Of a stretch of 64,000 nucleotides of DNA, positions 1-64,000 are shown piece by piece. The stretch covers positions 861,001 to 925,000 of the forward strand of contig NZ_JAIGNJ010000001.1 in NCBI RefSeq assembly GCF_019711415.1. The letters are read 5' to 3'. Every line of letters begins with the position of its first letter. Within the stretch, counting starts at the first letter, position 1. The stretch comes from Qipengyuania vesicularis. Lineage in GTDB: Bacteria > Pseudomonadota > Alphaproteobacteria > Sphingomonadales > Sphingomonadaceae. Both the position numbers and the translations under genes were made by a program. The notes under the pieces are model-generated. The model saw only the letters and a list, made by a program, of their open reading frames with translations. It made no database searches and was not told the origin of the DNA.

Positions 1-1
1 C

Positions 2-1558
2 CCGGCGGCGCGCGGTGCGAGCGGCGAGTTCAGCACCGACGCCTACAATGCGTGGATGCGCCAGAACAATCTCACCGATCGCGAGGTCCGGCAGCAGCTC
101 CGCACGTCGCTGCTCTTCCAGCAGTCGGTGCTTCCAGCTTCCTATGGAGCGCAGCTGCCTGAATCCATCGTTGAAACCTATGCCCGCGCCTTCAAGGAAC
201 GGCGGAGCGGCGCAGTGGCTACCATTCCCGCGCGGCTGTTCGCTTCGCAGGGCGATCCGACCAATGCGCAGATCACCTCCTTCTATAGCGAGAACCGCCA
301 ACGTTTCGTGCGGCCCGAACGTCGCACGCTTCGCTTCGCGACCTTCGACAGCACGGCGCTGGGCGACAGTATCGAACCAACGGACGCCGACATCGCGGCA
401 TATTTCGAGGACAATGCCGAGCTCTTCGCCGCGCGCGAGCGTCGCAACTTCACCCAGCTGATCGTACCAACCCGCCAGGGTGCAGAGGCGATCGCCGAGC
501 GCGTGCGCGCGGGAGAAAGCTTTGCCCAGGCTGCTGCTAGCGCAGGCCTTCGCACTACCGAGCTTGCCGAACAGGAGCGGTCCGCTATCCGCACCTCGGC
601 TTCCGCTGCGGTCGCCGATGCCTATTTCACCGCGGCCCAAGGAGAGCTCACTTCGCCCGCGCGCAGTCCGCTTGGCTGGCATATCGCCCGCGTCACTGCG
701 GTCGATGCGCAGCCCGCCCGTACGCTTGATACCGCACGCGAAGAGATCGTTACGGTACTTCGCGAAGAAAACCGCCAGCGCGGAATTGCGGAGCTTGCCG
801 TAGACATCGAGGATCGCCTCGCGGATGGCGCTTCTCTGTCGTCGGTGGCGGATGAACTCGGTCTCGAACTGCGCAGCACTCCGGCACTCACCGTTACCGG
901 CCAGGTATACGGTACGCTGCAGGCCGCTCCGGAAGTGCTTGCCCCGATCATCGAGACTGCGTTTCAGATCGACGAGGGCGATGCTGAGATCGGCGCCCTC
1001 CCCGACCAGCAGACTTTCCTGATCTACGAGGTAGCTGAGATTACACCGTCGAGTGTTGCGCCGCTGGCCGACATTCGCGCCGAGGCTGTCGCCCTCTGGA
1101 GGCAATTCTCCGCGCAAGATGCAACGGAAGCTGCTGCCGACCGCATTCTGAAGCGGGTCGAGGAAGGCGCGAGCCTCGCCGAGGCTCTGGCTGCTGAGGA
1201 GGTCAACCTGCCCGCTCCCGAACCGGTCAACTTCAGCCGCGAAGAGCTGGCGAGCCTCGGTGCGACGAGCATACCCGCTCCCATTGCCCTGCTCTTCGGC
1301 ATGGCGCAAGGCACCACGAAGAAGCTCGAAGGCTCGCGCAACCAGGGCTGGTACATCGTAGATCTCGACACGATTGTGCTGGACGAACTGGCGGAGAACG
1401 ACCCACTCCTGACCATGGCACGCACGCAGGTGGGCCAGGCTTGGGGTGCGGAGTATGCGCAGCAGATGCTTGCCGCCATGCGCGCAGAGGTGGGTGTCGA
1501 GAAGAACGACAACGCGATCGCCGCCGTTCGCCGCCAGTTGCTCGGCGAAACGAACTGA
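2..1558 (+). CDS. PpiD/SurA-type peptidylprolyl isomerase, 5' end cut by window
   Basis: The reading frame is open from the first bases, so the N-terminus (and any membrane anchor) lies outside the window; 518 residues are visible. The first part resembles the SurA_N-type chaperone region, followed by a parvulin-type rotamase segment (around 430-700 nt) ending in the typical G-W-H-I-A-R-V motif, then a long C-terminal helical region as in PpiD. PpiD-type proteins are inner-membrane anchored periplasmic foldases that help outer-membrane proteins. It lies just upstream of trpE on the same strand, with 9 bases between them. An internal ATG at 56 is not the true start because homologous coding continues upstream of it. 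Confidence 0.8.
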   Translation, partial: PAARGASGEFSTDAYNAWMRQNNLTDREVRQQLRTSLLFQQSVLPASYGAQLPESIVETYARAFKERRSGAVATIPARLFASQGDPTNAQITSFYSENRQRFVRPERRTLRFATFDSTALGDSIEPTDADIAAYFEDNAELFAARERRNFTQLIVPTRQGAEAIAERVRAGESFAQAAASAGLRTTELAEQERSAIRTSASAAVADAYFTAAQGELTSPARSPLGWHIARVTAVDAQPARTLDTAREEIVTVLREENRQRGIAELAVDIEDRLADGASLSSVADELGLELRSTPALTVTGQVYGTLQAAPEVLAPIIETAFQIDEGDAEIGALPDQQTFLIYEVAEITPSSVAPLADIRAEAVALWRQFSAQDATEAAADRILKRVEEGASLAEALAAEEVNLPAPEPVNFSREELASLGATSIPAPIALLFGMAQGTTKKLEGSRNQGWYIVDLDTIVLDELAENDPLLTMARTQVGQAWGAEYAQQMLAAMRAEVGVEKNDNAIAAVRRQLLGETN

Positions 1559-1567
1559 GCTGGCGGT

Positions 1568-3082
1568 TTGGCTAGCCCCCTAGAAGGCCGCGCACGGGCG
1601 CTACAGGCGCTCGACGAGGGCCGCCCCGCCCTCGTCTGGCGCAAGCTCGTGGCCGATACGGTGACCCCGGTCGGTGCCGCGCTACGCATGATCGAGGAAG
1701 GGCGCGGCGATTTCCTGCTCGAATCGGTCGAAGGCGGCGAAGTCCGGGGTCGGTACAGCCTGCTCGGCCTCGACCCCGATCTTGTCTTCAGGGCGGAAGG
1801 CAATTCGGCCGCGATCAACCGCGACTGGCGGCGTGACCGCGAGGCTTTCGCGCCGTGCGATCAACCTACGCTTGGTGCGATGCGCGCGCTTCTCGACCAA
1901 TGTCGCATCGACGTGCCCGACGATTTGCCCCCTGCGCTTGCCTGCCTCGTCGGCTATTTCGGCTACGAGACGATCGGGCTCGTGGAGAAACTCCCCCGTC
2001 CGGACGACCAGGCGCTCGACCTGCCAGACATGCTCTTCGTGCGGCCGACCCTGCTGCTGGTGTTCGACAGCCTGAAGGACATGCTGTTCTGCATTGCGCC
2101 GATCTGGCCGGGTGATACCGATCCCCAGCAGAAGATCGAGAGGGCGGGAGAACGTATCGACGCCGCGCTGGCCAGGCTCGATGCCGGGCTTGAGCCTCGG
2201 GACGCGAAGGCGATGGATCACCCCGATCCCATGCCCGAACCGACGATGGAAGCAAGCGACTACGCCGCCATGGTCGACCGCGCCAAGGAATACATTGCCG
2301 CCGGTGACATCTTCCAGGTGGTCCTCTCGCAGCGCTTTACCGCGCCCTTCGAGTTGCCTCCCGTTTCGCTTTACCGGGCATTGCGACGGGTCAATCCTTC
2401 GCCCTTCCTCTATTTCCTCGACCTGCCGGGCTTTGCCGTTGTTGGATCGAGCCCGGAAATCCTCGTCCGCGTGCGCGACAACGAGGTAACGGTGCGACCG
2501 ATTGCCGGCACTCGCCCGCGCGGCTCTACAGCGGAAGAAGACCGGGCGGCGGAAGCCTCGCTCCTAGCCGATCCCAAAGAGCGGGCGGAACACCTCATGC
2601 TGCTCGACCTTGGCCGCAACGATGTCGGGCGCGTGGCAGCGAGCGGGACAGTAACCGTCACCGACAGCTTCACCGTCGAGCGTTATAGCCACGTCATGCA
2701 TATCGTCAGCAATGTGGTCGGGCAGCTCGACCCTTCGAAAGATGCCATCGACGCGCTTTTTGCAGGCTTCCCGGCGGGCACCGTGAGCGGCGCGCCCAAG
2801 GTGCGGGCTTGCGAGATCATTGCCGAGCTCGAACCGGCAACCCGCGGGCCCTATGCCGGCGGCGTAGGCTATTTCGCACCGGATGGCTCGCTCGACAGCT
2901 GTATTGTGCTGCGTACGGCGGTGATAAAAGACGAAATCATGCATGTGCAGGCCGGCGCGGGTATCGTTGCCGACAGCAATTCAGAGTATGAACGACGCGA
3001 ATGCGAGGCCAAGGCCGGCGCGCTTTTCGCAGCAGCTCGCGAGGCGGTGCGCCTCGCCCAGGAACCCGGTTACGGACAATGA
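1568..3082 (+). CDS. trpE: Anthranilate synthase component I
   Basis: A 504-residue chorismate-utilising enzyme catalysing chorismate plus ammonia to anthranilate, the first step of tryptophan synthesis, together with TrpG. The N-terminal tryptophan-binding region carries the L-L-E-S feedback motif; the C-terminal chorismate-binding domain shows P-I-A-G-T-R-P-R-G, D-L-G-R-N-D and G-A-P-K-V-R-A. The start is a TTG: no ATG fits the expected N-terminus. The stop overlaps the next gene's ATG (ATGA), implying translational coupling. No leader peptide or attenuator is visible before it, since only 9 bases separate it from the foldase gene. Confidence 0.95.
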   Translation: MASPLEGRARALQALDEGRPALVWRKLVADTVTPVGAALRMIEEGRGDFLLESVEGGEVRGRYSLLGLDPDLVFRAEGNSAAINRDWRRDREAFAPCDQPTLGAMRALLDQCRIDVPDDLPPALACLVGYFGYETIGLVEKLPRPDDQALDLPDMLFVRPTLLLVFDSLKDMLFCIAPIWPGDTDPQQKIERAGERIDAALARLDAGLEPRDAKAMDHPDPMPEPTMEASDYAAMVDRAKEYIAAGDIFQVVLSQRFTAPFELPPVSLYRALRRVNPSPFLYFLDLPGFAVVGSSPEILVRVRDNEVTVRPIAGTRPRGSTAEEDRAAEASLLADPKERAEHLMLLDLGRNDVGRVAASGTVTVTDSFTVERYSHVMHIVSNVVGQLDPSKDAIDALFAGFPAGTVSGAPKVRACEIIAELEPATRGPYAGGVGYFAPDGSLDSCIVLRTAVIKDEIMHVQAGAGIVADSNSEYERRECEAKAGALFAAAREAVRLAQEPGYGQ

Positions 3083-3924
3083 GATACGCTTTCCTCGCCC
3101 TTCCATTGATGACCCTGATGGCTTGCGAACCCGCGCCCGAAGGTGAGCCGGTCACCCGCACGCGCATAGACGGACAGCCGGGCGCAGCCTCGCCCTCGCC
3201 GAGCGCCAGTGCCACCGCCTCCGGGACCACACAGGTGGAGAGCGCCTGCCGCTCGATCATCTTCGAGGACACGCCCCTTACGCATTGCCTGGCGACGCCT
3301 GCCCGCCACACGATCGCAATGGACCTGAGCCCCGCGTCCGGAGCCCCATACCGCAGCCTCACAGCCTTCTCGCAAGGGCGCAATGCGAGCACCGTCGCCT
3401 TTGCCATGAATGCTGGCATGTTCGACGATGAAGGCAAGCCCATCGGCTATTTCGTGGAAGATGGGGATCGCCTCCAGACCCTCAGAACCAGCGACGGCGA
3501 AGGCAATTTCCACATGAAGCCCAACGGCGTTTTCTTCGGCACGGGCGAGACCTGGGAAATCCGCACGACCGACGATTTCCTCGCCAATGTGCGCGACCGT
3601 CCCGCCTTCGGCACACAATCGGGCCCGATGCTGGTTATCGATGGCCAGCTCCACCCGGAATTCTCGCGCGACGGGGAATCGCGCCTGATCCGCAACGGCG
3701 TGGGTGTCGACGAGCGCGGCCGCGCCCATTTCGTTATCTCGAACGCTCCCGTCAGCTTCGGCAAGCTGGCGCGCTTCTATCGCGACGAGCTGGCTGTGAA
3801 GAACGCTCTCTACCTCGATGGCAACGTCTCGGCGCTGTGGAACCCGTCCACGGACCGGCTCGATACGGGAGCCCCGATCGGACCGATCCTCGTGGTCGAG
3901 AAGAAGGAGCAGCCCGTTGAATAG
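3079..3924 (+). CDS. Phosphodiester glycosidase (NAGPA/DUF2233)-like lipoprotein
   Basis: A 281-residue protein starting at the ATG that overlaps the trpE stop. The first 16 residues form a lipoprotein signal ending in L-M-A-C, followed by a Ser/Ala/Pro-rich linker and a domain with the features of the phosphodiester glycosidase family: A-M-N-A-G-M-F, K-P-N-G-V-F-F, Q-S-G-P-M-L and Y-L-D-G-N-V-S. Family members include the enzyme exposing mannose-6-phosphate in animals and cell-wall or exopolysaccharide enzymes in bacteria; the substrate here is unknown. A longer frame beginning at 3001 lies inside trpE and is rejected. It lies unexpectedly between trpE and trpG. Confidence 0.8.
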   Translation: MRYAFLALPLMTLMACEPAPEGEPVTRTRIDGQPGAASPSPSASATASGTTQVESACRSIIFEDTPLTHCLATPARHTIAMDLSPASGAPYRSLTAFSQGRNASTVAFAMNAGMFDDEGKPIGYFVEDGDRLQTLRTSDGEGNFHMKPNGVFFGTGETWEIRTTDDFLANVRDRPAFGTQSGPMLVIDGQLHPEFSRDGESRLIRNGVGVDERGRAHFVISNAPVSFGKLARFYRDELAVKNALYLDGNVSALWNPSTDRLDTGAPIGPILVVEKKEQPVE

Positions 3925-4879
3925 TTACGACCGCACTCTCTACCCGGAGATCGAGCCATACGAGAGCGGCTTGCTCGATGTCGGTGAGGGCCACTCGCTG
4001 TATTACGAGCGCGTCGGCACACCCGGCGCAAAGCCCGCAGTCTTCCTCCACGGCGGTCCCGGCGGCGGCATGTCGCCCGACCATCGCCGCCAGTGGGATC
4101 CCGAACTCTACGATGTACTGCTCTTCGACCAGCGCGGCTGCGGAAAATCCCTGCCCTTCGCCGAGATCGAGAACAACGACACCTGGCGCATCGTCGCCGA
4201 TATCGAGAAGCTGCGCGAAATGTGCGGCCACGAGAAGTGGCAGGCTTTCGGCGGTAGCTGGGGCGCCACGCTCGCGCTTGCCTATGCCCAAACGCATCCC
4301 GAGCGCGTCAGCGAGATCGTGCTGCGAGGCGTCTTCCTTGCCCGCCAGAAGGAAAAGGACTGGCTCTACTCCTACGGCGCTAGCGAAATCATGGCCGAGC
4401 AGTGGGACGATTTCTCAGGCCTGATTCCCGAAGAGGAACGGGGCAACCTCGTGCAGGCCTATTACGACAGGCTCACCAGCGAGGACGAAACCGTTCGTCT
4501 TTCCGCAGCTAAGGAATGGTCGCTCTGGGAAGGCAATGTCGCCACGCTGCTGCCTGATGAATCCCTGCTCGAGAGTTTCGCGGATCCCGCAAAAGCAGTC
4601 CCCTTTGCGCGCATCTGCGCGAAGTTCTTCCTCGAGGACTTCTTCCTCGACGAGGCGCAGCTGCTCAAGAATGTCGACAGGATCAAGCATATCCCCGGCA
4701 TCATCGTCCAGGGGCGCCATGATATCTGCACGCCGCCCACCAGCGCGTGGGAATTGAAGAAGGCCTGGCCCGAGGCCGAACTCTGGATCGTCCACGATGC
4801 AGGCCATTCTGCAGGCGAGCCCGGCATCATCGATGGCCTCGTTCGCGCCACCGACAAGCTTGCGGGCAAGGAGGGGTGA
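3917..4879 (+). CDS. pip: Proline iminopeptidase (S33 alpha/beta hydrolase)
   Basis: A 320-residue serine hydrolase predicted to remove N-terminal proline from peptides. It has the oxyanion-hole H-G-G-P-G-G-G, the D-Q-R-G-C-G-K-S motif and the nucleophile elbow F-G-G-S-W-G with Ser114; the late G-R-H-D and D-A-G-H-S supply the Asp and His. The start is a TTG at 3917 overlapping the preceding stop, which gives the family's typical N-terminus and length. The upstream ATG at 3818 lies inside the previous gene in another frame. No signal peptide is seen, so it is probably cytoplasmic. It sits between trpE and trpG. Confidence 0.9.
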   Translation: MNSYDRTLYPEIEPYESGLLDVGEGHSLYYERVGTPGAKPAVFLHGGPGGGMSPDHRRQWDPELYDVLLFDQRGCGKSLPFAEIENNDTWRIVADIEKLREMCGHEKWQAFGGSWGATLALAYAQTHPERVSEIVLRGVFLARQKEKDWLYSYGASEIMAEQWDDFSGLIPEEERGNLVQAYYDRLTSEDETVRLSAAKEWSLWEGNVATLLPDESLLESFADPAKAVPFARICAKFFLEDFFLDEAQLLKNVDRIKHIPGIIVQGRHDICTPPTSAWELKKAWPEAELWIVHDAGHSAGEPGIIDGLVRATDKLAGKEG

Positions 4880-4939
4880 GCATCCGGGCAGCTTTCCTTG
4901 CTTGAAAGCCAGCCCGATCGCCGCCAATCACGCGCTGCA

Positions 4940-5554
4940 ATGACTGCCAACCGATCCATCCTCGTCATCGACAATTACGACAGTTTCACTTTCAACCTCG
5001 TCCACTACCTGATGGAACTGGGTGCCGAGGTGGAAGTCGAACGTAATGACGCCATCACCGCGCAAGAGGCGATCGCGCGCGATGCTGCCGGTTACCTGAT
5101 TTCGCCGGGGCCGTGCACGCCCAATGAAGCGGGAATCAGCCTCGACCTTGTTGCTGCCTGCGCAGAGGCGAGGAAGCCACTGCTCGGTGTCTGCCTCGGT
5201 CACCAGTCGATCGGCCAGCACTTCGGCGGCAAGGTTGTCCGTGGGGGCCTCATGCACGGCAAGACGAGTGACCTTGCCCATGACGGAACCGGCGTTTTCG
5301 AAGGCTTGCCTTCGCCCTACACGGCCACGCGCTATCACTCGCTGATCGTGGAGGATATTCCCGATTGCCTGGCGATCAACGCGACCAGCGAAACGCCCGG
5401 TCTAGACGGATCGAGCGTCATGGGCTTCCGGCACCGCGAGCTGCCCATTCACGGCGTGCAATTCCACCCCGAAAGCATTGCGACCCAGCATGGCCACGCG
5501 CTGCTTGCCAATTTCCTTGCCATCTGCGGCATCGATGCAAAGGTGCCCGCATGA
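4940..5554 (+). CDS. trpG: Anthranilate synthase component II (glutamine amidotransferase)
   Basis: A 204-residue class I glutamine amidotransferase that supplies ammonia to TrpE and may also serve p-aminobenzoate synthesis. The N-terminus after the ATG runs into I-D-N-Y-D-S-F-T; the catalytic triad is visible as Cys85 in G-V-C-L-G-H, His176 and Glu178 in Q-F-H-P-E-S. A frame start at 4898 adds 14 residues of no family resemblance and is rejected. The stop overlaps the trpD start by ATGA. Confidence 0.95.
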
Positions 5555-6543
5555 AACAGCTACCCACGGCCGGCACTCACCTCAGCGAAGACGATGCGCA
5601 CGAGATCTTCGGCTGGATCCTCGATGGAGAAACCAGCGACGAGGAAATCGGACGTTTCCTCGTCGAGATGTCGGCACGCAGCGAGACTTCGGAGGAGATC
5701 GCCGGTGCGGCACGCGCATTGCGCGAAAGGCTGATCCCGATCGATGCTCCAGAAGGTACGGTCGATTGCTGCGGTACCGGTGGCGACGGCCACCACACTC
5801 TCAATGTATCGACGGCAGTCAGCCTCCTGGTGGCGGCATGCGGCGTGCCGGTTGCCAAGCACGGCAATCGTGCAGCGAGCTCGAAATCGGGCGCGGCCGA
5901 CACATTGGAAGCCTTGGGCCTTGATATGGAAGCGGCGGGAAGAACCGCCGTCAAAACCCTGAACGAACTGGGAATTTGCTTCCTCTTCGCCAAGAACCAC
6001 CACCCTGCCATGGGCCGCATCCAGCCAATTCGCCAGAAGCTGGGCGTTCGCACGATCTTCAACCTCATGGGACCGCTCTCGAACCCGGCAGGCGTCAAGC
6101 GCCAGCTGATCGGGATCGCGCGCCCGGCCTATGTGCCGATCTATGCGAGAGCCAAGGCGCGGCTCGGCACCGAGCGCACCTTCATTGCCTCGGGCGACGA
6201 AGGGCTGGACGAACTCAGCCTTGCCGGTGGCAACGAGCTTGCCGATGTTACGGGCAGCGAATTCGAGATGCGCCGGGTAACGGCCGTGCAGGCCAACCTG
6301 CCACACGCCCCGGTCGAAGCGATCCGCGGCGGCGATCCGGTTCACAACGCCAAGGCTCTGGAAGCCTTGCTGATGGGCTCTCCGGGTCCCTATCGCGATG
6401 CCGTGCTATTCAACGCATCGGCGACGCTGATCGTGGCCGGCAAGACCGACGATTGGACCGAAGGGGCGGAAATGGCTGCCGAGGCGATCGATTCCGGCAA
6501 GGCGAGGAAGCTGCTTTCCGACTGGATCGCCCTCGCCCAATGA
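5551..6543 (+). CDS. trpD: Anthranilate phosphoribosyltransferase
   Basis: A 330-residue enzyme transferring phosphoribose from PRPP to anthranilate, the second step of tryptophan synthesis. The PRPP-binding C-G-T-G-G-D-G, the [12 protein letters not shown] loop and the D-E-L-S-L motif are all present, and the length is normal. The ATG overlaps the trpG stop and the stop overlaps the trpC start, so trpG-trpD-trpC should be translated as one coupled unit. Confidence 0.96.
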
Positions 6544-7325
6544 ACAAACTGGAACAAATCTGTGCGACCAAGCGCGAGGAAGTCGCCGCGCGCAAGGTGT
6601 CGGGGAGCATCGCTGATCTCGACGCTATTGCCCGGGGTCAGTCTAACCCGCGCGGTTTTTTGGAGGCGTTGCGAAGGGCGCAGGAAGACGGTTTCGGCCT
6701 GATTGCCGAAATCAAGAAGGCATCCCCTTCAAAGGGGCTCATCCGGGAAGACTTCCGTCCTGCCGATCATGCCCGCGCTTACGAGGCAGGCGGAGCGGCA
6801 TGCCTGTCCGTCCTGACCGACGGCCCCTATTTCCAAGGGCATGAAGATTTTCTCGTCGAAGCGCGTGCTGCATGCGATCTTCCCGTCCTGCGCAAGGATT
6901 TCATGGTCGATCCCTGGCAGGTGGCCGAGGCACGAGCCATTGGCGCAGACGCCATCCTGATTATCGTTGCGGCACTTGAAGACGAGTTGATGCACGAAAT
7001 CGAGGCCGCAGCCATGGAGCGCGGTATGGATGTGCTCGTAGAAGTGCATGACGCGGACGAGATGGAGCGAGCCACCCGTTTGAAGTCACGACTTCTCGGG
7101 GTAAACAATCGCAATCTCAAGACCTTCGAAACCGATCTTGCCACCACCGAACAGCTTTCCGTCCTCGCGCCCGAGGATGCGCTGCTCGTAGGTGAGAGCG
7201 GTATCTTCACCCATGCGGATTGCCGGCGACTGGCCCGATCAGGGGTGCGCAGCTTCCTCGTCGGAGAGAGCCTGATGCGGCAGGACGACGTCGAACAGGC
7301 AACCCGCAAGTTGCTTGGGCTTTAG
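6540..7325 (+). CDS. trpC: Indole-3-glycerol phosphate synthase
   Basis: A 261-residue TIM-barrel enzyme converting CdRP to indole-3-glycerol phosphate. The motifs [25 protein letters not shown] and V-G-E-S-G-I are in order. It is monofunctional: no TrpF domain is fused. The ATG overlaps the trpD stop. trpF, trpB and trpA are not in this window; in related genomes they are usually elsewhere. Confidence 0.96.
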
Positions 7326-7463
7326 GCTGTCCTACCAAGCCCGGACATGGCAAGACCCTGTGATGCGCAGCTTTCATGACATCCCGCTTCAATCCGGTGG
7401 CGTAATTCCTTCTCCAAGACCGTGTTCCATGTGTTCCATCGTTCAGGAAAACCGGCAGGAACT

Positions 7464-7937
7464 GTGAACGGATTGACCCATCTCGACGACGAGGGCGCAG
7501 CCCGCATGGTGGACGTGACGCAAAAAACCGCCACCGAACGCTCGGCGATCGCCGAAGGTCGCATTATGATGTCTGCCGAGGCGCTGGAGGCGCTGATGTC
7601 GGGGAGCGGGTCCAAGGGCGATGCTCTCGCGACCGCGCGGATCGCTGGCATCATGGCCGCGAAGAAGACGGGGGACCTTATCCCGCTCTGCCATCCGCTG
7701 GGCCTCGAATCTATCGCTGTCGACATTGCTGGCGAATCCGACGGTATCCGCGTTACGGCGACTGCCTCGCTGACTGGAAAGACGGGTGTCGAGATGGAAG
7801 CGATGACTGCTGTGAGCGTCGCCTTGCTGACCCTTTACGATATGGGAAAGGCGCTCGACAAAGCTATGGTGATCAAGGGCGTCCGCCTCCTTGAGAAGCG
7901 CGGCGGAAAGTCAGGTCACTGGCTGGCCCCGGACTGA
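7464..7937 (+). CDS. moaC: Cyclic pyranopterin monophosphate synthase
   Basis: A 157-residue enzyme of molybdenum cofactor synthesis acting after MoaA to form cPMP. The family motifs L-T-H-L-D, A-R-M-V-D-V, L-C-H-P-L-G and G-V-E-M-E-A-M-T-A are seen. I chose the GTG at 7464 because A-G-G-A-A-C lies just upstream and translation then begins three residues before the conserved L-T-H-L-D; the ATG at 7422 would add 14 unrelated residues. It follows trpC by 138 bases and precedes lexA; moeA, often next to moaC in related bacteria as I recall, is absent here. Confidence 0.93.
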
Positions 7938-7942
7938 AACGG

Positions 7943-7954
7943 GAACGTCTGTTC
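7943..7954. promoter_or_regulatory. GAAC-N4-GTTC palindrome upstream of lexA
   Basis: A 12-base inverted repeat matching GAAC-N4-GTTC, the core of the Gram-positive type LexA/DinR box, lies six bases after moaC and 120 bases before lexA. The alphaproteobacterial LexA normally reads GTTC-N7-GTTC instead, so this may be chance. Confidence 0.25.
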
Positions 7955-7986
7955 CACAGCAACTGCCTCGAAAATGGCGGGATTGC

Positions 7987-8015
7987 TTGACTTGCGGAAT
8001 CAGGTTGCCTAATTG
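7987..8015 (+). promoter_or_regulatory. lexA promoter (-35 TTGACT, -10 TAATTG)
   Basis: TTGACT at 7987-7992 and TAATTG at 8010-8015 are separated by exactly 17 bases, a good sigma70-type match. The last base of the -10 is the first base of the LexA box, so bound LexA would block polymerase: direct autorepression. Confidence 0.6.
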
Positions 8016-8029
8016 TTCCACATTCGTTC
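8015..8029 (+). promoter_or_regulatory. LexA (SOS) box of lexA
   Basis: GTTC at 8015-8018 and GTTC at 8026-8029 with 7 bases between: an exact match to the alphaproteobacterial SOS box GTTC-N7-GTTC. It abuts the -10 and lies 34 bases before the lexA ATG. The second GTTC also starts a perfect 7-base inverted repeat with a 4-base loop (8026-8032 with 8037-8043). Confidence 0.8.
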
Positions 8030-8062
8030 ACAGGTTTGTGAACAGGAACATGGGAGTGACCG

Positions 8063-8758
8063 ATGCTGACCGCCAAGCAGCATGAACTTATTCGCTTCAT
8101 CCAGCAGAAGCTGGAGGAAACAGGGATTTCCCCCTCTTTCGAGGAGATGAAGGAAGCGCTCGATCTCAAGAGCAAGTCGGGTGTCCATCGCCTGATCTCG
8201 GCACTCGAGGAAAGGGGCTTTATTCGCCGCCTGCCCAACCGGGCCCGGGCGCTCGAAATCATCAAGCTGCCCGAAGATTCGGTAACCAGCGCTTCGCGCC
8301 CTGCCCCGCCTGCTGCGAATGACGCCATCGTTGCTGCCCATGCCGCCAAGGCGGTCGCACCCGATCCGGCTAACGACATTATCGATGTACCCCTTCACGG
8401 CAGGATCGCGGCCGGCGCTCCGATCGAAGCGATCGAAGGTCAGTCGAGCATGCCGGTTCCCGCCGCCCTGCTCGGACCGGGCGATCATTATGCGCTCGAG
8501 GTTTCCGGGGACTCTATGATCGAGGCCGGTATTTTCGACGGCGACTTTGCTCTCGTCAAGCGCACGGAGACCGCCCGCGATGGCGAGATCGTCGTGGCGC
8601 TTGTCGACAACGAGGAAGCGACGCTCAAATACCTGCGCCGGGAAGGTCCGATGGTCCGTCTTGATCCAGCAAATGGCGCTTACGAACCCCAGGTCTATGA
8701 AGCTGCCCGGGTACAGGTCCAGGGCAAGCTGGCAGGTCTGCTCCGCCGCTATCACTAG
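8063..8758 (+). CDS. lexA: SOS repressor LexA
   Basis: A 231-residue transcriptional repressor of the DNA damage response, with an N-terminal winged helix-turn-helix (roughly residues 1-70) and a C-terminal S24 autoprotease domain. The cleavage site Ala117-Gly118, the nucleophile Ser151 (G-D-S-M) and the general base Lys189 (A-T-L-K-Y-L) are all present, so RecA-stimulated self-cleavage should work. GGGAG at 8052-8056 gives a well-spaced ribosome binding site. The linker (about 75-110) is Ala/Pro-rich and longer than in E. coli LexA, as is common in alphaproteobacteria. Expressed from its own autoregulated promoter. Confidence 0.97.
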
Positions 8759-8783
8759 AGCGGGGTTTGACCCGACCACTTCG

Positions 8784-8813
8784 AGGCGTCCGGTTGCAAG
8801 CCGGGCGCCTTGT
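8784..8813. terminator. Hairpin terminator between lexA and comEC
   Basis: A 10-base stem (8784-8793 with 8801-8810, one G-T pair) with a 7-base loop, followed on the plus strand by a short T-rich stretch. It lies between the convergent stops of lexA (8758) and comEC (8814) and could act in both directions. Confidence 0.6.
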
Positions 8814-10997
8814 TCATTCTCTGCCTTGTCGCCACCAACCATGCGCGCCCTGGCCGCTCGCCACCGTGTCGATCTTCTCATCGGACAGGTAAATGGCAAA
8901 TCCGCCATTCTCCGCCAGGAATCGCCCGTCGGCCTTCAACCATCTCGGCTGGCAGCTTCGCGGCAGCCAGCGGTCGGCAATGACGATGTCCGCTCTCTCG
9001 CATGCGGCAGCCAGCTCTCTTTCGTCGATCCTCTGACGGCTGCGCGCGACGAGAAGATGGCGCACCTCCCCGCCCCGCTCCAGAGGAAGGCTGCAAAAGT
9101 CGGCGCTGCACCGCGCCTTCGGCCAGTGCTCCATGGCTATAGGCGCAGCTTCGGTTCCGGCCAGCTCAGTGAGGTTTTCCTGAGCATAGGAACCCGGACT
9201 GTCCCTCAGGACGAACAACCGCCCGGTCGGATCCACGAGCCCGACATCGCGCCCATCGCGGGTTACGAGAATGTCGGGCGCCTGCGTTCCGGCGAACATA
9301 GCAGCACCCACTGCAACGGGCAGGAAACCGAGCAATCGCGCACGTCCGTGCCAGAGAGCCAGCCACAGCCCTCCAGCAGTGAACACCAAGACCGTGGGCA
9401 ATCCAATATGCGGGACGAGCTTCACCGCTCCCGGTTGCGCCGCAGTCGTGTGGGCAATCGCAAGCAACAGGTCGAGAGATTGCCCGGCGAGCCACCAGAA
9501 TGGTGCGCCCAGCCCCGCGAGATCGAAAACCAGGGCCACCGCGATGAGCGGCATCGATACGAAGGTCACCAGCGGAATCGCGATGACGTTTGCAAAGGCT
9601 CCGTAAAGGCCGGCCCGGTGGAAATGGAAGAGGACGATCGGCGTCAGCGCGATCTCGATGACCAAGCCGGTCACGAACAGCATCAGGACACGTCGGGCGA
9701 ACCACCGCACCCAGCCTTCCTCCTGCGGAGCAAGAAAGTCGCGCACGGGCTTTGCGTTATGCAACGCGACGATTGCGATCACCGCCGCGAAGCTCATCTG
9801 GAAGCTCGGCCCGACTAGCGATTCCGGCCACAGCAGAAGCACGACCCCGGCAGCAACTGCCACCATCCGCATCGAAAGAGGTTCACGTCCAAGGGCAAGC
9901 GCGATGAGCACCAGCACGGCACCGATGCAGCTGCGAACCGTGGGAACCTGCGCTCCCGTGAGGAGGGTATATGCGATCCCGGCAAGTGCCGCGATTGCCG
10001 CGGCCACCAGCGGCAACCTCACACGCAATGCCAAGTATGGCCACAAGGCCAGCAGCTTGAGCGCAAGGAAATAGGCCGCTGCAATCACCGCACTGACGTG
10101 AAGCCCGCTAATGGAGAGGAGGTGCGTCAATCCGGCATCGCGCATGGCAAATTCATCCGCCTCCGCGATCGCACCCCGGTCCCCGCTTGCAAAAGCCGCC
10201 GCTATGCTGCCCGACGAGCCGCCGAGATTGTCCCTCACATGCGCTGACAGCCAACGCTGCAAACGGGCCACGGGCCGATCCGCTGTGCTCGGGAGAGAAA
10301 CGATCTCCGCCTCGCCGACCAGCGAACCGGTTGCCGCAAACCCCTCGAACCACGACCTCCGTGCGAAGTCATATGAGCCTGGCAGGAGCGGCGGTGACGG
10401 CGGCATCAGGCGCGCGCGCAGACGGACATGTGCGCCCTCCACTAGGCCGAGTGCGTCCTTCTCTTCGGGAACATTGACGCGAACCTTGATAGTTCGCCCA
10501 TGTTGCGGATCGCGGGCTGCAAGAACCAAGCGCACCCGCCCCTCGGCAGGTTGTTCCTGCCTCTCGAGAATTGCCGCATCGAGTTGCATCAGCGTCGGAC
10601 GGGCAATCGGCTCCGCCCCGATCATCTCCGAGCGCGCCCAGATGACCGTCAAGCCAAGGGCGAATACAAATCCGAGTGCGCAGGCGGCCATTCTCAGGTG
10701 AGCGCGGCCATCTTCGCCTTTCCAGACTGCGACAGCCCCCAGTGCGCCGAGCAGCGCCAGCGATACCCCGGCCACCCATTGCCATGGTTGCGTCAGGACA
10801 AACCAGCTTCCAATTCCGGCGGCAAAGGCCACCACCAGCCATGGGCCGCGGTCGAAACCGGACGAGGCCAGGAATCCCTCGATCTTGTCGGCGAATCTGG
10901 ACAAGAGGCCGCGCATGCGCCAAGGGCGCTGCACTGCAACATCGGCGGCCGGGTACCCCTCGCCGAACGGCACGATCGGCGTCCCCTGTGTCGCCAT
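8814..10997 (-). CDS. comEC: ComEC/Rec2-type DNA uptake channel protein
   Basis: A 727-residue multi-pass inner-membrane protein of the ComEC family, which carries single-stranded DNA into the cytoplasm during transformation. Several membrane segments come first, then a soluble OB-like region, then the competence domain with L-S-I-S-G-L-H-V-S and about eight more helices. The C-terminal ~130 residues sit where the metallo-beta-lactamase domain lies in some ComEC proteins, but no H-x-H-x-D-H is present. I chose the ATG at 10997; a frame reaching 11120 would run into gltX. The start is only 28 bases from the divergent gltX start. Confidence 0.88.
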
Positions 10998-11025
10998 GCA
11001 AGCACTTGAAAGGAAAGACGAAGCA

Positions 11026-12456
11026 ATGGCAAGCGAAACCGGCAAGCAGGTAGTTACGCGCTTCGCCCCCTCGCCCACCGGCTTCCTGCACATCGGCGGC
11101 GCCCGCACTGCGCTGTTCAACTGGCTCTACGCGCGCCATCACGGCGGCCGCGCGCTGCTGCGGATCGAAGATACCGATCGCAAGCGCAGCACCCAGGATG
11201 CGATCGACAAGATCATCGAAGGACTCGACTGGCTCGGTCTCGATTATGACGAACCGCCGCTCTTCCAGTCCGACCGAGCCCAGCGTCATGCCGAGGTCGC
11301 ACGGCAATTGCTCGAGGCTGGGCATGCTTACAAGTGCTACGCCACGCCTGAAGAGCTCGAAGAAATGCGCGCGCAGCAGCGTGCCAACAAGCAGCCAATG
11401 CGATACGACCGCCGGTGGCGTGATCGCGATGAAAGCGAAGCGCCTGCAGGCGCGCCCTTCGTCATCCGCCTGAAGGTCCCTACCGAGGGCGAGACCGTCA
11501 TCGAAGACGAGGTCCAGGGCAAGGTCACGGTGCAGAATGCCGAGATCGACGATTACGTCTTGCTCCGCGCCGACGGCACACCAACCTATATGCTGGCTGT
11601 CGTGGTCGACGATCACGACATGGGCGTCACGCATATCATTCGCGGCGACGATCACCTCAACAACGCATTCCGACAGCTGCCGATCATCCGCGCGATGGAC
11701 CAGATCGAGGGCGGTTGGCCCGACCCGGTCTATGCACATGTACCGCTGATCCACGGTGCTGACGGAGCCAAGCTGTCGAAACGCCACGGAGCTGTTGGCG
11801 TCGAAGCCTATCGCGACGATGAGGGCGTCCTGCCCGAGGCTCTGTTCAACTATCTGCTGCGCCTTGGCTGGGGCCACGGCGACCGTGAGGAGATCACGCG
11901 CGAGGAGGCAATCGAACTCTTCGACCTTGATGGCGTAGGCAAGAGCCCCTCTCGTTTCGACATCAAGAAGCTTCAAAACCTCAACGGACATTATATCCGC
12001 GAGGCGGACGATGCACGGCTTGCAAGTCTCGTGGCGGCGAAAATGGGTGATGGCGCCGAAGAAAAGCTTCTCACCGAAGCTATGCCGGTCCTCAAACCGC
12101 GTGCAAAGAGTGTCAATGAACTAGCTGAAGGCGCAGCATTTCTATTCAAGGAACGCCCGCTGGAGATGACTGAGAAGGCGGCTGGCTTACTGGATGCCGA
12201 CGCACGCACGCGTCTTGAGGGCCTCTCGAGGCGCCTCGCCAAGGAAAATCACTGGACATTGGAGGCTCTCGAAGCCACTACGAAATCCTATGCAGAGGAA
12301 CTGGAACTGGGCCTCGGCAAGCTGGCGCAGCCCATGCGGGCGGCGCTGACGGGCACTACCACGTCGCCCGGAATTTTCGATGTACTGGTCCTGCTGGGCA
12401 AGGAAGAGTCGCTCGCGCGTATCGATGCGCAGGCTTCGCCCGCAGGCAAGGAATAA
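11026..12456 (+). CDS. gltX: Glutamyl-tRNA synthetase
   Basis: A 476-residue class I aminoacyl-tRNA synthetase charging tRNA with glutamate. The HIGH-type signature is [11 protein letters not shown] and the KMSKS-type is K-L-S-K-R. The ATG at 11026 gives the normal N-terminus ([10 protein letters not shown]) and has AGGA about 12 bases upstream; a frame beginning at 10885 overlaps comEC and is rejected. It is divergent from comEC and followed after 20 bases by gltA. Confidence 0.96.
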
Positions 12457-12476
12457 GACGGACCAAGGAGATACGC

Positions 12477-13763
12477 GTGGCCGACAAGCAGGCAACTCTC
12501 AACGTAGGCGACCAGAGCCAGGACTTTCCCGTCCTAGAAGGTAGCGTCGGACCGGATGTCGTCGACATCCGCAAGCTGTACGGAACCACCGGCAAGTTCA
12601 CCTACGATCCCGGCTACAAGTCGACCGCCAGCTGCGAAAGCGCGCTGACCTATATCGATGGCGAAGCCGGTGTCCTGCTGCACCGTGGCTATCCCATCGG
12701 CCAGCTGGCCGAACATTCGAGCTTCATGGAGGTTGCCTACCTGTTGCTCAATGGCGAGCTGCCGAGCCAGGACGAGCTTACCGAGTTCGATCACACCATT
12801 ACGCGCCACACCATGGTGCACGACCAGCTGCGCCAGTTCTACCAGGGCTTCCGCCGCGATGCGCACCCCATGGCGATCATGTGCGGCGTCGTCGGCGCAC
12901 TGTCGGCGTTCTATCACGACAGTACCGACATCTCGGACCCCGAGCATCGCAAGATCTCAAGCCACCGACTGATCGCCAAGATGCCGACCATTGCGGCGAT
13001 GGCGTACAAGTATGCGGTCGGCCAGCCCTTCCTGCAGCCCAAGAACGATCTCAGCTACACGGGCAACTTCCTGCGCATGACCTTCGGTGTCCCCGCGGAA
13101 GAGTATGAAATCCACCCGGCGATCGAGAAGGCAATGGACCGGATCTTCATCCTCCATGCCGATCACGAACAGAACGCCTCGACATCGACGGTGCGTCTTG
13201 CCGGTTCGTCGGGCGCAAACCCGTTCGCCTGCATCGCGGCCGGTATCGCCTGCCTCTGGGGCCCAGCACATGGCGGCGCCAATGAAGCGGCGCTCAACAT
13301 GCTGCAGGAAATCGGCTCGCCCGATCGTATCCCGCACTATATCGAGCGCGCTAAGGACAAGAACGACCCGTTCCGCCTGATGGGCTTCGGTCACCGCGTC
13401 TACAAGAATTACGACCCGCGCGCGACGGTTATGCAGAAGACGCTGCGCGAGGTATTCGACGCCCTCAACGTCAACGACCCGGTCTTCGAAACCGCGCTCC
13501 AGCTCGAAGAAATCGCCCTCAACGACGATTACTTCAAGGAGAAGAAGCTCTTCCCGAACGTGGACTTCTATTCGGGTATCATCCTCAACTCGATCGGCTT
13601 CCCGACGACCATGTTCACCGCGCTCTTCGCGCTTGCCCGTACGGTAGGCTGGGTCGCACAGTGGAACGAGATGATCTCCGATCCCGGCCAGGTCATCGGC
13701 CGTCCGCGCCAGCTCTATACCGGCCCGACCGAGCGCGACTACGTCCCGATGGGTCAGCGCTGA
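12477..13763 (+). CDS. gltA: Citrate synthase
   Basis: A 428-residue type II (hexameric class) citrate synthase condensing oxaloacetate and acetyl-CoA. The [14 protein letters not shown] motif with its active-site His is clear, with the second His region ([10 protein letters not shown]) before it. The start is GTG, with AAGGAG about eight bases upstream. It ends 22 bases before a strong terminator, so gltX-gltA is a closed unit. Confidence 0.97.
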
Positions 13764-13785
13764 TCGCGCAAGAATTTGTTGGATC

Positions 13786-13809
13786 AGGGGCGCTTCGGCG
13801 CCCCTTTTT
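13786..13809 (+). terminator. Rho-independent terminator after gltA
   Basis: An 8-base stem (A-GGGGCGC with GCGCCCC-T) closed by a TTCG tetraloop and followed by a run of five T. It lies between the convergent gltA and kinase-like genes. Confidence 0.92.
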
Positions 13810-13815
13810 CGTGGG

Positions 13816-15189
13816 TCAGTCCTCGGCCGGATCAGCCTTCGGAACCGAGAGGGTAAATCGAGCCCCCTGCCCCGGTGCGCTTTCAACGGTCAGGTCGCCA
13901 TCCATCGCTCGTGCAATGCGCCGCGAAATATAGAGGCCAAGACCTGAGCCACCGTCTTCTCCGCGGCCCAGGCGCTCGAACTTCTCGAACACTTTCTGCT
14001 GTTGCTGCTCGTCGAGGCCGTGTCCCTCATCGGCCACGGTAACCATTGCGCGGTTCCCGATGGTATCGAGGCGGATCCACACACGACTATCCTCGGGGGA
14101 ATAGCGGATTGCATTCCCGATCAGGTTCAGGAGGACCTGCAGAACGCGGCGAAACTCTGCGATCGCCAACTGCGTCTCGCCCTCGGCCGGTGGATCGAGC
14201 GTAATCCCTCGCTCCTTGGCACGCACGCCGAGAATACCGCACGCACGCCGCGCCACATCGGCGAGGTCGATGCGATCGGGGGCCGTGGCAAAATCTTCTG
14301 CCTCGACGACTTCGAGATCAGACAGGTCGTCTATCAGCGCGAGAAGGTGCTGGCCCGCGCTCGCGATATCGGCAGCATAGTCGCTGTACTCCTCTGCCAG
14401 CGGTCCGGCGAGCTTGGTCCGGATCGTTTCGGCATTGGCGATGATACGATTGATCGGCTGCCGCAGGACAGGCGTCAGGTCGCGCCCCAGTGACGGGGTG
14501 TCGCTTGCGCCGCGACCGACCGCTGAACCGATTGGCCGTGTGGCGCTGAGGTGGAGCACGAATCCCGCGCTGCCCGGCTCTTCCTGCCCCAGAGGTTCAA
14601 GGAAGGCAGCCCATACCCTATCGGACCCAGCGATCCGGCATCGCGCGCCATCGAGAAGCTGCCAGTGAGCGTGCTGGTCACGAAGATCGTCTGGCAGGGT
14701 TACGAAATCGGTCCAGGGACGACCGATCCCCTCACCCGCGGCCTTGGCGAACTCGACAAGATCCGGTGCATCTGTCTCGATCGAAAGAATTCGCTGCTTG
14801 GGGTCGAGGCGCGCGGTGCATTCGGCCAAATGGCGGTTGATTTCGGTCTGACGTTGCTTGGCGAGCTCCGCGCTTTCCGGTGGGCGCTCGTCAACCTGCC
14901 AGTCGGCAACAGCGATCGCACAGCCGCCGTCCTCTTCGGCTTCGGGCGCGATCTCAACCCATGCATGGATGCGCTCGGGACCATTGATAGCCCGGAACTG
15001 TCGCGACAGCCTTAGGCCGTATTCACGCGATTTCTTCACCAGCGAAAGTAGTTCCGGAATGGCGAGCGTTTCACCCACGTGGCCGCCACAGGCCCGGTTG
15101 AGTTCGGCAAGAGGGCCATCCGCCTCTACCAGGCGGTCTTCCGCATCGGTCCTGCCGTGCGCGAGATAACGGGTGCCGACACCAGCCAT
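13816..15189 (-). CDS. Histidine-kinase-like protein without the phospho-acceptor histidine
   Basis: A 457-residue soluble protein with PAS-like N-terminal regions (about 15-100 and 115-215), a dimerisation helix region (232-300) and a HATPase_c domain (335-455). The ATP-binding boxes are intact: N-box N-L-I-G-N-A (Asn359), G1 D-E-G-H-G (387-391) and G2 G-S-G-L-G-L (414-419). In the H-box, where kinases read H-x-L-R-T-P, this protein reads P-V-L-R-Q-P: the position of the phosphorylated His is Pro240. It may bind ATP without autophosphorylation, or be phosphorylated elsewhere. It starts two bases after the preceding gene's stop, so the two are coupled. No response regulator is adjacent. Confidence 0.8.
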   Translation of the reverse strand: MAGVGTRYLAHGRTDAEDRLVEADGPLAELNRACGGHVGETLAIPELLSLVKKSREYGLRLSRQFRAINGPERIHAWVEIAPEAEEDGGCAIAVADWQVDERPPESAELAKQRQTEINRHLAECTARLDPKQRILSIETDAPDLVEFAKAAGEGIGRPWTDFVTLPDDLRDQHAHWQLLDGARCRIAGSDRVWAAFLEPLGQEEPGSAGFVLHLSATRPIGSAVGRGASDTPSLGRDLTPVLRQPINRIIANAETIRTKLAGPLAEEYSDYAADIASAGQHLLALIDDLSDLEVVEAEDFATAPDRIDLADVARRACGILGVRAKERGITLDPPAEGETQLAIAEFRRVLQVLLNLIGNAIRYSPEDSRVWIRLDTIGNRAMVTVADEGHGLDEQQQQKVFEKFERLGRGEDGGSGLGLYISRRIARAMDGDLTVESAPGQGARFTLSVPKADPAED

Positions 15190-15191
15190 GA

Positions 15192-16154
15192 TCAGCGTTT
15201 CTTCCCGTGGCCGGAGGCGAGCAGGATTCCGCGCGCCGTGTCCTGGTCGATACCTTCAAGACCGGTCACGGGGGCCGCACCCGGATGAAGACGAAGCAAG
15301 GTCTCATCGATCCGTTCCGCGTCCAATCCGGCAGCACGCAACCCCAAGGCCAGGCGTACCGTCTGGCGGGCGTGACTGGAAAGGATGGCGAGTTCGCGGG
15401 TCTGACCGCTGCGTTCGGCCAGTGCGGAAAGGAAAAGCGCGGCCCCGGCATCCTCGATTGCAAGGGCGCTGCGGGACGTACCGCTGGAACTGGATACCAA
15501 TCGCGCGAACAGGGCCAGCCTACCGCTACTCTCATCGAAGGACTGGCGCAGCTTTCCTTCTGCCCGCGCAACGGCATCACTGCGTGTTTCACCGCAATAT
15601 CGGCGCCAGGCGAGGAGTAATTCGTGTAGCAGGTCGCCGGGAAGCTCGCCCAGCGGGAGCTCCATGCGCCGTTGTGCCTGCGCAAAGCGGGCCTGCGCGG
15701 CCAAGGCTGCCATGGCCGCACTCGAAACCGTGCCGTCACTGTCTGCGATCAACCGCTGGAGCAGAGGCGCGAGCACAGGGTCGATGCCCAGTTGGTCTTC
15801 GAGCTTTTCCGTTAGTTGCCACTCGATCGCGAGAGCGTGGCAGTGCAACAGCAGCCCTGAGGAAGCCTGGAGATGTTCGGCAAGCGCTTCGCCATGACGA
15901 TCGGCAAAGGCATCACGGCCCTTCTGGCCGGTCGCTTCCGCCTGCGTCCGCAACACCTGCCGCGCCAGATCGGCGAGCATCCCGCGCACTCGCGCAACGA
16001 TCTCGTCGCTGAACAGTGAATGATCGGGAGCCGAGAGTAGATGGCCGATAATCGGTCCGATACCTTCAAGCATGGCGTCACCCTGCGCCAAGGCGCGGCG
16101 CAGGTCATCGCTAGAGGATTTCCCCCGTTCATCCATGGCAAAAGCCCGTTCCAT
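15192..16154 (-). CDS. Helical protein of unknown function, coupled to the kinase-like gene
   Basis: A 320-residue protein I do not recognise with confidence. It is almost entirely predicted helix, Ala/Leu-rich, with no signal peptide or membrane segment. The C-terminal region (L-A-L-G-L-R-A-A-G-L-D, then L-L-R-L-H-P) recalls the helical repeats of DUF2336 proteins, but only weakly. It is first in a two-gene minus-strand operon and its stop is two bases before the ATG of the kinase-like protein, so a joint role is likely. A second in-frame ATG lies six codons downstream. Confidence 0.65.
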   Translation of the reverse strand: MERAFAMDERGKSSSDDLRRALAQGDAMLEGIGPIIGHLLSAPDHSLFSDEIVARVRGMLADLARQVLRTQAEATGQKGRDAFADRHGEALAEHLQASSGLLLHCHALAIEWQLTEKLEDQLGIDPVLAPLLQRLIADSDGTVSSAAMAALAAQARFAQAQRRMELPLGELPGDLLHELLLAWRRYCGETRSDAVARAEGKLRQSFDESSGRLALFARLVSSSSGTSRSALAIEDAGAALFLSALAERSGQTRELAILSSHARQTVRLALGLRAAGLDAERIDETLLRLHPGAAPVTGLEGIDQDTARGILLASGHGKKR

Positions 16155-16178
16155 CCCGTGCGCGTAGCACCCGTGTGG

Positions 16179-16193
16179 TTAATTCGCCGTTAG
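16179..16193 (-). promoter_or_regulatory. Possible CtrA-type site
   Basis: On the plus strand this reads TTAA-N7-TTAG, one mismatch from the CtrA consensus TTAA-N7-TTAA; the minus strand contains TTAACCAC, 7 of 8 to the TTAACCAT half-site. It is about 25 bases upstream of the ATG at 16154 and overlaps the stop of the gene before it. Confidence 0.25.
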
Positions 16194-17383
16194 TCGTCAC
16201 GAAAAGTCGGGAAGAAGCGGCTGAGCAAGACCAGCAAGGCCAAAGCAGCGGCCATCTCGGTCGAGAAACCTGCAAAAGCTGCGGGCGAAAGCAGGAAACA
16301 AAGCAGGATCCTGTCGGCATAGGTTTCACGCCACTTCCTGCTGGCGTGGCGCTCTGAAAGCCTGAGCAAGCCGATTAGCATTATGGGCACAAACCCGCGC
16401 AGGAAACCGAGGTCTTCAGGTGCAGCCAGCACAAGCAGGACGATCAGGATCGGATCGATCATCCAATCGAGGGCCCTCAGCACCTTGTTCGGCCTGCGCT
16501 CAGGCCTCCCAAGCTGTGCCACACGCTCGACCACGCCTCCCATGTGGCCAAAGAGCGCCGCGAGCGCTGTCAGGACCAACCCGATTGCGGGGAAACCGAA
16601 GGCCCCCGCCCCCAGACCCACAACAGCCGATATGCCAGCAGCAGCGGTGGGCACGGGTTGCGCCGATTGCCCCACGACATCGCGGGCAAGCCGGGCTCCG
16701 GCCCGTTCGGCAATCGCCAGCCCCGGACCCCGGAAAGAAATCGCCTTGCGCTGGGAATCGATCCATCGCTTCTCCCGCTCGTCGAGCGCCTGCCTGTCGG
16801 CATTGAGGTGCCAGTTCCCCTCTGCAAGCAGTTCACGGTCGAGCGTTATGAGCCTCGAGCCTCCCTGCAATGCGATCCGCATCACCGCCGAGGGGACATC
16901 AATGTCATCGGGTAGCTGCCCAAGGCGTGCTATCAGTTCACCGCGCACCAGCATGATGCCGGACCAGGCGAGCTCAAGATCAATTCTCTCGTATCCAAGC
17001 GGCACCGCGAGATCTGCCGGGAATGCGAGGACAGCGCGCTTCTCAAGGGCTTCGATTGCCGCCTCGTCATCGGGCAGTATTCCCGGCGCAATCACGAAAA
17101 TCTCGTCTTCGGCGGTGACCATGCCGAGCAGACGGGACGGGTGGCGGATCGCGCGGAATTTCACGCCAGCGCTCTCCGCCCGGTTCTGCAGTTCGACCAC
17201 TTCGCGTTCAATGGCATCGACGAGACACACGACCCGGTCGCAGCCCAGCTTGACCGCGAGATCGAGCTGCCGTTCGACCACCATTGCACCTGCGAAGCTG
17301 GCAAATGCCGGCCGCGGGCTGCGCACCTCGGGGCTCCCATCGAGTGTCGACAGCAGGGCTATGCGCAAGGCCTGTCCTTCCAA
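16190..17383 (-). CDS. Membrane protein resembling a degenerate CDP-alcohol phosphotransferase
   Basis: A 397-residue protein. The N-terminal ~190 residues look like a nucleotidyltransferase-type fold (V-V-C-L-V-D-A, V-T-A-E-D-E-I-F-V-I-A-P-G). After a basic region come hydrophobic segments at about 245-280, 308-343 and 357-393. At 281-310 the spacing recalls the CDP-alcohol signature D-x2-D-G-x2-A-R-x8-G-x3-D-x3-D, but the key residues are largely lost: M-G-G-V-V-E-R stands where D-G-x-x-A-R belongs, while D306-x3-D310 is kept. I infer an inactive relative of the enzyme at 59379-60515. Function unknown. The next gene downstream starts 35 bases after this stop. Confidence 0.6.
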   Translation of the reverse strand: MEGQALRIALLSTLDGSPEVRSPRPAFASFAGAMVVERQLDLAVKLGCDRVVCLVDAIEREVVELQNRAESAGVKFRAIRHPSRLLGMVTAEDEIFVIAPGILPDDEAAIEALEKRAVLAFPADLAVPLGYERIDLELAWSGIMLVRGELIARLGQLPDDIDVPSAVMRIALQGGSRLITLDRELLAEGNWHLNADRQALDEREKRWIDSQRKAISFRGPGLAIAERAGARLARDVVGQSAQPVPTAAAGISAVVGLGAGAFGFPAIGLVLTALAALFGHMGGVVERVAQLGRPERRPNKVLRALDWMIDPILIVLLVLAAPEDLGFLRGFVPIMLIGLLRLSERHASRKWRETYADRILLCFLLSPAAFAGFSTEMAAALALLVLLSRFFPTFRDD

Positions 17384-17507
17384 TCCGGCATGTCTGCTTC
17401 ATAGGAAGTGGGCGGCCCGCCTGCCAAGGATAGACTGGTAGATGCCACCGGAAATTCATCGCTTCAGTGGCTGATGGCGCGCCAGGCCGCGCTGGCTACG
17501 GGTTCGA

Positions 17508-17515
17508 ATGGTTAA
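17508..17515 (-). promoter_or_regulatory. CtrA-type half-site TTAACCAT
   Basis: The minus strand reads TTAACCAT exactly, 41-48 bases upstream of the ATG of the coiled-coil gene at 17556. The paired second half of a full CtrA site is not present, so this is only a candidate. Confidence 0.25.
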
Positions 17516-17555
17516 CAAGCCTTCCTGATGCCCGTGTTTGTGATATGCTGCCGGA

Positions 17556-20186
17556 ATGGCAAAACGCTCGCATATCACTGTCGTTGAAGGCGAAACTGCT
17601 CCGACAGCAGCCGAGGAAGACACCCTCGTTCTCGAAAACACGATGGCGGAAGAGCCTGTCGCCGAGGAAGAGCCGGTCTACGAGGAGTGGTACGAGGAAG
17701 AGATCGAACGGCCATCGCGCGGCTGGATCACGCCGAGCCTTTCGCTTCTAGCCATCGCTGTATGGACAGGTTTCTACTTCTGGGCGAACCGCACAGACAT
17801 CCTTGCTGGCGGAACCGCGCAGGCCTGGGCCAGCTGGATAGTGAGCTGGTCGGTTCCTGTGCTGCTGGTGCTCGCCGTTTGGATGCTCGTCCAGCGCAAT
17901 TCGACGCGCGAAGCGCTGCGTTACGGCGAAGTCGCGCGCAGCCTCTCGGAAGAATCCGCCCTGCTCGAACGCCGCCTCGTCACCGTGAACCGCGAGTTGA
18001 GCCTTGCCCGCGAATTCCTGGGCAACCAGTCGCGCGATCTCGAATATCTTGGTCGAAGCGCCTCGGAAAAGATATCCGAACATGCGGACCGGTTGCAGGG
18101 CCTCATCCATGACAATGGCCAGCAGGTGGACGCCATCGCCGGAACAAGCACCGCAGCGCTCGAAAACATGGAGAAGCTGCGCGACAATTTGCCCGTGATC
18201 GCCAACTCTGCCCGCGATGTCTCGAACCAGATCGGAGGCGTCGGGCGCACGGCGCAAGACCAGCTTGGTGCGCTCGTGGCCGGATTCGAACGGCTCAATG
18301 AGTTCGGCGAGGCCAGCGAACGCCAGGTTGGCTCGCTGCGCAAGCGGGTCGATGAAGCGATTATGGCCTTCACCGAACAGGCGAACGAACTCGAAACAGT
18401 TACGGCAGAGCGATTTGCGGCCCTTGCGGAAGGCAGCAATGTCATCCGCAACGACCTCCAGGCGCAGGAAATCGAGGCACTGTCAGCGCTTCGTGCGCGG
18501 AGCATGGCACTGCGTACCGAACTGGCAGAAACTCACGCCTCAGCTAGCGCAGAGGAAGAACAGCTTGTCGCTGCCATGCGTGGGCGGATTGCCTCGCTGC
18601 GCGACGAGGCTGCGCAGATCGCCGCCTCTGTGCGCGAGGGCGAAGACATCGCGCTGGGTGCGTGGAGCAACCAGATCGACGCGCTGAAGACCCGCCTCGA
18701 AGAAACTCTCGCACAAATCCGGGAGGTCGATGAGAAGGCCATGGAATCGGCCAATGCCAAGCTGCAAACCCTGTTCAGCGAGGCGACGGATATCGATGCG
18801 CGTATTACTGAACGCAACCGGCAGTTCGAGGAGGAGACACTTCGCCGAACCGGCGCTCTGACCGAAGCCCAAGACGAACTGGCAGCTTCACTCGAAGCAC
18901 GAATGGCCGCGCTCGACGAAGCTATTACAGAACGTCGCGAGGCCCAGCGTGCCCAGCTTGCCGCCATGGCCGAAGAAGGCGAGGCCCTCGGTGGCCGCAT
19001 CGCGCAGCTTGGCGAGACCTTCGGTTCAATCGCTGCGCAGGGGCACGAGGCCAAGGAAGCGCTCGCCGGTGGCATCGATGCACTGGTTGGCCAGCTGCGC
19101 AACAGCCGCGAAGCACTTGACGGGACAGACCAGGAAATCGTCCGCCTCACGGATGCAAGCGTGCGTCTGCTAGAATTGATCCAGGCCAGCGCCAAGCACA
19201 GCAGCCAAGAACTGCCGCGTGCCATGGTCGCGTCCGAAGAACGTCTCGCCGAGATCGAGAAGCGCGCCAATGACGTGCACGCCTTGCTTGAAAATGCGCG
19301 GGTCTCGGGTGAACTCCTGAACGAGGGAATGAGCGAGATCGAAGCCCGGACTCATGCTGCGATGGAAGGTTTTGGCAGCTTCAACACGGATTTCGAGGGC
19401 AGCTCTTCGCGGCAGATCGAAACGGTAGAGGGCCTGCGCGCCAACCTCGCGGCGCTCGCGAACGACAGCAATGAGTTTGCAGCCCAAGTCCAAGGCGAAT
19501 TGCGCGAAGCTATCGCAGCTCTCGAAGAAAAGGCGCGCGTCGCACTAGCCGATATCGAGAGCGAGCAAGCCGGCCGGATCCAGCGTATCGCCGACAGCAT
19601 CGGCGAACGCAGCACGAGGGCTATCGACGAAGCCCTTGCGGATAAGACCCAGAACGCCCTCGCCCAACTTGACGAAGAGCGTGCCCGCTCCAACCAGGCA
19701 ACGCGCGACATGACCCAGCATCTGCGTGACCAGCTGGGCAGATTGAACGAACTGACGGTCAATCTGGAATCGCGCATCGCCCACGCGCGCGAGCAGGCTA
19801 TCGAGGAAGTCGATCACGATTTCGCGCGGCGGGTCGCTCTGATTACCGAAAGCCTCAACTCGAATTCGATCGATATCGCCAAGGCGCTCTCAAGCGAGGT
19901 AACCGACACCGCTTGGGCCAGCTACCTCCGCGGGGATCGGGGAATCTTCACTCGTCGCGCAGTGCGTCTGCTCGATAACGCCGAGGCCCGTGAGATCGCC
20001 GAACTCTACGACAATGACAGCGATTTCCGCGAACACGTCAACCGCTACATTCACGATTTCGAGGCGATGCTGCGCACGCTGTTGTCGACTCGCGACGGGA
20101 ATGCGGTGAGCGTCACCTTGCTGTCGAGCGATATGGGCAAGCTTTATGTCGTGCTTGCCCAAGCCCTCGAACGGTTGCGCCAGTAG
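17556..20186 (+). CDS. Large membrane-anchored coiled-coil protein
   Basis: An 876-residue protein of unknown function. Residues 1-55 are acidic (a run of Glu around 31-50). Two membrane segments follow (about 58-77 and 92-112), then roughly 650 residues with almost unbroken coiled-coil character, rich in Glu, Ala, Arg and Leu. The last ~95 residues break from the heptad pattern (W-A-S-Y-L-R-G-D-R-G-I-F-T-R-R-A through the end) and look like a small folded domain. With two membrane passes, the N-terminus and the coiled coil should lie on the same side, probably cytoplasmic. The design suggests a scaffold or envelope-organising role; that is inference. Its stop is one base from the convergent DUF1467 gene. 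Confidence 0.75.
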   Translation: MAKRSHITVVEGETAPTAAEEDTLVLENTMAEEPVAEEEPVYEEWYEEEIERPSRGWITPSLSLLAIAVWTGFYFWANRTDILAGGTAQAWASWIVSWSVPVLLVLAVWMLVQRNSTREALRYGEVARSLSEESALLERRLVTVNRELSLAREFLGNQSRDLEYLGRSASEKISEHADRLQGLIHDNGQQVDAIAGTSTAALENMEKLRDNLPVIANSARDVSNQIGGVGRTAQDQLGALVAGFERLNEFGEASERQVGSLRKRVDEAIMAFTEQANELETVTAERFAALAEGSNVIRNDLQAQEIEALSALRARSMALRTELAETHASASAEEEQLVAAMRGRIASLRDEAAQIAASVREGEDIALGAWSNQIDALKTRLEETLAQIREVDEKAMESANAKLQTLFSEATDIDARITERNRQFEEETLRRTGALTEAQDELAASLEARMAALDEAITERREAQRAQLAAMAEEGEALGGRIAQLGETFGSIAAQGHEAKEALAGGIDALVGQLRNSREALDGTDQEIVRLTDASVRLLELIQASAKHSSQELPRAMVASEERLAEIEKRANDVHALLENARVSGELLNEGMSEIEARTHAAMEGFGSFNTDFEGSSSRQIETVEGLRANLAALANDSNEFAAQVQGELREAIAALEEKARVALADIESEQAGRIQRIADSIGERSTRAIDEALADKTQNALAQLDEERARSNQATRDMTQHLRDQLGRLNELTVNLESRIAHAREQAIEEVDHDFARRVALITESLNSNSIDIAKALSSEVTDTAWASYLRGDRGIFTRRAVRLLDNAEAREIAELYDNDSDFREHVNRYIHDFEAMLRTLLSTRDGNAVSVTLLSSDMGKLYVVLAQALERLRQ

Positions 20187-20187
20187 C

Positions 20188-20472
20188 CTAGCGGGCTCCT
20201 GGACCCCAGAAGATCAGGTCTTCCGGCGTAATCCATCCGTAGGAATAGTTGAGCACATAAACCGTGCACAGGACTGCGGCGAGTACGGTCGCCCGCTTGG
20301 CGATCAGGCGCGGCCGGAAGTTGGCAGGCGCACTGTCCGCCTGCCCGGCAACCTTCTCGATTCCCGCCTCTTCGTGGGTCTGCACACCGAAGGGAAGCAA
20401 CACGAAGGCGCTTACAACCCAGAAGAGGGCATAGATCGCGAGGATCGAGGTCCATTCCATGGGAAGGGTCAT
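20188..20472 (-). CDS. DUF1467 family small membrane protein
   Basis: A 94-residue protein with two membrane helices (about residues 8-28 and 60-80), matching the size and layout of DUF1467 proteins of alphaproteobacteria. Function unknown. The ATG at 20472 is five bases after the rnj stop, so it is the last gene of the long nuo-birA-coaX-rnj operon. A frame reaching 20535 lies within rnj and is rejected. Confidence 0.75.
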   Translation of the reverse strand: MTLPMEWTSILAIYALFWVVSAFVLLPFGVQTHEEAGIEKVAGQADSAPANFRPRLIAKRATVLAAVLCTVYVLNYSYGWITPEDLIFWGPGAR

Positions 20473-20477
20473 GGCAG

Positions 20478-22136
20478 TCAGTCCAGCCCCACAGTCGGTA
20501 GGAGCACCCTTACCTGCGGGCGCTTCCCAGACCATCGCTGGGCGGCCCGGCGCGCAGCAAGGCGGGCCGCCTCGTGAATCGCCCCGCGTGACTTGCGATC
20601 GGCGCCCTTGAGCTTTGCGATCGCAGTGCGGACATCCTGAATGGCTTCAGCCACAAAGTCCTCGTAGTCTTCGTCCAGCGGCAGGCCGAGACTGTCGATC
20701 AGCGGATTGAGGCGATCGTCGAGCGCCACGATTAGCACACCCTCGTGCATGATCCGGCGACGCATCACGATGCTGTCTCCGTCTGCAGGTGCGATTATGT
20801 CGCCATCGAGAACGAGCCGCCCTGCCCTTACCTCGGCAATCTTTCCTGGGGCGCCGGGCGCAAGCCTTACGATATCGCCGTTCTGCTGAACCACCGCATC
20901 GGGGATGCCATTCGCGATACCTAACCGGGCCTGCTCCTGCATGTGGCGCATCTCGCCATGCACCGGGACAAGGATGTCCGGCCGGAGCCAACCATAGAGC
21001 GCTTCCAGTTCGGGCCGTCCGGGGTGACCGGAGACGTGGATCATGCTCTGCCGGTCGGTGACCATGGTCACACCCTTGGCGGCAAGCCTGTTCTGCACCG
21101 CACCAATAGAAAGCTCGTTGCCCGGTATCTGACGGCTGGAGAATAATACGACATCGCCCGAGACTAGCTCGATGGGGTGATTGTCTTCAGAAATGCGAGA
21201 GAGCGCCGCCCTTGGCTCACCCTGACCGCCGGTCGCGAGGATCAGCACTTCTCCGCGCGGCATGCCCATGGCCGTATCGAAATCGACCGGCTCGGGGAAA
21301 TCGGCCAGATATCCGTTCTCCTGCGCAACATCGATGATCCGGTCGAGCGAACGACCGGCAACGCAGAGCTGCCGCCCGGTCTCGCGGGCGACTTCGCCCA
21401 GGGTGTGAAGTCGCGCGACATTGCTGGCGAAGGTCGTTACCAATACGCGCTTGCCGGCGTGCCGCTGGACCTCCTCCAGCAAACCCTTGAAGACCGCGCC
21501 TTCCGACCCGCTGGGCGATGGATTGAAGACATTCGTGCTGTCGCACACAAGGGCAAGCACGCCCTCGTCACCTATCTCGGTGAGTTCCTCCTCGGTAGTC
21601 GGTTCGCCGATGATCGGATCTTCATCGAGCTTCCAGTCGCCGGTGTGGAATATCCGGCCATGTGGCGTGTCGATCAGTAGCGCGTTACCCTCGGCGATCG
21701 AATGGGCGAGCGGGATATAGGTGATGTCGAAGGGGCCGACAGAGAACTGGCCGTGATCTTCCTCGATGATGTTGAGTTCGACCACGCCTTCCAGTTCCGC
21801 CTCCTCCAGCTTGCGGCGGACCAGTTCGGCCGTGAACGGCGTCGCATAGATCGGCACGCCAAGGTCCGCGGCAAAATACGGCACGGCACCAATATGGTCT
21901 TCGTGCGCATGGGTCAGGACGATTGCTTCGAGATCCCTGGTTCGCTCCTCGATAAATTCGAGGTCCGCAAAGACCAGGTCCACACCGGGATACTCTCCGC
22001 CCGAGAAGGTCATTCCCAGATCGACCATCAGCCAGCGGCCCTGGCAGCCATACAGATTGACGTTCATGCCAATCTCGCCCGAGCCTCCAAGCGCCAGGAA
22101 CAGGAGTTCGTCTTCGGGTTTGTAATTTTTCTTCAA
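20478..22136 (-). CDS. rnj: Ribonuclease J
   Basis: A 552-residue metallo-beta-lactamase/beta-CASP ribonuclease acting in mRNA decay and rRNA maturation, with 5'-3' exonuclease and endonuclease activity. The metal-binding H-A-H-E-D-H is at 76-81, with later motifs H-T-G-D-W-K, V-C-D-S-T-N and H-V-S-G-H. The ATG overlaps the stop of coaX. The genome therefore encodes both RNase J and RNase E (at 55 kb), a combination known in alphaproteobacteria. Confidence 0.93.
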
Positions 22137-22909
22137 GACGATGCGCGCTCCGCAAGGATGGCAAGGCCTAGCAGCGTCAGATCGCTGTCTACCTCGTCGA
22201 ACAGGTCGGTGATTTCATCGAATAGAAGCGCAAGCCCGCCGGTGGCGACCACCCTGGCTGGGCGACCGATTTCCTTCTTCATCCGGGCCACCAGTCCTTC
22301 TATAAGCGCGACATAGCCCCAGAAGACCCCGATCAGCATCTGGTCCTCGGTGTTGCGCCCGATTACGCTGTCGCTCTTGGGCTTCTCGATGGCTATGCGC
22401 GGCAATTTGGCCGTATTGCCCACCAGAGCATCAAGCGACAAGTTGATCCCCGGCGCAATGATGCCGCCCTTGTAGGCCCCGTTGAAGTCGATCGCATCGA
22501 TCGTGGTGGCAGTTCCGAAGTCGATAACGATCAGGTCGCCGTCGTACCTCTCATGCGCGGCAATCGCATCGAGCGCGCGGTCAGCGCCAAGCGATCGCGG
22601 TTCGTCAACATCGATCGCGATGCCCCAGTCGGTATCGCCCGCACCGGCAATCATCGGCTCTACATTAAAGTACTTACGCGACAGGACGCTGAGGTTGTGG
22701 ATCGAGCGCGGTACGACCGATCCGATGATGATCTGAGTAATCGCGCTGCGCTCATATCCCTCGATCTCGAGGAGCTGGAGGAGCCATACGGCATACTCGT
22801 CACCTGTTCGGCGTGGGTCGGTCGCGATCCGCCAGCGGGCCTTGATTTCGCGCCCCTCGAACAAAGCGAAGACCACATTGGTGTTTCCGACATCGGCTGC
22901 CAGCAGCAT
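22133..22909 (-). CDS. coaX: Type III pantothenate kinase
   Basis: A 258-residue CoaX enzyme phosphorylating pantothenate, the first committed step to CoA. The phosphate loop D-V-G-N-T-N (6-11), the D-F-G-T-A-T-T motif and P-G-I are present. Unlike CoaA, this type needs a monovalent cation and is not inhibited by CoA. It lies two bases after birA and overlaps rnj by four. Confidence 0.93.
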
Positions 22910-22911
22910 CT

Positions 22912-23634
22912 TCAGGTCTCCTCCTGTCCGAGCATCACGTCGCCCGCATGGATGACACGTCGCTGGCCGTCCGCCAAGCGCAGTTGCAGGGCTCCGTCGG
23001 CCGTCAATCCAGCGAATGTGCCTTCTATCGGTTCCTCACCGGGGGGCATCACTGTCAAGGATGTGCCGAGAGGATGGGCTACGCTTTCCCAGCGGCGCGT
23101 TAGCGGCTCGAGGCCAAAGCTTCGCCACCGCTCGATTTCCCGGTCCATGCTGGCAGCGAGACCTTGTGCGAAGGTATCGCGATCTGGCGATGGCCCGATA
23201 TCCGACAATGCCATCGTCGCCCGGTCGGGCAATTTCGGAGCAGCGGCAAGGTTGACCCCAATGCCAATGACGATCGCCTCTCCCTCCCGCTCAAGAAGAA
23301 TTCCGGCCAGCTTGGCACTGGCGAGCATCAAATCGTTCGGCCATTTGAGCCTTAGTCCCGATGGATCGGCGAGCAGTGGCACGACCGCTTCATAGAGTGC
23401 CAACCCACACACCAGTGCAAGGCTGGCCGGGGCGGGATCGCGCTCATGCGGCCGGACGATTGTCGAACCCATGAAGTTGCCGTGACCATCGAACCAGGTG
23501 CGGCCCTGACGACCCCTTCCCGCCGTCTGGCGGTCGGCGACAAGCCAATCGCCTTCGCCCAGCGCCTCTCCTCCTCGCAACTGTGCTGCGAGGTCGGCAT
23601 TGGTGCTGCCGGTTTCGGGAACCGTCCGGATCAA
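22912..23634 (-). CDS. birA: Biotin--[acetyl-CoA-carboxylase] ligase
   Basis: A 240-residue biotin protein ligase. The catalytic loop G-R-G-R-Q-G-R-T-W and K-W-P-N-D-L are clear, with a small C-terminal SH3-like domain. The N-terminal helix-turn-helix of E. coli BirA is missing, so it is a ligase without repressor activity. The ATG overlaps the nuoN stop by ATGA. Confidence 0.93.
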
Positions 23635-25085
23635 GCCGCGGAGAACAGCGCCTGCGCCGCTGCGTCAGCCGCGATACCCAGCCATGGCGTGAGCAGGTAG
23701 CCAAGCGGCGAAATCACCAGCACGCACAGGCCCAGCACGGCCCAGTGAGATACCGGAGCCTTGGCCGGCGCGGGTCCCTTCGGCTCATCGAAGAACATGA
23801 CCTTGATGAACTTGATATAGTAGAAGGCGCCAATAACGCTGGCAGCGATGCCGATTGCGGCGAGCGCGATCATGTCGGCTTCGACAGCGGCCTGGAACAC
23901 CACGAACTTGCCCCAGAAGCCGAACAGCGGCGGGATACCGGCAAGGCTGAACATCAGCGCGAGCAAGCACCACGCCAGCACGGGGCTGGAGGTCGAGAGG
24001 CCCGAAATGTCATCGAAGGTCGACAGGGCATTGCCCTCTGCATCCCGCAACATCAACAGGGCAACAAAGCTGCCGATCGTCATGAAGACATAGATCGCCA
24101 GGTAGACGAGCACGCCTGAGACGCCGGCAGCGGTTGCCGCAGCCAGACCGATCAGGATGAAGCCGACATTGTTGATCGACGAATAGGCAAGCAGGCGCTT
24201 GAGGTTCGGCTGGCCGATTGCGCCTAGCGCGCCGACCACGATCGACGCGAGGGCGGCGAAGATGACGATCTGCTGCCACGCTTCGACCTGTCCGCCAAAC
24301 GGGATGATGACCATCCGCACCAGCATCGCGACCGCAGCGACCTTGGGGGCGCTGGCGAAGAATGCCGTTACCGGTGTTGGCGCACCTTCATAGACGTCAG
24401 GCGTCCACATGTGAAAGGGAACGGCAGCGATCTTGAAGGCGAGACCGGCGAGCACGAAGACCAAGCCGAACAGCGCTCCCGTCGAGAAGTTGGCATCGAA
24501 GGCCGCGCGGACACCTTCGTAGGTGGTCGTGCCGGAGAAGCCGTATACGAGGCTTATCCCGTAGAGGATGATGCCCGAGGCAAGGCCGCCAAGGACGAAA
24601 TACTTGAGACCCGCCTCGCTGGATTTCTGGTCCTTCCTGACGAAGCTGGCGAGAACGTAAGACGAAAGGCTCGAAAGTTCGAGGCCGATGTAGAGCGTCA
24701 TCAGGTCGACGGCCGAGACCATCATGCCCATGCCCACGGCGTTGAATACCATCAAGACCGCGTATTCGCCCCGGTATCCGCCGATCCGCTCGAAATAGGT
24801 CGGGGCGACGATGAGGCAGGCGATGGTTGCGATGTAGATCAGCGCCTTCGCAAAAAGGGCAAAGCCATCTTGACGCAGGAGGCCACCGAACGCTTCGGCC
24901 GGCACGCCGCCATTTGGCAGGGAGATGCTGAACACCAGCGCGCCGAACAGGGCGGCCACTGCGGCAACGGTAATCCCGCGGGCTGCCTTTGTGCTCGTCC
25001 ATGCCGTGACCAGCAGCAGCACGAGCGCGACGACCGAAAGGCCGATCTCCGCGCCCATCAAGTGGATCGAGGTCGCGTAGTCCAT
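23631..25085 (-). CDS. nuoN: NADH-quinone oxidoreductase subunit N
   Basis: A 484-residue antiporter-like membrane subunit of complex I with about 14 helices. I placed the start at the ATG that shares a base with the nuoM stop (TGATG); a frame extending to 26099 is an out-of-frame run through nuoM. The stop overlaps birA. Confidence 0.95.
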   Translation of the reverse strand: MDYATSIHLMGAEIGLSVVALVLLLVTAWTSTKAARGITVAAVAALFGALVFSISLPNGGVPAEAFGGLLRQDGFALFAKALIYIATIACLIVAPTYFERIGGYRGEYAVLMVFNAVGMGMMVSAVDLMTLYIGLELSSLSSYVLASFVRKDQKSSEAGLKYFVLGGLASGIILYGISLVYGFSGTTTYEGVRAAFDANFSTGALFGLVFVLAGLAFKIAAVPFHMWTPDVYEGAPTPVTAFFASAPKVAAVAMLVRMVIIPFGGQVEAWQQIVIFAALASIVVGALGAIGQPNLKRLLAYSSINNVGFILIGLAAATAAGVSGVLVYLAIYVFMTIGSFVALLMLRDAEGNALSTFDDISGLSTSSPVLAWCLLALMFSLAGIPPLFGFWGKFVVFQAAVEADMIALAAIGIAASVIGAFYYIKFIKVMFFDEPKGPAPAKAPVSHWAVLGLCVLVISPLGYLLTPWLGIAADAAAQALFSAA

Positions 25086-26629
25086 CAGTGACCTCCCTCC
25101 TTGTCGCCTTCGAAGACGACATGGTTGGCCGCATGCTCGCGCGGCGTGCCCTGATCGAGCGCGCTGTCGTAACGCGGAGCGACGCTGGCGAGGCGGGTTT
25201 CGAGAGCTACGATGTCCTGACGCATGGGGGCTAGGAAGCTTTCCGGATAGACGCCCATCCACAGCACCGCGGCTGCGATCGGGGCAAGCATGGCCCATTC
25301 GCGGGCGTTGAGATCGGGCATGGCGGCGGCATCGGCATTCTTCTGCTCGCCGAAGGCCACGCGGCGGTACAGGTAGAGCATGTAGGCTGCACCGAGGATG
25401 ATCCCGGTCGTGCAGACCAGCGTCACGAGTGTCGAGACCTCGTAGATCCCTGCGAGCGCAAGGAACTCGCCGATGAAGTTGCTGGTGCCCGGCAGGCCGA
25501 TACTCGCCATAGTGAAGAGCAGGAAGAACAGCGCATACTTGGGCATGTTGATGCTGAGGCCACCGTAGCGCGCGATCTCGCGGGTATGCAGGCGGTCGTA
25601 GATCACGCCCACGCAGAGGAACAGCGCGCCCGAGACAAGGCCGTGGCCGAGCATGACCATCATCGCGCCTTCGAGGCCCTGGACGTTGAAGGCAAACAGC
25701 CCTGCCGTGACGATCGCCATATGGGCGACCGAAGAATAGGCGATCAGCTTCTTCATGTCGTCCTGCACCAGCGCGACGAGCGAGGTGTAGATCACCGCAA
25801 CCATCGATAGGCCGAAGACCAGCCAGGCAAGGTCCGCGCTTGCAACGGGGAACATCGGCAGGCTGAAGCGGATGAAGCCGTAGCCGCCGAGCTTCAACAG
25901 CACGCCTGCGAGGATGACCGAACCGGCAGTGGGTGCCTGGACGTGGGCATCGGGCAGCCAGGTGTGAACCGGCCACATCGGCATCTTCACCGCGAAGCTG
26001 GCGAAGAAGGCGAGCCAGAGCCAGAATTGCGCCTCTGGCGGGAAGTCGTACTGCATCAGCGTCGGGATGTCCGACGTGCCTGCCGCATTCACCATCCACA
26101 GCATGGCGATCAGCATCAGGACCGATCCAAGCAGGGTGTAGAGGAAGAACTTATAGCTTGCGTAGATACGGTTATCGCCGCCCCAGACGCCGATGATCAG
26201 GTACATCGGTATCAAGCCTGCTTCGAAGAAGATGTAGAAGAGGAACAGGTCCTGCGCAGCGAATACGCCGATCATCAGCACTTCCATCAGCAGGAAGGCG
26301 GCCATGTATTCGCCCACGCGCTTGGTGATCGAATCCCAGCTGGCGAGGATGCAGATCGGCATCAGGAAAACGCTGAGCATGATCAGCATCAGCGCAATTC
26401 CGTCGATGCCGAGGGCATACTCGAACCCTGCAAAGAGTGGCGCGCTTTCGGTAAACTGCCACTGTGCCCCGCCGATATCGTAATTCAGCCAGAGCATGAC
26501 ACCGAGCGCGAGATTGATCAGCGTCGCAAACAGGGCGGTAATGCGCGCGGCAGGCGCATCGAGGAACAGGCAGGCGATAGCCGCGATCAGCGGCACGGCG
26601 AGCATGAGCGAGAGGATGGGAAACTCCAT
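25085..26629 (-). CDS. nuoM: NADH-quinone oxidoreductase subunit M
   Basis: A 514-residue antiporter-like proton-pumping subunit of complex I. It has the typical H-T-W-L-P-D-A-H motif and a lysine/glutamate-bearing central helix. Joined to nuoL and nuoN by TGATG overlaps. Confidence 0.96.
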   Translation of the reverse strand: MEFPILSLMLAVPLIAAIACLFLDAPAARITALFATLINLALGVMLWLNYDIGGAQWQFTESAPLFAGFEYALGIDGIALMLIMLSVFLMPICILASWDSITKRVGEYMAAFLLMEVLMIGVFAAQDLFLFYIFFEAGLIPMYLIIGVWGGDNRIYASYKFFLYTLLGSVLMLIAMLWMVNAAGTSDIPTLMQYDFPPEAQFWLWLAFFASFAVKMPMWPVHTWLPDAHVQAPTAGSVILAGVLLKLGGYGFIRFSLPMFPVASADLAWLVFGLSMVAVIYTSLVALVQDDMKKLIAYSSVAHMAIVTAGLFAFNVQGLEGAMMVMLGHGLVSGALFLCVGVIYDRLHTREIARYGGLSINMPKYALFFLLFTMASIGLPGTSNFIGEFLALAGIYEVSTLVTLVCTTGIILGAAYMLYLYRRVAFGEQKNADAAAMPDLNAREWAMLAPIAAAVLWMGVYPESFLAPMRQDIVALETRLASVAPRYDSALDQGTPREHAANHVVFEGDKEGGH

Positions 26630-28638
26630 CAGAACAGCACCCAGGTGATTGCGGCGACAAGCCCGAGGAGCATCACCAGCGCGTAGGTATAAAGATATCC
26701 GGACTGGAACTTCTTGGCGCCGACTGCGCCCTTTTCGACGACCCAGGCCACGCCATTAGGGCCGAAGCGGTCGATCGTGCCGATGTCACCCAGTTTCCAG
26801 AACTGGCGGCCCAACCAGAAGGCAGGGACCACGAAAAGGTAGTGGTAGAGCTCGTCGAAATACCACTTGTTGTAGAAGAAGCGGTAGACCGGGCCGAGCT
26901 GTTCGGCGGCCTTGCCGGGGATCGACGTGTCCTTGATGTAGGCGAGCCAAGCAGCGAACAGGCCAATTACCATCACGAAAGTCGCCGTGAGCTTCACCCA
27001 GTATGGAACAGCGTGAAGACGGTGAACGAGATCCTCGTTGAAGTAGATCGATCCTGCCCAAAACGCGCCCGAAACTCCGTCCGGCCCACCATCAATGAAG
27101 GCGTCTTTGAATAGCCACCCGGCGAAGATCGCACCAAGTGTCAGAACGCCAAGAGGGATGAGCATCGAGATGGGGCTTTCGTGTGGATGATATCCACCCG
27201 TCGTATCCTCACCCACTTCTTCGGGCGTCTTGTGGACTGTGTGCTGGATGTGTTCGCTCTCGATCCAGCGGGGCTTGCCCCAGAATGTCAGGAACATGAG
27301 GCGCCAACTGTAGAAGCTGGTCAGGAGCGCAGCGAGCGCGCCCATCCAGAAGGCGAAGTTACCCAGTTCAGTCCCGCGGGCAAACGCCGCTTCAAGGATG
27401 GCGTCCTTCGAATAGAACCCGGCAAAGCCGAATACATAAAGTATGCCGACCCCGGTGATCGCCAAGGTCCCTGCCATCATAGCCCAGAAGGTGAATGGAA
27501 TGTGCTTCCGCAGCGCGCCGTAATAGCGCATGTCCTGCTCGTGGTGCATCGCGTGGATGACCGAGCCTGCGCCAAGGAACAGCAGCGCCTTGAAGAAGGC
27601 GTGCGTGAACAGATGGAACATGGCCGCGCCATAGGCGCCCACGCCTGCTGCAAAGAACATGTAACCCAGCTGCGAACAGGTCGAATAGGCAATTACGCGC
27701 TTGATGTCCCACTGCGTCGTGCCGACAGTTGCAGCGAAGATGCAGGTTGCAGCACCGATGAAGGTGACAAGGCCGAGCGCAATCGGAGCGGTCTCGAACA
27801 TCGGCGACAGGCGGCAAACCATAAACACGCCAGCGGTCACCATGGTTGCGGCGTGGATCAAGGCCGAAACAGGTGTCGGGCCTTCCATTGCATCGGGCAG
27901 CCAGGTGTGCAGGCCGAGCTGTGCCGACTTGCCCATCGCGCCGATGAACAGGAGGATGCACAGGACATCCATCGTGTGCACCCGCATGCCGAGGAAGCCG
28001 ATGGTTGCGCCGCTCATCGCGGGTGCAGCTTCGAGGATCTCGGGGATCGAGACCGTGCCGAACACGAGGAACGTGCCGAAGATGCCGAGCATGAAGCCGA
28101 GGTCGCCCACGCGGTTGACCACGAAGGCCTTGATGGCAGCGGCATTGGCGCTCGGTTTCTTGAACCAGAAACCGATCAGCAAGTAGCTGGCGAGGCCCAC
28201 GCCTTCCCAACCGAAGAACATCTGGACGAGGTTTTCGGCGGTCACCAGCATCAGCATGGCGAAGGTGAAGAGCGAGAGATAGGCGAAGAAGCGCGGCTGA
28301 TCCGGGTCTTCCTCCATATAGCCCCAACTGTAAAGGTGGACGAGCGCCGACACTGTGTTGATCACCACCAACATGACCGCAGTTAGCGTATCGACCCGGA
28401 GCGCCCAGTCGAAGGCGAGATCGCCTGACTGCACCCAGGTGAGGACCGGGACGACGTCCTCGGTGAGGCTTCCATTCACGAAGCCGAGGAAGATCGGCCA
28501 ACTCAGTAGCGCGCTGATGAACAGTGCGCCGGTCGTGATCGACTTCGCGAACACGCTCGGAGCGCTCTTGTTGACGAGCCCTGCAACGATACTGGCGATC
28601 AGCGGCAGGAAGACGATGGCGAGCATGGAGGCTTGCAC
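26629..28638 (-). CDS. nuoL: NADH-quinone oxidoreductase subunit L
   Basis: A 669-residue complex I subunit with the long C-terminal lateral helix that spans the membrane arm. [13 protein letters not shown] is present. The length is typical for alphaproteobacteria. It follows nuoK by six bases. Confidence 0.96.
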
Positions 28639-28644
28639 TGGTGC

Positions 28645-28950
28645 TTATCCCTTCATCTGGTTCGCATCGTCGACCGCGATCGTGCCGCGGCCACGGAAGT
28701 AGATCATGAGGATGGCGAGCCCGATGGCCGCCTCTGCCGCCGCAACGGTCAGGATGAACATGGCGAAGACCTGTCCGACGAGATCGTTCAGGAAGGCGCT
28801 GAAGGCTACCATGTTGATGTTCACCGCGAGCAGGATCAGTTCGATCGCCATCAGGATAACGATGATATTCTTCCGATTGAGGAAGATGCCGAGCACGCCG
28901 AGCACGAACAGGATCGCGCTGACGATGATGTAATGTTCGATGCCGATCAC
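28645..28950 (-). CDS. nuoK: NADH-quinone oxidoreductase subunit K
   Basis: A 101-residue three-helix membrane subunit of complex I with the conserved Glu-bearing helix ([10 protein letters not shown]). Its start overlaps the nuoJ stop. Confidence 0.96.
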
Positions 28951-29567
28951 AGCTCGACCCCCTCGCCCACAGTGGGCTGTTTCATGACGGTTGCCTCGTC
29001 GGGATTGCGGCGGACCTGCTTGCCGATGTCCTGCTGCCCGCGCTTGGACTTGGACGGACGGTGCGTGAGCACGATCGCGCCGATCATCGCGACCAGGAGG
29101 ATGATGCCGGCCGCTTCGAACAGGACAATGTACTTCGAATAGAGCATCGCACCGATGGCAGCGGTGTTGCTCTCGACCATCGCGGGTGCATCGGATGCCA
29201 GCGGAGTGCCCAGCTCGATCGCGCCGGTGCGATAGGCACCAATGCCCAGCACCAGCTCTGCCAGAAGGATCAGCGCGATGGCGATGCCCAGCGGGAAGTT
29301 CTTCATGAAGCCTGCGCGCATGGCAGCCACGTCGATGTCGAGCATCATGACTACGAACAGGAACAGCACCGCGACCGCGCCGACATAGACAATCACCAGC
29401 AGCATCGCGATGAATTCGGCGCCCACCAGCACCATCAGTCCTGCCGCGTTAAAGAAGGCGAGGATGAGCCACAGCACGCTATGCACCGGATTGCGCGCCG
29501 TGATCACCATCACGGCCGATGCAATCACGAGCACCGCAAAGAGATAAAAGGCGAAGGTCTGGATCAT
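28947..29567 (-). CDS. nuoJ: NADH-quinone oxidoreductase subunit J
   Basis: A 206-residue membrane subunit with five helices and the [15 protein letters not shown] motif of helix 3. The C-terminal ~40 residues are charged and extended. It lies 27 bases after nuoI, the widest gap inside the nuo series. Confidence 0.95.
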
Positions 29568-29594
29568 ATTGCCCCGGTTTCGATTGCGGCGCCG

Positions 29595-30080
29595 TTAGCG
29601 ATAGGGTGCGTCGGCTTCAAGGTTCGCGGCGATCGCCCGCTCCCACTTGTCACCATTGGCGAGCAGCTTGGCCTTGTCGTAAAGCAGCTCCTCGCGGGTT
29701 TCGGTTGCGTATTCGAAGTTCGGACCCTCGACCACGGCATCCACCGGGCAGGCTTCCTGGCAGAAACCGCAGTAGATGCATTTGGTCATGTCGATGTCGT
29801 AGCGCGTCGTTCGACGGCTGCCGTCCTCGCGCGGTTCGCTCTCGATGGTGATCGCCTGCGCTGGGCAGACGGCCTCGCACAGCTTGCAGGCAATGCAGCG
29901 CTCTTCGCCGTTGGGATAACGGCGCAGCGCATGCTCGCCACGGAAGCGCGGAGAGAGCGGGTTCTTCTCGAACGGATAGTTGATCGTCACCTTGGGCTTG
30001 AAGAAATACTTCAGCGTGAGGGCATGCGCCTTCACGAACTCCCAGAGGGTGAACGACTTGATGTAATGAGCGACGCTCAT
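29595..30080 (-). CDS. nuoI: NADH-quinone oxidoreductase subunit I (4Fe-4S)
   Basis: A 161-residue ferredoxin-like subunit carrying clusters N6a and N6b: [12 protein letters not shown] and [12 protein letters not shown]. The start at 30080 overlaps the nuoH stop and gives the family's typical N-terminus; a frame reaching 30353 is a run through nuoH. Confidence 0.96.
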
Positions 30081-31138
30081 GCGGCGGCTCCATAATGGCC
30101 GGTCGCCATGAGCCAACCGGAAATGAGAACGACGAAGAACAGGCTCAGCGGCAGGAAAACCTTCCAGCCCAAGCGCATCAGCTGGTCGTAGCGGTAGCGC
30201 GGCACGGTCGCCATGACCCAGCTGAACATGAAGAAGAACATGAACATCTTGCCGAAGAACCAGATAACGCCCGGGATATCGAACCAGGGGATCAGGTCGA
30301 TATCCAGCGGCGGCAACCAGCCTCCGAAGAACAAGATTGTCATCAACGCGCACATCAGAAGGATGTTGGCGTATTCACCGAGCCAGAAGAGCGCGAAGCT
30401 CATCGAGGAATACTCGGTCTGGTAACCGGCGACGAGTTCGCTCTCAGCTTCGGTCAGGTCGAAGGGAACGCGCTGTGTTTCCGCAAGCGCCGAGATGAAG
30501 AACATTACGAAGATCGGGAACAGCAGGATGTTGAAGACATAGCCGTTGACGATGCCGAGCCCGTGGCCCTTCTGCGCCATCACGATGTCGGTGAGGTTGA
30601 AGCTGCCCGCATAGAGGATCACGCCGACCATGATAAAGCCGATCGAGACTTCGTAGCTGATCATCTGCGCGGATGCGCGCATGGCCGAGAAGAAGGGGTA
30701 CTTCGAGTTCGAAGCCCAACCTGCCATGATGATGCCGTAGACCGACAGCGAGCTGATCGCGAAGATGTAGAGCAGGCCAACGTTGATGTCAGCCAACACC
30801 ACACCCGCATCGAAGGGGATCACTGCCCATGCCATCAGCGCGACAGTGAAGGTCACGATCGGCGCGAGGATAAAGATGCCCTTATTCGCCGCGCTCGGGA
30901 TGATGGTTTCCTGCAGGAACACCTTCAGACCGTCCGCGAAGCTCTGGAGCAATCCAAACGGGCCGACCACGTTGGGCCCGCGGCGCAGGTTGATCGCCGC
31001 CCAGACTTTGCGGTCGACATAGATGATCATCGCGACGGCCAGCATAAGTGGCAGCGCGATCAGCAGGATACCCGCGATGGTCGCGACAAACCACGCCCAT
31101 TCGTAGTTCATGCCGAGGGATTGGAAGAATTCGGTCAT
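30077..31138 (-). CDS. nuoH: NADH-quinone oxidoreductase subunit H
   Basis: A 353-residue eight-helix membrane subunit forming much of the quinone site. R-R-G-P-N-V-V-G-P and the loop [16 protein letters not shown] are intact. Its start shares a base with the stop of the preceding 65-residue protein. Confidence 0.96.
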
Positions 31139-31335
31139 CAGTCCCCGTCTCCACCACCGGCGTCACCGGTGAAGTGATCAATTCCTTGGTAGCCGTAGCC
31201 TCCCCCTGCGGCAGCGTCATCGCCCGCATCAGGCCCCGGTGGGATCTTGTTTAGAAGCTTCGGCGCGAACGACGCCAATCCGAAAAGAACAGCGCAAAAT
31301 GCGATTGCCCCACCGATAGTCACCACGAAATTCAT
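31138..31335 (-). CDS. Small single-pass membrane protein in the nuo operon
   Basis: A 65-residue protein: one membrane helix (about 4-24), then a Gly/Asp/Ala-rich tail with no recognisable domain. Its ATG overlaps the nuoG stop (ATGA) and its stop shares a base with the nuoH ATG (TGATG), which argues strongly that it is translated. A frame start at 31383 lies inside nuoG and is less likely. Function unknown; possibly an accessory or assembly factor. Confidence 0.65.
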
Positions 31336-33320
31336 TCCGCGGCCTCCGCCAATTCGCCACCATGGAGCAATTCGCTCGAGCATCGCTGCATCACTTCGCT
31401 TGCGCGGGCGATGGGGTTGGTGAGGTAGAAATCCTTGATTGGATAGGCGGTCATCGTGCCTTCGGCCTTGGCATTGCTGTCTGCCTTGGGAAGCGCGCCG
31501 TAGTCGGCAAGGCCTTCTTCACCCAACGCGGGGACTTCGGCAATCATCGCTGCCTGGAGTTGCGAGAAGCTGTCAAAGGCAACCTTGACCTTCAAGGCAT
31601 CGGCGAGAGCGCGCAGGATAGTCCAGTCTTCGCGCGCATCGCCCGGAGCGAAGACGGCCTTCTCTGCAAACTGCACGCGGCCTTCGGTGTTGACGTAGGT
31701 TCCGTCCTTCTCGGCATAGCTCGCTGCCGGCAGGATGATATCCGCCGCATGCGCGCCCTTGTCGCCGTGATGGCCGATGTAGACCTTCAGCGCGCCGGCG
31801 AAGGGTTCGAAATCCATCTCATCCGCGCCGAGGCTGATCACGACCTTTGGCTTGGCTGCGACGATATCCGCCATGCCGCCCTTCTGCGCAAAGCCGAGCA
31901 TCAGCCCACCCATGCGCGCAGCGGAGAAGTGCAGGACATTGAAGTCTGCACCCCACTCGCTCGCCAGCGCCAGAGCCTTGCCGTGTGCGCCCTTGAGCGC
32001 CCCGCCGCCAACGATGACTGCACTCTTATCCGCGGCTTTGAATGCGTCCGTAACTTCGCCCGGCAAATCATTGAGAACACTCAAATCGTTACCAAGGAAC
32101 GTGGCAGGATAGGTCGTCTCCCATTCGGGGCCGACCACGAAGACCTTGGCACCGCGCTTCACCGCCTTGCGGATGCGCACGTTGACCAGCGGGGCTTCCC
32201 AACGGATGTAGCTGCCTACGATCAGGATCGCCTGAGCATGCTCAAGCCCTTCAAAGGTCGAGTTGAAATTCACCGCCGCGAGGTTGGACACGTCATAGTC
32301 CATGCCGGTCTGGCGACCTTCGATCAGGTTCGAACCGCAAGCCTTGAGCAGCGACTTGGCTGCAAACATGGTTTCGCAATCGACCATGTCGCCAGCAATC
32401 GCGGCAATCGACTTGCCCGGCTTGGCCTTGGCGATAGCCTTGAATGCCTCGTCCCAAGTCGACGGCTTGAGACCGCCCTTCTTGCGCATGAAGACCTTGT
32501 CGAGGCGGCGCTTCGAAAGCCCGTCGACCATGTAGCGGCCCTTGTCGGACAGCCATTCCTCGTTGACCGCATCGTTCACGCGTGGGAGCGCGCGCATGAC
32601 TTCGCGGCCACGACTGTCGAGGCGGATATTCGCGCCAACAGCGTCCGACACGTCGATGCTGAGCGTCTTCTTGAGCTCCCAAGGGCGCGCTTCGAAGGCG
32701 TAGGGGCGCGAGGTAAGCGCGCCGACGGGGCACAGGTCGATCACATTGGCCGACAGTTCGTGCTCGGCGGCCTGCTCGAGGTAGGTCGTGATCTGCATGT
32801 CCTCGCCGCGACCGACCGCGCCGATTTCATCGACGCCAGCGATTTCCTCGCTGAAGCGCACGCAGCGGGTGCAGTGGATGCAGCGGGTCATGACCGTCTT
32901 GATCAGCGGGCCCATGTACTTCTCGGTAACGGCGCGCTTGTTTTCCTCATAGCGCGTCGCGCCGCGGCCATAGGCGACCGACTGGTCCTGCAGGTCGCAT
33001 TCGCCGCCCTGGTCGCAGATCGGGCAATCGAGCGGGTGGTTGATGAGGAGGAACTCCATCACGCCTTCGCGCGCGGTCTTGACCATCTGGCTGTCGGTGC
33101 GGATTTCCTGACCCTCGGTCGCCGGAAGCGCGCAGCTGGCCTGCGGCTTGGGCGGCCCGGGCTTCACTTCGACGAGGCACATGCGGCAGTTGCCGGCGAT
33201 GCTGAGCCGCTCGTGATAGCAGAAACGCGGGATTTCCTTGCCCGCAAGCTCGCAGGCCTGGAGGACGGTGGCGCCCTCCGGAACCTCGATTTCCTGTCCG
33301 TCTACACTGACCTTAGGCAT
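31332..33320 (-). CDS. nuoG: NADH-quinone oxidoreductase subunit G
   Basis: A 662-residue iron-sulfur subunit. The 2Fe-2S ligands are Cys34, Cys45, Cys48 and Cys63; then come the His-ligated 4Fe-4S motif (H-P-L-D-C-P-I-C-D-Q-G-G-E-C) and C-I-H-C-T-R-C-V-R-F. The molybdopterin-oxidoreductase-like C-terminal half is present. I chose the ATG at 33320, which gives M-P-K-V-S-V-D-G; an in-frame ATG seven codons earlier is possible. It overlaps the end of the previous gene by eight bases. Confidence 0.95.
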   Translation of the reverse strand: MPKVSVDGQEIEVPEGATVLQACELAGKEIPRFCYHERLSIAGNCRMCLVEVKPGPPKPQASCALPATEGQEIRTDSQMVKTAREGVMEFLLINHPLDCPICDQGGECDLQDQSVAYGRGATRYEENKRAVTEKYMGPLIKTVMTRCIHCTRCVRFSEEIAGVDEIGAVGRGEDMQITTYLEQAAEHELSANVIDLCPVGALTSRPYAFEARPWELKKTLSIDVSDAVGANIRLDSRGREVMRALPRVNDAVNEEWLSDKGRYMVDGLSKRRLDKVFMRKKGGLKPSTWDEAFKAIAKAKPGKSIAAIAGDMVDCETMFAAKSLLKACGSNLIEGRQTGMDYDVSNLAAVNFNSTFEGLEHAQAILIVGSYIRWEAPLVNVRIRKAVKRGAKVFVVGPEWETTYPATFLGNDLSVLNDLPGEVTDAFKAADKSAVIVGGGALKGAHGKALALASEWGADFNVLHFSAARMGGLMLGFAQKGGMADIVAAKPKVVISLGADEMDFEPFAGALKVYIGHHGDKGAHAADIILPAASYAEKDGTYVNTEGRVQFAEKAVFAPGDAREDWTILRALADALKVKVAFDSFSQLQAAMIAEVPALGEEGLADYGALPKADSNAKAEGTMTAYPIKDFYLTNPIARASEVMQRCSSELLHGGELAEAAE

Positions 33321-33918
33321 CGGAACCAACCTGTTCTTCATGAGCGGCGACCAGCCTGTAGGAGGCGGTTGCCAGCAAGTATCGGATATTGCGGACCGGG
33401 CCGTCGATGCCGTTCGCGCTTGCGCAATCAGCGATCGCCCCGCTGAGCGCGACAACTGCCTGGGACTCAGCATCGGACCCGATCTCGGTCCCGAACAACG
33501 ACGCGGTCACACCCGGACGTGCCTTGACCACGCAATGCGCCATGGCATCGGTAGCCGAGAAAGTCAGGCGCTCGGTCTCGCGAGCCTGCGCCATGCGAAC
33601 GATGAGATTGCCCTCCCCGCGCTCAAGCATCGCTTCTGCAAGCGCGCCTGCAAAGGGAAGCCCATAGCTTGCTCTGAGCTTGTTCTCGCGCCAGCAACCA
33701 CGATTGTCGTTCGCAAGACGCTCCAGCCCCTTGCGATAGCTGCTGGTGCGAAAATCGCTGGTTAGCAACCGGTCGGCTTTACCGTGGCTGACATTCACAA
33801 TGCATGCGGCAACCGCTCCGAGGCGATGCTGTGCCTCGATCGGCCAGGCCTTCTTGTCTTCCTGTGCAGCAAGCGGGGCTGCTGCGAGGGCAACGAGAAC
33901 GGGAAGTGCACGTATCAT
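33313..33918 (-). CDS. Exported protein of unknown function between nuoF and nuoG
   Basis: A 201-residue protein with an N-terminal signal peptide (about residues 1-18, ending A-A-Q), so likely periplasmic. Four cysteines (in A-A-C-I, R-G-C-W, A-H-C-V and A-D-C-A) could form two disulfides. I recognise no family. Its ATG overlaps the nuoF stop and its end overlaps nuoG by eight bases, so it is made together with the NADH-dehydrogenase module, although that module is cytoplasmic. Confidence 0.7.
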
Positions 33919-35207
33919 TCCGCGGCCTCCGCGAACTTGGCGTTGTGTTCTTCGATCCGGCGTTCGAGCTCTGGGCGGAAATGGCGGATGAGGCCCTGGA
34001 TCGGCCATGCGGCTGCATCGCCCAGCGCGCAGATAGTGTGGCCTTCGACCTGCTTGGTGACCTGCTGCAGCATGTCGATTTCCTCGATCGCCGCATCGCC
34101 GGTGCGCAGGCGTTCCATCATGCGCCACATCCAGCCCGTGCCTTCGCGGCAGGGCGTGCACTGGCCGCAGCTTTCGTGCTTGTAGAAGTAGCTGAGGCGG
34201 CTGATCGCGCGGACGATGTCGGTCGACTTGTCCATCACGATGACGCCTGCCGTGCCGAGACCCGAACCCAAGTCCTTGAGCCCGTCGAAATCCATCGGCG
34301 CATCCCAGATCTGCTCTGCCGGAACCAGCGGAACAGACGAACCGCCCGGGATCACCGCGAGGAGGTTGTCCTTACCGCCGGTGATGCCGCCGCAGTGCTT
34401 CTCGATCAGCTCGCTGAACGGGATAGAAAGCGCTTCCTCGACCACGCAGGGCGTGTTCACATGGCCGCTGATCTGGAAGAGCTTGGTGCCCTTGTTGTTC
34501 TCGCGCCCGAAACTTGCAAACCAGCTTGCGCCGCGGCGCAGGATGGTCGGGACGACGGCGATCGATTCCACGTTGTTGACCGTGGTCGGGCAGCCATAGA
34601 GGCCCGCACCTGCCGGGAACGGCGGCTTGAGGCGCGGCTGGCCCTTCTTGCCCTCAAGGCTCTCGATCATCGCGGTTTCTTCGCCGCAGATGTAGGCGCC
34701 CGCGCCGCGGTGCAGGAAAACGTCGAAGTCATAGCCTGACTTGCTGGCATTCTTGCCGATGAGGCCAGCGTTATAGGCCTCGTCGATCGCAGCCTGCAGG
34801 ACCTCGGCCTCGCGAATATATTCGCCGCGGATGTAAATGTAGGCCGCCCTCGCCCGCATGGCGTAACCGGCAACCAGCGCGCCTTCGATCAGCTTGTGCG
34901 GATCGTGGCGGATGATCTCGCGGTCCTTGCATGAGCCGGGTTCGGATTCGTCGGCGTTGATGACGAGGAAGCTGGGACGGCCGTCCTTCGATTCCTTCGG
35001 CATAAACGACCATTTGAGACCGGTCGGAAAGCCCGCACCGCCACGGCCGCGAAGGCCCGAAGCCTTCACCTCCTCGATGATGCTGTCATGCCCGCGCGCG
35101 ATCAACGACTTGGTATCGTCCCAGTCGCCGCGCTGCTGCGCCGCCTTCAGGCCCCAGTCCTGGAAGCCGTAAAGGTTGGTGAAGATGCGATCCTTGTCGG
35201 CCAGCAT
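33915..35207 (-). CDS. nuoF: NADH-quinone oxidoreductase subunit F (FMN, NADH-binding)
   Basis: A 430-residue subunit that binds NADH and FMN and carries cluster N3. [10 protein letters not shown] and the 4Fe-4S motif [12 protein letters not shown] are seen. The start at 35207 has a strong GGAGG nine bases upstream, inside the preceding small gene; a frame start at 35378 is rejected. Confidence 0.96.
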
Positions 35208-35353
35208 CAGGCGAAACCTCCAAAAACGAAATAGGCGGCGACGGCGAGGATGAGCACGAGGGCAGCCGTCTTCACGATGCCCTTGAGTATCTTCCACGCG
35301 ACGGCGATGGCGACGACCGCGATGAGAATGGTTATGAAGTCCATTTCCATCAT
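35207..35353 (-). CDS. 48-residue membrane protein between nuoE and nuoF
   Basis: A tiny protein with two hydrophobic stretches (about 6-20 and 29-44) separated by a short Lys-rich turn (W-K-I-L-K-G-I-V-K). Its ATG overlaps the stop of the upstream 45-residue gene (ATGA) and its stop shares a base with the nuoF ATG (TGATG). The start could also be the second ATG at 35350, giving 47 residues. I do not recognise a family. Confidence 0.6.
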
Positions 35354-35487
35354 ATCCGGTGATCCACGACACGCCCAAGTAAGATCAGGATCACCCCACC
35401 CTGCAGCAAAGCCATCGTATGGCTGCCCTCAAGAAACCACGCCACCAATGCTGCGAAGAGCAAGAAAATTCCGAATCCGGTAACCAT
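35350..35487 (-). CDS. 45-residue membrane protein between nuoE and nuoF
   Basis: A tiny protein with two hydrophobic segments (about 3-19 and 25-38) joined by E-G-S-H-T. The ATG shares a base with the nuoE stop (TGATG), and a G-rich ribosome binding site lies eight bases upstream within the end of nuoE. It is followed by the 48-residue gene with an ATGA overlap. Function unknown. Confidence 0.6.
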
Positions 35488-36155
35488 CACCAATCCCCCC
35501 GGTAATCGTGGTTCTGGGTGACCATTTCCTTCAGCGTGGTCGGACCACCTTCGGGCTCGCTGGTCTTCTTGCCTTCGATCTGCGTGCCCGTCTTGGGCTG
35601 CTTGTCTGCTGCCAGCTCGTCGAGGATTTCATCAAGGCGCTCGGGCGTCAGGTCTTCGTAATTGTCGTCGTTAATCTGGACCATCGGCGCGGTGGCGCAA
35701 TTGCCCATGCATTCGACTTCGGTGAGCGTCCAGAGACCGTCTTCCGAGACATGACCCTTCTTCATGCCGCGCTTCTTGCAGGTTTCGAACAGTCCGTCCG
35801 AACCGCGCAGCATGCAGGGCGTCGTGCCGCAGACCTGCACGTGGTACTTACCAACCGGGACCAAATTGTACATGAAGTAGAAGCTGGCGACTTCGAGCAC
35901 GCGGATCACCGGCATGTCGAGATAGTCGGCGACATATTCGATCACCGGCAGCGGCAGCCAGCCCTGCGTATCGGTTTCCTCGCCAACCTGTCGCTGGGCA
36001 AGGTCGAGCAGCGGCATCACCGCAGAGCGCTGACGCCCCTCGGGATAGCGCGCAATCGCCGTGTCCGCTTTCGCGCGGTAGCTCTCGGTAAACTCGAAAG
36101 CACCCCAGCGCTCGCGCAGCTCGGGGGTATCGGGTGCGGGATTACGGTCAGCCAT
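35487..36155 (-). CDS. nuoE: NADH-quinone oxidoreductase subunit E
   Basis: A 222-residue thioredoxin-fold subunit holding the 2Fe-2S cluster N1a: C-G-T-T-P-C, then E-C-M-G-N-C. The C-terminal ~45 residues are a charged extension beyond the core. Overlaps: TAATG with nuoD, TGATG with the 45-residue gene. Confidence 0.95.
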   Translation of the reverse strand: MADRNPAPDTPELRERWGAFEFTESYRAKADTAIARYPEGRQRSAVMPLLDLAQRQVGEETDTQGWLPLPVIEYVADYLDMPVIRVLEVASFYFMYNLVPVGKYHVQVCGTTPCMLRGSDGLFETCKKRGMKKGHVSEDGLWTLTEVECMGNCATAPMVQINDDNYEDLTPERLDEILDELAADKQPKTGTQIEGKKTSEPEGGPTTLKEMVTQNHDYRGDW

Positions 36156-37372
36156 TAGCGGTCACACTCCCCGAACACGACGTCGATTGCGCCGAGGATG
36201 GCGGTGGCATCGGGCAGCATGTGGCCTTTGCTCATGAAATCCATTGCTTGAAGGTGGCTGAAGGCCGTCGGGCGGATCTTGCAGCGATAGGGTTTGTTCG
36301 AGCCGTCGCTGACGAGGTAGACGCCGAATTCGCCCTTGGGGCTTTCGGTAGCGACGTAAACTTCGCCTGCGGGCACGTGGAAGCCCTCGGTATAGAGCTT
36401 GAAGTGGTGGATCAGCGCTTCCATCGACTGCTTCATCTCGGCGCGCTTGGGCGGCGAAACCTTGCGGTCGGTGCTGGCGATCGGGCCGGTGGGCATGTCG
36501 CGCAGGCACTGCTTGATGATCTTGGCGCTTTCGTACACTTCCTTCACGCGCACCACAAAGCGGTCGTAGCAGTCCGAATTGGTGCCGACGGGAATGTCGA
36601 ACTCCATCCGGTCGTAGACATCGTAGGGCTGCGACTTGCGCAGATCCCACGGGATCCCGGCTGCGCGGATCATCGGGCCGGAGAAGCCCCAGGCCACGGC
36701 ATCGTCCTTGCTGACGACGGCAATATCGACATTGCGCTGCTTGAAAATCCGGTTGTCGAGCACGAGGCTCATCGCATCGCCGAACAGTTCGGGCAGGCGA
36801 GTGTCGATCCATTCGCCGATATCGACCAGCAGCTTTTCGGGCACGTCCTGGTGAACGCCGCCCGGACGCAGATAGGCGTGGTGCATACGCGCGCCGCTCA
36901 TACGCTCGAAGAAGTTCATGCAGTCTTCGCGCAGTTCGAATACCCACAGGTTGGGCGTCATCGCGCCGACGTCCATGACGTGCGCGCCGATGTTGAGCAT
37001 GTGGTTGCAGATGCGGGTCAGCTCGGCGAACAGCACGCGGATATACTGCGCGCGTTCGGGCACCTCGACGTTGAGCAGCTTCTCGATGGCGAGGACGTAG
37101 CTGTATTCCTGTGCAAGCGGCGAACAATAGTCGAGCCGGTCGAAATAGGGCAGCGCCTGCAGATAGGTCTTGTGCTCGATCAGCTTCTCGGTGCCGCGAT
37201 GCAGGAGGCCGACATGCGGGTCGATCCGTTCGATAATCTCGCCATCAAGCTCCATCACCATGCGCAGCACGCCGTGCGCTGCCGGGTGCTGGGGCCCGAA
37301 GTTGATCGTGTAATTGGTGATCGTCTCGTCGCCAGTGGTGGGCGACTCTTCGATTTGAAGGCCCGTACTCAT
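36155..37372 (-). CDS. nuoD: NADH-quinone oxidoreductase subunit D
   Basis: A 405-residue 49-kDa-type subunit forming part of the quinone site. The [12 protein letters not shown] motif is close to the N-terminus. NuoC and NuoD are separate here, not fused. The start at 37372 is supported by its ATGA overlap with the stop of the upstream lipoprotein gene; an ATG at 37384 is the alternative. Confidence 0.96.
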
Positions 37373-37911
37373 GCGCAGTTCCAATTGCCGGAATAGTCTT
37401 GCGAGGTGCCGGCAGCGTCGGTGACGACGACATTTGCCGGGCGGCTCTGCCCTTCACCAGCGGCAGGCGCGACCTGCACGGTGAAGCCTTCGCCAGTGAA
37501 GGTCGTGCCGGCCTTGATCGAAGCCAGCCCGCCGGGAGCGGCATCAGCCATGACCAGCGTATCGCCAACGCGGACGACAGCCTTACCCGGCAGGGTCGGC
37601 TCGTTCATGCCCGCCGCGATGATCATTTCCTGGCTGTCGACCATGAAGGTGCATCCACCTTGGCGAGGACCGAGATTGACCCCGCCGATATCGCCAAGCT
37701 GCTGGAGCCGGGTGAGGTTCGCATTCTCAGGGGGAGCAAGTGCCGCAACATTCGGCGCATCGGGATCGGGCTGCGAGGGATCGAGCACCGCCCCGCCCTG
37801 CTGCTGTCCGATCCGATTGGCGAAATCATCGGCGCTGTCCTGTTCGACTGCTGGCTCTTGCGAGCAGGCAGCGAGCGCGAGCAGTGTAAGGGTGGCGAAC
37901 GCAATGCGCAT
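37369..37911 (-). CDS. Lipoprotein of unknown function between nuoC and nuoD
   Basis: A 180-residue protein with a clear lipoprotein signal (L-A-L-A-A-C, Cys16). After a Pro/Asp-rich linker (about 35-65) comes a small domain with two cysteines (G-G-C-T-F and the C-terminal W-N-C-A) and several V-V or V-x-V strands. No family recognised. It is joined to nuoC by TAATG and to nuoD by ATGA, so it is translated as part of the complex I operon although it should be anchored in the periplasm. Confidence 0.75.
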
Positions 37912-38759
37912 TAGCGATCACCCTTCTTCGGTTCGGTCGCCTTTGCAGTCCGCGAGGTCTTGCCCTTGCGCTTGGCTCGTGCGGGCTGGTCCTCGGTCGG
38001 CTCGGGAGCCGGCGCGTCTTCCCCGCCATCCTTCTCGGCCGGTGCGGCAGCACTGACCTTCTCAGCGGCCTTGTCGTCCGCCTTCTTGCCCGCACCCGTT
38101 TGCGAGGGCTTCTCGGTGGTCTTCGGCTCGTCGACGGGCGGCATATCGGCCTTCTCATCGCCGGGAAGCACGTAATCCGCGCCTTCCCACGGGCTCATGA
38201 AGTCGAACTGGCGCAAGTCCTGCGCGAGCTCGACCGGCTCGTAAACGACGCGCTTCTCGTCTTCGGAATAGCGCAGCTCGACATAGCCGGTGAGCGGGAA
38301 ATCCTTTCGGAAAGGATGCCCTTCAAAGCCATAGTCGGTGAGGATGCGACGCAGGTCCGTATTACCGTCGAACAGCACGCCGTACATGTCGAACACTTCG
38401 CGTTCGAGCCAGCCCGCGTTGGGCCACAGTGTCGTCACCGTCGGTACCGGCGTATCTTCGCTCGCCGCGCATTTGACCATGATGCGGCTGTTCCTGGTGA
38501 GGCTCAGGAGCATGTATACGACTTCGAAGCGCTCGGCACGCGAGGGGTAGTCGACCCCGGCGATTTCCATCAGCTGCTGGTATTCGTGGTCGTCACGCAG
38601 GATGCGCAGCACATCCTCGATCGAGGCGCGCTTTACGGTGAGCAGCAACTCGCCGTGCTCTTCATGTGCATCGACGAGATGCTCGCCAAGCGACTTGGAA
38701 AGCGTGTCCCTGAGCCCTTCGATACGCGTAAAGCGAGGTGCGGAGTGGAGGACGTTCAT
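37911..38759 (-). CDS. nuoC: NADH-quinone oxidoreductase subunit C with C-terminal extension
   Basis: A 282-residue 30-kDa-type subunit. The core (about 1-200) has the signature E-R-E-V-F-D-M-Y-G and [12 protein letters not shown]. Residues 201-282 are a low-complexity tail rich in Lys, Ala, Pro and Glu, probably disordered. Similar tails occur in some alphaproteobacterial NuoC proteins, as I recall; its role is unknown. Confidence 0.94.
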
Positions 38760-38962
38760 CGGGTGAAATCATCCTTCTTCGTAATCTTGCCGACGACCAG
38801 CTCCTCGATCTCAAGGCGCTTCAGCTTTGCCGAACCAATCAGGACGCGGCCGAGAACGAGGCGACCGATCGCCACTGCGCCAACAGCCAGCGCACCTGTC
38901 GCCATCGCGCCAAGGGCGAATGCGCCCAGCTTGCGGGCGGACACTGGAACGACCGAACTCAT
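38756..38962 (-). CDS. 68-residue pentad-repeat protein between nuoB and nuoC
   Basis: Residues 13-60 follow a strict five-residue period: Gly at 13, 18, 23, 28, 33, 38, 43 and 58, small or hydrophobic residues at the next positions, and Leu/Val/Ile/Thr at the pentad end. This is the pattern of a pentapeptide-repeat-like beta helix rather than an ordinary membrane helix, though its hydrophobicity could also suit a membrane. The C-terminus is charged. Its start overlaps the nuoB stop and its stop overlaps the nuoC start, both by ATGA. Confidence 0.65.
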
Positions 38963-39525
38963 CGCTCGATAGTCCCGACGCGGCGGATCTTCCGCTGCAA
39001 CTGCATGACCCCGTAGAGAAGGGCTTCAGCCGTCGGAGGGCATCCGGGCACATAGATATCGACCGGCACGATACGGTCGCAGCCACGCACGACGCTGTAG
39101 CTGTAGTGATAGTAGCCGCCACCATTGGCACAGCTGCCCATGGAAATGACGTATTTCGGCTCCGACATCTGGTCATAAACCTTGCGCAGCGCCGGGGCCA
39201 TCTTGTTGCACAGAGTGCCGGCAACGATCATCACGTCGCTCTGGCGCGGGGATGCGCGAGGGGCGACGCCGAAACGCTCCATATCGTAGCGCGGCATGTT
39301 GACGTGGATCATCTCCACTGCACAGCAGGCAAGGCCGAAGGTCATCCACCACAGCGAACCGGTGCGGGCCCACTGGAACAGGTCCTCGGTGCTGGTGACG
39401 AGGAAGCCCTTGTCGTTCACTTCGGTCTGGAGCGCGTGGAAATAGTCCGCGTCAGGCTGGCGCACCTCGCCCGGCTGTGCGGCGGGTACCATGTCCGGCG
39501 GGGTGATGATCGTCGAATTGCTCAT
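38959..39525 (-). CDS. nuoB: NADH-quinone oxidoreductase subunit B
   Basis: A 188-residue subunit holding cluster N2, the last electron carrier before quinone. The ligands are visible in [16 protein letters not shown] and V-P-G-C-P-P. It follows nuoA by one base. Confidence 0.97.
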
Positions 39526-39526
39526 A

Positions 39527-39901
39527 TCAGTCCCAATCCAGCGCGCCCATCTTCCACTCGTACGCCAGGCCGATGGCCAGGATACCGAGGAAGACGACCA
39601 TCGAGATCCAGCCTGCCCAGCCCGTTACATCGAGGCTGACAGCCCAGGGAAAGAGGAAGCTCGCCTCGAGGTCGAAGAGAAGAAAGGAGATCGCGACGAG
39701 GTAAAAACGCACGTCGAACTGGCTGCGGCTGTCATCGAAGGCCGGGAAGCCGCACTCATATTCGCTGAGTTTCTCCGCATCGGGCGCATGTGCCCCGGTC
39801 AGGCGCGACACGCCCATGGGCAGGAACACGAACAGGGCCGACAGGCCTACTGCGATGAAAAGAAAGATCAGGATCGGAAGATATTGTTCGAGGTCGACCA
39901 C
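39527..39901 (-). CDS. nuoA: NADH-quinone oxidoreductase subunit A
   Basis: A 124-residue three-helix subunit with the conserved E-C-G-F and F-L-L-F-D-L-E motifs. I chose the GTG at 39901, which gives the usual short N-terminus before the first helix; a frame reaching 39964 adds 21 residues of no family resemblance. First gene of the long nuo-birA-coaX-rnj operon; its promoter must lie in the 172 bases upstream. Confidence 0.93.
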
Positions 39902-40073
39902 GTATGATTCCGTCTGGGAGGGGTTTGCGGGGCTGCCTCTAGGCTTGTCGCAAAGCTGGCGCAAGGGCCAGACGGGGACAGAATGGCGTGAATTTCACAA
40001 GTGCGATTGAGCTCGTGTTAAGACCCTGCCAGCATAGCCGGCACGGGAATTACCAACAGGGATCACTATTCGC
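39902..40073. promoter_or_regulatory. Divergent intergenic region of the nuo operon
   Basis: 172 bases without a gene, between nuoA (minus) and the YbjN-like gene (plus); it must hold both promoters. I could not assign a convincing -35/-10 pair. An 11-base palindrome GTGAA-T-TTCAC at 39988-39998 is a possible operator, and CTGGC/GCCAG arms lie at about 39956-39971. Confidence 0.4.
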
Positions 40074-40553
40074 ATGCTTAAAACCACCATGTCCGGCGCG
40101 TTTGCCGTCGCATTCCTCGCAATGGCCACGCCAGCAGCAGCTGAAAATGTCACAGCCGATCTCGATCTGATCGCGAAGGTCCTTCAGGAAGAGGGGATGC
40201 AAGCGAAGATCGAGGGCGATGAGGGGAAAAAGTATATCCTCAGCGGCCTTTCAGGCTACACGTTCCAGATCCTGCCCTACGGCTGCAATGATGCGGGCGC
40301 CGATTGCAAGTGGGTCCAGTTCCGCGCGGCCTTCACGCCCGAAAAGAAGCCGAGCCTTAAGGACATCAACCAATTTGCCGCCGAGAATTTCTTCGGCCGC
40401 TTCTACATTGACCACGAAGAAGATCCGATCATCGAGATGGATATCGATCTCGAAGTGGGCGGCATGTCGCGCGAGCTCTTCATCGACAACATCGCCTACT
40501 GGGATTCGATCATGGTGAAGTACGCCGACTTCGTATTCTCCAACGACGAGTGA
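40074..40553 (+). CDS. Exported YbjN-domain protein
   Basis: A 159-residue protein with a signal peptide (about 1-23, ending A-A-A-E) and a domain resembling the YbjN family (V-L-Q-E-E-G-M-Q-A-K-I, then F-A-A-E-N-F-F-G-R-F-Y-I-D, then D-I-D-L-E-V-G-G-M). Function unknown; probably periplasmic. It ends directly next to the convergent lipoprotein gene (no bases between). Confidence 0.8.
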   Translation: MLKTTMSGAFAVAFLAMATPAAAENVTADLDLIAKVLQEEGMQAKIEGDEGKKYILSGLSGYTFQILPYGCNDAGADCKWVQFRAAFTPEKKPSLKDINQFAAENFFGRFYIDHEEDPIIEMDIDLEVGGMSRELFIDNIAYWDSIMVKYADFVFSNDE

Positions 40554-41813
40554 TTATTCGATAGGGAGGCGCCTGATCTGTGTCGGATCAGGCGTCTTTC
40601 CATCGGCCAGTTCACCGGCGACATACTTGTCCCATTGTCCATTGCCGATATAGAAGAGCGCGTCAGGGCTAAGATGACCGGAAAGGGGTTCCGTCCATTC
40701 CGAATGCGCCTGTTCAAGGATGTGGTGAGCGATAACGCGTACGCCGTCGTCGGACAGGACGAACTGCGAGATGCGCATCGGGCTGGTTCCGTTCTGGATG
40801 GCAATAAGCGAGTTTCCGCGCCGGAAAAGGGCGTCCGCGCCATCGAGAATTGCTGGAATTTCCGCGACCAGTCTCGACACCGTGCCCGACGCGAGGTCGA
40901 TAATCGCGATCCCATAGCGATAATCGCTGACATAGAGTCGCTTTCCATCGGCACTTGTCGCGAGACCCTGCGGCGAGCGAAATGTCCCGGGCTTGACGAC
41001 CACCTCGATCCTCTCCCGGTTTGGGCCAAGCTTGTAGACACCACCGCCAAGCGGATCGCTGGCGAAGATCGTCCTGTCGGCAGCGGCATGAAGGTCCGAG
41101 AGTGTCACGCCTTCCGGTGCTGCCACTCGCGGATCGCCGCTCCCGGGAACTGACCCAAGCAAGCCAGAGAAGTAGGTTTGCTCGTCTTTAGATCCGTCGA
41201 TATTGCCGGAAGCGACCCAAAGCTCCTCACTATCCGTGAAACCAGCGAATCCGGACAGATTGTCGGCACCATCGATTGTCGCGCCACTCCAGTCGCGTTC
41301 TCCTTCGCGCCCCCACACCATCCTGCCCGTCAATGAGCTGACAACCACAGCATCGCGCGCCGGGAGAATGAAAACGCTTTCCACCAATCCAGCCTTGGCG
41401 GGAACGGTCCAGGCGACTTCGCTCCGTTCTATCGGATCCGCGCCAGACAAAAGAAGCGCCTTTGCTGCCTCGGAAACCTCCTCGCCAACCAGCTTGGGTA
41501 TCTGCGCCTGGGCCCCTTCGCTGAAGACATAGCCGCGCTGCTGCAGCCAACGCAGGGTCTCGATCAGCGCTGGCCCATAGCCTGCCTGCAACTGCGCGTT
41601 CAGCAATCGAAGGCGAACGCTGCCGCTATCCGGGAAATCGCGCGACAATGCGGACAATCCCTCCAGATCAGTGATCTTGCCCGTCTCGGCATCGACCGCT
41701 CGCCACTCCGGCGATGTTTGGACGACGTTGGCCTGTTCGACTTCTGTCGCCTGATACGCGCAGCCGGCACATCCGAGCGCCGCCAGCGCGACCGATGCCG
41801 TGATCCGCATCAT
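40554..41813 (-). CDS. Lipoprotein with beta-propeller (SMP-30/NHL-like) domain
   Basis: A 419-residue protein with lipoprotein signal G-C-A-G-C (lipid Cys18) followed by a helical region (about 50-125) and a beta-propeller-like domain (from about 130) with repeats such as S-P-Q-G-L-A-T-S-A-D-G-K-R-L-Y-V-S-D-Y. The fold suggests a lactonase-like or binding role; the substrate is unknown. Its ATG overlaps the stop of the aldehyde dehydrogenase, so the two form an operon. Confidence 0.75.
   Translation of the reverse strand: MMRITASVALAALGCAGCAYQATEVEQANVVQTSPEWRAVDAETGKITDLEGLSALSRDFPDSGSVRLRLLNAQLQAGYGPALIETLRWLQQRGYVFSEGAQAQIPKLVGEEVSEAAKALLLSGADPIERSEVAWTVPAKAGLVESVFILPARDAVVVSSLTGRMVWGREGERDWSGATIDGADNLSGFAGFTDSEELWVASGNIDGSKDEQTYFSGLLGSVPGSGDPRVAAPEGVTLSDLHAAADRTIFASDPLGGGVYKLGPNRERIEVVVKPGTFRSPQGLATSADGKRLYVSDYRYGIAIIDLASGTVSRLVAEIPAILDGADALFRRGNSLIAIQNGTSPMRISQFVLSDDGVRVIAHHILEQAHSEWTEPLSGHLSPDALFYIGNGQWDKYVAGELADGKTPDPTQIRRLPIE
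40568..40599 (+). terminator. Hairpin after the YbjN-like gene, inside the convergent gene
   Basis: An 11-base stem (40568-40578 with 40586-40596, one G-T pair), 7-base loop and three T. It lies 15 bases after the plus-strand stop, within the last codons of the minus-strand lipoprotein gene. Confidence 0.55.
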
Positions 41814-43240
41814 TTCATCATCATCTTGACGGCTTTCTCGGTTGCCGGACCATAAGGTGGCTTGAATCCGCCAAGCTTCGCGACATCGATCTTGGGCTGG
41901 GTATAGACGCTGCGCGCGTGGCTGAACTCACGGAAGCCCTCGACGCCGTGATAGCTGCCCATGCCGCTCGGACCGACACCGCCGAATGGCAGGTCCTCCA
42001 TCGAAACGTGAAAGATCACGTCGTTCACGGTCACGCCGCCGCTGATCGTGCGCTTGAGCACCTTTTCGCGCTCACCATCGTCTTGGCCGAAGTAGTAGAG
42101 GCCGAGCGGTCGATCGTTCTCGTTCACATAGTCGATGGCCTCATCGATGTGCCCGTAGGTTTTCACAGGGAGGACGGGACCGAATATCTCCTCCTGCATC
42201 GCCTTCATGTCATCGGTGACGCCCTTGAGGATCGTCAGCGGCATCTTGCGGGCATTGCTGGAGCCGAAATCCTCATTACCCGGATTGACCTCGATCACCT
42301 CTGCGCCCTTGTCGCGTGCATCGGCGACCATGTCTTGGAGGCGATCGAAATGGCGATCCGACACGAGGCTCGCATAGTCATCGTTCTCAAGCATGGTCGG
42401 GTACATGTTGGCCGTGCCCTGCCATACGCCATGGATGGCCTCGTCCTGCTTGGACTCCGGAACATAGAGGTAATCGGGCGCAAGGCAGATCTGTCCCGCA
42501 TTCATCATCTTGCCGAGCGCGATACGTTCGCCAGCCTTGGCGAAATCGGCGCTCTCGCCGAGGAAAACCGGGCTCTTCCCGCCCAGCTCGAGCGTGACCG
42601 GCACCAGATTCTTCGAGGCCGATTCCATCACTTTCCGACCGGTCGCGGTCGAACCGGTGAAAACGAGGTGATCGAAGGGCAACTCCGAGAAAGCAGCGGC
42701 AACTTCCGGACCGCCGGTGAAGACGGCGCATTCATCGGCGCTGAAATATTCTTCGACCAGCTCCTTCATCATCAGGCTGGTCTTGGCAGTGAATTCACTT
42801 GGCTTGATCATCGCCCGGTTGCCTGCGGCAAAAACCTGCATGAGCGGGCCGAAGGTAAGGTTCACCGGAAAGTTCCACGGTGAAAGGATGCCGACTACGC
42901 CCTTGGGCTCGTAGCGAACTTCGGCCTTGGCGCCGAGCAGGCCGAGAGGGAACTGCACGCTCCGTTTCTCGCTGCGCGACCATTTGCCCATGTGCTTGAG
43001 GCAGTACTTGCCGAAATTCACCGTTCCGGCGATGTCGGTGATCATCGACTGGTGTGGCGACCGATTGCCGAAGTCCGAGCTCATCACCTTGCACAGATCG
43101 TCGCCGTGTTCCTTCAGGAGCTTCATGGCGCGCTCGATGCGGCTCTTCCGCGCATCCATGGGTTCGGGCCGTGTCTGGGTATGGACCGCGCGCTGCTTGC
43201 GCAGGATCTCTTCCATCTGGACCCGCTGGTCGTCCGCCAT
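41810..43240 (-). CDS. Coniferyl-aldehyde-dehydrogenase-type aldehyde dehydrogenase
   Basis: A 476-residue NAD(P)-dependent aldehyde dehydrogenase of the class-3-like group that includes coniferyl aldehyde dehydrogenases. The cofactor motif S-P-W-N-F-P, Glu218 (L-E-L-G-G-K) and the nucleophile Cys252 (G-Q-I-C-L-A-P-D-Y) are present, with the C-terminal S-G-M-G-S-Y-H-G. The true substrate could be aromatic or fatty aldehydes. It is divergent from the thiolase gene and coupled to the lipoprotein gene downstream. Confidence 0.88.
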   Translation of the reverse strand: MADDQRVQMEEILRKQRAVHTQTRPEPMDARKSRIERAMKLLKEHGDDLCKVMSSDFGNRSPHQSMITDIAGTVNFGKYCLKHMGKWSRSEKRSVQFPLGLLGAKAEVRYEPKGVVGILSPWNFPVNLTFGPLMQVFAAGNRAMIKPSEFTAKTSLMMKELVEEYFSADECAVFTGGPEVAAAFSELPFDHLVFTGSTATGRKVMESASKNLVPVTLELGGKSPVFLGESADFAKAGERIALGKMMNAGQICLAPDYLYVPESKQDEAIHGVWQGTANMYPTMLENDDYASLVSDRHFDRLQDMVADARDKGAEVIEVNPGNEDFGSSNARKMPLTILKGVTDDMKAMQEEIFGPVLPVKTYGHIDEAIDYVNENDRPLGLYYFGQDDGEREKVLKRTISGGVTVNDVIFHVSMEDLPFGGVGPSGMGSYHGVEGFREFSHARSVYTQPKIDVAKLGGFKPPYGPATEKAVKMMMK

Positions 43241-43329
43241 CGTATTCTCTCCTGCTTCGTGTTGCGCCGCAGCGACGCACGTCCTATCTCGGCGCGCAGA
43301 TATTCCAGACTACAAGGACCAGCACAAGC

Positions 43330-44526
43330 ATGACCCAGTTCAGCGCATCCGATCCCGTCGTCATCCTGTCCTACGCCCGAACGCCGATGGGCAGCATGCA
43401 GGGTGCCCTCGCCGATGTATCCGCAACCGATCTCGGTGCTACGGCAGTCAAGGCGGCGGTAGAGCGCTCTGGTGTACCGGCGGACAAGTTCGACCGCACC
43501 TATATGGGCTGCGTCCTTCCGGCCGGTCTCGGCCAGGCCCCAGCCCGCCAGGCGTCGATCAAGGCGGGACTCCCCAAATCCGTACAGGCAACCACCGTCA
43601 ACAAGGTCTGCGGCAGCGGCATGCAGACGGTCATCATGGGCGCCGAAGCCCTCGCCAGCGGCACGGTGGATTACGTGGTTGCAGGCGGCATGGAGAGCAT
43701 GACCAATGCGCCCTACCTGCTCAAGAAGCACCGCGGCGGTGCTCGCATCGGCCATGACACGACCTACGATCACATGTTCCTTGATGGCCTCGAAGATGCC
43801 TACGAGGAGGGCCGCGCGATGGGCACATTCGCGCAGGATACAGCCAACGAATACCAGCTCACGCGTGAGCAGATGGACGATTACTCGATCGAATCGCTCC
43901 GCCGCGCCAATGCCGCCATCGGAAGCGGCGCTTTCGCAGACGAAGTAGTCGGCGTGACCTTCGCGACCCGCAAGGGCGAGGTTACCGTCGACACGGACGA
44001 AGCGCCCGGCCGCGGCAATCCGGACAAGATCCCGCAGCTTCGCCCTGCCTTCGCCAAGGACGGCACGATCACCGCAGCGACCTCCTCGTCGATCTCCGAC
44101 GGTGCTGCTGCCGTCGTGCTGACCCGCGACAGCGTAGCCAAGGCCAATGGCCAGGAGCCGGTCGCCAAGATCGTCGCCATGGCCGCCCATGCGCAGGAAC
44201 CGAGCGAGTTCACGGTCGCCCCTGTCGGCGCAATCCAAAAGGTACTCGACAAGGCTGGATGGTCGGCGGACGACGTTGACCTTTGGGAAGTCAACGAAGC
44301 CTTCGCCTGCGTCGCCATGTTCGCAATGCGCGACATCGGCATACCGCACGAAAAGATCAACGTGAACGGCGGGGGCACGGCATTGGGTCACCCGATCGGC
44401 GCCAGCGGCACGCGGATCATCGTCACGCTGCTCAACGCATTGAAAGCGCAAGGCAAGAAGCGCGGCGTCGCATCGCTATGCATCGGCGGCGGCGAAGCAA
44501 CCGCGGTGGCCGTCGAACTGACCTAA
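43330..44526 (+). CDS. Acetyl-CoA acetyltransferase (thiolase)
   Basis: A 398-residue thiolase, condensing or cleaving acetoacetyl-CoA. Active-site residues are Cys94 (N-K-V-C-G-S-G), His354 (G-H-P-I-G-A-S-G) and Cys384 (S-L-C-I-G-G-G). The ATG at 43330 gives the normal N-terminus; the frame from 43054 overlaps the divergent gene and is rejected. Whether it serves PHB, amino-acid or lipid breakdown cannot be told from this context. Confidence 0.93.
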   Translation: MTQFSASDPVVILSYARTPMGSMQGALADVSATDLGATAVKAAVERSGVPADKFDRTYMGCVLPAGLGQAPARQASIKAGLPKSVQATTVNKVCGSGMQTVIMGAEALASGTVDYVVAGGMESMTNAPYLLKKHRGGARIGHDTTYDHMFLDGLEDAYEEGRAMGTFAQDTANEYQLTREQMDDYSIESLRRANAAIGSGAFADEVVGVTFATRKGEVTVDTDEAPGRGNPDKIPQLRPAFAKDGTITAATSSSISDGAAAVVLTRDSVAKANGQEPVAKIVAMAAHAQEPSEFTVAPVGAIQKVLDKAGWSADDVDLWEVNEAFACVAMFAMRDIGIPHEKINVNGGGTALGHPIGASGTRIIVTLLNALKAQGKKRGVASLCIGGGEATAVAVELT

Positions 44527-44568
44527 TCTCGTCGGCGATTGTCAAACCTCTCGGGCGGGCGCATGAAC

Positions 44569-44596
44569 CCGGTCGATCCGCAAGAAGATCGACCGG
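44569..44596. terminator. Perfect 10-base hairpin after the thiolase gene
   Basis: CCGGTCGATC and its exact complement separated by 8 bases. There is no following T-run, so it may be a processing or attenuation structure in the leader of the lipoprotein gene rather than a terminator. Confidence 0.4.
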
Positions 44597-44638
44597 TTCG
44601 CGTACGAGTCGCACCAACGATTTGAGAGGATTGACCCA

Positions 44639-45052
44639 ATGAAGAAGATCGTATCCCTGGTCGCGATTGCCGGGCTGGCAGCCTGTTCCCAGGCGGAAGA
44701 GGCTGACGATACCGACACGATGGCAGACGCCACTGCCGTGACAGAGCAGGAAGCTGCCACAGAAGCGGAGGCTATGGCCCCCGGAGACTACGTGTCGGTC
44801 TATCCCGATGGGACCGAAGTCGCCTTTACCACCAATGCCGATGGCTCCTGGACGGCCAGCAGCAGCGATGGGGGGTCCGCAGCTGGCAGGATCGAACAGC
44901 GCGATGGCAAGAACTGCTTCGTTAGCGACCCACCGTCCGAGGACGATAGCTGCTGGACACCACGTGTGATGAACGAAGACGGTAGCTGGACGTCAACGAA
45001 CGATGCCGGTGTCACCGTCACGGTTCGCCCGGCCGAAGCAGCCGCCGAATAG
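44639..45052 (+). CDS. Small lipoprotein, copy 1 of a tandem pair
   Basis: A 137-residue protein with a lipoprotein signal (G-L-A-A-C), an acidic Thr/Ala/Glu linker and a small domain with two cysteines (N-C-F and S-C-W). The preceding G-A-G-A-G-G at about 44625 is a good ribosome binding site. The order N-A-D-G, then C, then C-W, then D-G-S-W is shared with the next gene, showing they are paralogues. Function unknown. Confidence 0.75.
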   Translation: MKKIVSLVAIAGLAACSQAEEADDTDTMADATAVTEQEAATEAEAMAPGDYVSVYPDGTEVAFTTNADGSWTASSSDGGSAAGRIEQRDGKNCFVSDPPSEDDSCWTPRVMNEDGSWTSTNDAGVTVTVRPAEAAAE

Positions 45053-45069
45053 ATACCTGGAACGCTGGG

Positions 45070-45099
45070 GGGGATGTCGCAGGCAAGCGCGACATCCCC
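45070..45099 (+). terminator. Hairpin between the two small lipoprotein genes
   Basis: A perfect 11-base stem (GGGGATGTCGC with its complement) and 8-base loop, 17 bases after the first lipoprotein stop. The downstream stretch is pyrimidine-rich but not a clean T-run. Confidence 0.6.
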
Positions 45100-45190
45100 T
45101 CAACTTTCTCAAAGCGACGGAATTTTCGGGACCGAAGTCGCGCTCTTCTCGTTCCACTGGCATCACCAATTCCATTCGGGAGGAGAAATC

Positions 45191-45589
45191 GTGAAGAAGA
45201 TTGTTTTAGCGTTCGCCGCATCTACCGCACTGGCCGCCTGCGGCTCCAATGAGGCTGAAGCACCTGTCGAGCCCGCCGACACTACGGTTGCGCAGACTGA
45301 TACAGCCAGTGCTGGCCAGATGGCCGGGACCTATGAAATAACCGATTCCGACGGAACGGTGACACGCCAGGAGGTCAATGCCGATGGCACATATGTCGAT
45401 CGCGACCTCGACGGGAATGAGATCGAACGCGGTACCTGGCGCCAGTCAGGCGACCAACTCTGCTACGATGCGGAAGGCGATGCTGCAGAGATTTGCTGGA
45501 TCGGCGGCGCGCCAGGTGCGGATGGGTCATTCGAAGCCACGACACCCGACGGTTCTGCCAGCGCAACGATCCGCAAGATCGAAGACTGA
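45191..45589 (+). CDS. Small lipoprotein, copy 2 of a tandem pair
   Basis: A 132-residue protein starting at a GTG with an excellent GGGAGGAG ribosome binding site about seven bases upstream. Signal T-A-L-A-A-C, then an acidic linker, then a domain with G-T-Y-E-I-T-D-S-D-G, N-A-D-G-T-Y, L-C-Y-D and I-C-W. It parallels the previous gene. A frame beginning at 45074 runs through the hairpin and is rejected. Confidence 0.75.
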   Translation: MKKIVLAFAASTALAACGSNEAEAPVEPADTTVAQTDTASAGQMAGTYEITDSDGTVTRQEVNADGTYVDRDLDGNEIERGTWRQSGDQLCYDAEGDAAEICWIGGAPGADGSFEATTPDGSASATIRKIED

Positions 45590-45626
45590 AGGCCAGACCC
45601 GCTCAGCTAGCAGCGAGTAAAAAGAG

Positions 45627-45657
45627 AAGGGGCAGCTTTCCTGGCTGCCCCTTTCTT
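45627..45657. terminator. Rho-independent terminator after the second lipoprotein
   Basis: A 10-base stem (AAGGGGCAGC with its complement), 7-base loop, then TTTCTT-type tail. It lies between convergent genes and its A-rich left flank lets it work in both directions. Confidence 0.85.
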
Positions 45658-45688
45658 CGTCGGATGTCTTAGGAGAGTATTGCCGCCT

Positions 45689-46156
45689 TCAGGAGCCGTC
45701 CGTCCCCCACAGCCGTTCCTGCCGGACCCAGCCCGCACGATTGCCAATCGTCAATTCGCACCAGCCCCTGCTGCAATCACCCAGCGAGCCGACAACCCCG
45801 GGTTCAAGCCGCCACTTCAGAGTCGAGGATTGGTCGGCATCCTCATACATGGCGGCCAGGCCCTCGCCCGCTACGATCGCAGAGCGTTCGGGACTCAGCA
45901 GCCTCGCCGCGATCCAGCCCTGGGTGCCGTCGGGGTCCTGAACAAGGCGCCAGCCCTCCATAACCCGCACGACCTTCACCGGGAGGCCTTTGCGGCGATA
46001 GACCCAATCGATCTTGTAGTCCGCGCTCGGGCCCACGCGCATGTTGATCTCATTCGCCCGCAGGCTCGCCCAATAGGGCGTCTCGCGATCCTGGGCCTTG
46101 GCGGGAATGCTCAGCGCCGCCAGTGCGAGCATGGTTGTGAAGATGCGCCCTTTCAT
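45689..46156 (-). CDS. Exported SH3-domain protein
   Basis: A 155-residue protein with a signal peptide (about 1-22, A-K-A-Q) and two SH3b-like segments: M-R-V-G-P-S-A-D-Y then G-W-R-L-V; and A-M-Y-E-D-A-D then W-C-E-L-T-I-G-N-R-A-G-W-V. Such domains bind peptidoglycan or other ligands in the periplasm. I chose the ATG at 46156, with GGGAAA upstream; an ATG at 46177 and a frame start at 46234 are longer alternatives. Confidence 0.8.
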   Translation of the reverse strand: MKGRIFTTMLALAALSIPAKAQDRETPYWASLRANEINMRVGPSADYKIDWVYRRKGLPVKVVRVMEGWRLVQDPDGTQGWIAARLLSPERSAIVAGEGLAAMYEDADQSSTLKWRLEPGVVGSLGDCSRGWCELTIGNRAGWVRQERLWGTDGS

Positions 46157-46240
46157 GAGGATTTCCCTTATCCGCATTGTCGCTTTGCTACAACGGCTGC
46201 TTGACGGTCCCGATCTCAAGGGCGTAGCGCTCAACGCTGC

Positions 46241-47266
46241 ATGAACACGATCGCATCTCCCTCATCCGCTCCCGAAAAGCGTCTCGATCGACAACCGCGG
46301 GTCGTCGTAACCCGCCGCCTCGGGCCGGCCGTCGAAGACCGGATGGGTGAGTTGTTCGATGTCCGCACCAATGCAACCGACATGCCGCTCACACGCGAGC
46401 AGTTGATCGAGGCGATGCAGGATTGTGACGTCCTGGTCCCCACAGTCACCGACCAGATCGACGCGGAGATGATTGGGCAGGCGGGCAAGGACTTGCGCCT
46501 GATCGCCAACTTTGGCGCAGGGACCGAGCATATCGACCTTGAAGCGGCGGCGGCGGCGAAGATCATGGTCACCAACACGCCCGGCGTCTTCACCGATGAT
46601 ACCGCCGACCTCGCCATGGCGGGGATCATTGGCGTGCCGCGTCGCGTGCGCGAGGGCGTCGAACTGATCCGCAGCGGCGAATGGACAGGGTGGGCCCCTA
46701 CAGCCATGCTCGGCCGCAAACTGGGCGGCAAGACGCTCGGCATCGTCGGCATGGGGCGGATCGGGCAAGCTGTCGCGCACCGTGCCCGAGCTTTCGGGCT
46801 CGAGATTGCCTACCACAACCGCAAGCGCCTGCCTGAAGCGATCGAGCGTATGTTCGGGGCGGCCTATGTCGAGGATCTGGACGACCTCGTCTCGCAAGCC
46901 GACATCCTCACGCTGCATTGCCCCTCCAGCCCCGACAACCGCCACATGATCGATGCCCGGCGCTTCGAATTGATGAAGGAAGGCTCTTGCCTCATCAACA
47001 CGGCGCGTGGCGATCTCGTCGATCAGGAAGCACTGATCGCAGCGCTCGAAAGCGGCCATCTCGCGGGTGCGGGCCTGGACGTGTACCCGGATGAGCCCCG
47101 TGTGGATCGCAGGCTTATCCGCCATCCCAATGTCATGACCCTACCCCATATCGGAAGCGCGACGCGCGAAGGGCGCGAGGATTCGGGAATGAAGGTGATC
47201 GCGAATATCCGCATGTGGGCCGACGGTCATCGCCCGCCCGACCAGGTTTTGAGCGGTCTTGGCTAA
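46241..47266 (+). CDS. D-2-hydroxyacid dehydrogenase (glyoxylate/hydroxypyruvate reductase type)
   Basis: A 341-residue NAD(P)-dependent enzyme reducing 2-oxoacids. The nucleotide-binding G-M-G-R-I-G, catalytic Arg in N-T-A-R-G-D, Glu in P-D-E-P and His in L-P-H-I-G-S-A-T are in order. The sequence is closest, as I recognise it, to bacterial glyoxylate reductases. Divergent from the SH3 gene. Confidence 0.9.
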   Translation: MNTIASPSSAPEKRLDRQPRVVVTRRLGPAVEDRMGELFDVRTNATDMPLTREQLIEAMQDCDVLVPTVTDQIDAEMIGQAGKDLRLIANFGAGTEHIDLEAAAAAKIMVTNTPGVFTDDTADLAMAGIIGVPRRVREGVELIRSGEWTGWAPTAMLGRKLGGKTLGIVGMGRIGQAVAHRARAFGLEIAYHNRKRLPEAIERMFGAAYVEDLDDLVSQADILTLHCPSSPDNRHMIDARRFELMKEGSCLINTARGDLVDQEALIAALESGHLAGAGLDVYPDEPRVDRRLIRHPNVMTLPHIGSATREGREDSGMKVIANIRMWADGHRPPDQVLSGLG

Positions 47267-47308
47267 CGAGGCTTGTCCCCTGCGCGCCATGCTGTAATCG
47301 CTCTCGCC

Positions 47309-47737
47309 ATGGACGAATTCACCACGCAGATCGAAGCGCTCGAACACCTCTGGATGCGCAGTTGGGTGCAGCGCGATCGCAACCAGATGAAGGCACTGGC
47401 TGCCCGCGATTTCATTTTCCTGCTCGGATCGAAGAAGCCGGCCATCCTCGACCGTGCCAGCTGGCTGGAAGCGGCTACAACCCGATTCCGCTGCAATGGC
47501 TATCGCTTCGACGAAGTCTATGTCCGCCGGCATGGTAACATTGCGGTGTTCGCCACGCGAATGACTTTGGATGCCACGATGGGCGACCACGAATGGTCGG
47601 GCGAAACCTGGCTCATGGACCTTTGGCAAAAGGGCAAAGTGCGCCGTAAGTGGCGGATCGTCGAGCGCACCATCTCGCGCCCCGATACCGACGGCAAGAT
47701 GCCCGACGCGATCCGCTCAATGCAACTGTGGCGTTAG
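47309..47737 (+). CDS. DUF4440/SnoaL-like protein
   Basis: A 142-residue protein with the NTF2-like fold pattern: E-A-L-E-H-L-W-M-R-S-W-V-Q-R-D near the N-terminus, F-I-F-L-L-G-S, then W-S-G-E-T-W-L-M-D-L-W-Q-K-G-K-V-R-R-K-W-R-I-V-E. Function unknown. The ATG at 47309 gives the family N-terminus; an in-frame start at 47273 is less likely. Confidence 0.75.
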   Translation: MDEFTTQIEALEHLWMRSWVQRDRNQMKALAARDFIFLLGSKKPAILDRASWLEAATTRFRCNGYRFDEVYVRRHGNIAVFATRMTLDATMGDHEWSGETWLMDLWQKGKVRRKWRIVERTISRPDTDGKMPDAIRSMQLWR

Positions 47738-47774
47738 ACTTGACGCGCGAGGCGAGGGTTTACCGTTCGCTCTA

Positions 47775-49181
47775 TCAATCCCCGGTCAGGATCCGCTCGA
47801 CCAGCTCCTTCACAGTCGGTGTGAAATTGTTCGAGTAGAAAGGGTCCTGCTTGAAGCGGTAGGCCGCATGGCCGGCGAAGGCGAGGTTCTCGTCTGGATC
47901 ACCGCCATGGGCGATGTCCTGCAGCGTCTTCTGGATGCAGAAGCTGCGCGGATCGGCCAAGCGGCCCGTCGTGTGGTTATCGTGGTCCTTCCAGCTCGAA
48001 AACTGGCAGTGCGACAGGCAACCCATACAGCCCTGCTGGTCGGCGCGGATCTGTTCGGCGCTATCCGGGGTGACGAAGACCACCGTGTCGTCCGGCGTCT
48101 TGAGGGGTTCGGTGAAGCCTTCGTGCATCCAGGCCTGCGCCTTGCGCTGGTCGCCGGGGTGGACGAAGAAATACTTCGCCTTGCCGTGATCCATAAGCGG
48201 GATCGTGCCCTCTTCCTCATCGCGCTTGAAGATGGGGATCTGACGCTCGCTGCGATGCATCAGGTCGTACAGGAACGGCGTCTTCACAGCGCTCGAATAG
48301 AAGCCGGTGGGCGAGAACTTGTGCAGCAGCACATCACCCGGCTCAACGGTGCGGAGCATGTCCTTCCAGACCTGCGGGATCGGGCTTTCATGCGTGAGGA
48401 GTGGACGCGTGCCGAATTGGAAGGCGATCTTGCCGAGTTCGGGATTGTCGATCCAGTCGTTCCATTCGCGCAGGAACCAGACACCGCCGGCCATGACGAT
48501 GGCAGTTTCTTCAGACACGCCCTCTGCACGCATGGTGTCGCGTAGCGCCTTGACGCGGGGATAGGGGTCCTCTGGCTTGGTAGGATCTTCGGCATTCGAA
48601 AGGCCGTTGTGACCACCGGCAAGCCACGGGTCTTCGTAGACCACCGCTGCCATCAGCTCAGGCACCTTGGAGTAACTACGCTTCCACAAGGCGCGAAAGG
48701 CGCGAGCCGAGCTTACGATGGGGAGGTAGTGGACATTGAACCGCGCCGCGATCTCGGCGAGCTTGTATGGCATGCCAGCACCGCAGGTCACACCCGTGAT
48801 GAGGCCCTTGCAGTTCTCCAACACGCCTTCGAGGACCTGCTGCGCGCCGCCCATTTCCCACAGCACGTTGATATTGATGGCGCCCTTGCCATTCGAGATT
48901 TCGTAGGCGCGCTTCACCTGTTCGGTCGCACCGTCGATCCCGTAGCGGACGAGTTGTTCGAAACGCTCGACCCGGGTTGCCTGCGGATAGACTTGCGGGA
49001 TCGGGTTACCGTCCTCGTCGTAGCTATCGGCATTGACTGCGCTGACCGTGCCGATGCCGCCCGCAGCAGCCCATGCCCCGGAGCTTGCATGGTTCGTGGC
49101 AGAGACCCCCTTGCCGCCTTCGATCAGCGGCCAGACTTCACGGCCACCGTAGTTGATCGGGCTCAAACCCTTGAAACTCAT
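47775..49181 (-). CDS. Nitronate monooxygenase family protein
   Basis: A 468-residue FMN-dependent TIM-barrel protein of the nitronate monooxygenase/2-nitropropane dioxygenase group, which oxidises nitronates such as propionate 3-nitronate. Barrel motifs include G-A-I-N-I-N-V-L, G-V-T-C-G-A-G and M-A-G-G-V-W. It is longer than the usual ~350 residues: the C-terminal third carries a Cys cluster G-C-M-G-C-L-S-H-C-Q that could bind metal. The start ATG is clear. Confidence 0.78.
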   Translation of the reverse strand: MSFKGLSPINYGGREVWPLIEGGKGVSATNHASSGAWAAAGGIGTVSAVNADSYDEDGNPIPQVYPQATRVERFEQLVRYGIDGATEQVKRAYEISNGKGAININVLWEMGGAQQVLEGVLENCKGLITGVTCGAGMPYKLAEIAARFNVHYLPIVSSARAFRALWKRSYSKVPELMAAVVYEDPWLAGGHNGLSNAEDPTKPEDPYPRVKALRDTMRAEGVSEETAIVMAGGVWFLREWNDWIDNPELGKIAFQFGTRPLLTHESPIPQVWKDMLRTVEPGDVLLHKFSPTGFYSSAVKTPFLYDLMHRSERQIPIFKRDEEEGTIPLMDHGKAKYFFVHPGDQRKAQAWMHEGFTEPLKTPDDTVVFVTPDSAEQIRADQQGCMGCLSHCQFSSWKDHDNHTTGRLADPRSFCIQKTLQDIAHGGDPDENLAFAGHAAYRFKQDPFYSNNFTPTVKELVERILTGD

Positions 49182-49220
49182 GCAATCTCTCTCTTTTTCG
49201 ATTTCGCCCCGATGGGGCGC

Positions 49221-49943
49221 CTAGCCTTGCGTCGCATTGTCGCTGCGGCAGGGTTTGATCTCTCCAGGCTCAGGCCTGTTAGCGGCTGCCTTGAACTGTG
49301 CATAGTACCCCAGCAATTCAGGGGCGTCCTTGAACGCGACCAGCTCATAACCGACCCGCTTGAACTCGCAGGAAAGCAGCAGGGGATCGATACCGTGCTG
49401 GTCCGTCGGTCGGTCGCGGTCCACCACGATCACCTGTCCACCGTCACGCAGGGCCGGCCACATGCGCCAGAGGAACTCGTAGGGTTCCTCAATCTCGTGA
49501 TACATGTGGACCATGAAGATGCGGTCGAAACTGTCGGCGGGCAGGCTTGGATCGGCAAATTCGCCGCGCCTGATCGAAACATTGTCGAGCCGATAGCGCT
49601 CGACCCTTCGCGCAAGGCGATCGAGCGCTTCCTGATCGATATCCTGGGCAAGCACGCGACCATCGGCACCAACCCTCTCGGCGAGCCGAACGGTATAATA
49701 GCCGTTGCCAGCACCGATGTCCGCTACGGTCATTCCTGGTTCGATTTCGGCCAAATCCATTACCGTTTGGGCCTCGCCCACGCTGTCGCGCTGGTCCTCT
49801 GTCGAGAACTGGCTGGACACGACTTCCGACACGGGCCGGTCCGGCTCCGGAAAGCGCTGGCCCTGTTCGGCTGCCCCGCCCAGCGCATCGCAAGCCGCCA
49901 AGGGCAGCATGCAGGCTAGGATCGGAAGCAACCGGGAAATCAC
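49221..49943 (-). CDS. Methyltransferase-like protein with lipoprotein signal
   Basis: A 240-residue class I SAM methyltransferase-type protein. V-A-D-I-G-A-G-N-G-Y-Y (motif I) and the later E-F-A-D-P and D-R-I-F-M-V-H-M-Y-H-E-I follow the family. Unusually it begins with a lipoprotein signal ending L-P-L-A-A-C. A SAM-dependent enzyme outside the cytoplasm would lack its cofactor, so either the signal is unused or the protein has another role. Its ATG overlaps the prfB stop. Confidence 0.78.
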   Translation of the reverse strand: MISRLLPILACMLPLAACDALGGAAEQGQRFPEPDRPVSEVVSSQFSTEDQRDSVGEAQTVMDLAEIEPGMTVADIGAGNGYYTVRLAERVGADGRVLAQDIDQEALDRLARRVERYRLDNVSIRRGEFADPSLPADSFDRIFMVHMYHEIEEPYEFLWRMWPALRDGGQVIVVDRDRPTDQHGIDPLLLSCEFKRVGYELVAFKDAPELLGYYAQFKAAANRPEPGEIKPCRSDNATQG

Positions 49944-51067
49944 TCGGCGTCCTCCACTTCAACCGTTTCACCCGTCACACGCTGCGCGAGCGCGGCTGAG
50001 ATGAAGGGATCGAGAGCCCCATCAAGAACATCATCGGGAGTGGGCGACTGCACGCCGGTCCTAAGGTCTTTCACCATCTGGTAGGGCTGGAGCACATAGC
50101 TGCGGATCTGGTGCCCCCAACCGATCTCGCTCTTCTCCTGGTATTCGCCAGACGCAGCCGCCTCACGCTCGGCCATCTCGCGTTCGAACAGGCGCGCCTT
50201 GAGCATATTCATGGCTGTAGCCTTGTTCTTGTGCTGGCTGCGGTCGTTCTGGCTGGCCACGACAATCCCGGTTGGTTGGTGCGTGATGCGAACCGCGGAA
50301 TCGGTCGTGTTGACGTGCTGTCCACCTGCACCCGAGGCGCGGTAGGTGTCGATCTTGAGGTCGGCTGGGTTGATCTCGATATCGATATCATCGTCGATGA
50401 CCGGATAGACCCAGACTGAGCTGAAACTCGTGTGGCGCCGCGCGGAGCTATCATAGGGACTGATGCGGACGAGGCGATGCACCCCGCTCTCTGTCTTGGC
50501 ATAGCCATAGGCGTTTTCGCCCTTCACCAGCAGCGTTGCGCCCTTGATGCCCGCCTGCTCACCCGCCTGATATTCAACCGTCTCGACCTTGAACCCGCGA
50601 CGTTCGGCCCAGCGTCCATACATGCGGAACAACATTTCGGCCCAATCCTGGCTTTCCGTTCCGCCCGCGCCCGCGTGGATTTCGATGTAAGTATCGTTCG
50701 CATCCGCTTCGCCCGACAAGAGCGCCTGAACCTTGTCCCGGTCAGCCCTATCGGCGAGCGACGAGAGGCTCGACAAACCTTCCTTGATAACGTCGTCGTC
50801 GCCCTCGGCCTCGCCCATTTCGACGAATTCGATGGCATCGCCCATCTCGCTTTCGATCTCGCGAACGGTGTTGATTGCGGTTTCGAGGCGCTTTTGCTCT
50901 TGCGTGATGGCCTGCGCCTGCTTCGGGTCGTCCCACAGCTTTGGATCCTGCACCCGGGCGTCGAGCTCGTCGAGGCGGCGCAGCGCGCGTTCCCAGTCGA
51001 GCGACTGGCGCACCAGCGCCAGCGCTGCTTCGATACGGTCGATATGGGCCTGCCCTTCGGCACGCAT
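49940..51067 (-). CDS. prfB: Peptide chain release factor 2
   Basis: A 375-residue release factor reading UAA and UGA. The G-G-Q motif is in S-G-A-G-G-Q-H-V-N, and the codon-recognition loop reads S-P-Y-D-S where E. coli has S-P-F. The frame is continuous from the ATG at 51067; there is no in-frame UGA near codon 25, so the programmed frameshift of E. coli prfB is absent. An ATG at 51082 is an alternative. Confidence 0.95.
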   Translation of the reverse strand: MRAEGQAHIDRIEAALALVRQSLDWERALRRLDELDARVQDPKLWDDPKQAQAITQEQKRLETAINTVREIESEMGDAIEFVEMGEAEGDDDVIKEGLSSLSSLADRADRDKVQALLSGEADANDTYIEIHAGAGGTESQDWAEMLFRMYGRWAERRGFKVETVEYQAGEQAGIKGATLLVKGENAYGYAKTESGVHRLVRISPYDSSARRHTSFSSVWVYPVIDDDIDIEINPADLKIDTYRASGAGGQHVNTTDSAVRITHQPTGIVVASQNDRSQHKNKATAMNMLKARLFEREMAEREAAASGEYQEKSEIGWGHQIRSYVLQPYQMVKDLRTGVQSPTPDDVLDGALDPFISAALAQRVTGETVEVEDAE

Positions 51068-51148
51068 GATGCAAGTCCTCAACTGGTTGGTCCGCTCACC
51101 TAGCGCGCGGGCGGCGATTGTAAAGCGATGCGGGTACGCTATTCGCGG

Positions 51149-53656
51149 CTAGTAGATACCACCCTGGTCCTCGACGAAGTCGCTGGGCTGGTCGTCGCGG
51201 CCTTCGGTCGTGTCCCCGGTGATCCCCTGCCTCGCCCGCCGGATGAGGTCGAGGATCTCGCTCCTCAACGCAGCCATCTCGGAAGACCGGGTCGAACGGG
51301 AAGGTTCGGTATCGGGCTTGAAGGCCTCCCAGATGACCGACGCTTGCGGCTCATCGGTCGGCGCACCTTCGAACACACGGCGGCCGGAGCGCCGGTCGAT
51401 CTTGACCATGCGGATACCGGGTGGCGCGATGAAATCGTCGCTGGTCCAGCGGTCGCGCGTCTGCTCGATGAATTGCTTCATGATCGGCGCGGCGGTGTTA
51501 CCGCCCTGCACCCACCCGCCGAGATTGCGAGGCTGGTCGAACCCGACATACATCCCGGCTACGATGTCCGGCGTACCGCCGACGAACCAGGCGTTAGTCG
51601 GTCCATTCGTGGTCCCGGTCTTGCCGAAGAGCGGCAGTTCGAGGCTGCGGAGGCGCACCGCCGTCCCGCGCGTGACCACACCCTGCAGCATGTGCACAAC
51701 CTGGAAGGCTGTGCGTGGATCGAGCACCTGCCGTCCACCTGGCTCGTAGCGCGGCATCGGCTGGCCGTCCCATTCTTCCATGTTGCAGCCGTTGCAGTCG
51801 CGCCGATCGGCGCGATAGATCACCTTGCCGCGGCGGTCCTGCACGTAGTCGATCACCGTCCCCTCGTGCTGGCGTCCCCAATTGGCGAGTGCGGCATAGG
51901 CGTTGACCATCTTCGCAACTGTCGTGTCACCCGCTCCGAGCGCAAAGGAATAGAATGGGTCGTAATCACCGATACCGACGCGGCTGATGGTCTCCGTGAC
52001 ATTCTCCATTCCGGTCGTATCGGCGATATGGACTGTCATCAGGTTGCGGCTCTGCTCGAGACCCCAGCGCATCGTATGCTCGCCGCCACCCCCGCCGCCG
52101 AAGTTGCGGAAGCATTTCTCACCCAGTTGCGCACCCTGCCAGACGCAGAAAGTCTGATCGGGCACCATGGTCGCAGGGGTCATGCCATTGTCGAGAGCGG
52201 CTGCGTAGACAAACGGCTTGATCGTCGATCCAGGCTGGCGCTCTGCCTGTGTCGCGCGATTGAAACTGCCAAGGCGGCTGTCGAAGCCTCCCTGCATGGC
52301 CAGGATGCGCCCGGTCTTCGGCGATTCCGCTAGGAACCCGCCCGAAACTTCCGGCACGCCGCGTATTGCGTAGCCCGCGCCCGACTTCGCCGCCGCAACC
52401 ACGTCGCCGACCTTGATCGAGGAGGGCGCGCCCGACAGCGCGTAGTCTTCGCCATCGGTCAAACCGATCTTGGGAGCCGACCCGGCCTCGGTCACCACGC
52501 CGATGCGCCAATCCTCGTAATTGATCGAGATATTTGACGAGGCGAGCTGGGAATGCAGGTCGCCATTCTCGGGGTTCAGGGTCGCGATCGGGCCGGTATA
52601 ACCGCGATTGCCATGATAGCGTAGGAGTTGGGCGCGCAGCGCGTCGCGTGCAGCGTCCTGCAGTTCCACATCGAGCGAAGTGCGGACCCACAGGCCACCA
52701 GCGTAGACACTGTTCGAACCGTCATCGGCGGTCTCGCCGAATTCGTCGATCAATTGCCGGCGCACTTCTTCAAGGAAGTAGCCGGCATCGGCGGAACGCT
52801 CGCTGCGCTGCTGGACAAGACCCAGTGGCAGGCGCTTGGCAGCCGCCGCCTCGGAGGGGCTGACGAAGTCGTTGGCGACCATCTGGTCGAGAACGAAATT
52901 GCGCCGCTCGATCGCCATGTCGCGATAGCGTTCACGACCGTACCTCTCGGGCGCTTTCGGCAGGATCGCGAGGAAGGCGGTCTCATGCAGGTCGAGATCC
53001 GCGACATCCTTGTCGAAATAGGCGCGGCTGGCGGCTTGAACACCGAAGCTACGGCGTCCGAGCGGGATTTCGTTGAGGTACAGCTCAAGGATTTCCTGCT
53101 TCGTCAGCACCTGTTCGATGCGCTGGGCAAGGATCATTTCCTTGAGCTTGCGGGTGACCGAATATTCATCGCCAAGCAGCAGGTTCTTGGCGACCTGCTG
53201 AGTAATCGTCGATCCACCCACGGCCCGTTCGCCGGAACCATACTTCGTCGCGTAGTCGACCACCGCATTGAGCGTGCCGGTCAGATCGACACCGCCGTGG
53301 CTGAAGAAGGTCTTGTCTTCTGCCGAAAGAAAGGCCTCGATCATCTGCTGCGGGAAATCGACATATTGCAGCTGGACGCGGCGCTCTCGGGCGTAGGAGT
53401 GGACGATCTCCCCATCCACGCCGCGCACCACCGTGGGCAGCGGTGTCTCATACTCCAGCAGCGAGTCCGCCTCGGGCAGGTTCCGCGCCAAGGAAGCCCA
53501 GGCGAGAACGAGCAGAATCAGCCCGATTCCAGTGAGATAGGTCAAAACACGCAGGCGGCGGCTTTCGTGCCAGTTCTCACGCATCCAGGCGGAGAATCGA
53601 GCCGGGTCACCGGTCAGGCGCGAACGAATATAGGCGAGATCGGGCACGGCACTCAT
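51149..53656 (-). CDS. Penicillin-binding protein 1A (bifunctional)
   Basis: An 835-residue class A PBP that polymerises and cross-links peptidoglycan. A membrane anchor (about 36-58) precedes the glycosyltransferase domain with Glu113 in S-A-E-D-K-T-F-F-S-H-G-G and the Q-Q-V-A-K-N motif. The transpeptidase domain has Ser477-x-x-Lys480 (G-S-T-I-K-P-F), S-R-N and K-T-G-T-T-N. An OB-like insertion lies between, as in PBP1A. Equivalent to mrcA/ponA. Confidence 0.94.
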   Translation of the reverse strand: MSAVPDLAYIRSRLTGDPARFSAWMRENWHESRRLRVLTYLTGIGLILLVLAWASLARNLPEADSLLEYETPLPTVVRGVDGEIVHSYARERRVQLQYVDFPQQMIEAFLSAEDKTFFSHGGVDLTGTLNAVVDYATKYGSGERAVGGSTITQQVAKNLLLGDEYSVTRKLKEMILAQRIEQVLTKQEILELYLNEIPLGRRSFGVQAASRAYFDKDVADLDLHETAFLAILPKAPERYGRERYRDMAIERRNFVLDQMVANDFVSPSEAAAAKRLPLGLVQQRSERSADAGYFLEEVRRQLIDEFGETADDGSNSVYAGGLWVRTSLDVELQDAARDALRAQLLRYHGNRGYTGPIATLNPENGDLHSQLASSNISINYEDWRIGVVTEAGSAPKIGLTDGEDYALSGAPSSIKVGDVVAAAKSGAGYAIRGVPEVSGGFLAESPKTGRILAMQGGFDSRLGSFNRATQAERQPGSTIKPFVYAAALDNGMTPATMVPDQTFCVWQGAQLGEKCFRNFGGGGGGEHTMRWGLEQSRNLMTVHIADTTGMENVTETISRVGIGDYDPFYSFALGAGDTTVAKMVNAYAALANWGRQHEGTVIDYVQDRRGKVIYRADRRDCNGCNMEEWDGQPMPRYEPGGRQVLDPRTAFQVVHMLQGVVTRGTAVRLRSLELPLFGKTGTTNGPTNAWFVGGTPDIVAGMYVGFDQPRNLGGWVQGGNTAAPIMKQFIEQTRDRWTSDDFIAPPGIRMVKIDRRSGRRVFEGAPTDEPQASVIWEAFKPDTEPSRSTRSSEMAALRSEILDLIRRARQGITGDTTEGRDDQPSDFVEDQGGIY

Positions 53657-53723
53657 GACTGGCTGCGGCCTCTAGCACGCGCTTTCCGGGCAACGCCAGA
53701 ACAAGAATCGCCTCTCGCCTTGT

Positions 53724-54587
53724 TCACTCGTCGCGCTGGCGCAGGAAATAGACCCGGATCGACCGCGCCATGACCTCGGCGAAGGCTTCGCGGCCTTCCG
53801 GCGAAGCGATGCGTTGCGCATCGTCCTGGTTGGAAATGAAGCCGCTTTCGAACAGCACCGAGGGAATGTCTGGAGCCCGGAGGACCGCCAGCCATGCCGC
53901 GCGGCGCGCCTGCGGGTGGAACTCGAGCGTACCCTGCCCTTCCCGCTCGATGATTTCCGCGAACTGGACGGATCGCGCCTGCGTGCGGCGCTGGGAAAGC
54001 TCGACAAGAATGTCGCTGACCGTGTCGCTTTCTCGCGAGAGGTCGACTCCGCCGATCGTGTCGGACGCATTGACACGGGTGGCAAACAGCGCCGCCGCCC
54101 GGCTCGATGCCTCGTTCGACAGCGTGTAGATGCTCGCCCCGGTCACTTCAGAGACATCGCCCGCACTGTCCGCGTGGATCGACAGGAACAGGTCCGCATC
54201 CAGCCTCTGCGCGATGCGGTAGCGCTCGGTGTGGAGAAGATAGCGATCATCTGATCGGGTCAGGGCGACACGGGCAATACCCTGCGCTTCGATTTCTTCC
54301 TTCAGCGCCTGCGCGAGCGCGAGGACGAGGCGCTTCTCGACGTAGCCACCCGCGGTCGCGCCCGGATCGAAGCCGCCATGCCCAGGATCGATAACCACCA
54401 GGGGCAGCGACGCATCTCCGGACACATCGGGCAGTTCGATCGGTGCGTCCTTTGCCGGCAGTTCGGCGCGCATCACGAAACCCGCCCCGGGGCCGACCAG
54501 CCCCGTACTGCGCGCGAGCAGGACGAGGCTCGCCACGATTACAAGCGGTAGCACCACGATCAGCAGGAGTTGGACAGGCCGCGTCAT
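53724..54587 (-). CDS. N-acetylmuramoyl-L-alanine amidase (amidase_3)
   Basis: A 287-residue zinc amidase that cleaves the peptide from peptidoglycan glycan strands. An N-terminal hydrophobic segment (about 5-27) acts as signal or anchor; the catalytic domain shows I-D-P-G-H-G-G-x-D-P-G, the zinc Glu (Y-V-E-K), S-I-H-A-D and L-F-E-S-G-F-I-S-N. No AMIN domain. Start chosen so that the hydrophobic segment follows at once; an in-frame ATG at 54617 would add 10 residues. It lies upstream of the PBP gene on the same strand. Confidence 0.88.
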   Translation of the reverse strand: MTRPVQLLLIVVLPLVIVASLVLLARSTGLVGPGAGFVMRAELPAKDAPIELPDVSGDASLPLVVIDPGHGGFDPGATAGGYVEKRLVLALAQALKEEIEAQGIARVALTRSDDRYLLHTERYRIAQRLDADLFLSIHADSAGDVSEVTGASIYTLSNEASSRAAALFATRVNASDTIGGVDLSRESDTVSDILVELSQRRTQARSVQFAEIIEREGQGTLEFHPQARRAAWLAVLRAPDIPSVLFESGFISNQDDAQRIASPEGREAFAEVMARSIRVYFLRQRDE

Positions 54588-55024
54588 TCCATCTGCTTCG
54601 TTAGGAGGTTCGAACATCTAAGCGCAATATAGTTGCCGAGCGATACCCACGATGCTAGCGAAAGGTCAGCCGGGTAACCGGTGCCTCCGATCGGCGCGAT
54701 TTTCCGCGACGAAGAGGGTCACTGTCCGGCACAGTCGACGCCATCCTGGCCTCGACCCTCGAATGTACAGGTTGATGCAGGCAACGCTTCCCTCCCACCC
54801 GACCAATAGCAAGCAGGCGGTATTGCGCGCTGCAGCAATGGCGGGTCGGACGGCTCCGACAACGGATGGGCGTTTCCGCGCAGACACGAATCACCGGCCT
54901 CTTGTTTTCGCAAGCCGCCGGATCCCGAATGCCGCAAGTCTCTATGAGATAAGCGGATTTCCTACACTGACGCGCGAACGGAGCGACGGGCACGACCCGC
55001 GCACTCGCGCATGGAGAATTATCA
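54588..55024. promoter_or_regulatory. Long intergenic region upstream of the RNase E gene
   Basis: About 400 bases between the divergent amidase and RNase E genes, without a credible gene; plus-strand frames here have no family resemblance or ribosome binding site. A GGAG at 55013-55016 serves the RNase E ATG. RNase E mRNA leaders are autoregulated in some bacteria, so a structured 5' UTR is plausible, but I found no strong long hairpin or convincing promoter. Confidence 0.4.
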
Positions 55025-57739
55025 ATGGCAACGCGCATGCTCATCGACGCGCGCCACCAGGAAGAAACCCGGGTGGCAGTCCTCAAGGGAAACCGGATTG
55101 AGGAATTTGATTTCGAATCTGCCGACAAGCGGCAGATCAAGGGCAATATCTACCTCGCCAAGGTAACAAGGGTAGAACCATCACTTCAGGCGGCATTCGT
55201 CGATTTCGGCGGTAACCGGCACGGTTTCCTCGCCTTCAGCGAAATCCACCCCGACTACTACCAGATCCCCAAGGAAGACCGCGAAGCCCTGCTCGCGGCC
55301 GAAGCCGAAGTTGCCGAAGAAGAGCAGCGCCTGCGTGCCGAGGAAGAAGAGCGCGGCGAGATGCCGGGCGACGAGTACGACGCCGAGGAAGAAAGCGCAG
55401 AAGCGCTCGCCGAAGACCTCGCCGAAGACGGTCTCGAAGAAGTCGATACCTCCGACAAGGATGACGTCGCCACCATCGAGGAAGGCCAGCTCGACGGCGA
55501 CGAGGATGACGAAGACGAAGAGGACTCCGACGAGGAGCCTGTCGAGAACGAAGAGAGCGAAGACCGTCCCAAGGGGCGTGGCCGTCGTGGCCGTGGCCGC
55601 CGACAGGGCAAGGGCCGTACGCGGGCGAAGGAAGTCGATGAAGCCCGCGCCAAGCGCATGGCCCTGCGCCGCAAGTACAAGATTCAGGACGTTATCCAGC
55701 GCCGCCAGGTCCTGCTGGTACAGGTCGTCAAGGAAGAACGCGGCAACAAGGGTGCTGCCCTCACCACCTATCTCAGCCTCGCCGGCCGCTACACGGTTCT
55801 CATGCCGAACAGCAGCCACGGCGGTGGCATCAGCCGCAAGATCAATTCGGCAAGCGATCGCAAGCGCCTGAAGCAGATCGTCTCCGACCTCAGCCTGCCC
55901 AAGACCATGGGCCTGATCGTCCGCACGGCCGGCCTTTCGCGCAACAAGACCGAGATCAAGCGCGACTTCGATTATCTTGCCCGCCTGTGGGACGAGATCC
56001 GCGAGAAGACACTCGCTTCTGCAGCGCCTGCGCTGATCCATTCGGACAGCGACCTCATCAAGCGCGCGATCCGGGACATCTACAACCGCGATATCGAGGA
56101 AGTCGTTGTCGAGGGAGAGGAAGGCTACAAGTCGGCCAAGGCCTTCATGAAGATGCTTATGCCCAGCCACGCGCGCCGGGTGAAGCAATACGCCGACCCC
56201 GTGCCGCTGTTCCAGCGCTATGGCGCGGAAGACCAGCTCAAGGCGATGTACGATCCGGTGGTCCAGCTCAAGTCGGGCGGGTACCTCGTGATCAACCCGA
56301 CCGAGGCACTGGTGTCGATCGACATCAACTCGGGCCGCTCCACCAAGGAGCATAATATCGAGCAAACCGCGCTCCACACCAATCTGGAAGCGGCCAAGGA
56401 AATCGCCCGTCAGCTCCGCCTGCGGGACATGGCCGGCCTGGTGGTGATCGACTTCATCGACCAGGAGCACCATTCGAATACCCGGAAGGTCGAGCGCGCC
56501 ATGAAGGACGCGCTGAAGAGCGACCGCGCGCGCATCCAGGTGGGCCGTATTTCCAGCTTCGGCCTGATGGAAATGAGCCGTCAGCGCCTGCGCACCGGTG
56601 TGCTCGAGGCGACGACGCGCGAATGCCCGCACTGTGATGGCACCGGTCTCGTGCGCACGGCCAGCTCGGCTGGCCTATCCGCCCTGCGCCTCATCGAAGA
56701 GGAAGCGGCCAAGGGCAAGGGAACCAAGATCCGCCTCGCTGCCAGCACCGAAGCTGCCGTCTACCTGCTCAACGAGAAGCGGGCCGAACTCGTGGAGATC
56801 GAGCAGCGCTATGGCGTAACCGTCGAGGTCGTCCCCGAGGGCGAGGACGAAGGCGCCAAGATGAGTGTCTCGAGCCACGGCCCCAAACCGAAGGACGCGC
56901 CAAGATTCGAAGCCCTTGTCGATGACGAAGAGGACGAGATCGAGGATGAAGACGATGTCGACACCTCGGACGAAGACGAGGACGAAGATGATCGTCCGCG
57001 CAAGAAGCGCCGCCGCCGCCGTGGCGGACGTGGCCGAAACAAGAAGCGCGATCAGGGCGGCGATGACGAAGCCGCAGACGACACCGATGACGACGCGGCC
57101 GATACTGAAGCCGACGCGGAAGACGACGGCGACGACAAGCCGAAGAAGCGCCGTCGCCGCGGAGGACGCCGCCGTGGCGGCCGTGGTCGCGGCAAGGGTA
57201 ATGCCGAGGAAGTAACTGCCGAAGATGCCGAGAACCTCGAAGAGGTCTCGGAGCAAGTGGTTGACGACATGGCAGTCGTGGCCGGCCCGGACGATGCGGC
57301 GGAAACCGCGGAAGCAGCCGCAGAAGAAAAACCGAAGAAGCGTGCCACTCGCCGCAAGAAGAAGGCCGACGAAGCTCCGGCTGACGAAGCGCCGGCAGAC
57401 AAGGACGCTGAAGAGGCACCCAAGCCCAAGCGCACTAGGAAAAAGAAGGTAGAGACCGAGGAAGCGGTCGAGGACACGCCCAAGCCGAAGCGGACCCGCA
57501 AGAAGAAGGTCGACGCCGAGGAAGGCGAGACCTCAAGCGGGGAAGAGGCAGCCCCCAAGCCAAAGCGCACCCGCCGAAAGAAGGCGGATGCCGCCGAGGT
57601 TGCCGAGCAGGTCAAGGAAGACATGGCTGTTGTCGCAGGCCCGGACGATGCCGCGCAGACCGCCGATGCTACGGCCGACGCTGGCGAAGACAGCGGCAAA
57701 CCACGCCGCGGCTGGTGGCAGCGCACCTTCGGCGAATAA
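55025..57739 (+). CDS. rne: Ribonuclease E
   Basis: A 904-residue endoribonuclease, core of the mRNA degradosome. The S1 domain (about 35-250) is split by an acidic insertion at 84-180 followed by an Arg/Gly-rich basic patch (181-215). The catalytic core follows, with S-I-D-I-N-S-G and V-V-I-D-F-I-D, then the zinc link Cys534-x-x-Cys537. From about 640 the C-terminus is disordered: acidic blocks, basic K-K-R-R-R-R-R-G-G patches and repeated P-K-P-K-R-T-R-K-K-K units. The motif D-M-A-V-V-A-G-P-D-D-A-A occurs twice, at 748-759 and 866-877. Confidence 0.95.
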   Translation: MATRMLIDARHQEETRVAVLKGNRIEEFDFESADKRQIKGNIYLAKVTRVEPSLQAAFVDFGGNRHGFLAFSEIHPDYYQIPKEDREALLAAEAEVAEEEQRLRAEEEERGEMPGDEYDAEEESAEALAEDLAEDGLEEVDTSDKDDVATIEEGQLDGDEDDEDEEDSDEEPVENEESEDRPKGRGRRGRGRRQGKGRTRAKEVDEARAKRMALRRKYKIQDVIQRRQVLLVQVVKEERGNKGAALTTYLSLAGRYTVLMPNSSHGGGISRKINSASDRKRLKQIVSDLSLPKTMGLIVRTAGLSRNKTEIKRDFDYLARLWDEIREKTLASAAPALIHSDSDLIKRAIRDIYNRDIEEVVVEGEEGYKSAKAFMKMLMPSHARRVKQYADPVPLFQRYGAEDQLKAMYDPVVQLKSGGYLVINPTEALVSIDINSGRSTKEHNIEQTALHTNLEAAKEIARQLRLRDMAGLVVIDFIDQEHHSNTRKVERAMKDALKSDRARIQVGRISSFGLMEMSRQRLRTGVLEATTRECPHCDGTGLVRTASSAGLSALRLIEEEAAKGKGTKIRLAASTEAAVYLLNEKRAELVEIEQRYGVTVEVVPEGEDEGAKMSVSSHGPKPKDAPRFEALVDDEEDEIEDEDDVDTSDEDEDEDDRPRKKRRRRRGGRGRNKKRDQGGDDEAADDTDDDAADTEADAEDDGDDKPKKRRRRGGRRRGGRGRGKGNAEEVTAEDAENLEEVSEQVVDDMAVVAGPDDAAETAEAAAEEKPKKRATRRKKKADEAPADEAPADKDAEEAPKPKRTRKKKVETEEAVEDTPKPKRTRKKKVDAEEGETSSGEEAAPKPKRTRRKKADAAEVAEQVKEDMAVVAGPDDAAQTADATADAGEDSGKPRRGWWQRTFGE
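57266..57658 (+). repeat. Duplicated 12-residue motif in the RNase E tail
   Basis: The codons for D-M-A-V-V-A-G-P-D-D-A-A appear at 57266-57301 and 57620-57655, 118 codons apart, flanking three P-K-P-K-R-T-R-(K/R)-K-K units. The two copies are identical at protein level but differ at several synonymous positions, which suggests selection on the peptide. Confidence 0.75.
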
Positions 57740-57750
57740 GCGAGTCAAGG

Positions 57751-57782
57751 CTCCCCGCCTGCGCAATCTCGTAGGCGGGGAG
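57751..57782. terminator. Hairpin after the RNase E gene
   Basis: A perfect 10-base stem (CTCCCCGCCT with its complement) and 12-base loop, 11 bases after the stop and before a convergent gene. No T-run follows on the plus strand. Confidence 0.55.
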
Positions 57783-57796
57783 TTCGAAACCTGAGC

Positions 57797-58435
57797 TTAC
57801 ACGCCCGTTCGGCGCGCAACCCCCCATTCCATCCAGCCCACCACCTTGGGTGTCTTGTCGAGGTAGGCCTGTCCCATCGGCATGACTTCGAACCCTGCCC
57901 CTCTAAGCGCTGAGCCGATTGGACGGGTCAGGTGGCAACCACCGGCCAGCGGTTTCCACAAGGGTTCGATTCGCATCTGCCAGCGGGCGATATCCGGGTC
58001 CGGAGCCTTGCCGTGTTCAAGGAACAGTAGTTTACCGCCGGGTTTCAGCACTCGCCGTAGCTCCGAAAGTACCTTGTCGGGATCATCGACCGAACACAGG
58101 GTATAGGTGCAAACGGCCGTATCGAAGCTGCTCGAAGCGAAGGGGATTTCCTCCCCCACGCCCTGCCGAATGTCGTACTCCCAACCGCGCGCCTCGGCGC
58201 GTTCTCGCGCGCCTTGAAGGAGCTTGGCATGCGGATCGATACCGGCAAACCGCGTGACCTTCCCGCCGTCGTACAATGCCTGATTGAGACCGCCACCGCA
58301 GCCAAGTTCGAAGACGCTTCCTTCCGCAAGGGGGATAACCTCGCGCCTGCGCTTTTCGATACCCTTCTGTCCGCAAGCAAGCGTGATCATGCGTGGCATG
58401 ATGTGCGCATCGTAGAACCGCTTGATCCCCATCAC
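57797..58435 (-). CDS. Class I SAM-dependent methyltransferase (UbiE-like)
   Basis: A 212-residue methyltransferase with motif I F-E-L-G-C-G-G-G-L-N and the following D-T-A-V-C-T-Y-T-L-C-S-V and L-K-P-G-G-K-L-L-F-L-E-H-G. The overall form (Y-D-x-x-I-M-P at the start, R-I-E-P-L-W-K-P-L-A-G-G-C) matches UbiE-like enzymes that act on small hydrophobic substrates. The substrate is not evident. Convergent with rne. Confidence 0.85.
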   Translation of the reverse strand: MMGIKRFYDAHIMPRMITLACGQKGIEKRRREVIPLAEGSVFELGCGGGLNQALYDGGKVTRFAGIDPHAKLLQGARERAEARGWEYDIRQGVGEEIPFASSSFDTAVCTYTLCSVDDPDKVLSELRRVLKPGGKLLFLEHGKAPDPDIARWQMRIEPLWKPLAGGCHLTRPIGSALRGAGFEVMPMGQAYLDKTPKVVGWMEWGVARRTGV

Positions 58436-58504
58436 GTTCTCCGGCCTGCGACCCGGCCGGCCAGCTTAGCGCCAAAATTTCTCGGTGGAAGCCCTAGAAA
58501 TGCC

Positions 58505-59263
58505 TTATCGGATCAAGCTCTTGGCGAGTTCGAGATCAGCCGACTTGTCGATATCGACAGCAGACCGGCCATCGCTTGCGGCGACCAATGCTGCCTTCAC
58601 TTCGATCCGCTGACCTAGGCGCGAAAGTCCCTCGGCGAGAGTGAGCCTGCCGAATGCCATCGAAAGCAAGGTTCCAAGCCCAAGCCGGGCAGCGATGCGC
58701 CAAGGACGCTTGCGATGCGCCTCTACCATCGACCAGGTTTCCAATGCGCGGTAGGCTTGGGGCCGCTGGAGGTAGAACAGGTTGCAGCCCGACCAATGAC
58801 CGTCGGCAAAACGAAGATAGGTTCTACGGGTATCAGGCACGGCCGCCTCGACCACTCGTCTTTCCGCCATCATGATCGACAGGTCGGCGTCATCCGGCGT
58901 GCCATCGATCAACTCCAGCACCCATCCTGCCTCCAGCAGGCCGTGATCGCTCGTGGTGACAAGCAGGGGAGCACCGATTTCCGCGAATGCCTTTCCGACG
59001 CTGGCGCTGGGACCGGGCATGGGCGCGATCACTTCTGCTCCGAGCATTCTGGCCAGGTCCGCGACGGGTCCCGTATCGCAGCTTACGGCTATCCGCTCGA
59101 TACCCGCATTCCGCAAGGCGCCGATCACCCTTTCGAGCAGCGTCTTGCCCCCGATTTCGATAAGCGCCTTGTGCGCAGCTCCCTGCTGAAGGGCAAAGGG
59201 ATCTCCTCCCGGCCTTGTACCGGCAAGGACCAAAGCGGCAGGAAGGGTTTTCGTGGATGCCAT
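58505..59263 (-). CDS. MobA-like nucleotidyltransferase
   Basis: A 252-residue protein with a nucleotidyltransferase-type N-terminus: A-L-V-L-A-G-T-R-P-G-G, then H-K-A-L-I-E-I-G-G-K-T-L-L-E-R-V, then T-T-S-D-H-G-L-L. The family transfers NMP to sugar or alcohol phosphates. The C-terminal ~100 residues are less typical. A GTG at 59266 precedes the ATG. It is divergent, by 115 bases, from the CDP-alcohol phosphotransferase gene, which suggests a common pathway. Confidence 0.8.
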   Translation of the reverse strand: MASTKTLPAALVLAGTRPGGDPFALQQGAAHKALIEIGGKTLLERVIGALRNAGIERIAVSCDTGPVADLARMLGAEVIAPMPGPSASVGKAFAEIGAPLLVTTSDHGLLEAGWVLELIDGTPDDADLSIMMAERRVVEAAVPDTRRTYLRFADGHWSGCNLFYLQRPQAYRALETWSMVEAHRKRPWRIAARLGLGTLLSMAFGRLTLAEGLSRLGQRIEVKAALVAASDGRSAVDIDKSADLELAKSLIR

Positions 59264-59378
59264 CACTTCGGGGCCTTAGCGGCCAACGCTCTCGTCGCAC
59301 AGCGCCCTTGGGAAAGTTTTCGCAGGCGTTGCATGCAAACCATTGCCCAGCGCCCGCGGGCCTCCTAATCCCCGCGCC

Positions 59379-60515
59379 ATGAAGAACAGGCAGGCCTCTC
59401 CGTCCATCGAAACCGTCGGCACCAATCCAACCAAGCTATGGGGGCTCACAAACGAGGAGCGCCATCGCCGGATCGGGGCTGCCAATGGTTACGATGGCTC
59501 GGCGGGTGAAGCGGTCCTGCTGGTCAACGCGAGCTACGTGGCCGATCCGGCTTGGGTGCGGCATCTCGCCGACAATCCCGGCCTGGTCCTGATGATTGAT
59601 GGCACACCCGCCCTCGCCCATGCGACGAGCGCTGAGCAGGCCGAAGCTCTCCGCAAGGCTATCCATGCTGGCAACACACCCGATGGCACCGAAGGGCTGG
59701 ACTTCCTTCGCTACGAGGACGGCCCGACCATCGAGAACAAGCAATTGCGCAAGCGCGAAACGCCGTTCCTCACCAAACTCGAACCGGCCACACTCCGATC
59801 GATCGAGCGATCAAGCTATTTCGGTGCCTACAAGGGCGTGACCGATATTCTCACCAAGTACCTATGGCCGGAATGGGCCTTGATACTCACCCGCCTTGCG
59901 GCGCGGATCGGCATGACGCCGAACATGGTGACGGCCATCGGCGCGGTCATGTGCATCGCTGCTACGGTGGCCTTTGCCTTCGGCCATTACTGGAGCGGCA
60001 TGGCGATGGGCCTCGTTTTCATGGTGCTCGATACGGTGGATGGTAAGCTCGCGCGCTGCACCATAACCTCGAGCTGGTGGGGTAACATTTTCGATCACGG
60101 GATCGATCTCGTCCACCCGCCCTTTTGGTGGTGGTTCTGGGCGACCGGCCTGGTCTACTGGGGCCTCGAGCTCGACAATACCACCTTCTGGTGGGTGCAA
60201 GGAGCGATCCAAGGGGGATACGTCCTCCAGCGGCTGATCGAAGGCGTCTTCATGCGTCGCAACGGCATGATGCATATCCATGTCTGGCGGCGTTTCGACA
60301 GTCAGTTCCGCCTGATAACCGCCCGGCGCAATCCGAACATGGTCATCCTGTTCGTATCGATGCTGGCAGGGCGACCGGACATCGGCATCATTGCCGTTGC
60401 CTGGTGGACGGTGATCTCGCTTCTTGTGCATATGGTGCAGCTCGTGCAGGCAGAGATCGCACGCGCAAGGAAGGGTTCGCAACTGACCAGCTGGCTGGCG
60501 GAGGAAGGCGCATGA
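59379..60515 (+). CDS. CDP-alcohol phosphotransferase with nucleotidyltransferase-like N-terminus
   Basis: A 378-residue membrane protein. Residues 1-160 look like a partial nucleotidyltransferase-type domain (V-L-L-V-N-A-S-Y-V-A-D-P, V-L-M-I-D-G-T-P) with an L-R-K-R-E-T-P-F-L linker, reminiscent of bifunctional inositol-phosphate enzymes. The catalytic signature is complete: D218-x2-D221-G222-x2-A225-R226-x8-G235-x3-D239-x3-D243. Several membrane helices surround it. It should join a CDP-activated alcohol to an acceptor alcohol; the substrate is unknown. An in-frame start at 59343 is possible. Its stop overlaps the HIT gene (ATGA). Confidence 0.85.
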   Translation: MKNRQASPSIETVGTNPTKLWGLTNEERHRRIGAANGYDGSAGEAVLLVNASYVADPAWVRHLADNPGLVLMIDGTPALAHATSAEQAEALRKAIHAGNTPDGTEGLDFLRYEDGPTIENKQLRKRETPFLTKLEPATLRSIERSSYFGAYKGVTDILTKYLWPEWALILTRLAARIGMTPNMVTAIGAVMCIAATVAFAFGHYWSGMAMGLVFMVLDTVDGKLARCTITSSWWGNIFDHGIDLVHPPFWWWFWATGLVYWGLELDNTTFWWVQGAIQGGYVLQRLIEGVFMRRNGMMHIHVWRRFDSQFRLITARRNPNMVILFVSMLAGRPDIGIIAVAWWTVISLLVHMVQLVQAEIARARKGSQLTSWLAEEGA

Positions 60516-60940
60516 ACGAGACGATCGTAAAATTCGGCTTCCCGGCCACTCTGCTGCGGGAACTGGAGCATTGGGTGATCCTGCTGCGCCCTGCCCAGCC
60601 CACCCTTGGAAGCCTGGTCCTTGCAGCGAAATCCGACGCTACCGAGTTCTCCGCCCTGCCATCGCAGGCGCATGCCGAGCTGGCGGAAGCAACACGAGCA
60701 ATAGAGAGCGCGCTTGGCTCGTTCGTGGAATATTCGAAGATCAACTACCTCATGTTGATGATGGTCGATCCCAACGTCCATTTCCATGTGATCCCGCGCT
60801 ACGAGGGTGTACGCAGTTTCCGGGGAATGGACTATGTCGACGCAGGATGGCCGAAACTCCCTGAACTCGGTCAGGCAGTTGCGCTCGATAATGACCAAAT
60901 CTCGACCCTCGTCTCCGAGCTCGAGCCATTGCTAAAGTAG
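60512..60940 (+). CDS. HIT family protein
   Basis: A 142-residue histidine-triad nucleotide hydrolase/transferase. The HxHxH site reads N-V-H-F-H-V-I-P-R: the middle (nucleophile) His90 and third His92 are kept, but the first is Asn88. HIT proteins act on NMP linkages and could remove or recycle CMP/NMP in a nucleotidyl-alcohol pathway. Coupled to the CDP-alcohol phosphotransferase by ATGA overlap. Confidence 0.85.
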   Translation: MNETIVKFGFPATLLRELEHWVILLRPAQPTLGSLVLAAKSDATEFSALPSQAHAELAEATRAIESALGSFVEYSKINYLMLMMVDPNVHFHVIPRYEGVRSFRGMDYVDAGWPKLPELGQAVALDNDQISTLVSELEPLLK

Positions 60941-60956
60941 CTTCAGGAGCAACTCA

Positions 60957-61865
60957 TTGATTCCCTCGAAACTGATCAATCGCCTCCTCGAAGACGAACG
61001 TCTCACGCTCGTGGACGTTGGCGCGGCGGGCGGACTTCACGCACGCTGGAAGCCGGCAGAGGAACGACTGCGGCTGATCGGATTTGAACCGCTCGACGAG
61101 ATAAGCGATGACGGTGCCGTCTTGTCGCTTCCATGGGCATTGGGTTCGGCTGACGGCAGCGCGGAATTGAAAGTCACCAAGCGGGTCAGCATGACTTCGC
61201 TGCTCGATCCGGCCAGCGACCTGATTTCCCGTTTCTGGGACAAACCCGAACACACGAAGATCGTTGAGCGCATACCGGTCGAGAAGCGGCGGCTCGACGA
61301 TCTTGCAGGCGAGCACAAGTTCGACCCCGATTTCATCAAGATCGACGTCCAGGGCGGGGAAATGGATGTGCTCGAAGGGGCCAAGAGATGCCTGGGCACT
61401 TCGATCCTCGCTGCGGAGATCGAGCTGTCCTTTATCGAGCGCTATAGCGGCCTGACCAAGTTCTCCGATGTCGTTACATTCATGGAAGGCCAGGGGTTCG
61501 AACTCTTCGATCTCTGGCGCATCAAGCGATATCGTCACAGCAACCGGGCGGGCGTCGTCAACCCGGGTACCGCCCGGGGTCTGCGCGCTGGTCGCCTCGC
61601 ATTTTGCGATACCCTGTTCGTGAGGCGGGATGACGAGCTGCTGCGCTGTGCGGAAGCAAGCCGGGCGACCGCCGGCAAGCTTATTGCCATCTCCCTGATC
61701 TACGGAAAGGCGGATCTTGCCGCCCGCTTGCATGATGTAACCCGCGACGCCTTCGACGCCGAGCTGAACGACGGGCTGGACCGGTATTTCAAGAAGTTAT
61801 CGGGCCGCCAGCTGAACCCCCGCGGCCTTCACCGCGCACTGGATTATTTCGCCAGCAAGGTTTGA
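60957..61865 (+). CDS. FkbM family methyltransferase
   Basis: A 302-residue SAM-dependent O-methyltransferase of the FkbM type, often found in polysaccharide or lipid modification loci. Motif I is L-V-D-V-G-A-A-G-G; F-I-K-I-D-V-Q-G-G-E and the following E-I-E-L-S-F are typical. The start is a TTG with GGAGC seven bases upstream. It follows the HIT gene by 16 bases and converges with the LicC-like gene. Confidence 0.85.
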   Translation: MIPSKLINRLLEDERLTLVDVGAAGGLHARWKPAEERLRLIGFEPLDEISDDGAVLSLPWALGSADGSAELKVTKRVSMTSLLDPASDLISRFWDKPEHTKIVERIPVEKRRLDDLAGEHKFDPDFIKIDVQGGEMDVLEGAKRCLGTSILAAEIELSFIERYSGLTKFSDVVTFMEGQGFELFDLWRIKRYRHSNRAGVVNPGTARGLRAGRLAFCDTLFVRRDDELLRCAEASRATAGKLIAISLIYGKADLAARLHDVTRDAFDAELNDGLDRYFKKLSGRQLNPRGLHRALDYFASKV

Positions 61866-61873
61866 TGAGCCGC

Positions 61874-62614
61874 CTAGCTGGCCCATTTGTCGGTCAGGAC
61901 AGTGGCAACCTCGATATCGTTGAGGAAATCGACCTCGGCCCATTCCATGCCTTCGATCGAGGTCGTGCCCACCTTCCCGGTGTCGGCGATCATGTCGATG
62001 ACCTTCAGATACCAGTGATTGACCCCATCGGGTGTACGCATCGTCCGGCGGACCGTTTCGCGAAACAGTTCTGCGCCCTCTCCACGGAAAGCCAGGAACC
62101 CGATCGATTCGGAGTTGCTTTCCTCCGCGGTCAGCGTCTTGCCGATCCTTGCGAGCCGCCCGTTCTCACCGCGACTAACCTTCATGTCGTCACTGTCATA
62201 GGCGGCCTTTACGTCGACCGTGACCGCGATTGGCCAGTCTGAGCCTTCCTGCACCTTTCGCACGATATCTTCCGAGATCAGCGTGTCGCCGTTGAGAATG
62301 AGGAAATCGCCCTTCATTTCCTCGCGCATGATCCAGCAAGAGCCGAGATTGTCGGCGACCTTGAAGAACGGATTGAAATGACAGGAGATTTCAACCCTGG
62401 GATCCGAGATTTTGGAGACAAGCTCTTCAACCATGTCGGTCATGAAACCGGTCACGATGTCGATCCGCTTGACCCCGCAGCGAGCAAGCATCTCGATCTG
62501 CCACTCGATCAGCGTCTTGCCAGAAAACTCGATCAGGCACTTTGGGCGTTCTGCGGTAAGCGGCAGCAGGCGCGAGCCCTGGCCCGCGCTCAGGAGAATG
62601 GCGTGTTCAATCAT
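61874..62614 (-). CDS. LicC-like nucleotidyltransferase
   Basis: A 246-residue sugar-phosphate/alcohol-phosphate nucleotidyltransferase. The signature L-S-A-G-Q-G-S-R-L-L-P-L-T and R-P-K-C-L-I is complete, as is N-G-D-T-L-I. The layout with W-Q-I-E-M-L matches LicC-type CTP:phosphocholine cytidylyltransferases and related enzymes. I chose the ATG at 62614; the frame reaching 62650 has 12 more residues. It is a good candidate to supply the CDP-alcohol used by the enzyme at 59379-60515, though that is inference. Confidence 0.83.
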   Translation of the reverse strand: MIEHAILLSAGQGSRLLPLTAERPKCLIEFSGKTLIEWQIEMLARCGVKRIDIVTGFMTDMVEELVSKISDPRVEISCHFNPFFKVADNLGSCWIMREEMKGDFLILNGDTLISEDIVRKVQEGSDWPIAVTVDVKAAYDSDDMKVSRGENGRLARIGKTLTAEESNSESIGFLAFRGEGAELFRETVRRTMRTPDGVNHWYLKVIDMIADTGKVGTTSIEGMEWAEVDFLNDIEVATVLTDKWAS

Positions 62615-62721
62615 GCACCGCCCTTTAGTCGGCCTCGTGCAGACCCGCAACGCCCTCGTCGACAGGCCAAATCGTCCCCATGCTTGCGCGCCGCTTAGTC
62701 GTCGCTAAAAGCGCGGCTCGA

Positions 62722-64000
62722 ATGACCGACACCGCAGCACATGAAGGCCGACCACGCTCGCTGATCGCGCGAATGCTGACCGACGTCGCATGGCTGATCG
62801 GTGGCAAGGGGTTTGGTGCGGTCTGCTCGCTCATCTATCTCGCTATTCTCACGAGATCGCTCGGGCTCAAGGACTTCGGCCACTTTGCCCTGATATTCGG
62901 CACATCGCAGGCGCTTATTGCGATCGCCGGCTTCCAGACCTGGCGCACCGTCGTTCGATTCGGGGTCAAACATATCCATGACGAGGACTGGGCCGGCTTC
63001 GGGCGGCTCAGCATGATGGCATTCCTTCTGGATGTACTGGGCGCGGTGATCGGCTGCCTGATCGCCTATATCGTCTTCTACCAGTTCGCCGTGGAACTCG
63101 ACCTCAACCCGACCCTGATCGACACTGCCTTCTGGTTCAACGTTGCTGCCCTATGGGCTCTCGTATCCGCTCCGACGGGCATCGTGCGTGCGCTCGATCG
63201 GTTCGACGTAGCCGTCTACGTCGAAGCTCTGGTTCCTGCAGGCAGACTGATTGCCGCGGCGGTCATCGCCCTGACCGGGCCGAGCCTAGTCCTGTTTCTC
63301 ATCGCGTGGGCCGTGATCGACCTGATCGAGGCGGCGGTTTACTGGATTGTCGCCAGGCGGCTCAGCCCGCAAGCCATCCGCTTGAAGTATCTGCCTAGAG
63401 CATTCGAGGCCCGCCACGAAAACCCGGGCCTCGTTCGATTCTTCGGAATAACCTACCTCAGCGCCACCCTGGAGGCGATGTTCAAGCACGGTCCCCTGCT
63501 GGCGGTCGGTTACTTCGTGGGCACCAGCGCTGCTGGCATCTACCGACTGGCGCAGCAGTTGGCACAGGGCCTGACCAAGCTCTCCGCCCTGCTTAGCCGT
63601 GCAGCCTATGCACAAATCGCACGCGCCAGTGTGGCATCGGCAGCGCAGGAGTTTCGCAACCTCGCGTCGCAAACCACCAAGCTGGCGGCAATCGGTGGCG
63701 CGATTGTGGTCATCGCCGTGGCCACCTTCGGCGGACACATCCTGGCCCTGCTTGGCGGTGAAGACTTCCGCAACGGCTATACCATCCTGCTGCCACTGGT
63801 GATCGTTTCGAGTATTGAACTGGCAGGCGTCGCTTTCGAGCCGGTCCTTCACGCAACCGGACGCGCTCGCCTTTCGCTTCTTTCGCGTTTCGTCACAGTG
63901 GCCGTTGCAGCAGTCGCGATCGGATTCCTGGTCCATGGCTATGCCGAACAGGGCATCGCATGGTCGCTCGTTATCGGAGCCGGCGTGGGCAATATCGTTA
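62722..64000 (+). CDS. Wzx-type polysaccharide flippase, 3' end cut by window
   Basis: 426 residues are visible and the frame is open to the end of the window. The protein has many membrane helices and the general pattern of the oligosaccharide flippase/MOP superfamily: G-K-G-F-G-A-V-C-S-L near the N-terminus, L-T-R-S-L-G-L-K-D-F-G, and Y-R-L-A-Q-Q-L in the middle. Flippases move lipid-linked sugars across the inner membrane. ATG at 62722 chosen; an in-frame ATG at 62680 would add 14 basic residues. Divergent from the LicC-like gene. Confidence 0.82.
   Translation, partial: MTDTAAHEGRPRSLIARMLTDVAWLIGGKGFGAVCSLIYLAILTRSLGLKDFGHFALIFGTSQALIAIAGFQTWRTVVRFGVKHIHDEDWAGFGRLSMMAFLLDVLGAVIGCLIAYIVFYQFAVELDLNPTLIDTAFWFNVAALWALVSAPTGIVRALDRFDVAVYVEALVPAGRLIAAAVIALTGPSLVLFLIAWAVIDLIEAAVYWIVARRLSPQAIRLKYLPRAFEARHENPGLVRFFGITYLSATLEAMFKHGPLLAVGYFVGTSAAGIYRLAQQLAQGLTKLSALLSRAAYAQIARASVASAAQEFRNLASQTTKLAAIGGAIVVIAVATFGGHILALLGGEDFRNGYTILLPLVIVSSIELAGVAFEPVLHATGRARLSLLSRFVTVAVAAVAIGFLVHGYAEQGIAWSLVIGAGVGNIV

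Follow-up and report, generated by a model that had tools for sequence, protein, structure and literature searches.

What does the packed group of genes at the end of the window, the whole 64,000-nucleotide stretch of Qipengyuania vesicularis DNA analyzed here, produce? An earlier note had described six genes at 58505-64000, each of which proved to have an uninterrupted reading frame at the coordinates it gave or close to them:

58505..59266, minus strand, MobA/CofC-like nucleotidyltransferase, CC_1153 counterpart (Pfam NTP_transf_3, E 2.9e-13)
59343..60515, plus strand, CDP-alcohol phosphotransferase, CpgA (CC_1159) counterpart (Pfam CDP-OH_P_transf, E 3.4e-08)
60512..60940, plus strand, HIT protein (Pfam HIT, E 2e-4; 22.4 bits, cut-off 21.5)
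60957..61865, plus strand, FkbM-family methyltransferase, accessory (Pfam PF05050, E 2.9e-16)
61874..62650, minus strand, LicC/IMPCT-like cytidylyltransferase, CpgD (CC_1152) counterpart (Pfam NTP_transferase, E 2.3e-14)
62680..64071 (L002:4681-6072), in-window part to 64000, plus strand, Wzx-like flippase (Pfam PF01943 Polysacc_synt, E 9.3e-09 for the in-window part)

The flippase frame overruns the window by 71 bases, as read in the contig sequence (L002). The clustering of these genes is not due to chance, since the same neighbors recur in relatives. Among the best 80 of 223 Sphingomonadales loci, a sample that leans to close kin, a HIT gene immediately follows the CDP-alcohol gene in the same orientation in 70; the genes found within 5 kb include a MobA-like one in 69, a LicC-like one in 66, CpgB in 40, CpgC in 39 and FkbM in only 2. 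FkbM was thus ruled out as a core gene; the earlier note's proposal of a CDP-activated alcohol joined to a lipid stands in kind, the alcohol derivative being most likely CDP-glycerate. That note had also staked its reading on gene order and on the downstream region, with a mixed outcome: the core genes stay together across the 80 loci, but the downstream region is mostly unrelated.

The two nucleotidyltransferases and the CDP-alcohol enzyme match the genes that turn ceramide phosphoglycerate (CPG) into ceramide diphosphoglycerate (CPG2), a bacterial sphingolipid with an acidic head group, in Caulobacter crescentus, namely, cpgD (CC_1152, LicC-like), CC_1153 (MobA-like) and cpgA (CC_1159, CDP-alcohol enzyme), as described in the available parts of two papers (PMC11324152, PMC12275187); the idea that no described pathway has exactly this set therefore had to be dropped. 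Based on gene families, co-occurrence, synteny and retained substrate residues, we consider it very likely that this locus encodes, in sphingomonad form, the second half of ceramide diphosphoglycerate synthesis, from CPG to CPG2, a known pathway that probably has unrecognized parts. This assignment draws on gene families, on gene order and on residue numbering taken from papers rather than on direct comparison with C. crescentus sequences. We infer CPG2 production by this organism, as well as all roles given below to the HIT protein, the flippase and FkbM. The genes cpgABC were reportedly named in a 2022 paper. In the accessible parts of the papers bearing on the CPG2 pathway (PMC11324152, PMC12275187, PMC13228409, PMC10331486), the support reported for CpgA in Caulobacter is genetic only; work by others found CpgD and CpgB active in vitro and provided mutant and complementation lipid profiles for CC_1152, CC_1153, CC_1158, CC_1159/1160 and CC_1161.

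Judged by sequence alone, the LicC-like protein qualifies as the CTP:phosphoglycerate cytidylyltransferase with CpgD active-site residues that the pathway needs. Its true start is likely ATG 62614, as judged from alignments, and it keeps G12, R16, K26, N90, N110, G111, D112, M147 and K161 of CpgD, with T93 replaced by Ser (numbering from the available part of PMC13228409, set without the CpgD sequence itself). The mapping of S170 is ambiguous, most orthologs having Ala, Gly or Cys in the chosen column. The best solved structure matched by the LicC-like alignment profile was 4jd0, which is also the top structural match of CpgD according to what we could consult of the CpgD paper. A strong LicC match was present in 8/8 CpgA genomes versus 1/53 others among 61 genomes of the order. 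In these surveys, carriers were counted by strong matches only, weaker ones being dropped as other family members: for LicC, 60/61 genomes of the order pass and 9 with at least 131 bits were counted; for CpgA, 28/61 pass E 0.001 and 8 with at least 243 bits were counted, while at the level of the class 65/289 pass and 20 with at least 214 bits were counted.

The CDP-alcohol enzyme, whose alignments place its likely true start at ATG 59379, carries the complete form of what we take to be the CDP-alcohol motif, DxxDGxxAR(x8)GxxxDxxxD, and its orthologs in CpgB or CpgC clusters are 40-51% identical, as would be required of a CpgA-type enzyme. The nucleotidyltransferase-like N terminus noticed earlier is backed by the predicted model, although this domain has no Pfam match. 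The full-length model resembles AF2299 (Z 19.5, rmsd 4.3 over 309 aligned residues) as well as IPCT-DIPPS, and residues 18-163 give middling matches to cytidylyltransferase folds (PntC fusion, Z 8.8; MurU, Z 7.5). Because inspection of its sequence revealed no G-x-G-x-R signature loop, the N-terminal domain is probably not catalytic and would represent a degenerate cytidylyltransferase-like domain joined to the membrane domain.

The MobA-like enzyme carries the variant motif LAGTRPGGDP..HKA, and its nearest solved structure by sequence is TTHA0179 (2dpw; phmmer E 7.9e-20). Its identification as CC_1153 type was made by position and not by alignment to CC_1153: in loci L156, L158 and L160, the homologs lie one gene away from the gene that occupies the ceramide-synthase position. 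In Caulobacter, CPG2 is missing from the CC_1153 mutant, according to the accessible part of PMC11324152. Matches to this enzyme pass in 54/61 genomes of the order, and strong orthologs (at least 257 bits) were found in 19/36 congeners without CpgA, so the gene is not specific to the second step. In some of the best 80 loci, the MobA-like matches are just 31-38% identical and may be paralogs.

We then looked for the rest of the pathway in the same genome. The ceramide kinase CpgB (C3:437079-438095, 44%, E 4.2e-75) adjoins CpgC (C3:436192-437073, 58%, E 1.5e-105), the pair spanning C3:436192-438095, and an intact 416-aa frame for serine palmitoyltransferase (Spt) lies at C4:52405-53562 (52%, E 2.7e-134) next to an ACP-like gene; a second, weaker Spt relative is found on contig 2 (31%). 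Proteins from the ceramide-synthase (CerS) position had no match in the own-genome stretches compared. Like in Caulobacter, counterparts of CpgD, CC_1153 and CpgA thus share one locus, with CpgB, CpgC and Spt elsewhere. Unlike in Caulobacter, the module lies on a separate contig from cpgB/cpgC, the cpgA counterpart overlaps the HIT gene by 4 bp, and a Wzx-like flippase and FkbM are added; furthermore, the metallophosphoesterase of L156 has no match in the window or in the compared own-genome stretches, whereas a HAD phosphatase adjoins the flippase. The spread of pathway genes over the genome in Sphingomonadales is also seen for the cpg orthologs of Sphingomonas wittichii in the available part of PMC11324152. 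Separately, in L036-L175, a strict form of the oxoamine synthase motif flagged no gene, including the two that a looser form had flagged, and is therefore uninformative.

At the class level, CDP-alcohol enzyme orthologs lie beside cpgB and cpgC in 13/18 Alphaproteobacteria genomes read, the stretch taken holding no CpgB in 5/18 and no CpgC in 5/18. The order in L158 is HIT, LptF-like, ceramide-synthase-position gene, MobA, LicC, CpgA, CpgB, CpgC and Spt-like; in L156 it is MobA, ceramide-synthase position, fatty-acid hydroxylase, LptF/G pair, HIT, metallophosphoesterase, CpgA, CpgB and CpgC. For L164, the gene caller gave no genes in this reading. Among 36 congeners sampled, CpgB was found in 33 and CpgC in 33, and a strong CpgA, LicC or HIT match in 0; the module therefore behaves as an optional second step. 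From its patchy distribution, one can predict which sphingomonads would go on to CPG2 and which would end with CPG. According to the accessible text of PMC11324152 and PMC12275187, anionic sphingolipids help Caulobacter to survive without LPS and govern polymyxin sensitivity.

The HIT gene follows CpgA closely, being found in 8/8 CpgA genomes versus 0/53 others in the order and in 15/20 versus 8/269 in the class (26/289 genomes pass and 23 with at least 98 bits were counted), the Fisher values for this co-occurrence taking no account of relatedness. In 14 aligned proteins, the second and third histidines of the His-x-His-x-His motif are present in 14/14, and the first position is His in 10; the window's protein has Asn there, two others have Gln and one has Asp. 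The presence of HIT also goes along with the LicC type: Asn occupies the glycerate-contacting N90 position in 60/60 loci that combine HIT with a LicC-like gene, versus Ser, in a divergent LicC enzyme, in 7/7 loci with LicC but without HIT. On a tree, 4/4 independent pairs were concordant (p 0.125), four pairs being too few to reach significance. This tree had 73 rows, with long branches flagged; L077 and L094 were left out, as were loci in which CpgA had no clean gene call, and hence 6/7 Ser-type loci were included.

As far as the partly accessible literature was searched, the tracking of CpgA by HIT and the Asn/Ser split go beyond the published record. The matches listed for histidine triad and sphingolipids, seen as titles and abstract starts, contained no link of HIT to bacterial sphingolipids, and searches joining ceramide, glycerophosphotransferase, phosphoglycerate and sphingolipid, or CDP-alcohol phosphotransferase, nucleotidyltransferase and sphingomonas, found no paper. 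In the part available to us, PMC11324152 has no mention of HIT and counts CC_1157 as probably unrelated to the pathway; its authors state that another gene may partly stand in for CC_1158 and that the biochemical route needs defining. The enzymes finishing CPG2 are thus unsettled in the literature at hand, and the association makes HIT, a small additional enzyme, a concrete candidate for a part in the CPG2 pathway.

We propose that the enzymes encoded on contig 4 (Spt) and contig 3 (CpgB-CpgC) would make ceramide, phosphorylate it and attach the first phosphoglycerate. The LicC-like enzyme would then convert CTP and 2-phosphoglycerate into CDP-glycerate, from which the CpgA counterpart would pass phosphoglycerate to CPG, releasing CMP and yielding CPG2. 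The MobA-like enzyme would be needed as well. HIT would act with the CpgA step, most simply by hydrolyzing or moving CMP or a phosphate group on a glycerate intermediate. Finally, the flippase would bring the lipid to the outer side of the membrane, and in this strain its head group may be methylated by FkbM.

Since the CDP-alcohol enzyme resembles PIP synthases, an inositol-phosphate pathway was tried first, in which the LicC-like enzyme would make CDP-inositol, the CDP-alcohol enzyme would form di-myo-inositol phosphate or an inositol lipid and the HAD phosphatase would finish the product. The model matches to AF2299 and IPCT-DIPPS fit this, as do sub-threshold NCBIfam matches, among them PI-phosphate, archaetidylinositol-phosphate and IPCT/DIPPS models. 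The IPCT/DIPPS of Archaeoglobus and Thermococcales indeed share the architecture of cytidylyltransferase plus CDP-alcohol phosphotransferase, but here the proteins are separate, the substrate residues differ and the genome gave 0 matches to inositol-1-phosphate synthase (PF01658; control positive in 6/14 genomes), salvaged inositol being still a possible source. Moreover, the enzymes near inositol synthase in the Sphingomonadales loci L043-L045 and L060 are of another type (22-25% identical, without N110-G111). In view of the absent synthase and the residue comparison, we rejected this pathway as highly improbable. Equally hard to credit is that the module adds a phospho-alcohol to the exopolysaccharide of a nearby exosortase-type island. 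The Wzx-like flippase would suit this, and so would the AAA ATPase found ~2 kb past sdhB with a PLP decarboxylase/AMP ligase pair, presumably of the kind found in exosortase islands. However, after the flippase and its neighboring HAD phosphatase, genes for SdhB, an Adhesin_E-like protein, a thioesterase and an AFG1 ATPase lie between the module and these candidates; the module has no glycosyltransferase or polymerase, none appeared in the scanned stretch past 64 kb where the earlier note had proposed to look for them, and many other genomes carry the module alongside ceramide genes.

That cpg-derived enzymes now use another phospho-alcohol, or that FkbM alters the product, yielding something other than CPG2, seems unlikely. 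In its favor, the core is flanked variably by FkbM or TagF-like genes, and in seven relatives the divergent LicC enzyme has Ser at N90, but the window's enzyme is of the Asn90 type and keeps the published contacts N90, N110, M147 and K161. Just as unlikely is a bolder version of the CPG2 assignment, in which HIT, encoded at the CC_1157 position, would catalyze an essential unrecognized CPG2 step and the module would be a modular head-group builder. The TagF-like enzymes of relatives would lengthen the head group until ceramide bears a chain of polyphosphoglycerate, giving a Gram-negative outer membrane a lipid akin to teichoic acid, with FkbM methylating instead in this strain.

Among the best 80 loci, a flippase-family gene is present in 49, and a TagF-like gene, at the FkbM place or nearby in some relatives, is commoner than FkbM (18). 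Loss of HIT showed no significant pairing with gain of the TagF-like gene (p 0.5-1). These neighbors appear to resemble the superfamily of the TagF/TarL teichoic-acid polymerases, which is absent from the window's locus: 7/14 match PF04464 (Glyphos_transf) at E <= 0.1 (best 2.8e-5), and their profile matches the TagF-like Cps3D (E 1e-3). Their fold is GT-B, with TagF first appearing at rank 23.

The earlier note knew of no described pathway with the gene set at the 3' end of the window, but its core has already been described in Caulobacter crescentus, where the genes for ceramide diphosphoglycerate (CPG2) synthesis match in content the loci related to the window's CDP-alcohol phosphotransferase (CpgA). 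As described in PMC11324152 and PMC12275187, these are CC_1152 (CpgD), CC_1153 (CofC-like), CC_1154 (required for ceramide), CC_1155-1156 (Lpt2), CC_1158 (phosphoesterase), CC_1159 (CpgA), CC_1160 (CpgB) and CC_1161 (CpgC). There, CpgD produces CDP-glycerate and CpgB ceramide-1-phosphate, CPG2 is lost in CC_1152 and CC_1153 mutants, and the requirement for CC_1159 comes from complementation. The module core is ordinary and known from Caulobacter, and is here split and patchily distributed. The genome measures 2.71 Mb, with the window at G000:C1:861001-925000; L002 is the stretch running past the window end.

58505-59266, minus strand, MobA-like nucleotidyltransferase (Pfam)
59343-60515, plus strand, CDP-alcohol phosphotransferase (Pfam)
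60512-60940, plus strand, HIT protein, four-base overlap with the CDP-alcohol phosphotransferase gene
60957-61865, plus strand, FkbM (Pfam)
61874-62650, minus strand, LicC-like nucleotidyltransferase (Pfam)
62680-64071, plus strand, flippase, ending past the window
L002:6069-6782, minus strand, HAD phosphatase, past the window, adjoining the flippase
L002:6768-7616, plus strand, sdhB, past the window, after the HAD phosphatase
Past the window, after sdhB: Adhesin_E-like and thioesterase genes, then AFG1
L002:9677-13710 (G000:C1 about 928676-932709): consecutive genes for an AAA ATPase, a PLP decarboxylase and an AMP ligase

The last three, which we take to be exosortase-associated (PEP-CTERM) genes, also occur in close relatives of the same synteny. 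Between an RNase E-like gene and the module lies a Methyltransf_11-type methyltransferase gene (57797-58435), seen in 2 of the best 80 of 223 related loci.

These loci came from a genome_contigs scan with the CDP-alcohol enzyme, in which 223 stretches encoded a relative and the best 80 were retained. Within 5 kb of the enzyme, these best 80 harbored HIT (71), MobA (69), LicC (66), a window-type flippase (48), a CpgB-like kinase with a DAGK domain (40), a CpgC-like protein without match in a Pfam search (39), a TagF-like protein (18), HAD (13) and FkbM (2). In the class, 20 of 289 genomes had a strong CDP-alcohol ortholog (at least 214 bits). Neighborhoods were read for 18 of them (20 stretches; G000 and G323 left out), and CpgB-like and CpgC-like genes were each found in 13. 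An spt candidate was recognized by position and appearance in loci L158 and L160, the L160 copy being an aminotransferase I/II when checked; the ceramide-synthase gene, without Pfam match, was assigned by position alone.

In the window's own genome, CpgB and CpgC are neighbors on contig 3, with DUF2141-like and purH-like genes nearby (by eye), and serine palmitoyltransferase lies with an ACP-like gene on contig 4; the pathway is therefore split, and its second half is the part encoded in the window. Novosphingobium loci also keep CpgA, HIT and MobA in the CpgB-CpgC/DUF2141-like/purH-like neighborhood. CpgB and CpgC were each present in 33 of the 36 sampled congeners, and none of the 36 gave a strong CpgA, LicC or HIT match. 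The core module occupies the same place in two named Qipengyuania species (L047, L066), and the window CpgA is closest to Qipengyuania CpgAs in the CpgA tree. The module behaves like an optional add-on. The sdhB gene was present in 31 of the best 80 of 223 loci, in two arrangements relative to the module, and its neighborhood is a second recurrent home besides that of cpgB/cpgC. The secreted-looking DUF2141-family-like protein beside cpgC (L208:7693-8190, own genome), whose cluster recurs in 30 of 91 related loci, is possibly linked to sphingolipids.

Residues reported in PMC13228409 from CpgD structures were mapped by motif onto the window LicC-like enzyme, which retains G12, R16, K26, N90, N110, G111, D112, M147 and K161, with T93 replaced by Ser. 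N110-G111 and M147 are missing from the enzymes encoded close to inositol-phosphate synthase elsewhere in the order (L043-L045, L060), and a search of the own genome for inositol-phosphate synthase gave no match. In those Sphingomonadales loci the synthase lies near a cytidylyltransferase-like gene, and in L043-L046 also near a distant CDP-alcohol enzyme, an arrangement (L043-L046, L060) like a DIP or inositol-lipid operon.

The order was sampled with 61 genomes, namely the window's own, 36 congeners and 24 others; HIT was present in exactly the 8 of them with CpgA (Fisher 3.4e-10, uncorrected for kinship). In G045, G051 and G056 both lie on separate contigs of draft assemblies, and in three other families, where both presence states were seen, they were always concordant. 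In the class set, HIT occurred in 15 of 20 CpgA genomes versus 8 of 269 others; the association is strong without being absolute, since 5 CpgA genomes lack HIT and 8 HIT genomes lack CpgA. Nine of the best 80 of 223 loci lack HIT, seven of them with a LicC-like gene; these seven enzymes are all divergent (29-35% identity, full alignment) with Ser at N90, and Asn was found there in all 60 loci of the best 80 of 223 holding both HIT and LicC. In the CpgA tree, HIT and LicC type switched together 4 of 4 times, a number too small for significance. In L156, HIT occupies the place of CC_1157, flanked by an LptF/G pair on one side and a metallophosphoesterase on the other; CC_1157 is by position a putative HIT gene. 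PMC11324152 judges CC_1157 probably unrelated to the pathway and describes Zymomonas mobilis as lacking CC_1157, CC_1158 and CC_1159 together. HIT is a well-supported candidate for an extra pathway component.

We propose that CpgA would move phosphoglycerate from CDP-glycerate onto ceramide phosphoglycerate (CPG), yielding CPG2 (step two), that HIT would act on a glycerate intermediate, removing or moving its nucleotidyl or phosphate group, and that the flippase and FkbM may serve export and methylation, respectively. The CpgA N-terminal domain, modeled with a cytidylyltransferase-like fold in which the signature loop was not visible, is probably structural. Strong MobA-like orthologs in 19 of 36 congeners, all 19 without CpgA, suggest that this enzyme, the least understood of the set, acts ahead of step two or alongside it. 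A second CDP-alcohol enzyme (32-39% similar), near CpgA or further along in L160:9475-10689, L161, L162, L163, L167 and L172, is a candidate for the first-phosphoglycerate transferase.

The accessory genes beside the core vary. Of the best 80 of 223 loci, 18 encode a TagF/TarL-like protein no more than 5 kb from CpgA; 7 of 14 aligned members matched Glyphos_transf at E values up to 0.1, and the best solved-structure match of the profile was the TagF-like Cps3D. The predicted model is a GT-B fold for which UDP-GlcNAc 2-epimerases rank above TagF, and such a predicted fold cannot by itself name the function. A longer phosphoglycerate chain is possible in strains with the gene. The HAD phosphatase adjoining the flippase, which also has counterparts near CpgA or LicC in L037, L040-L042 and L173-L175, could substitute for the CC_1158 phosphoesterase.
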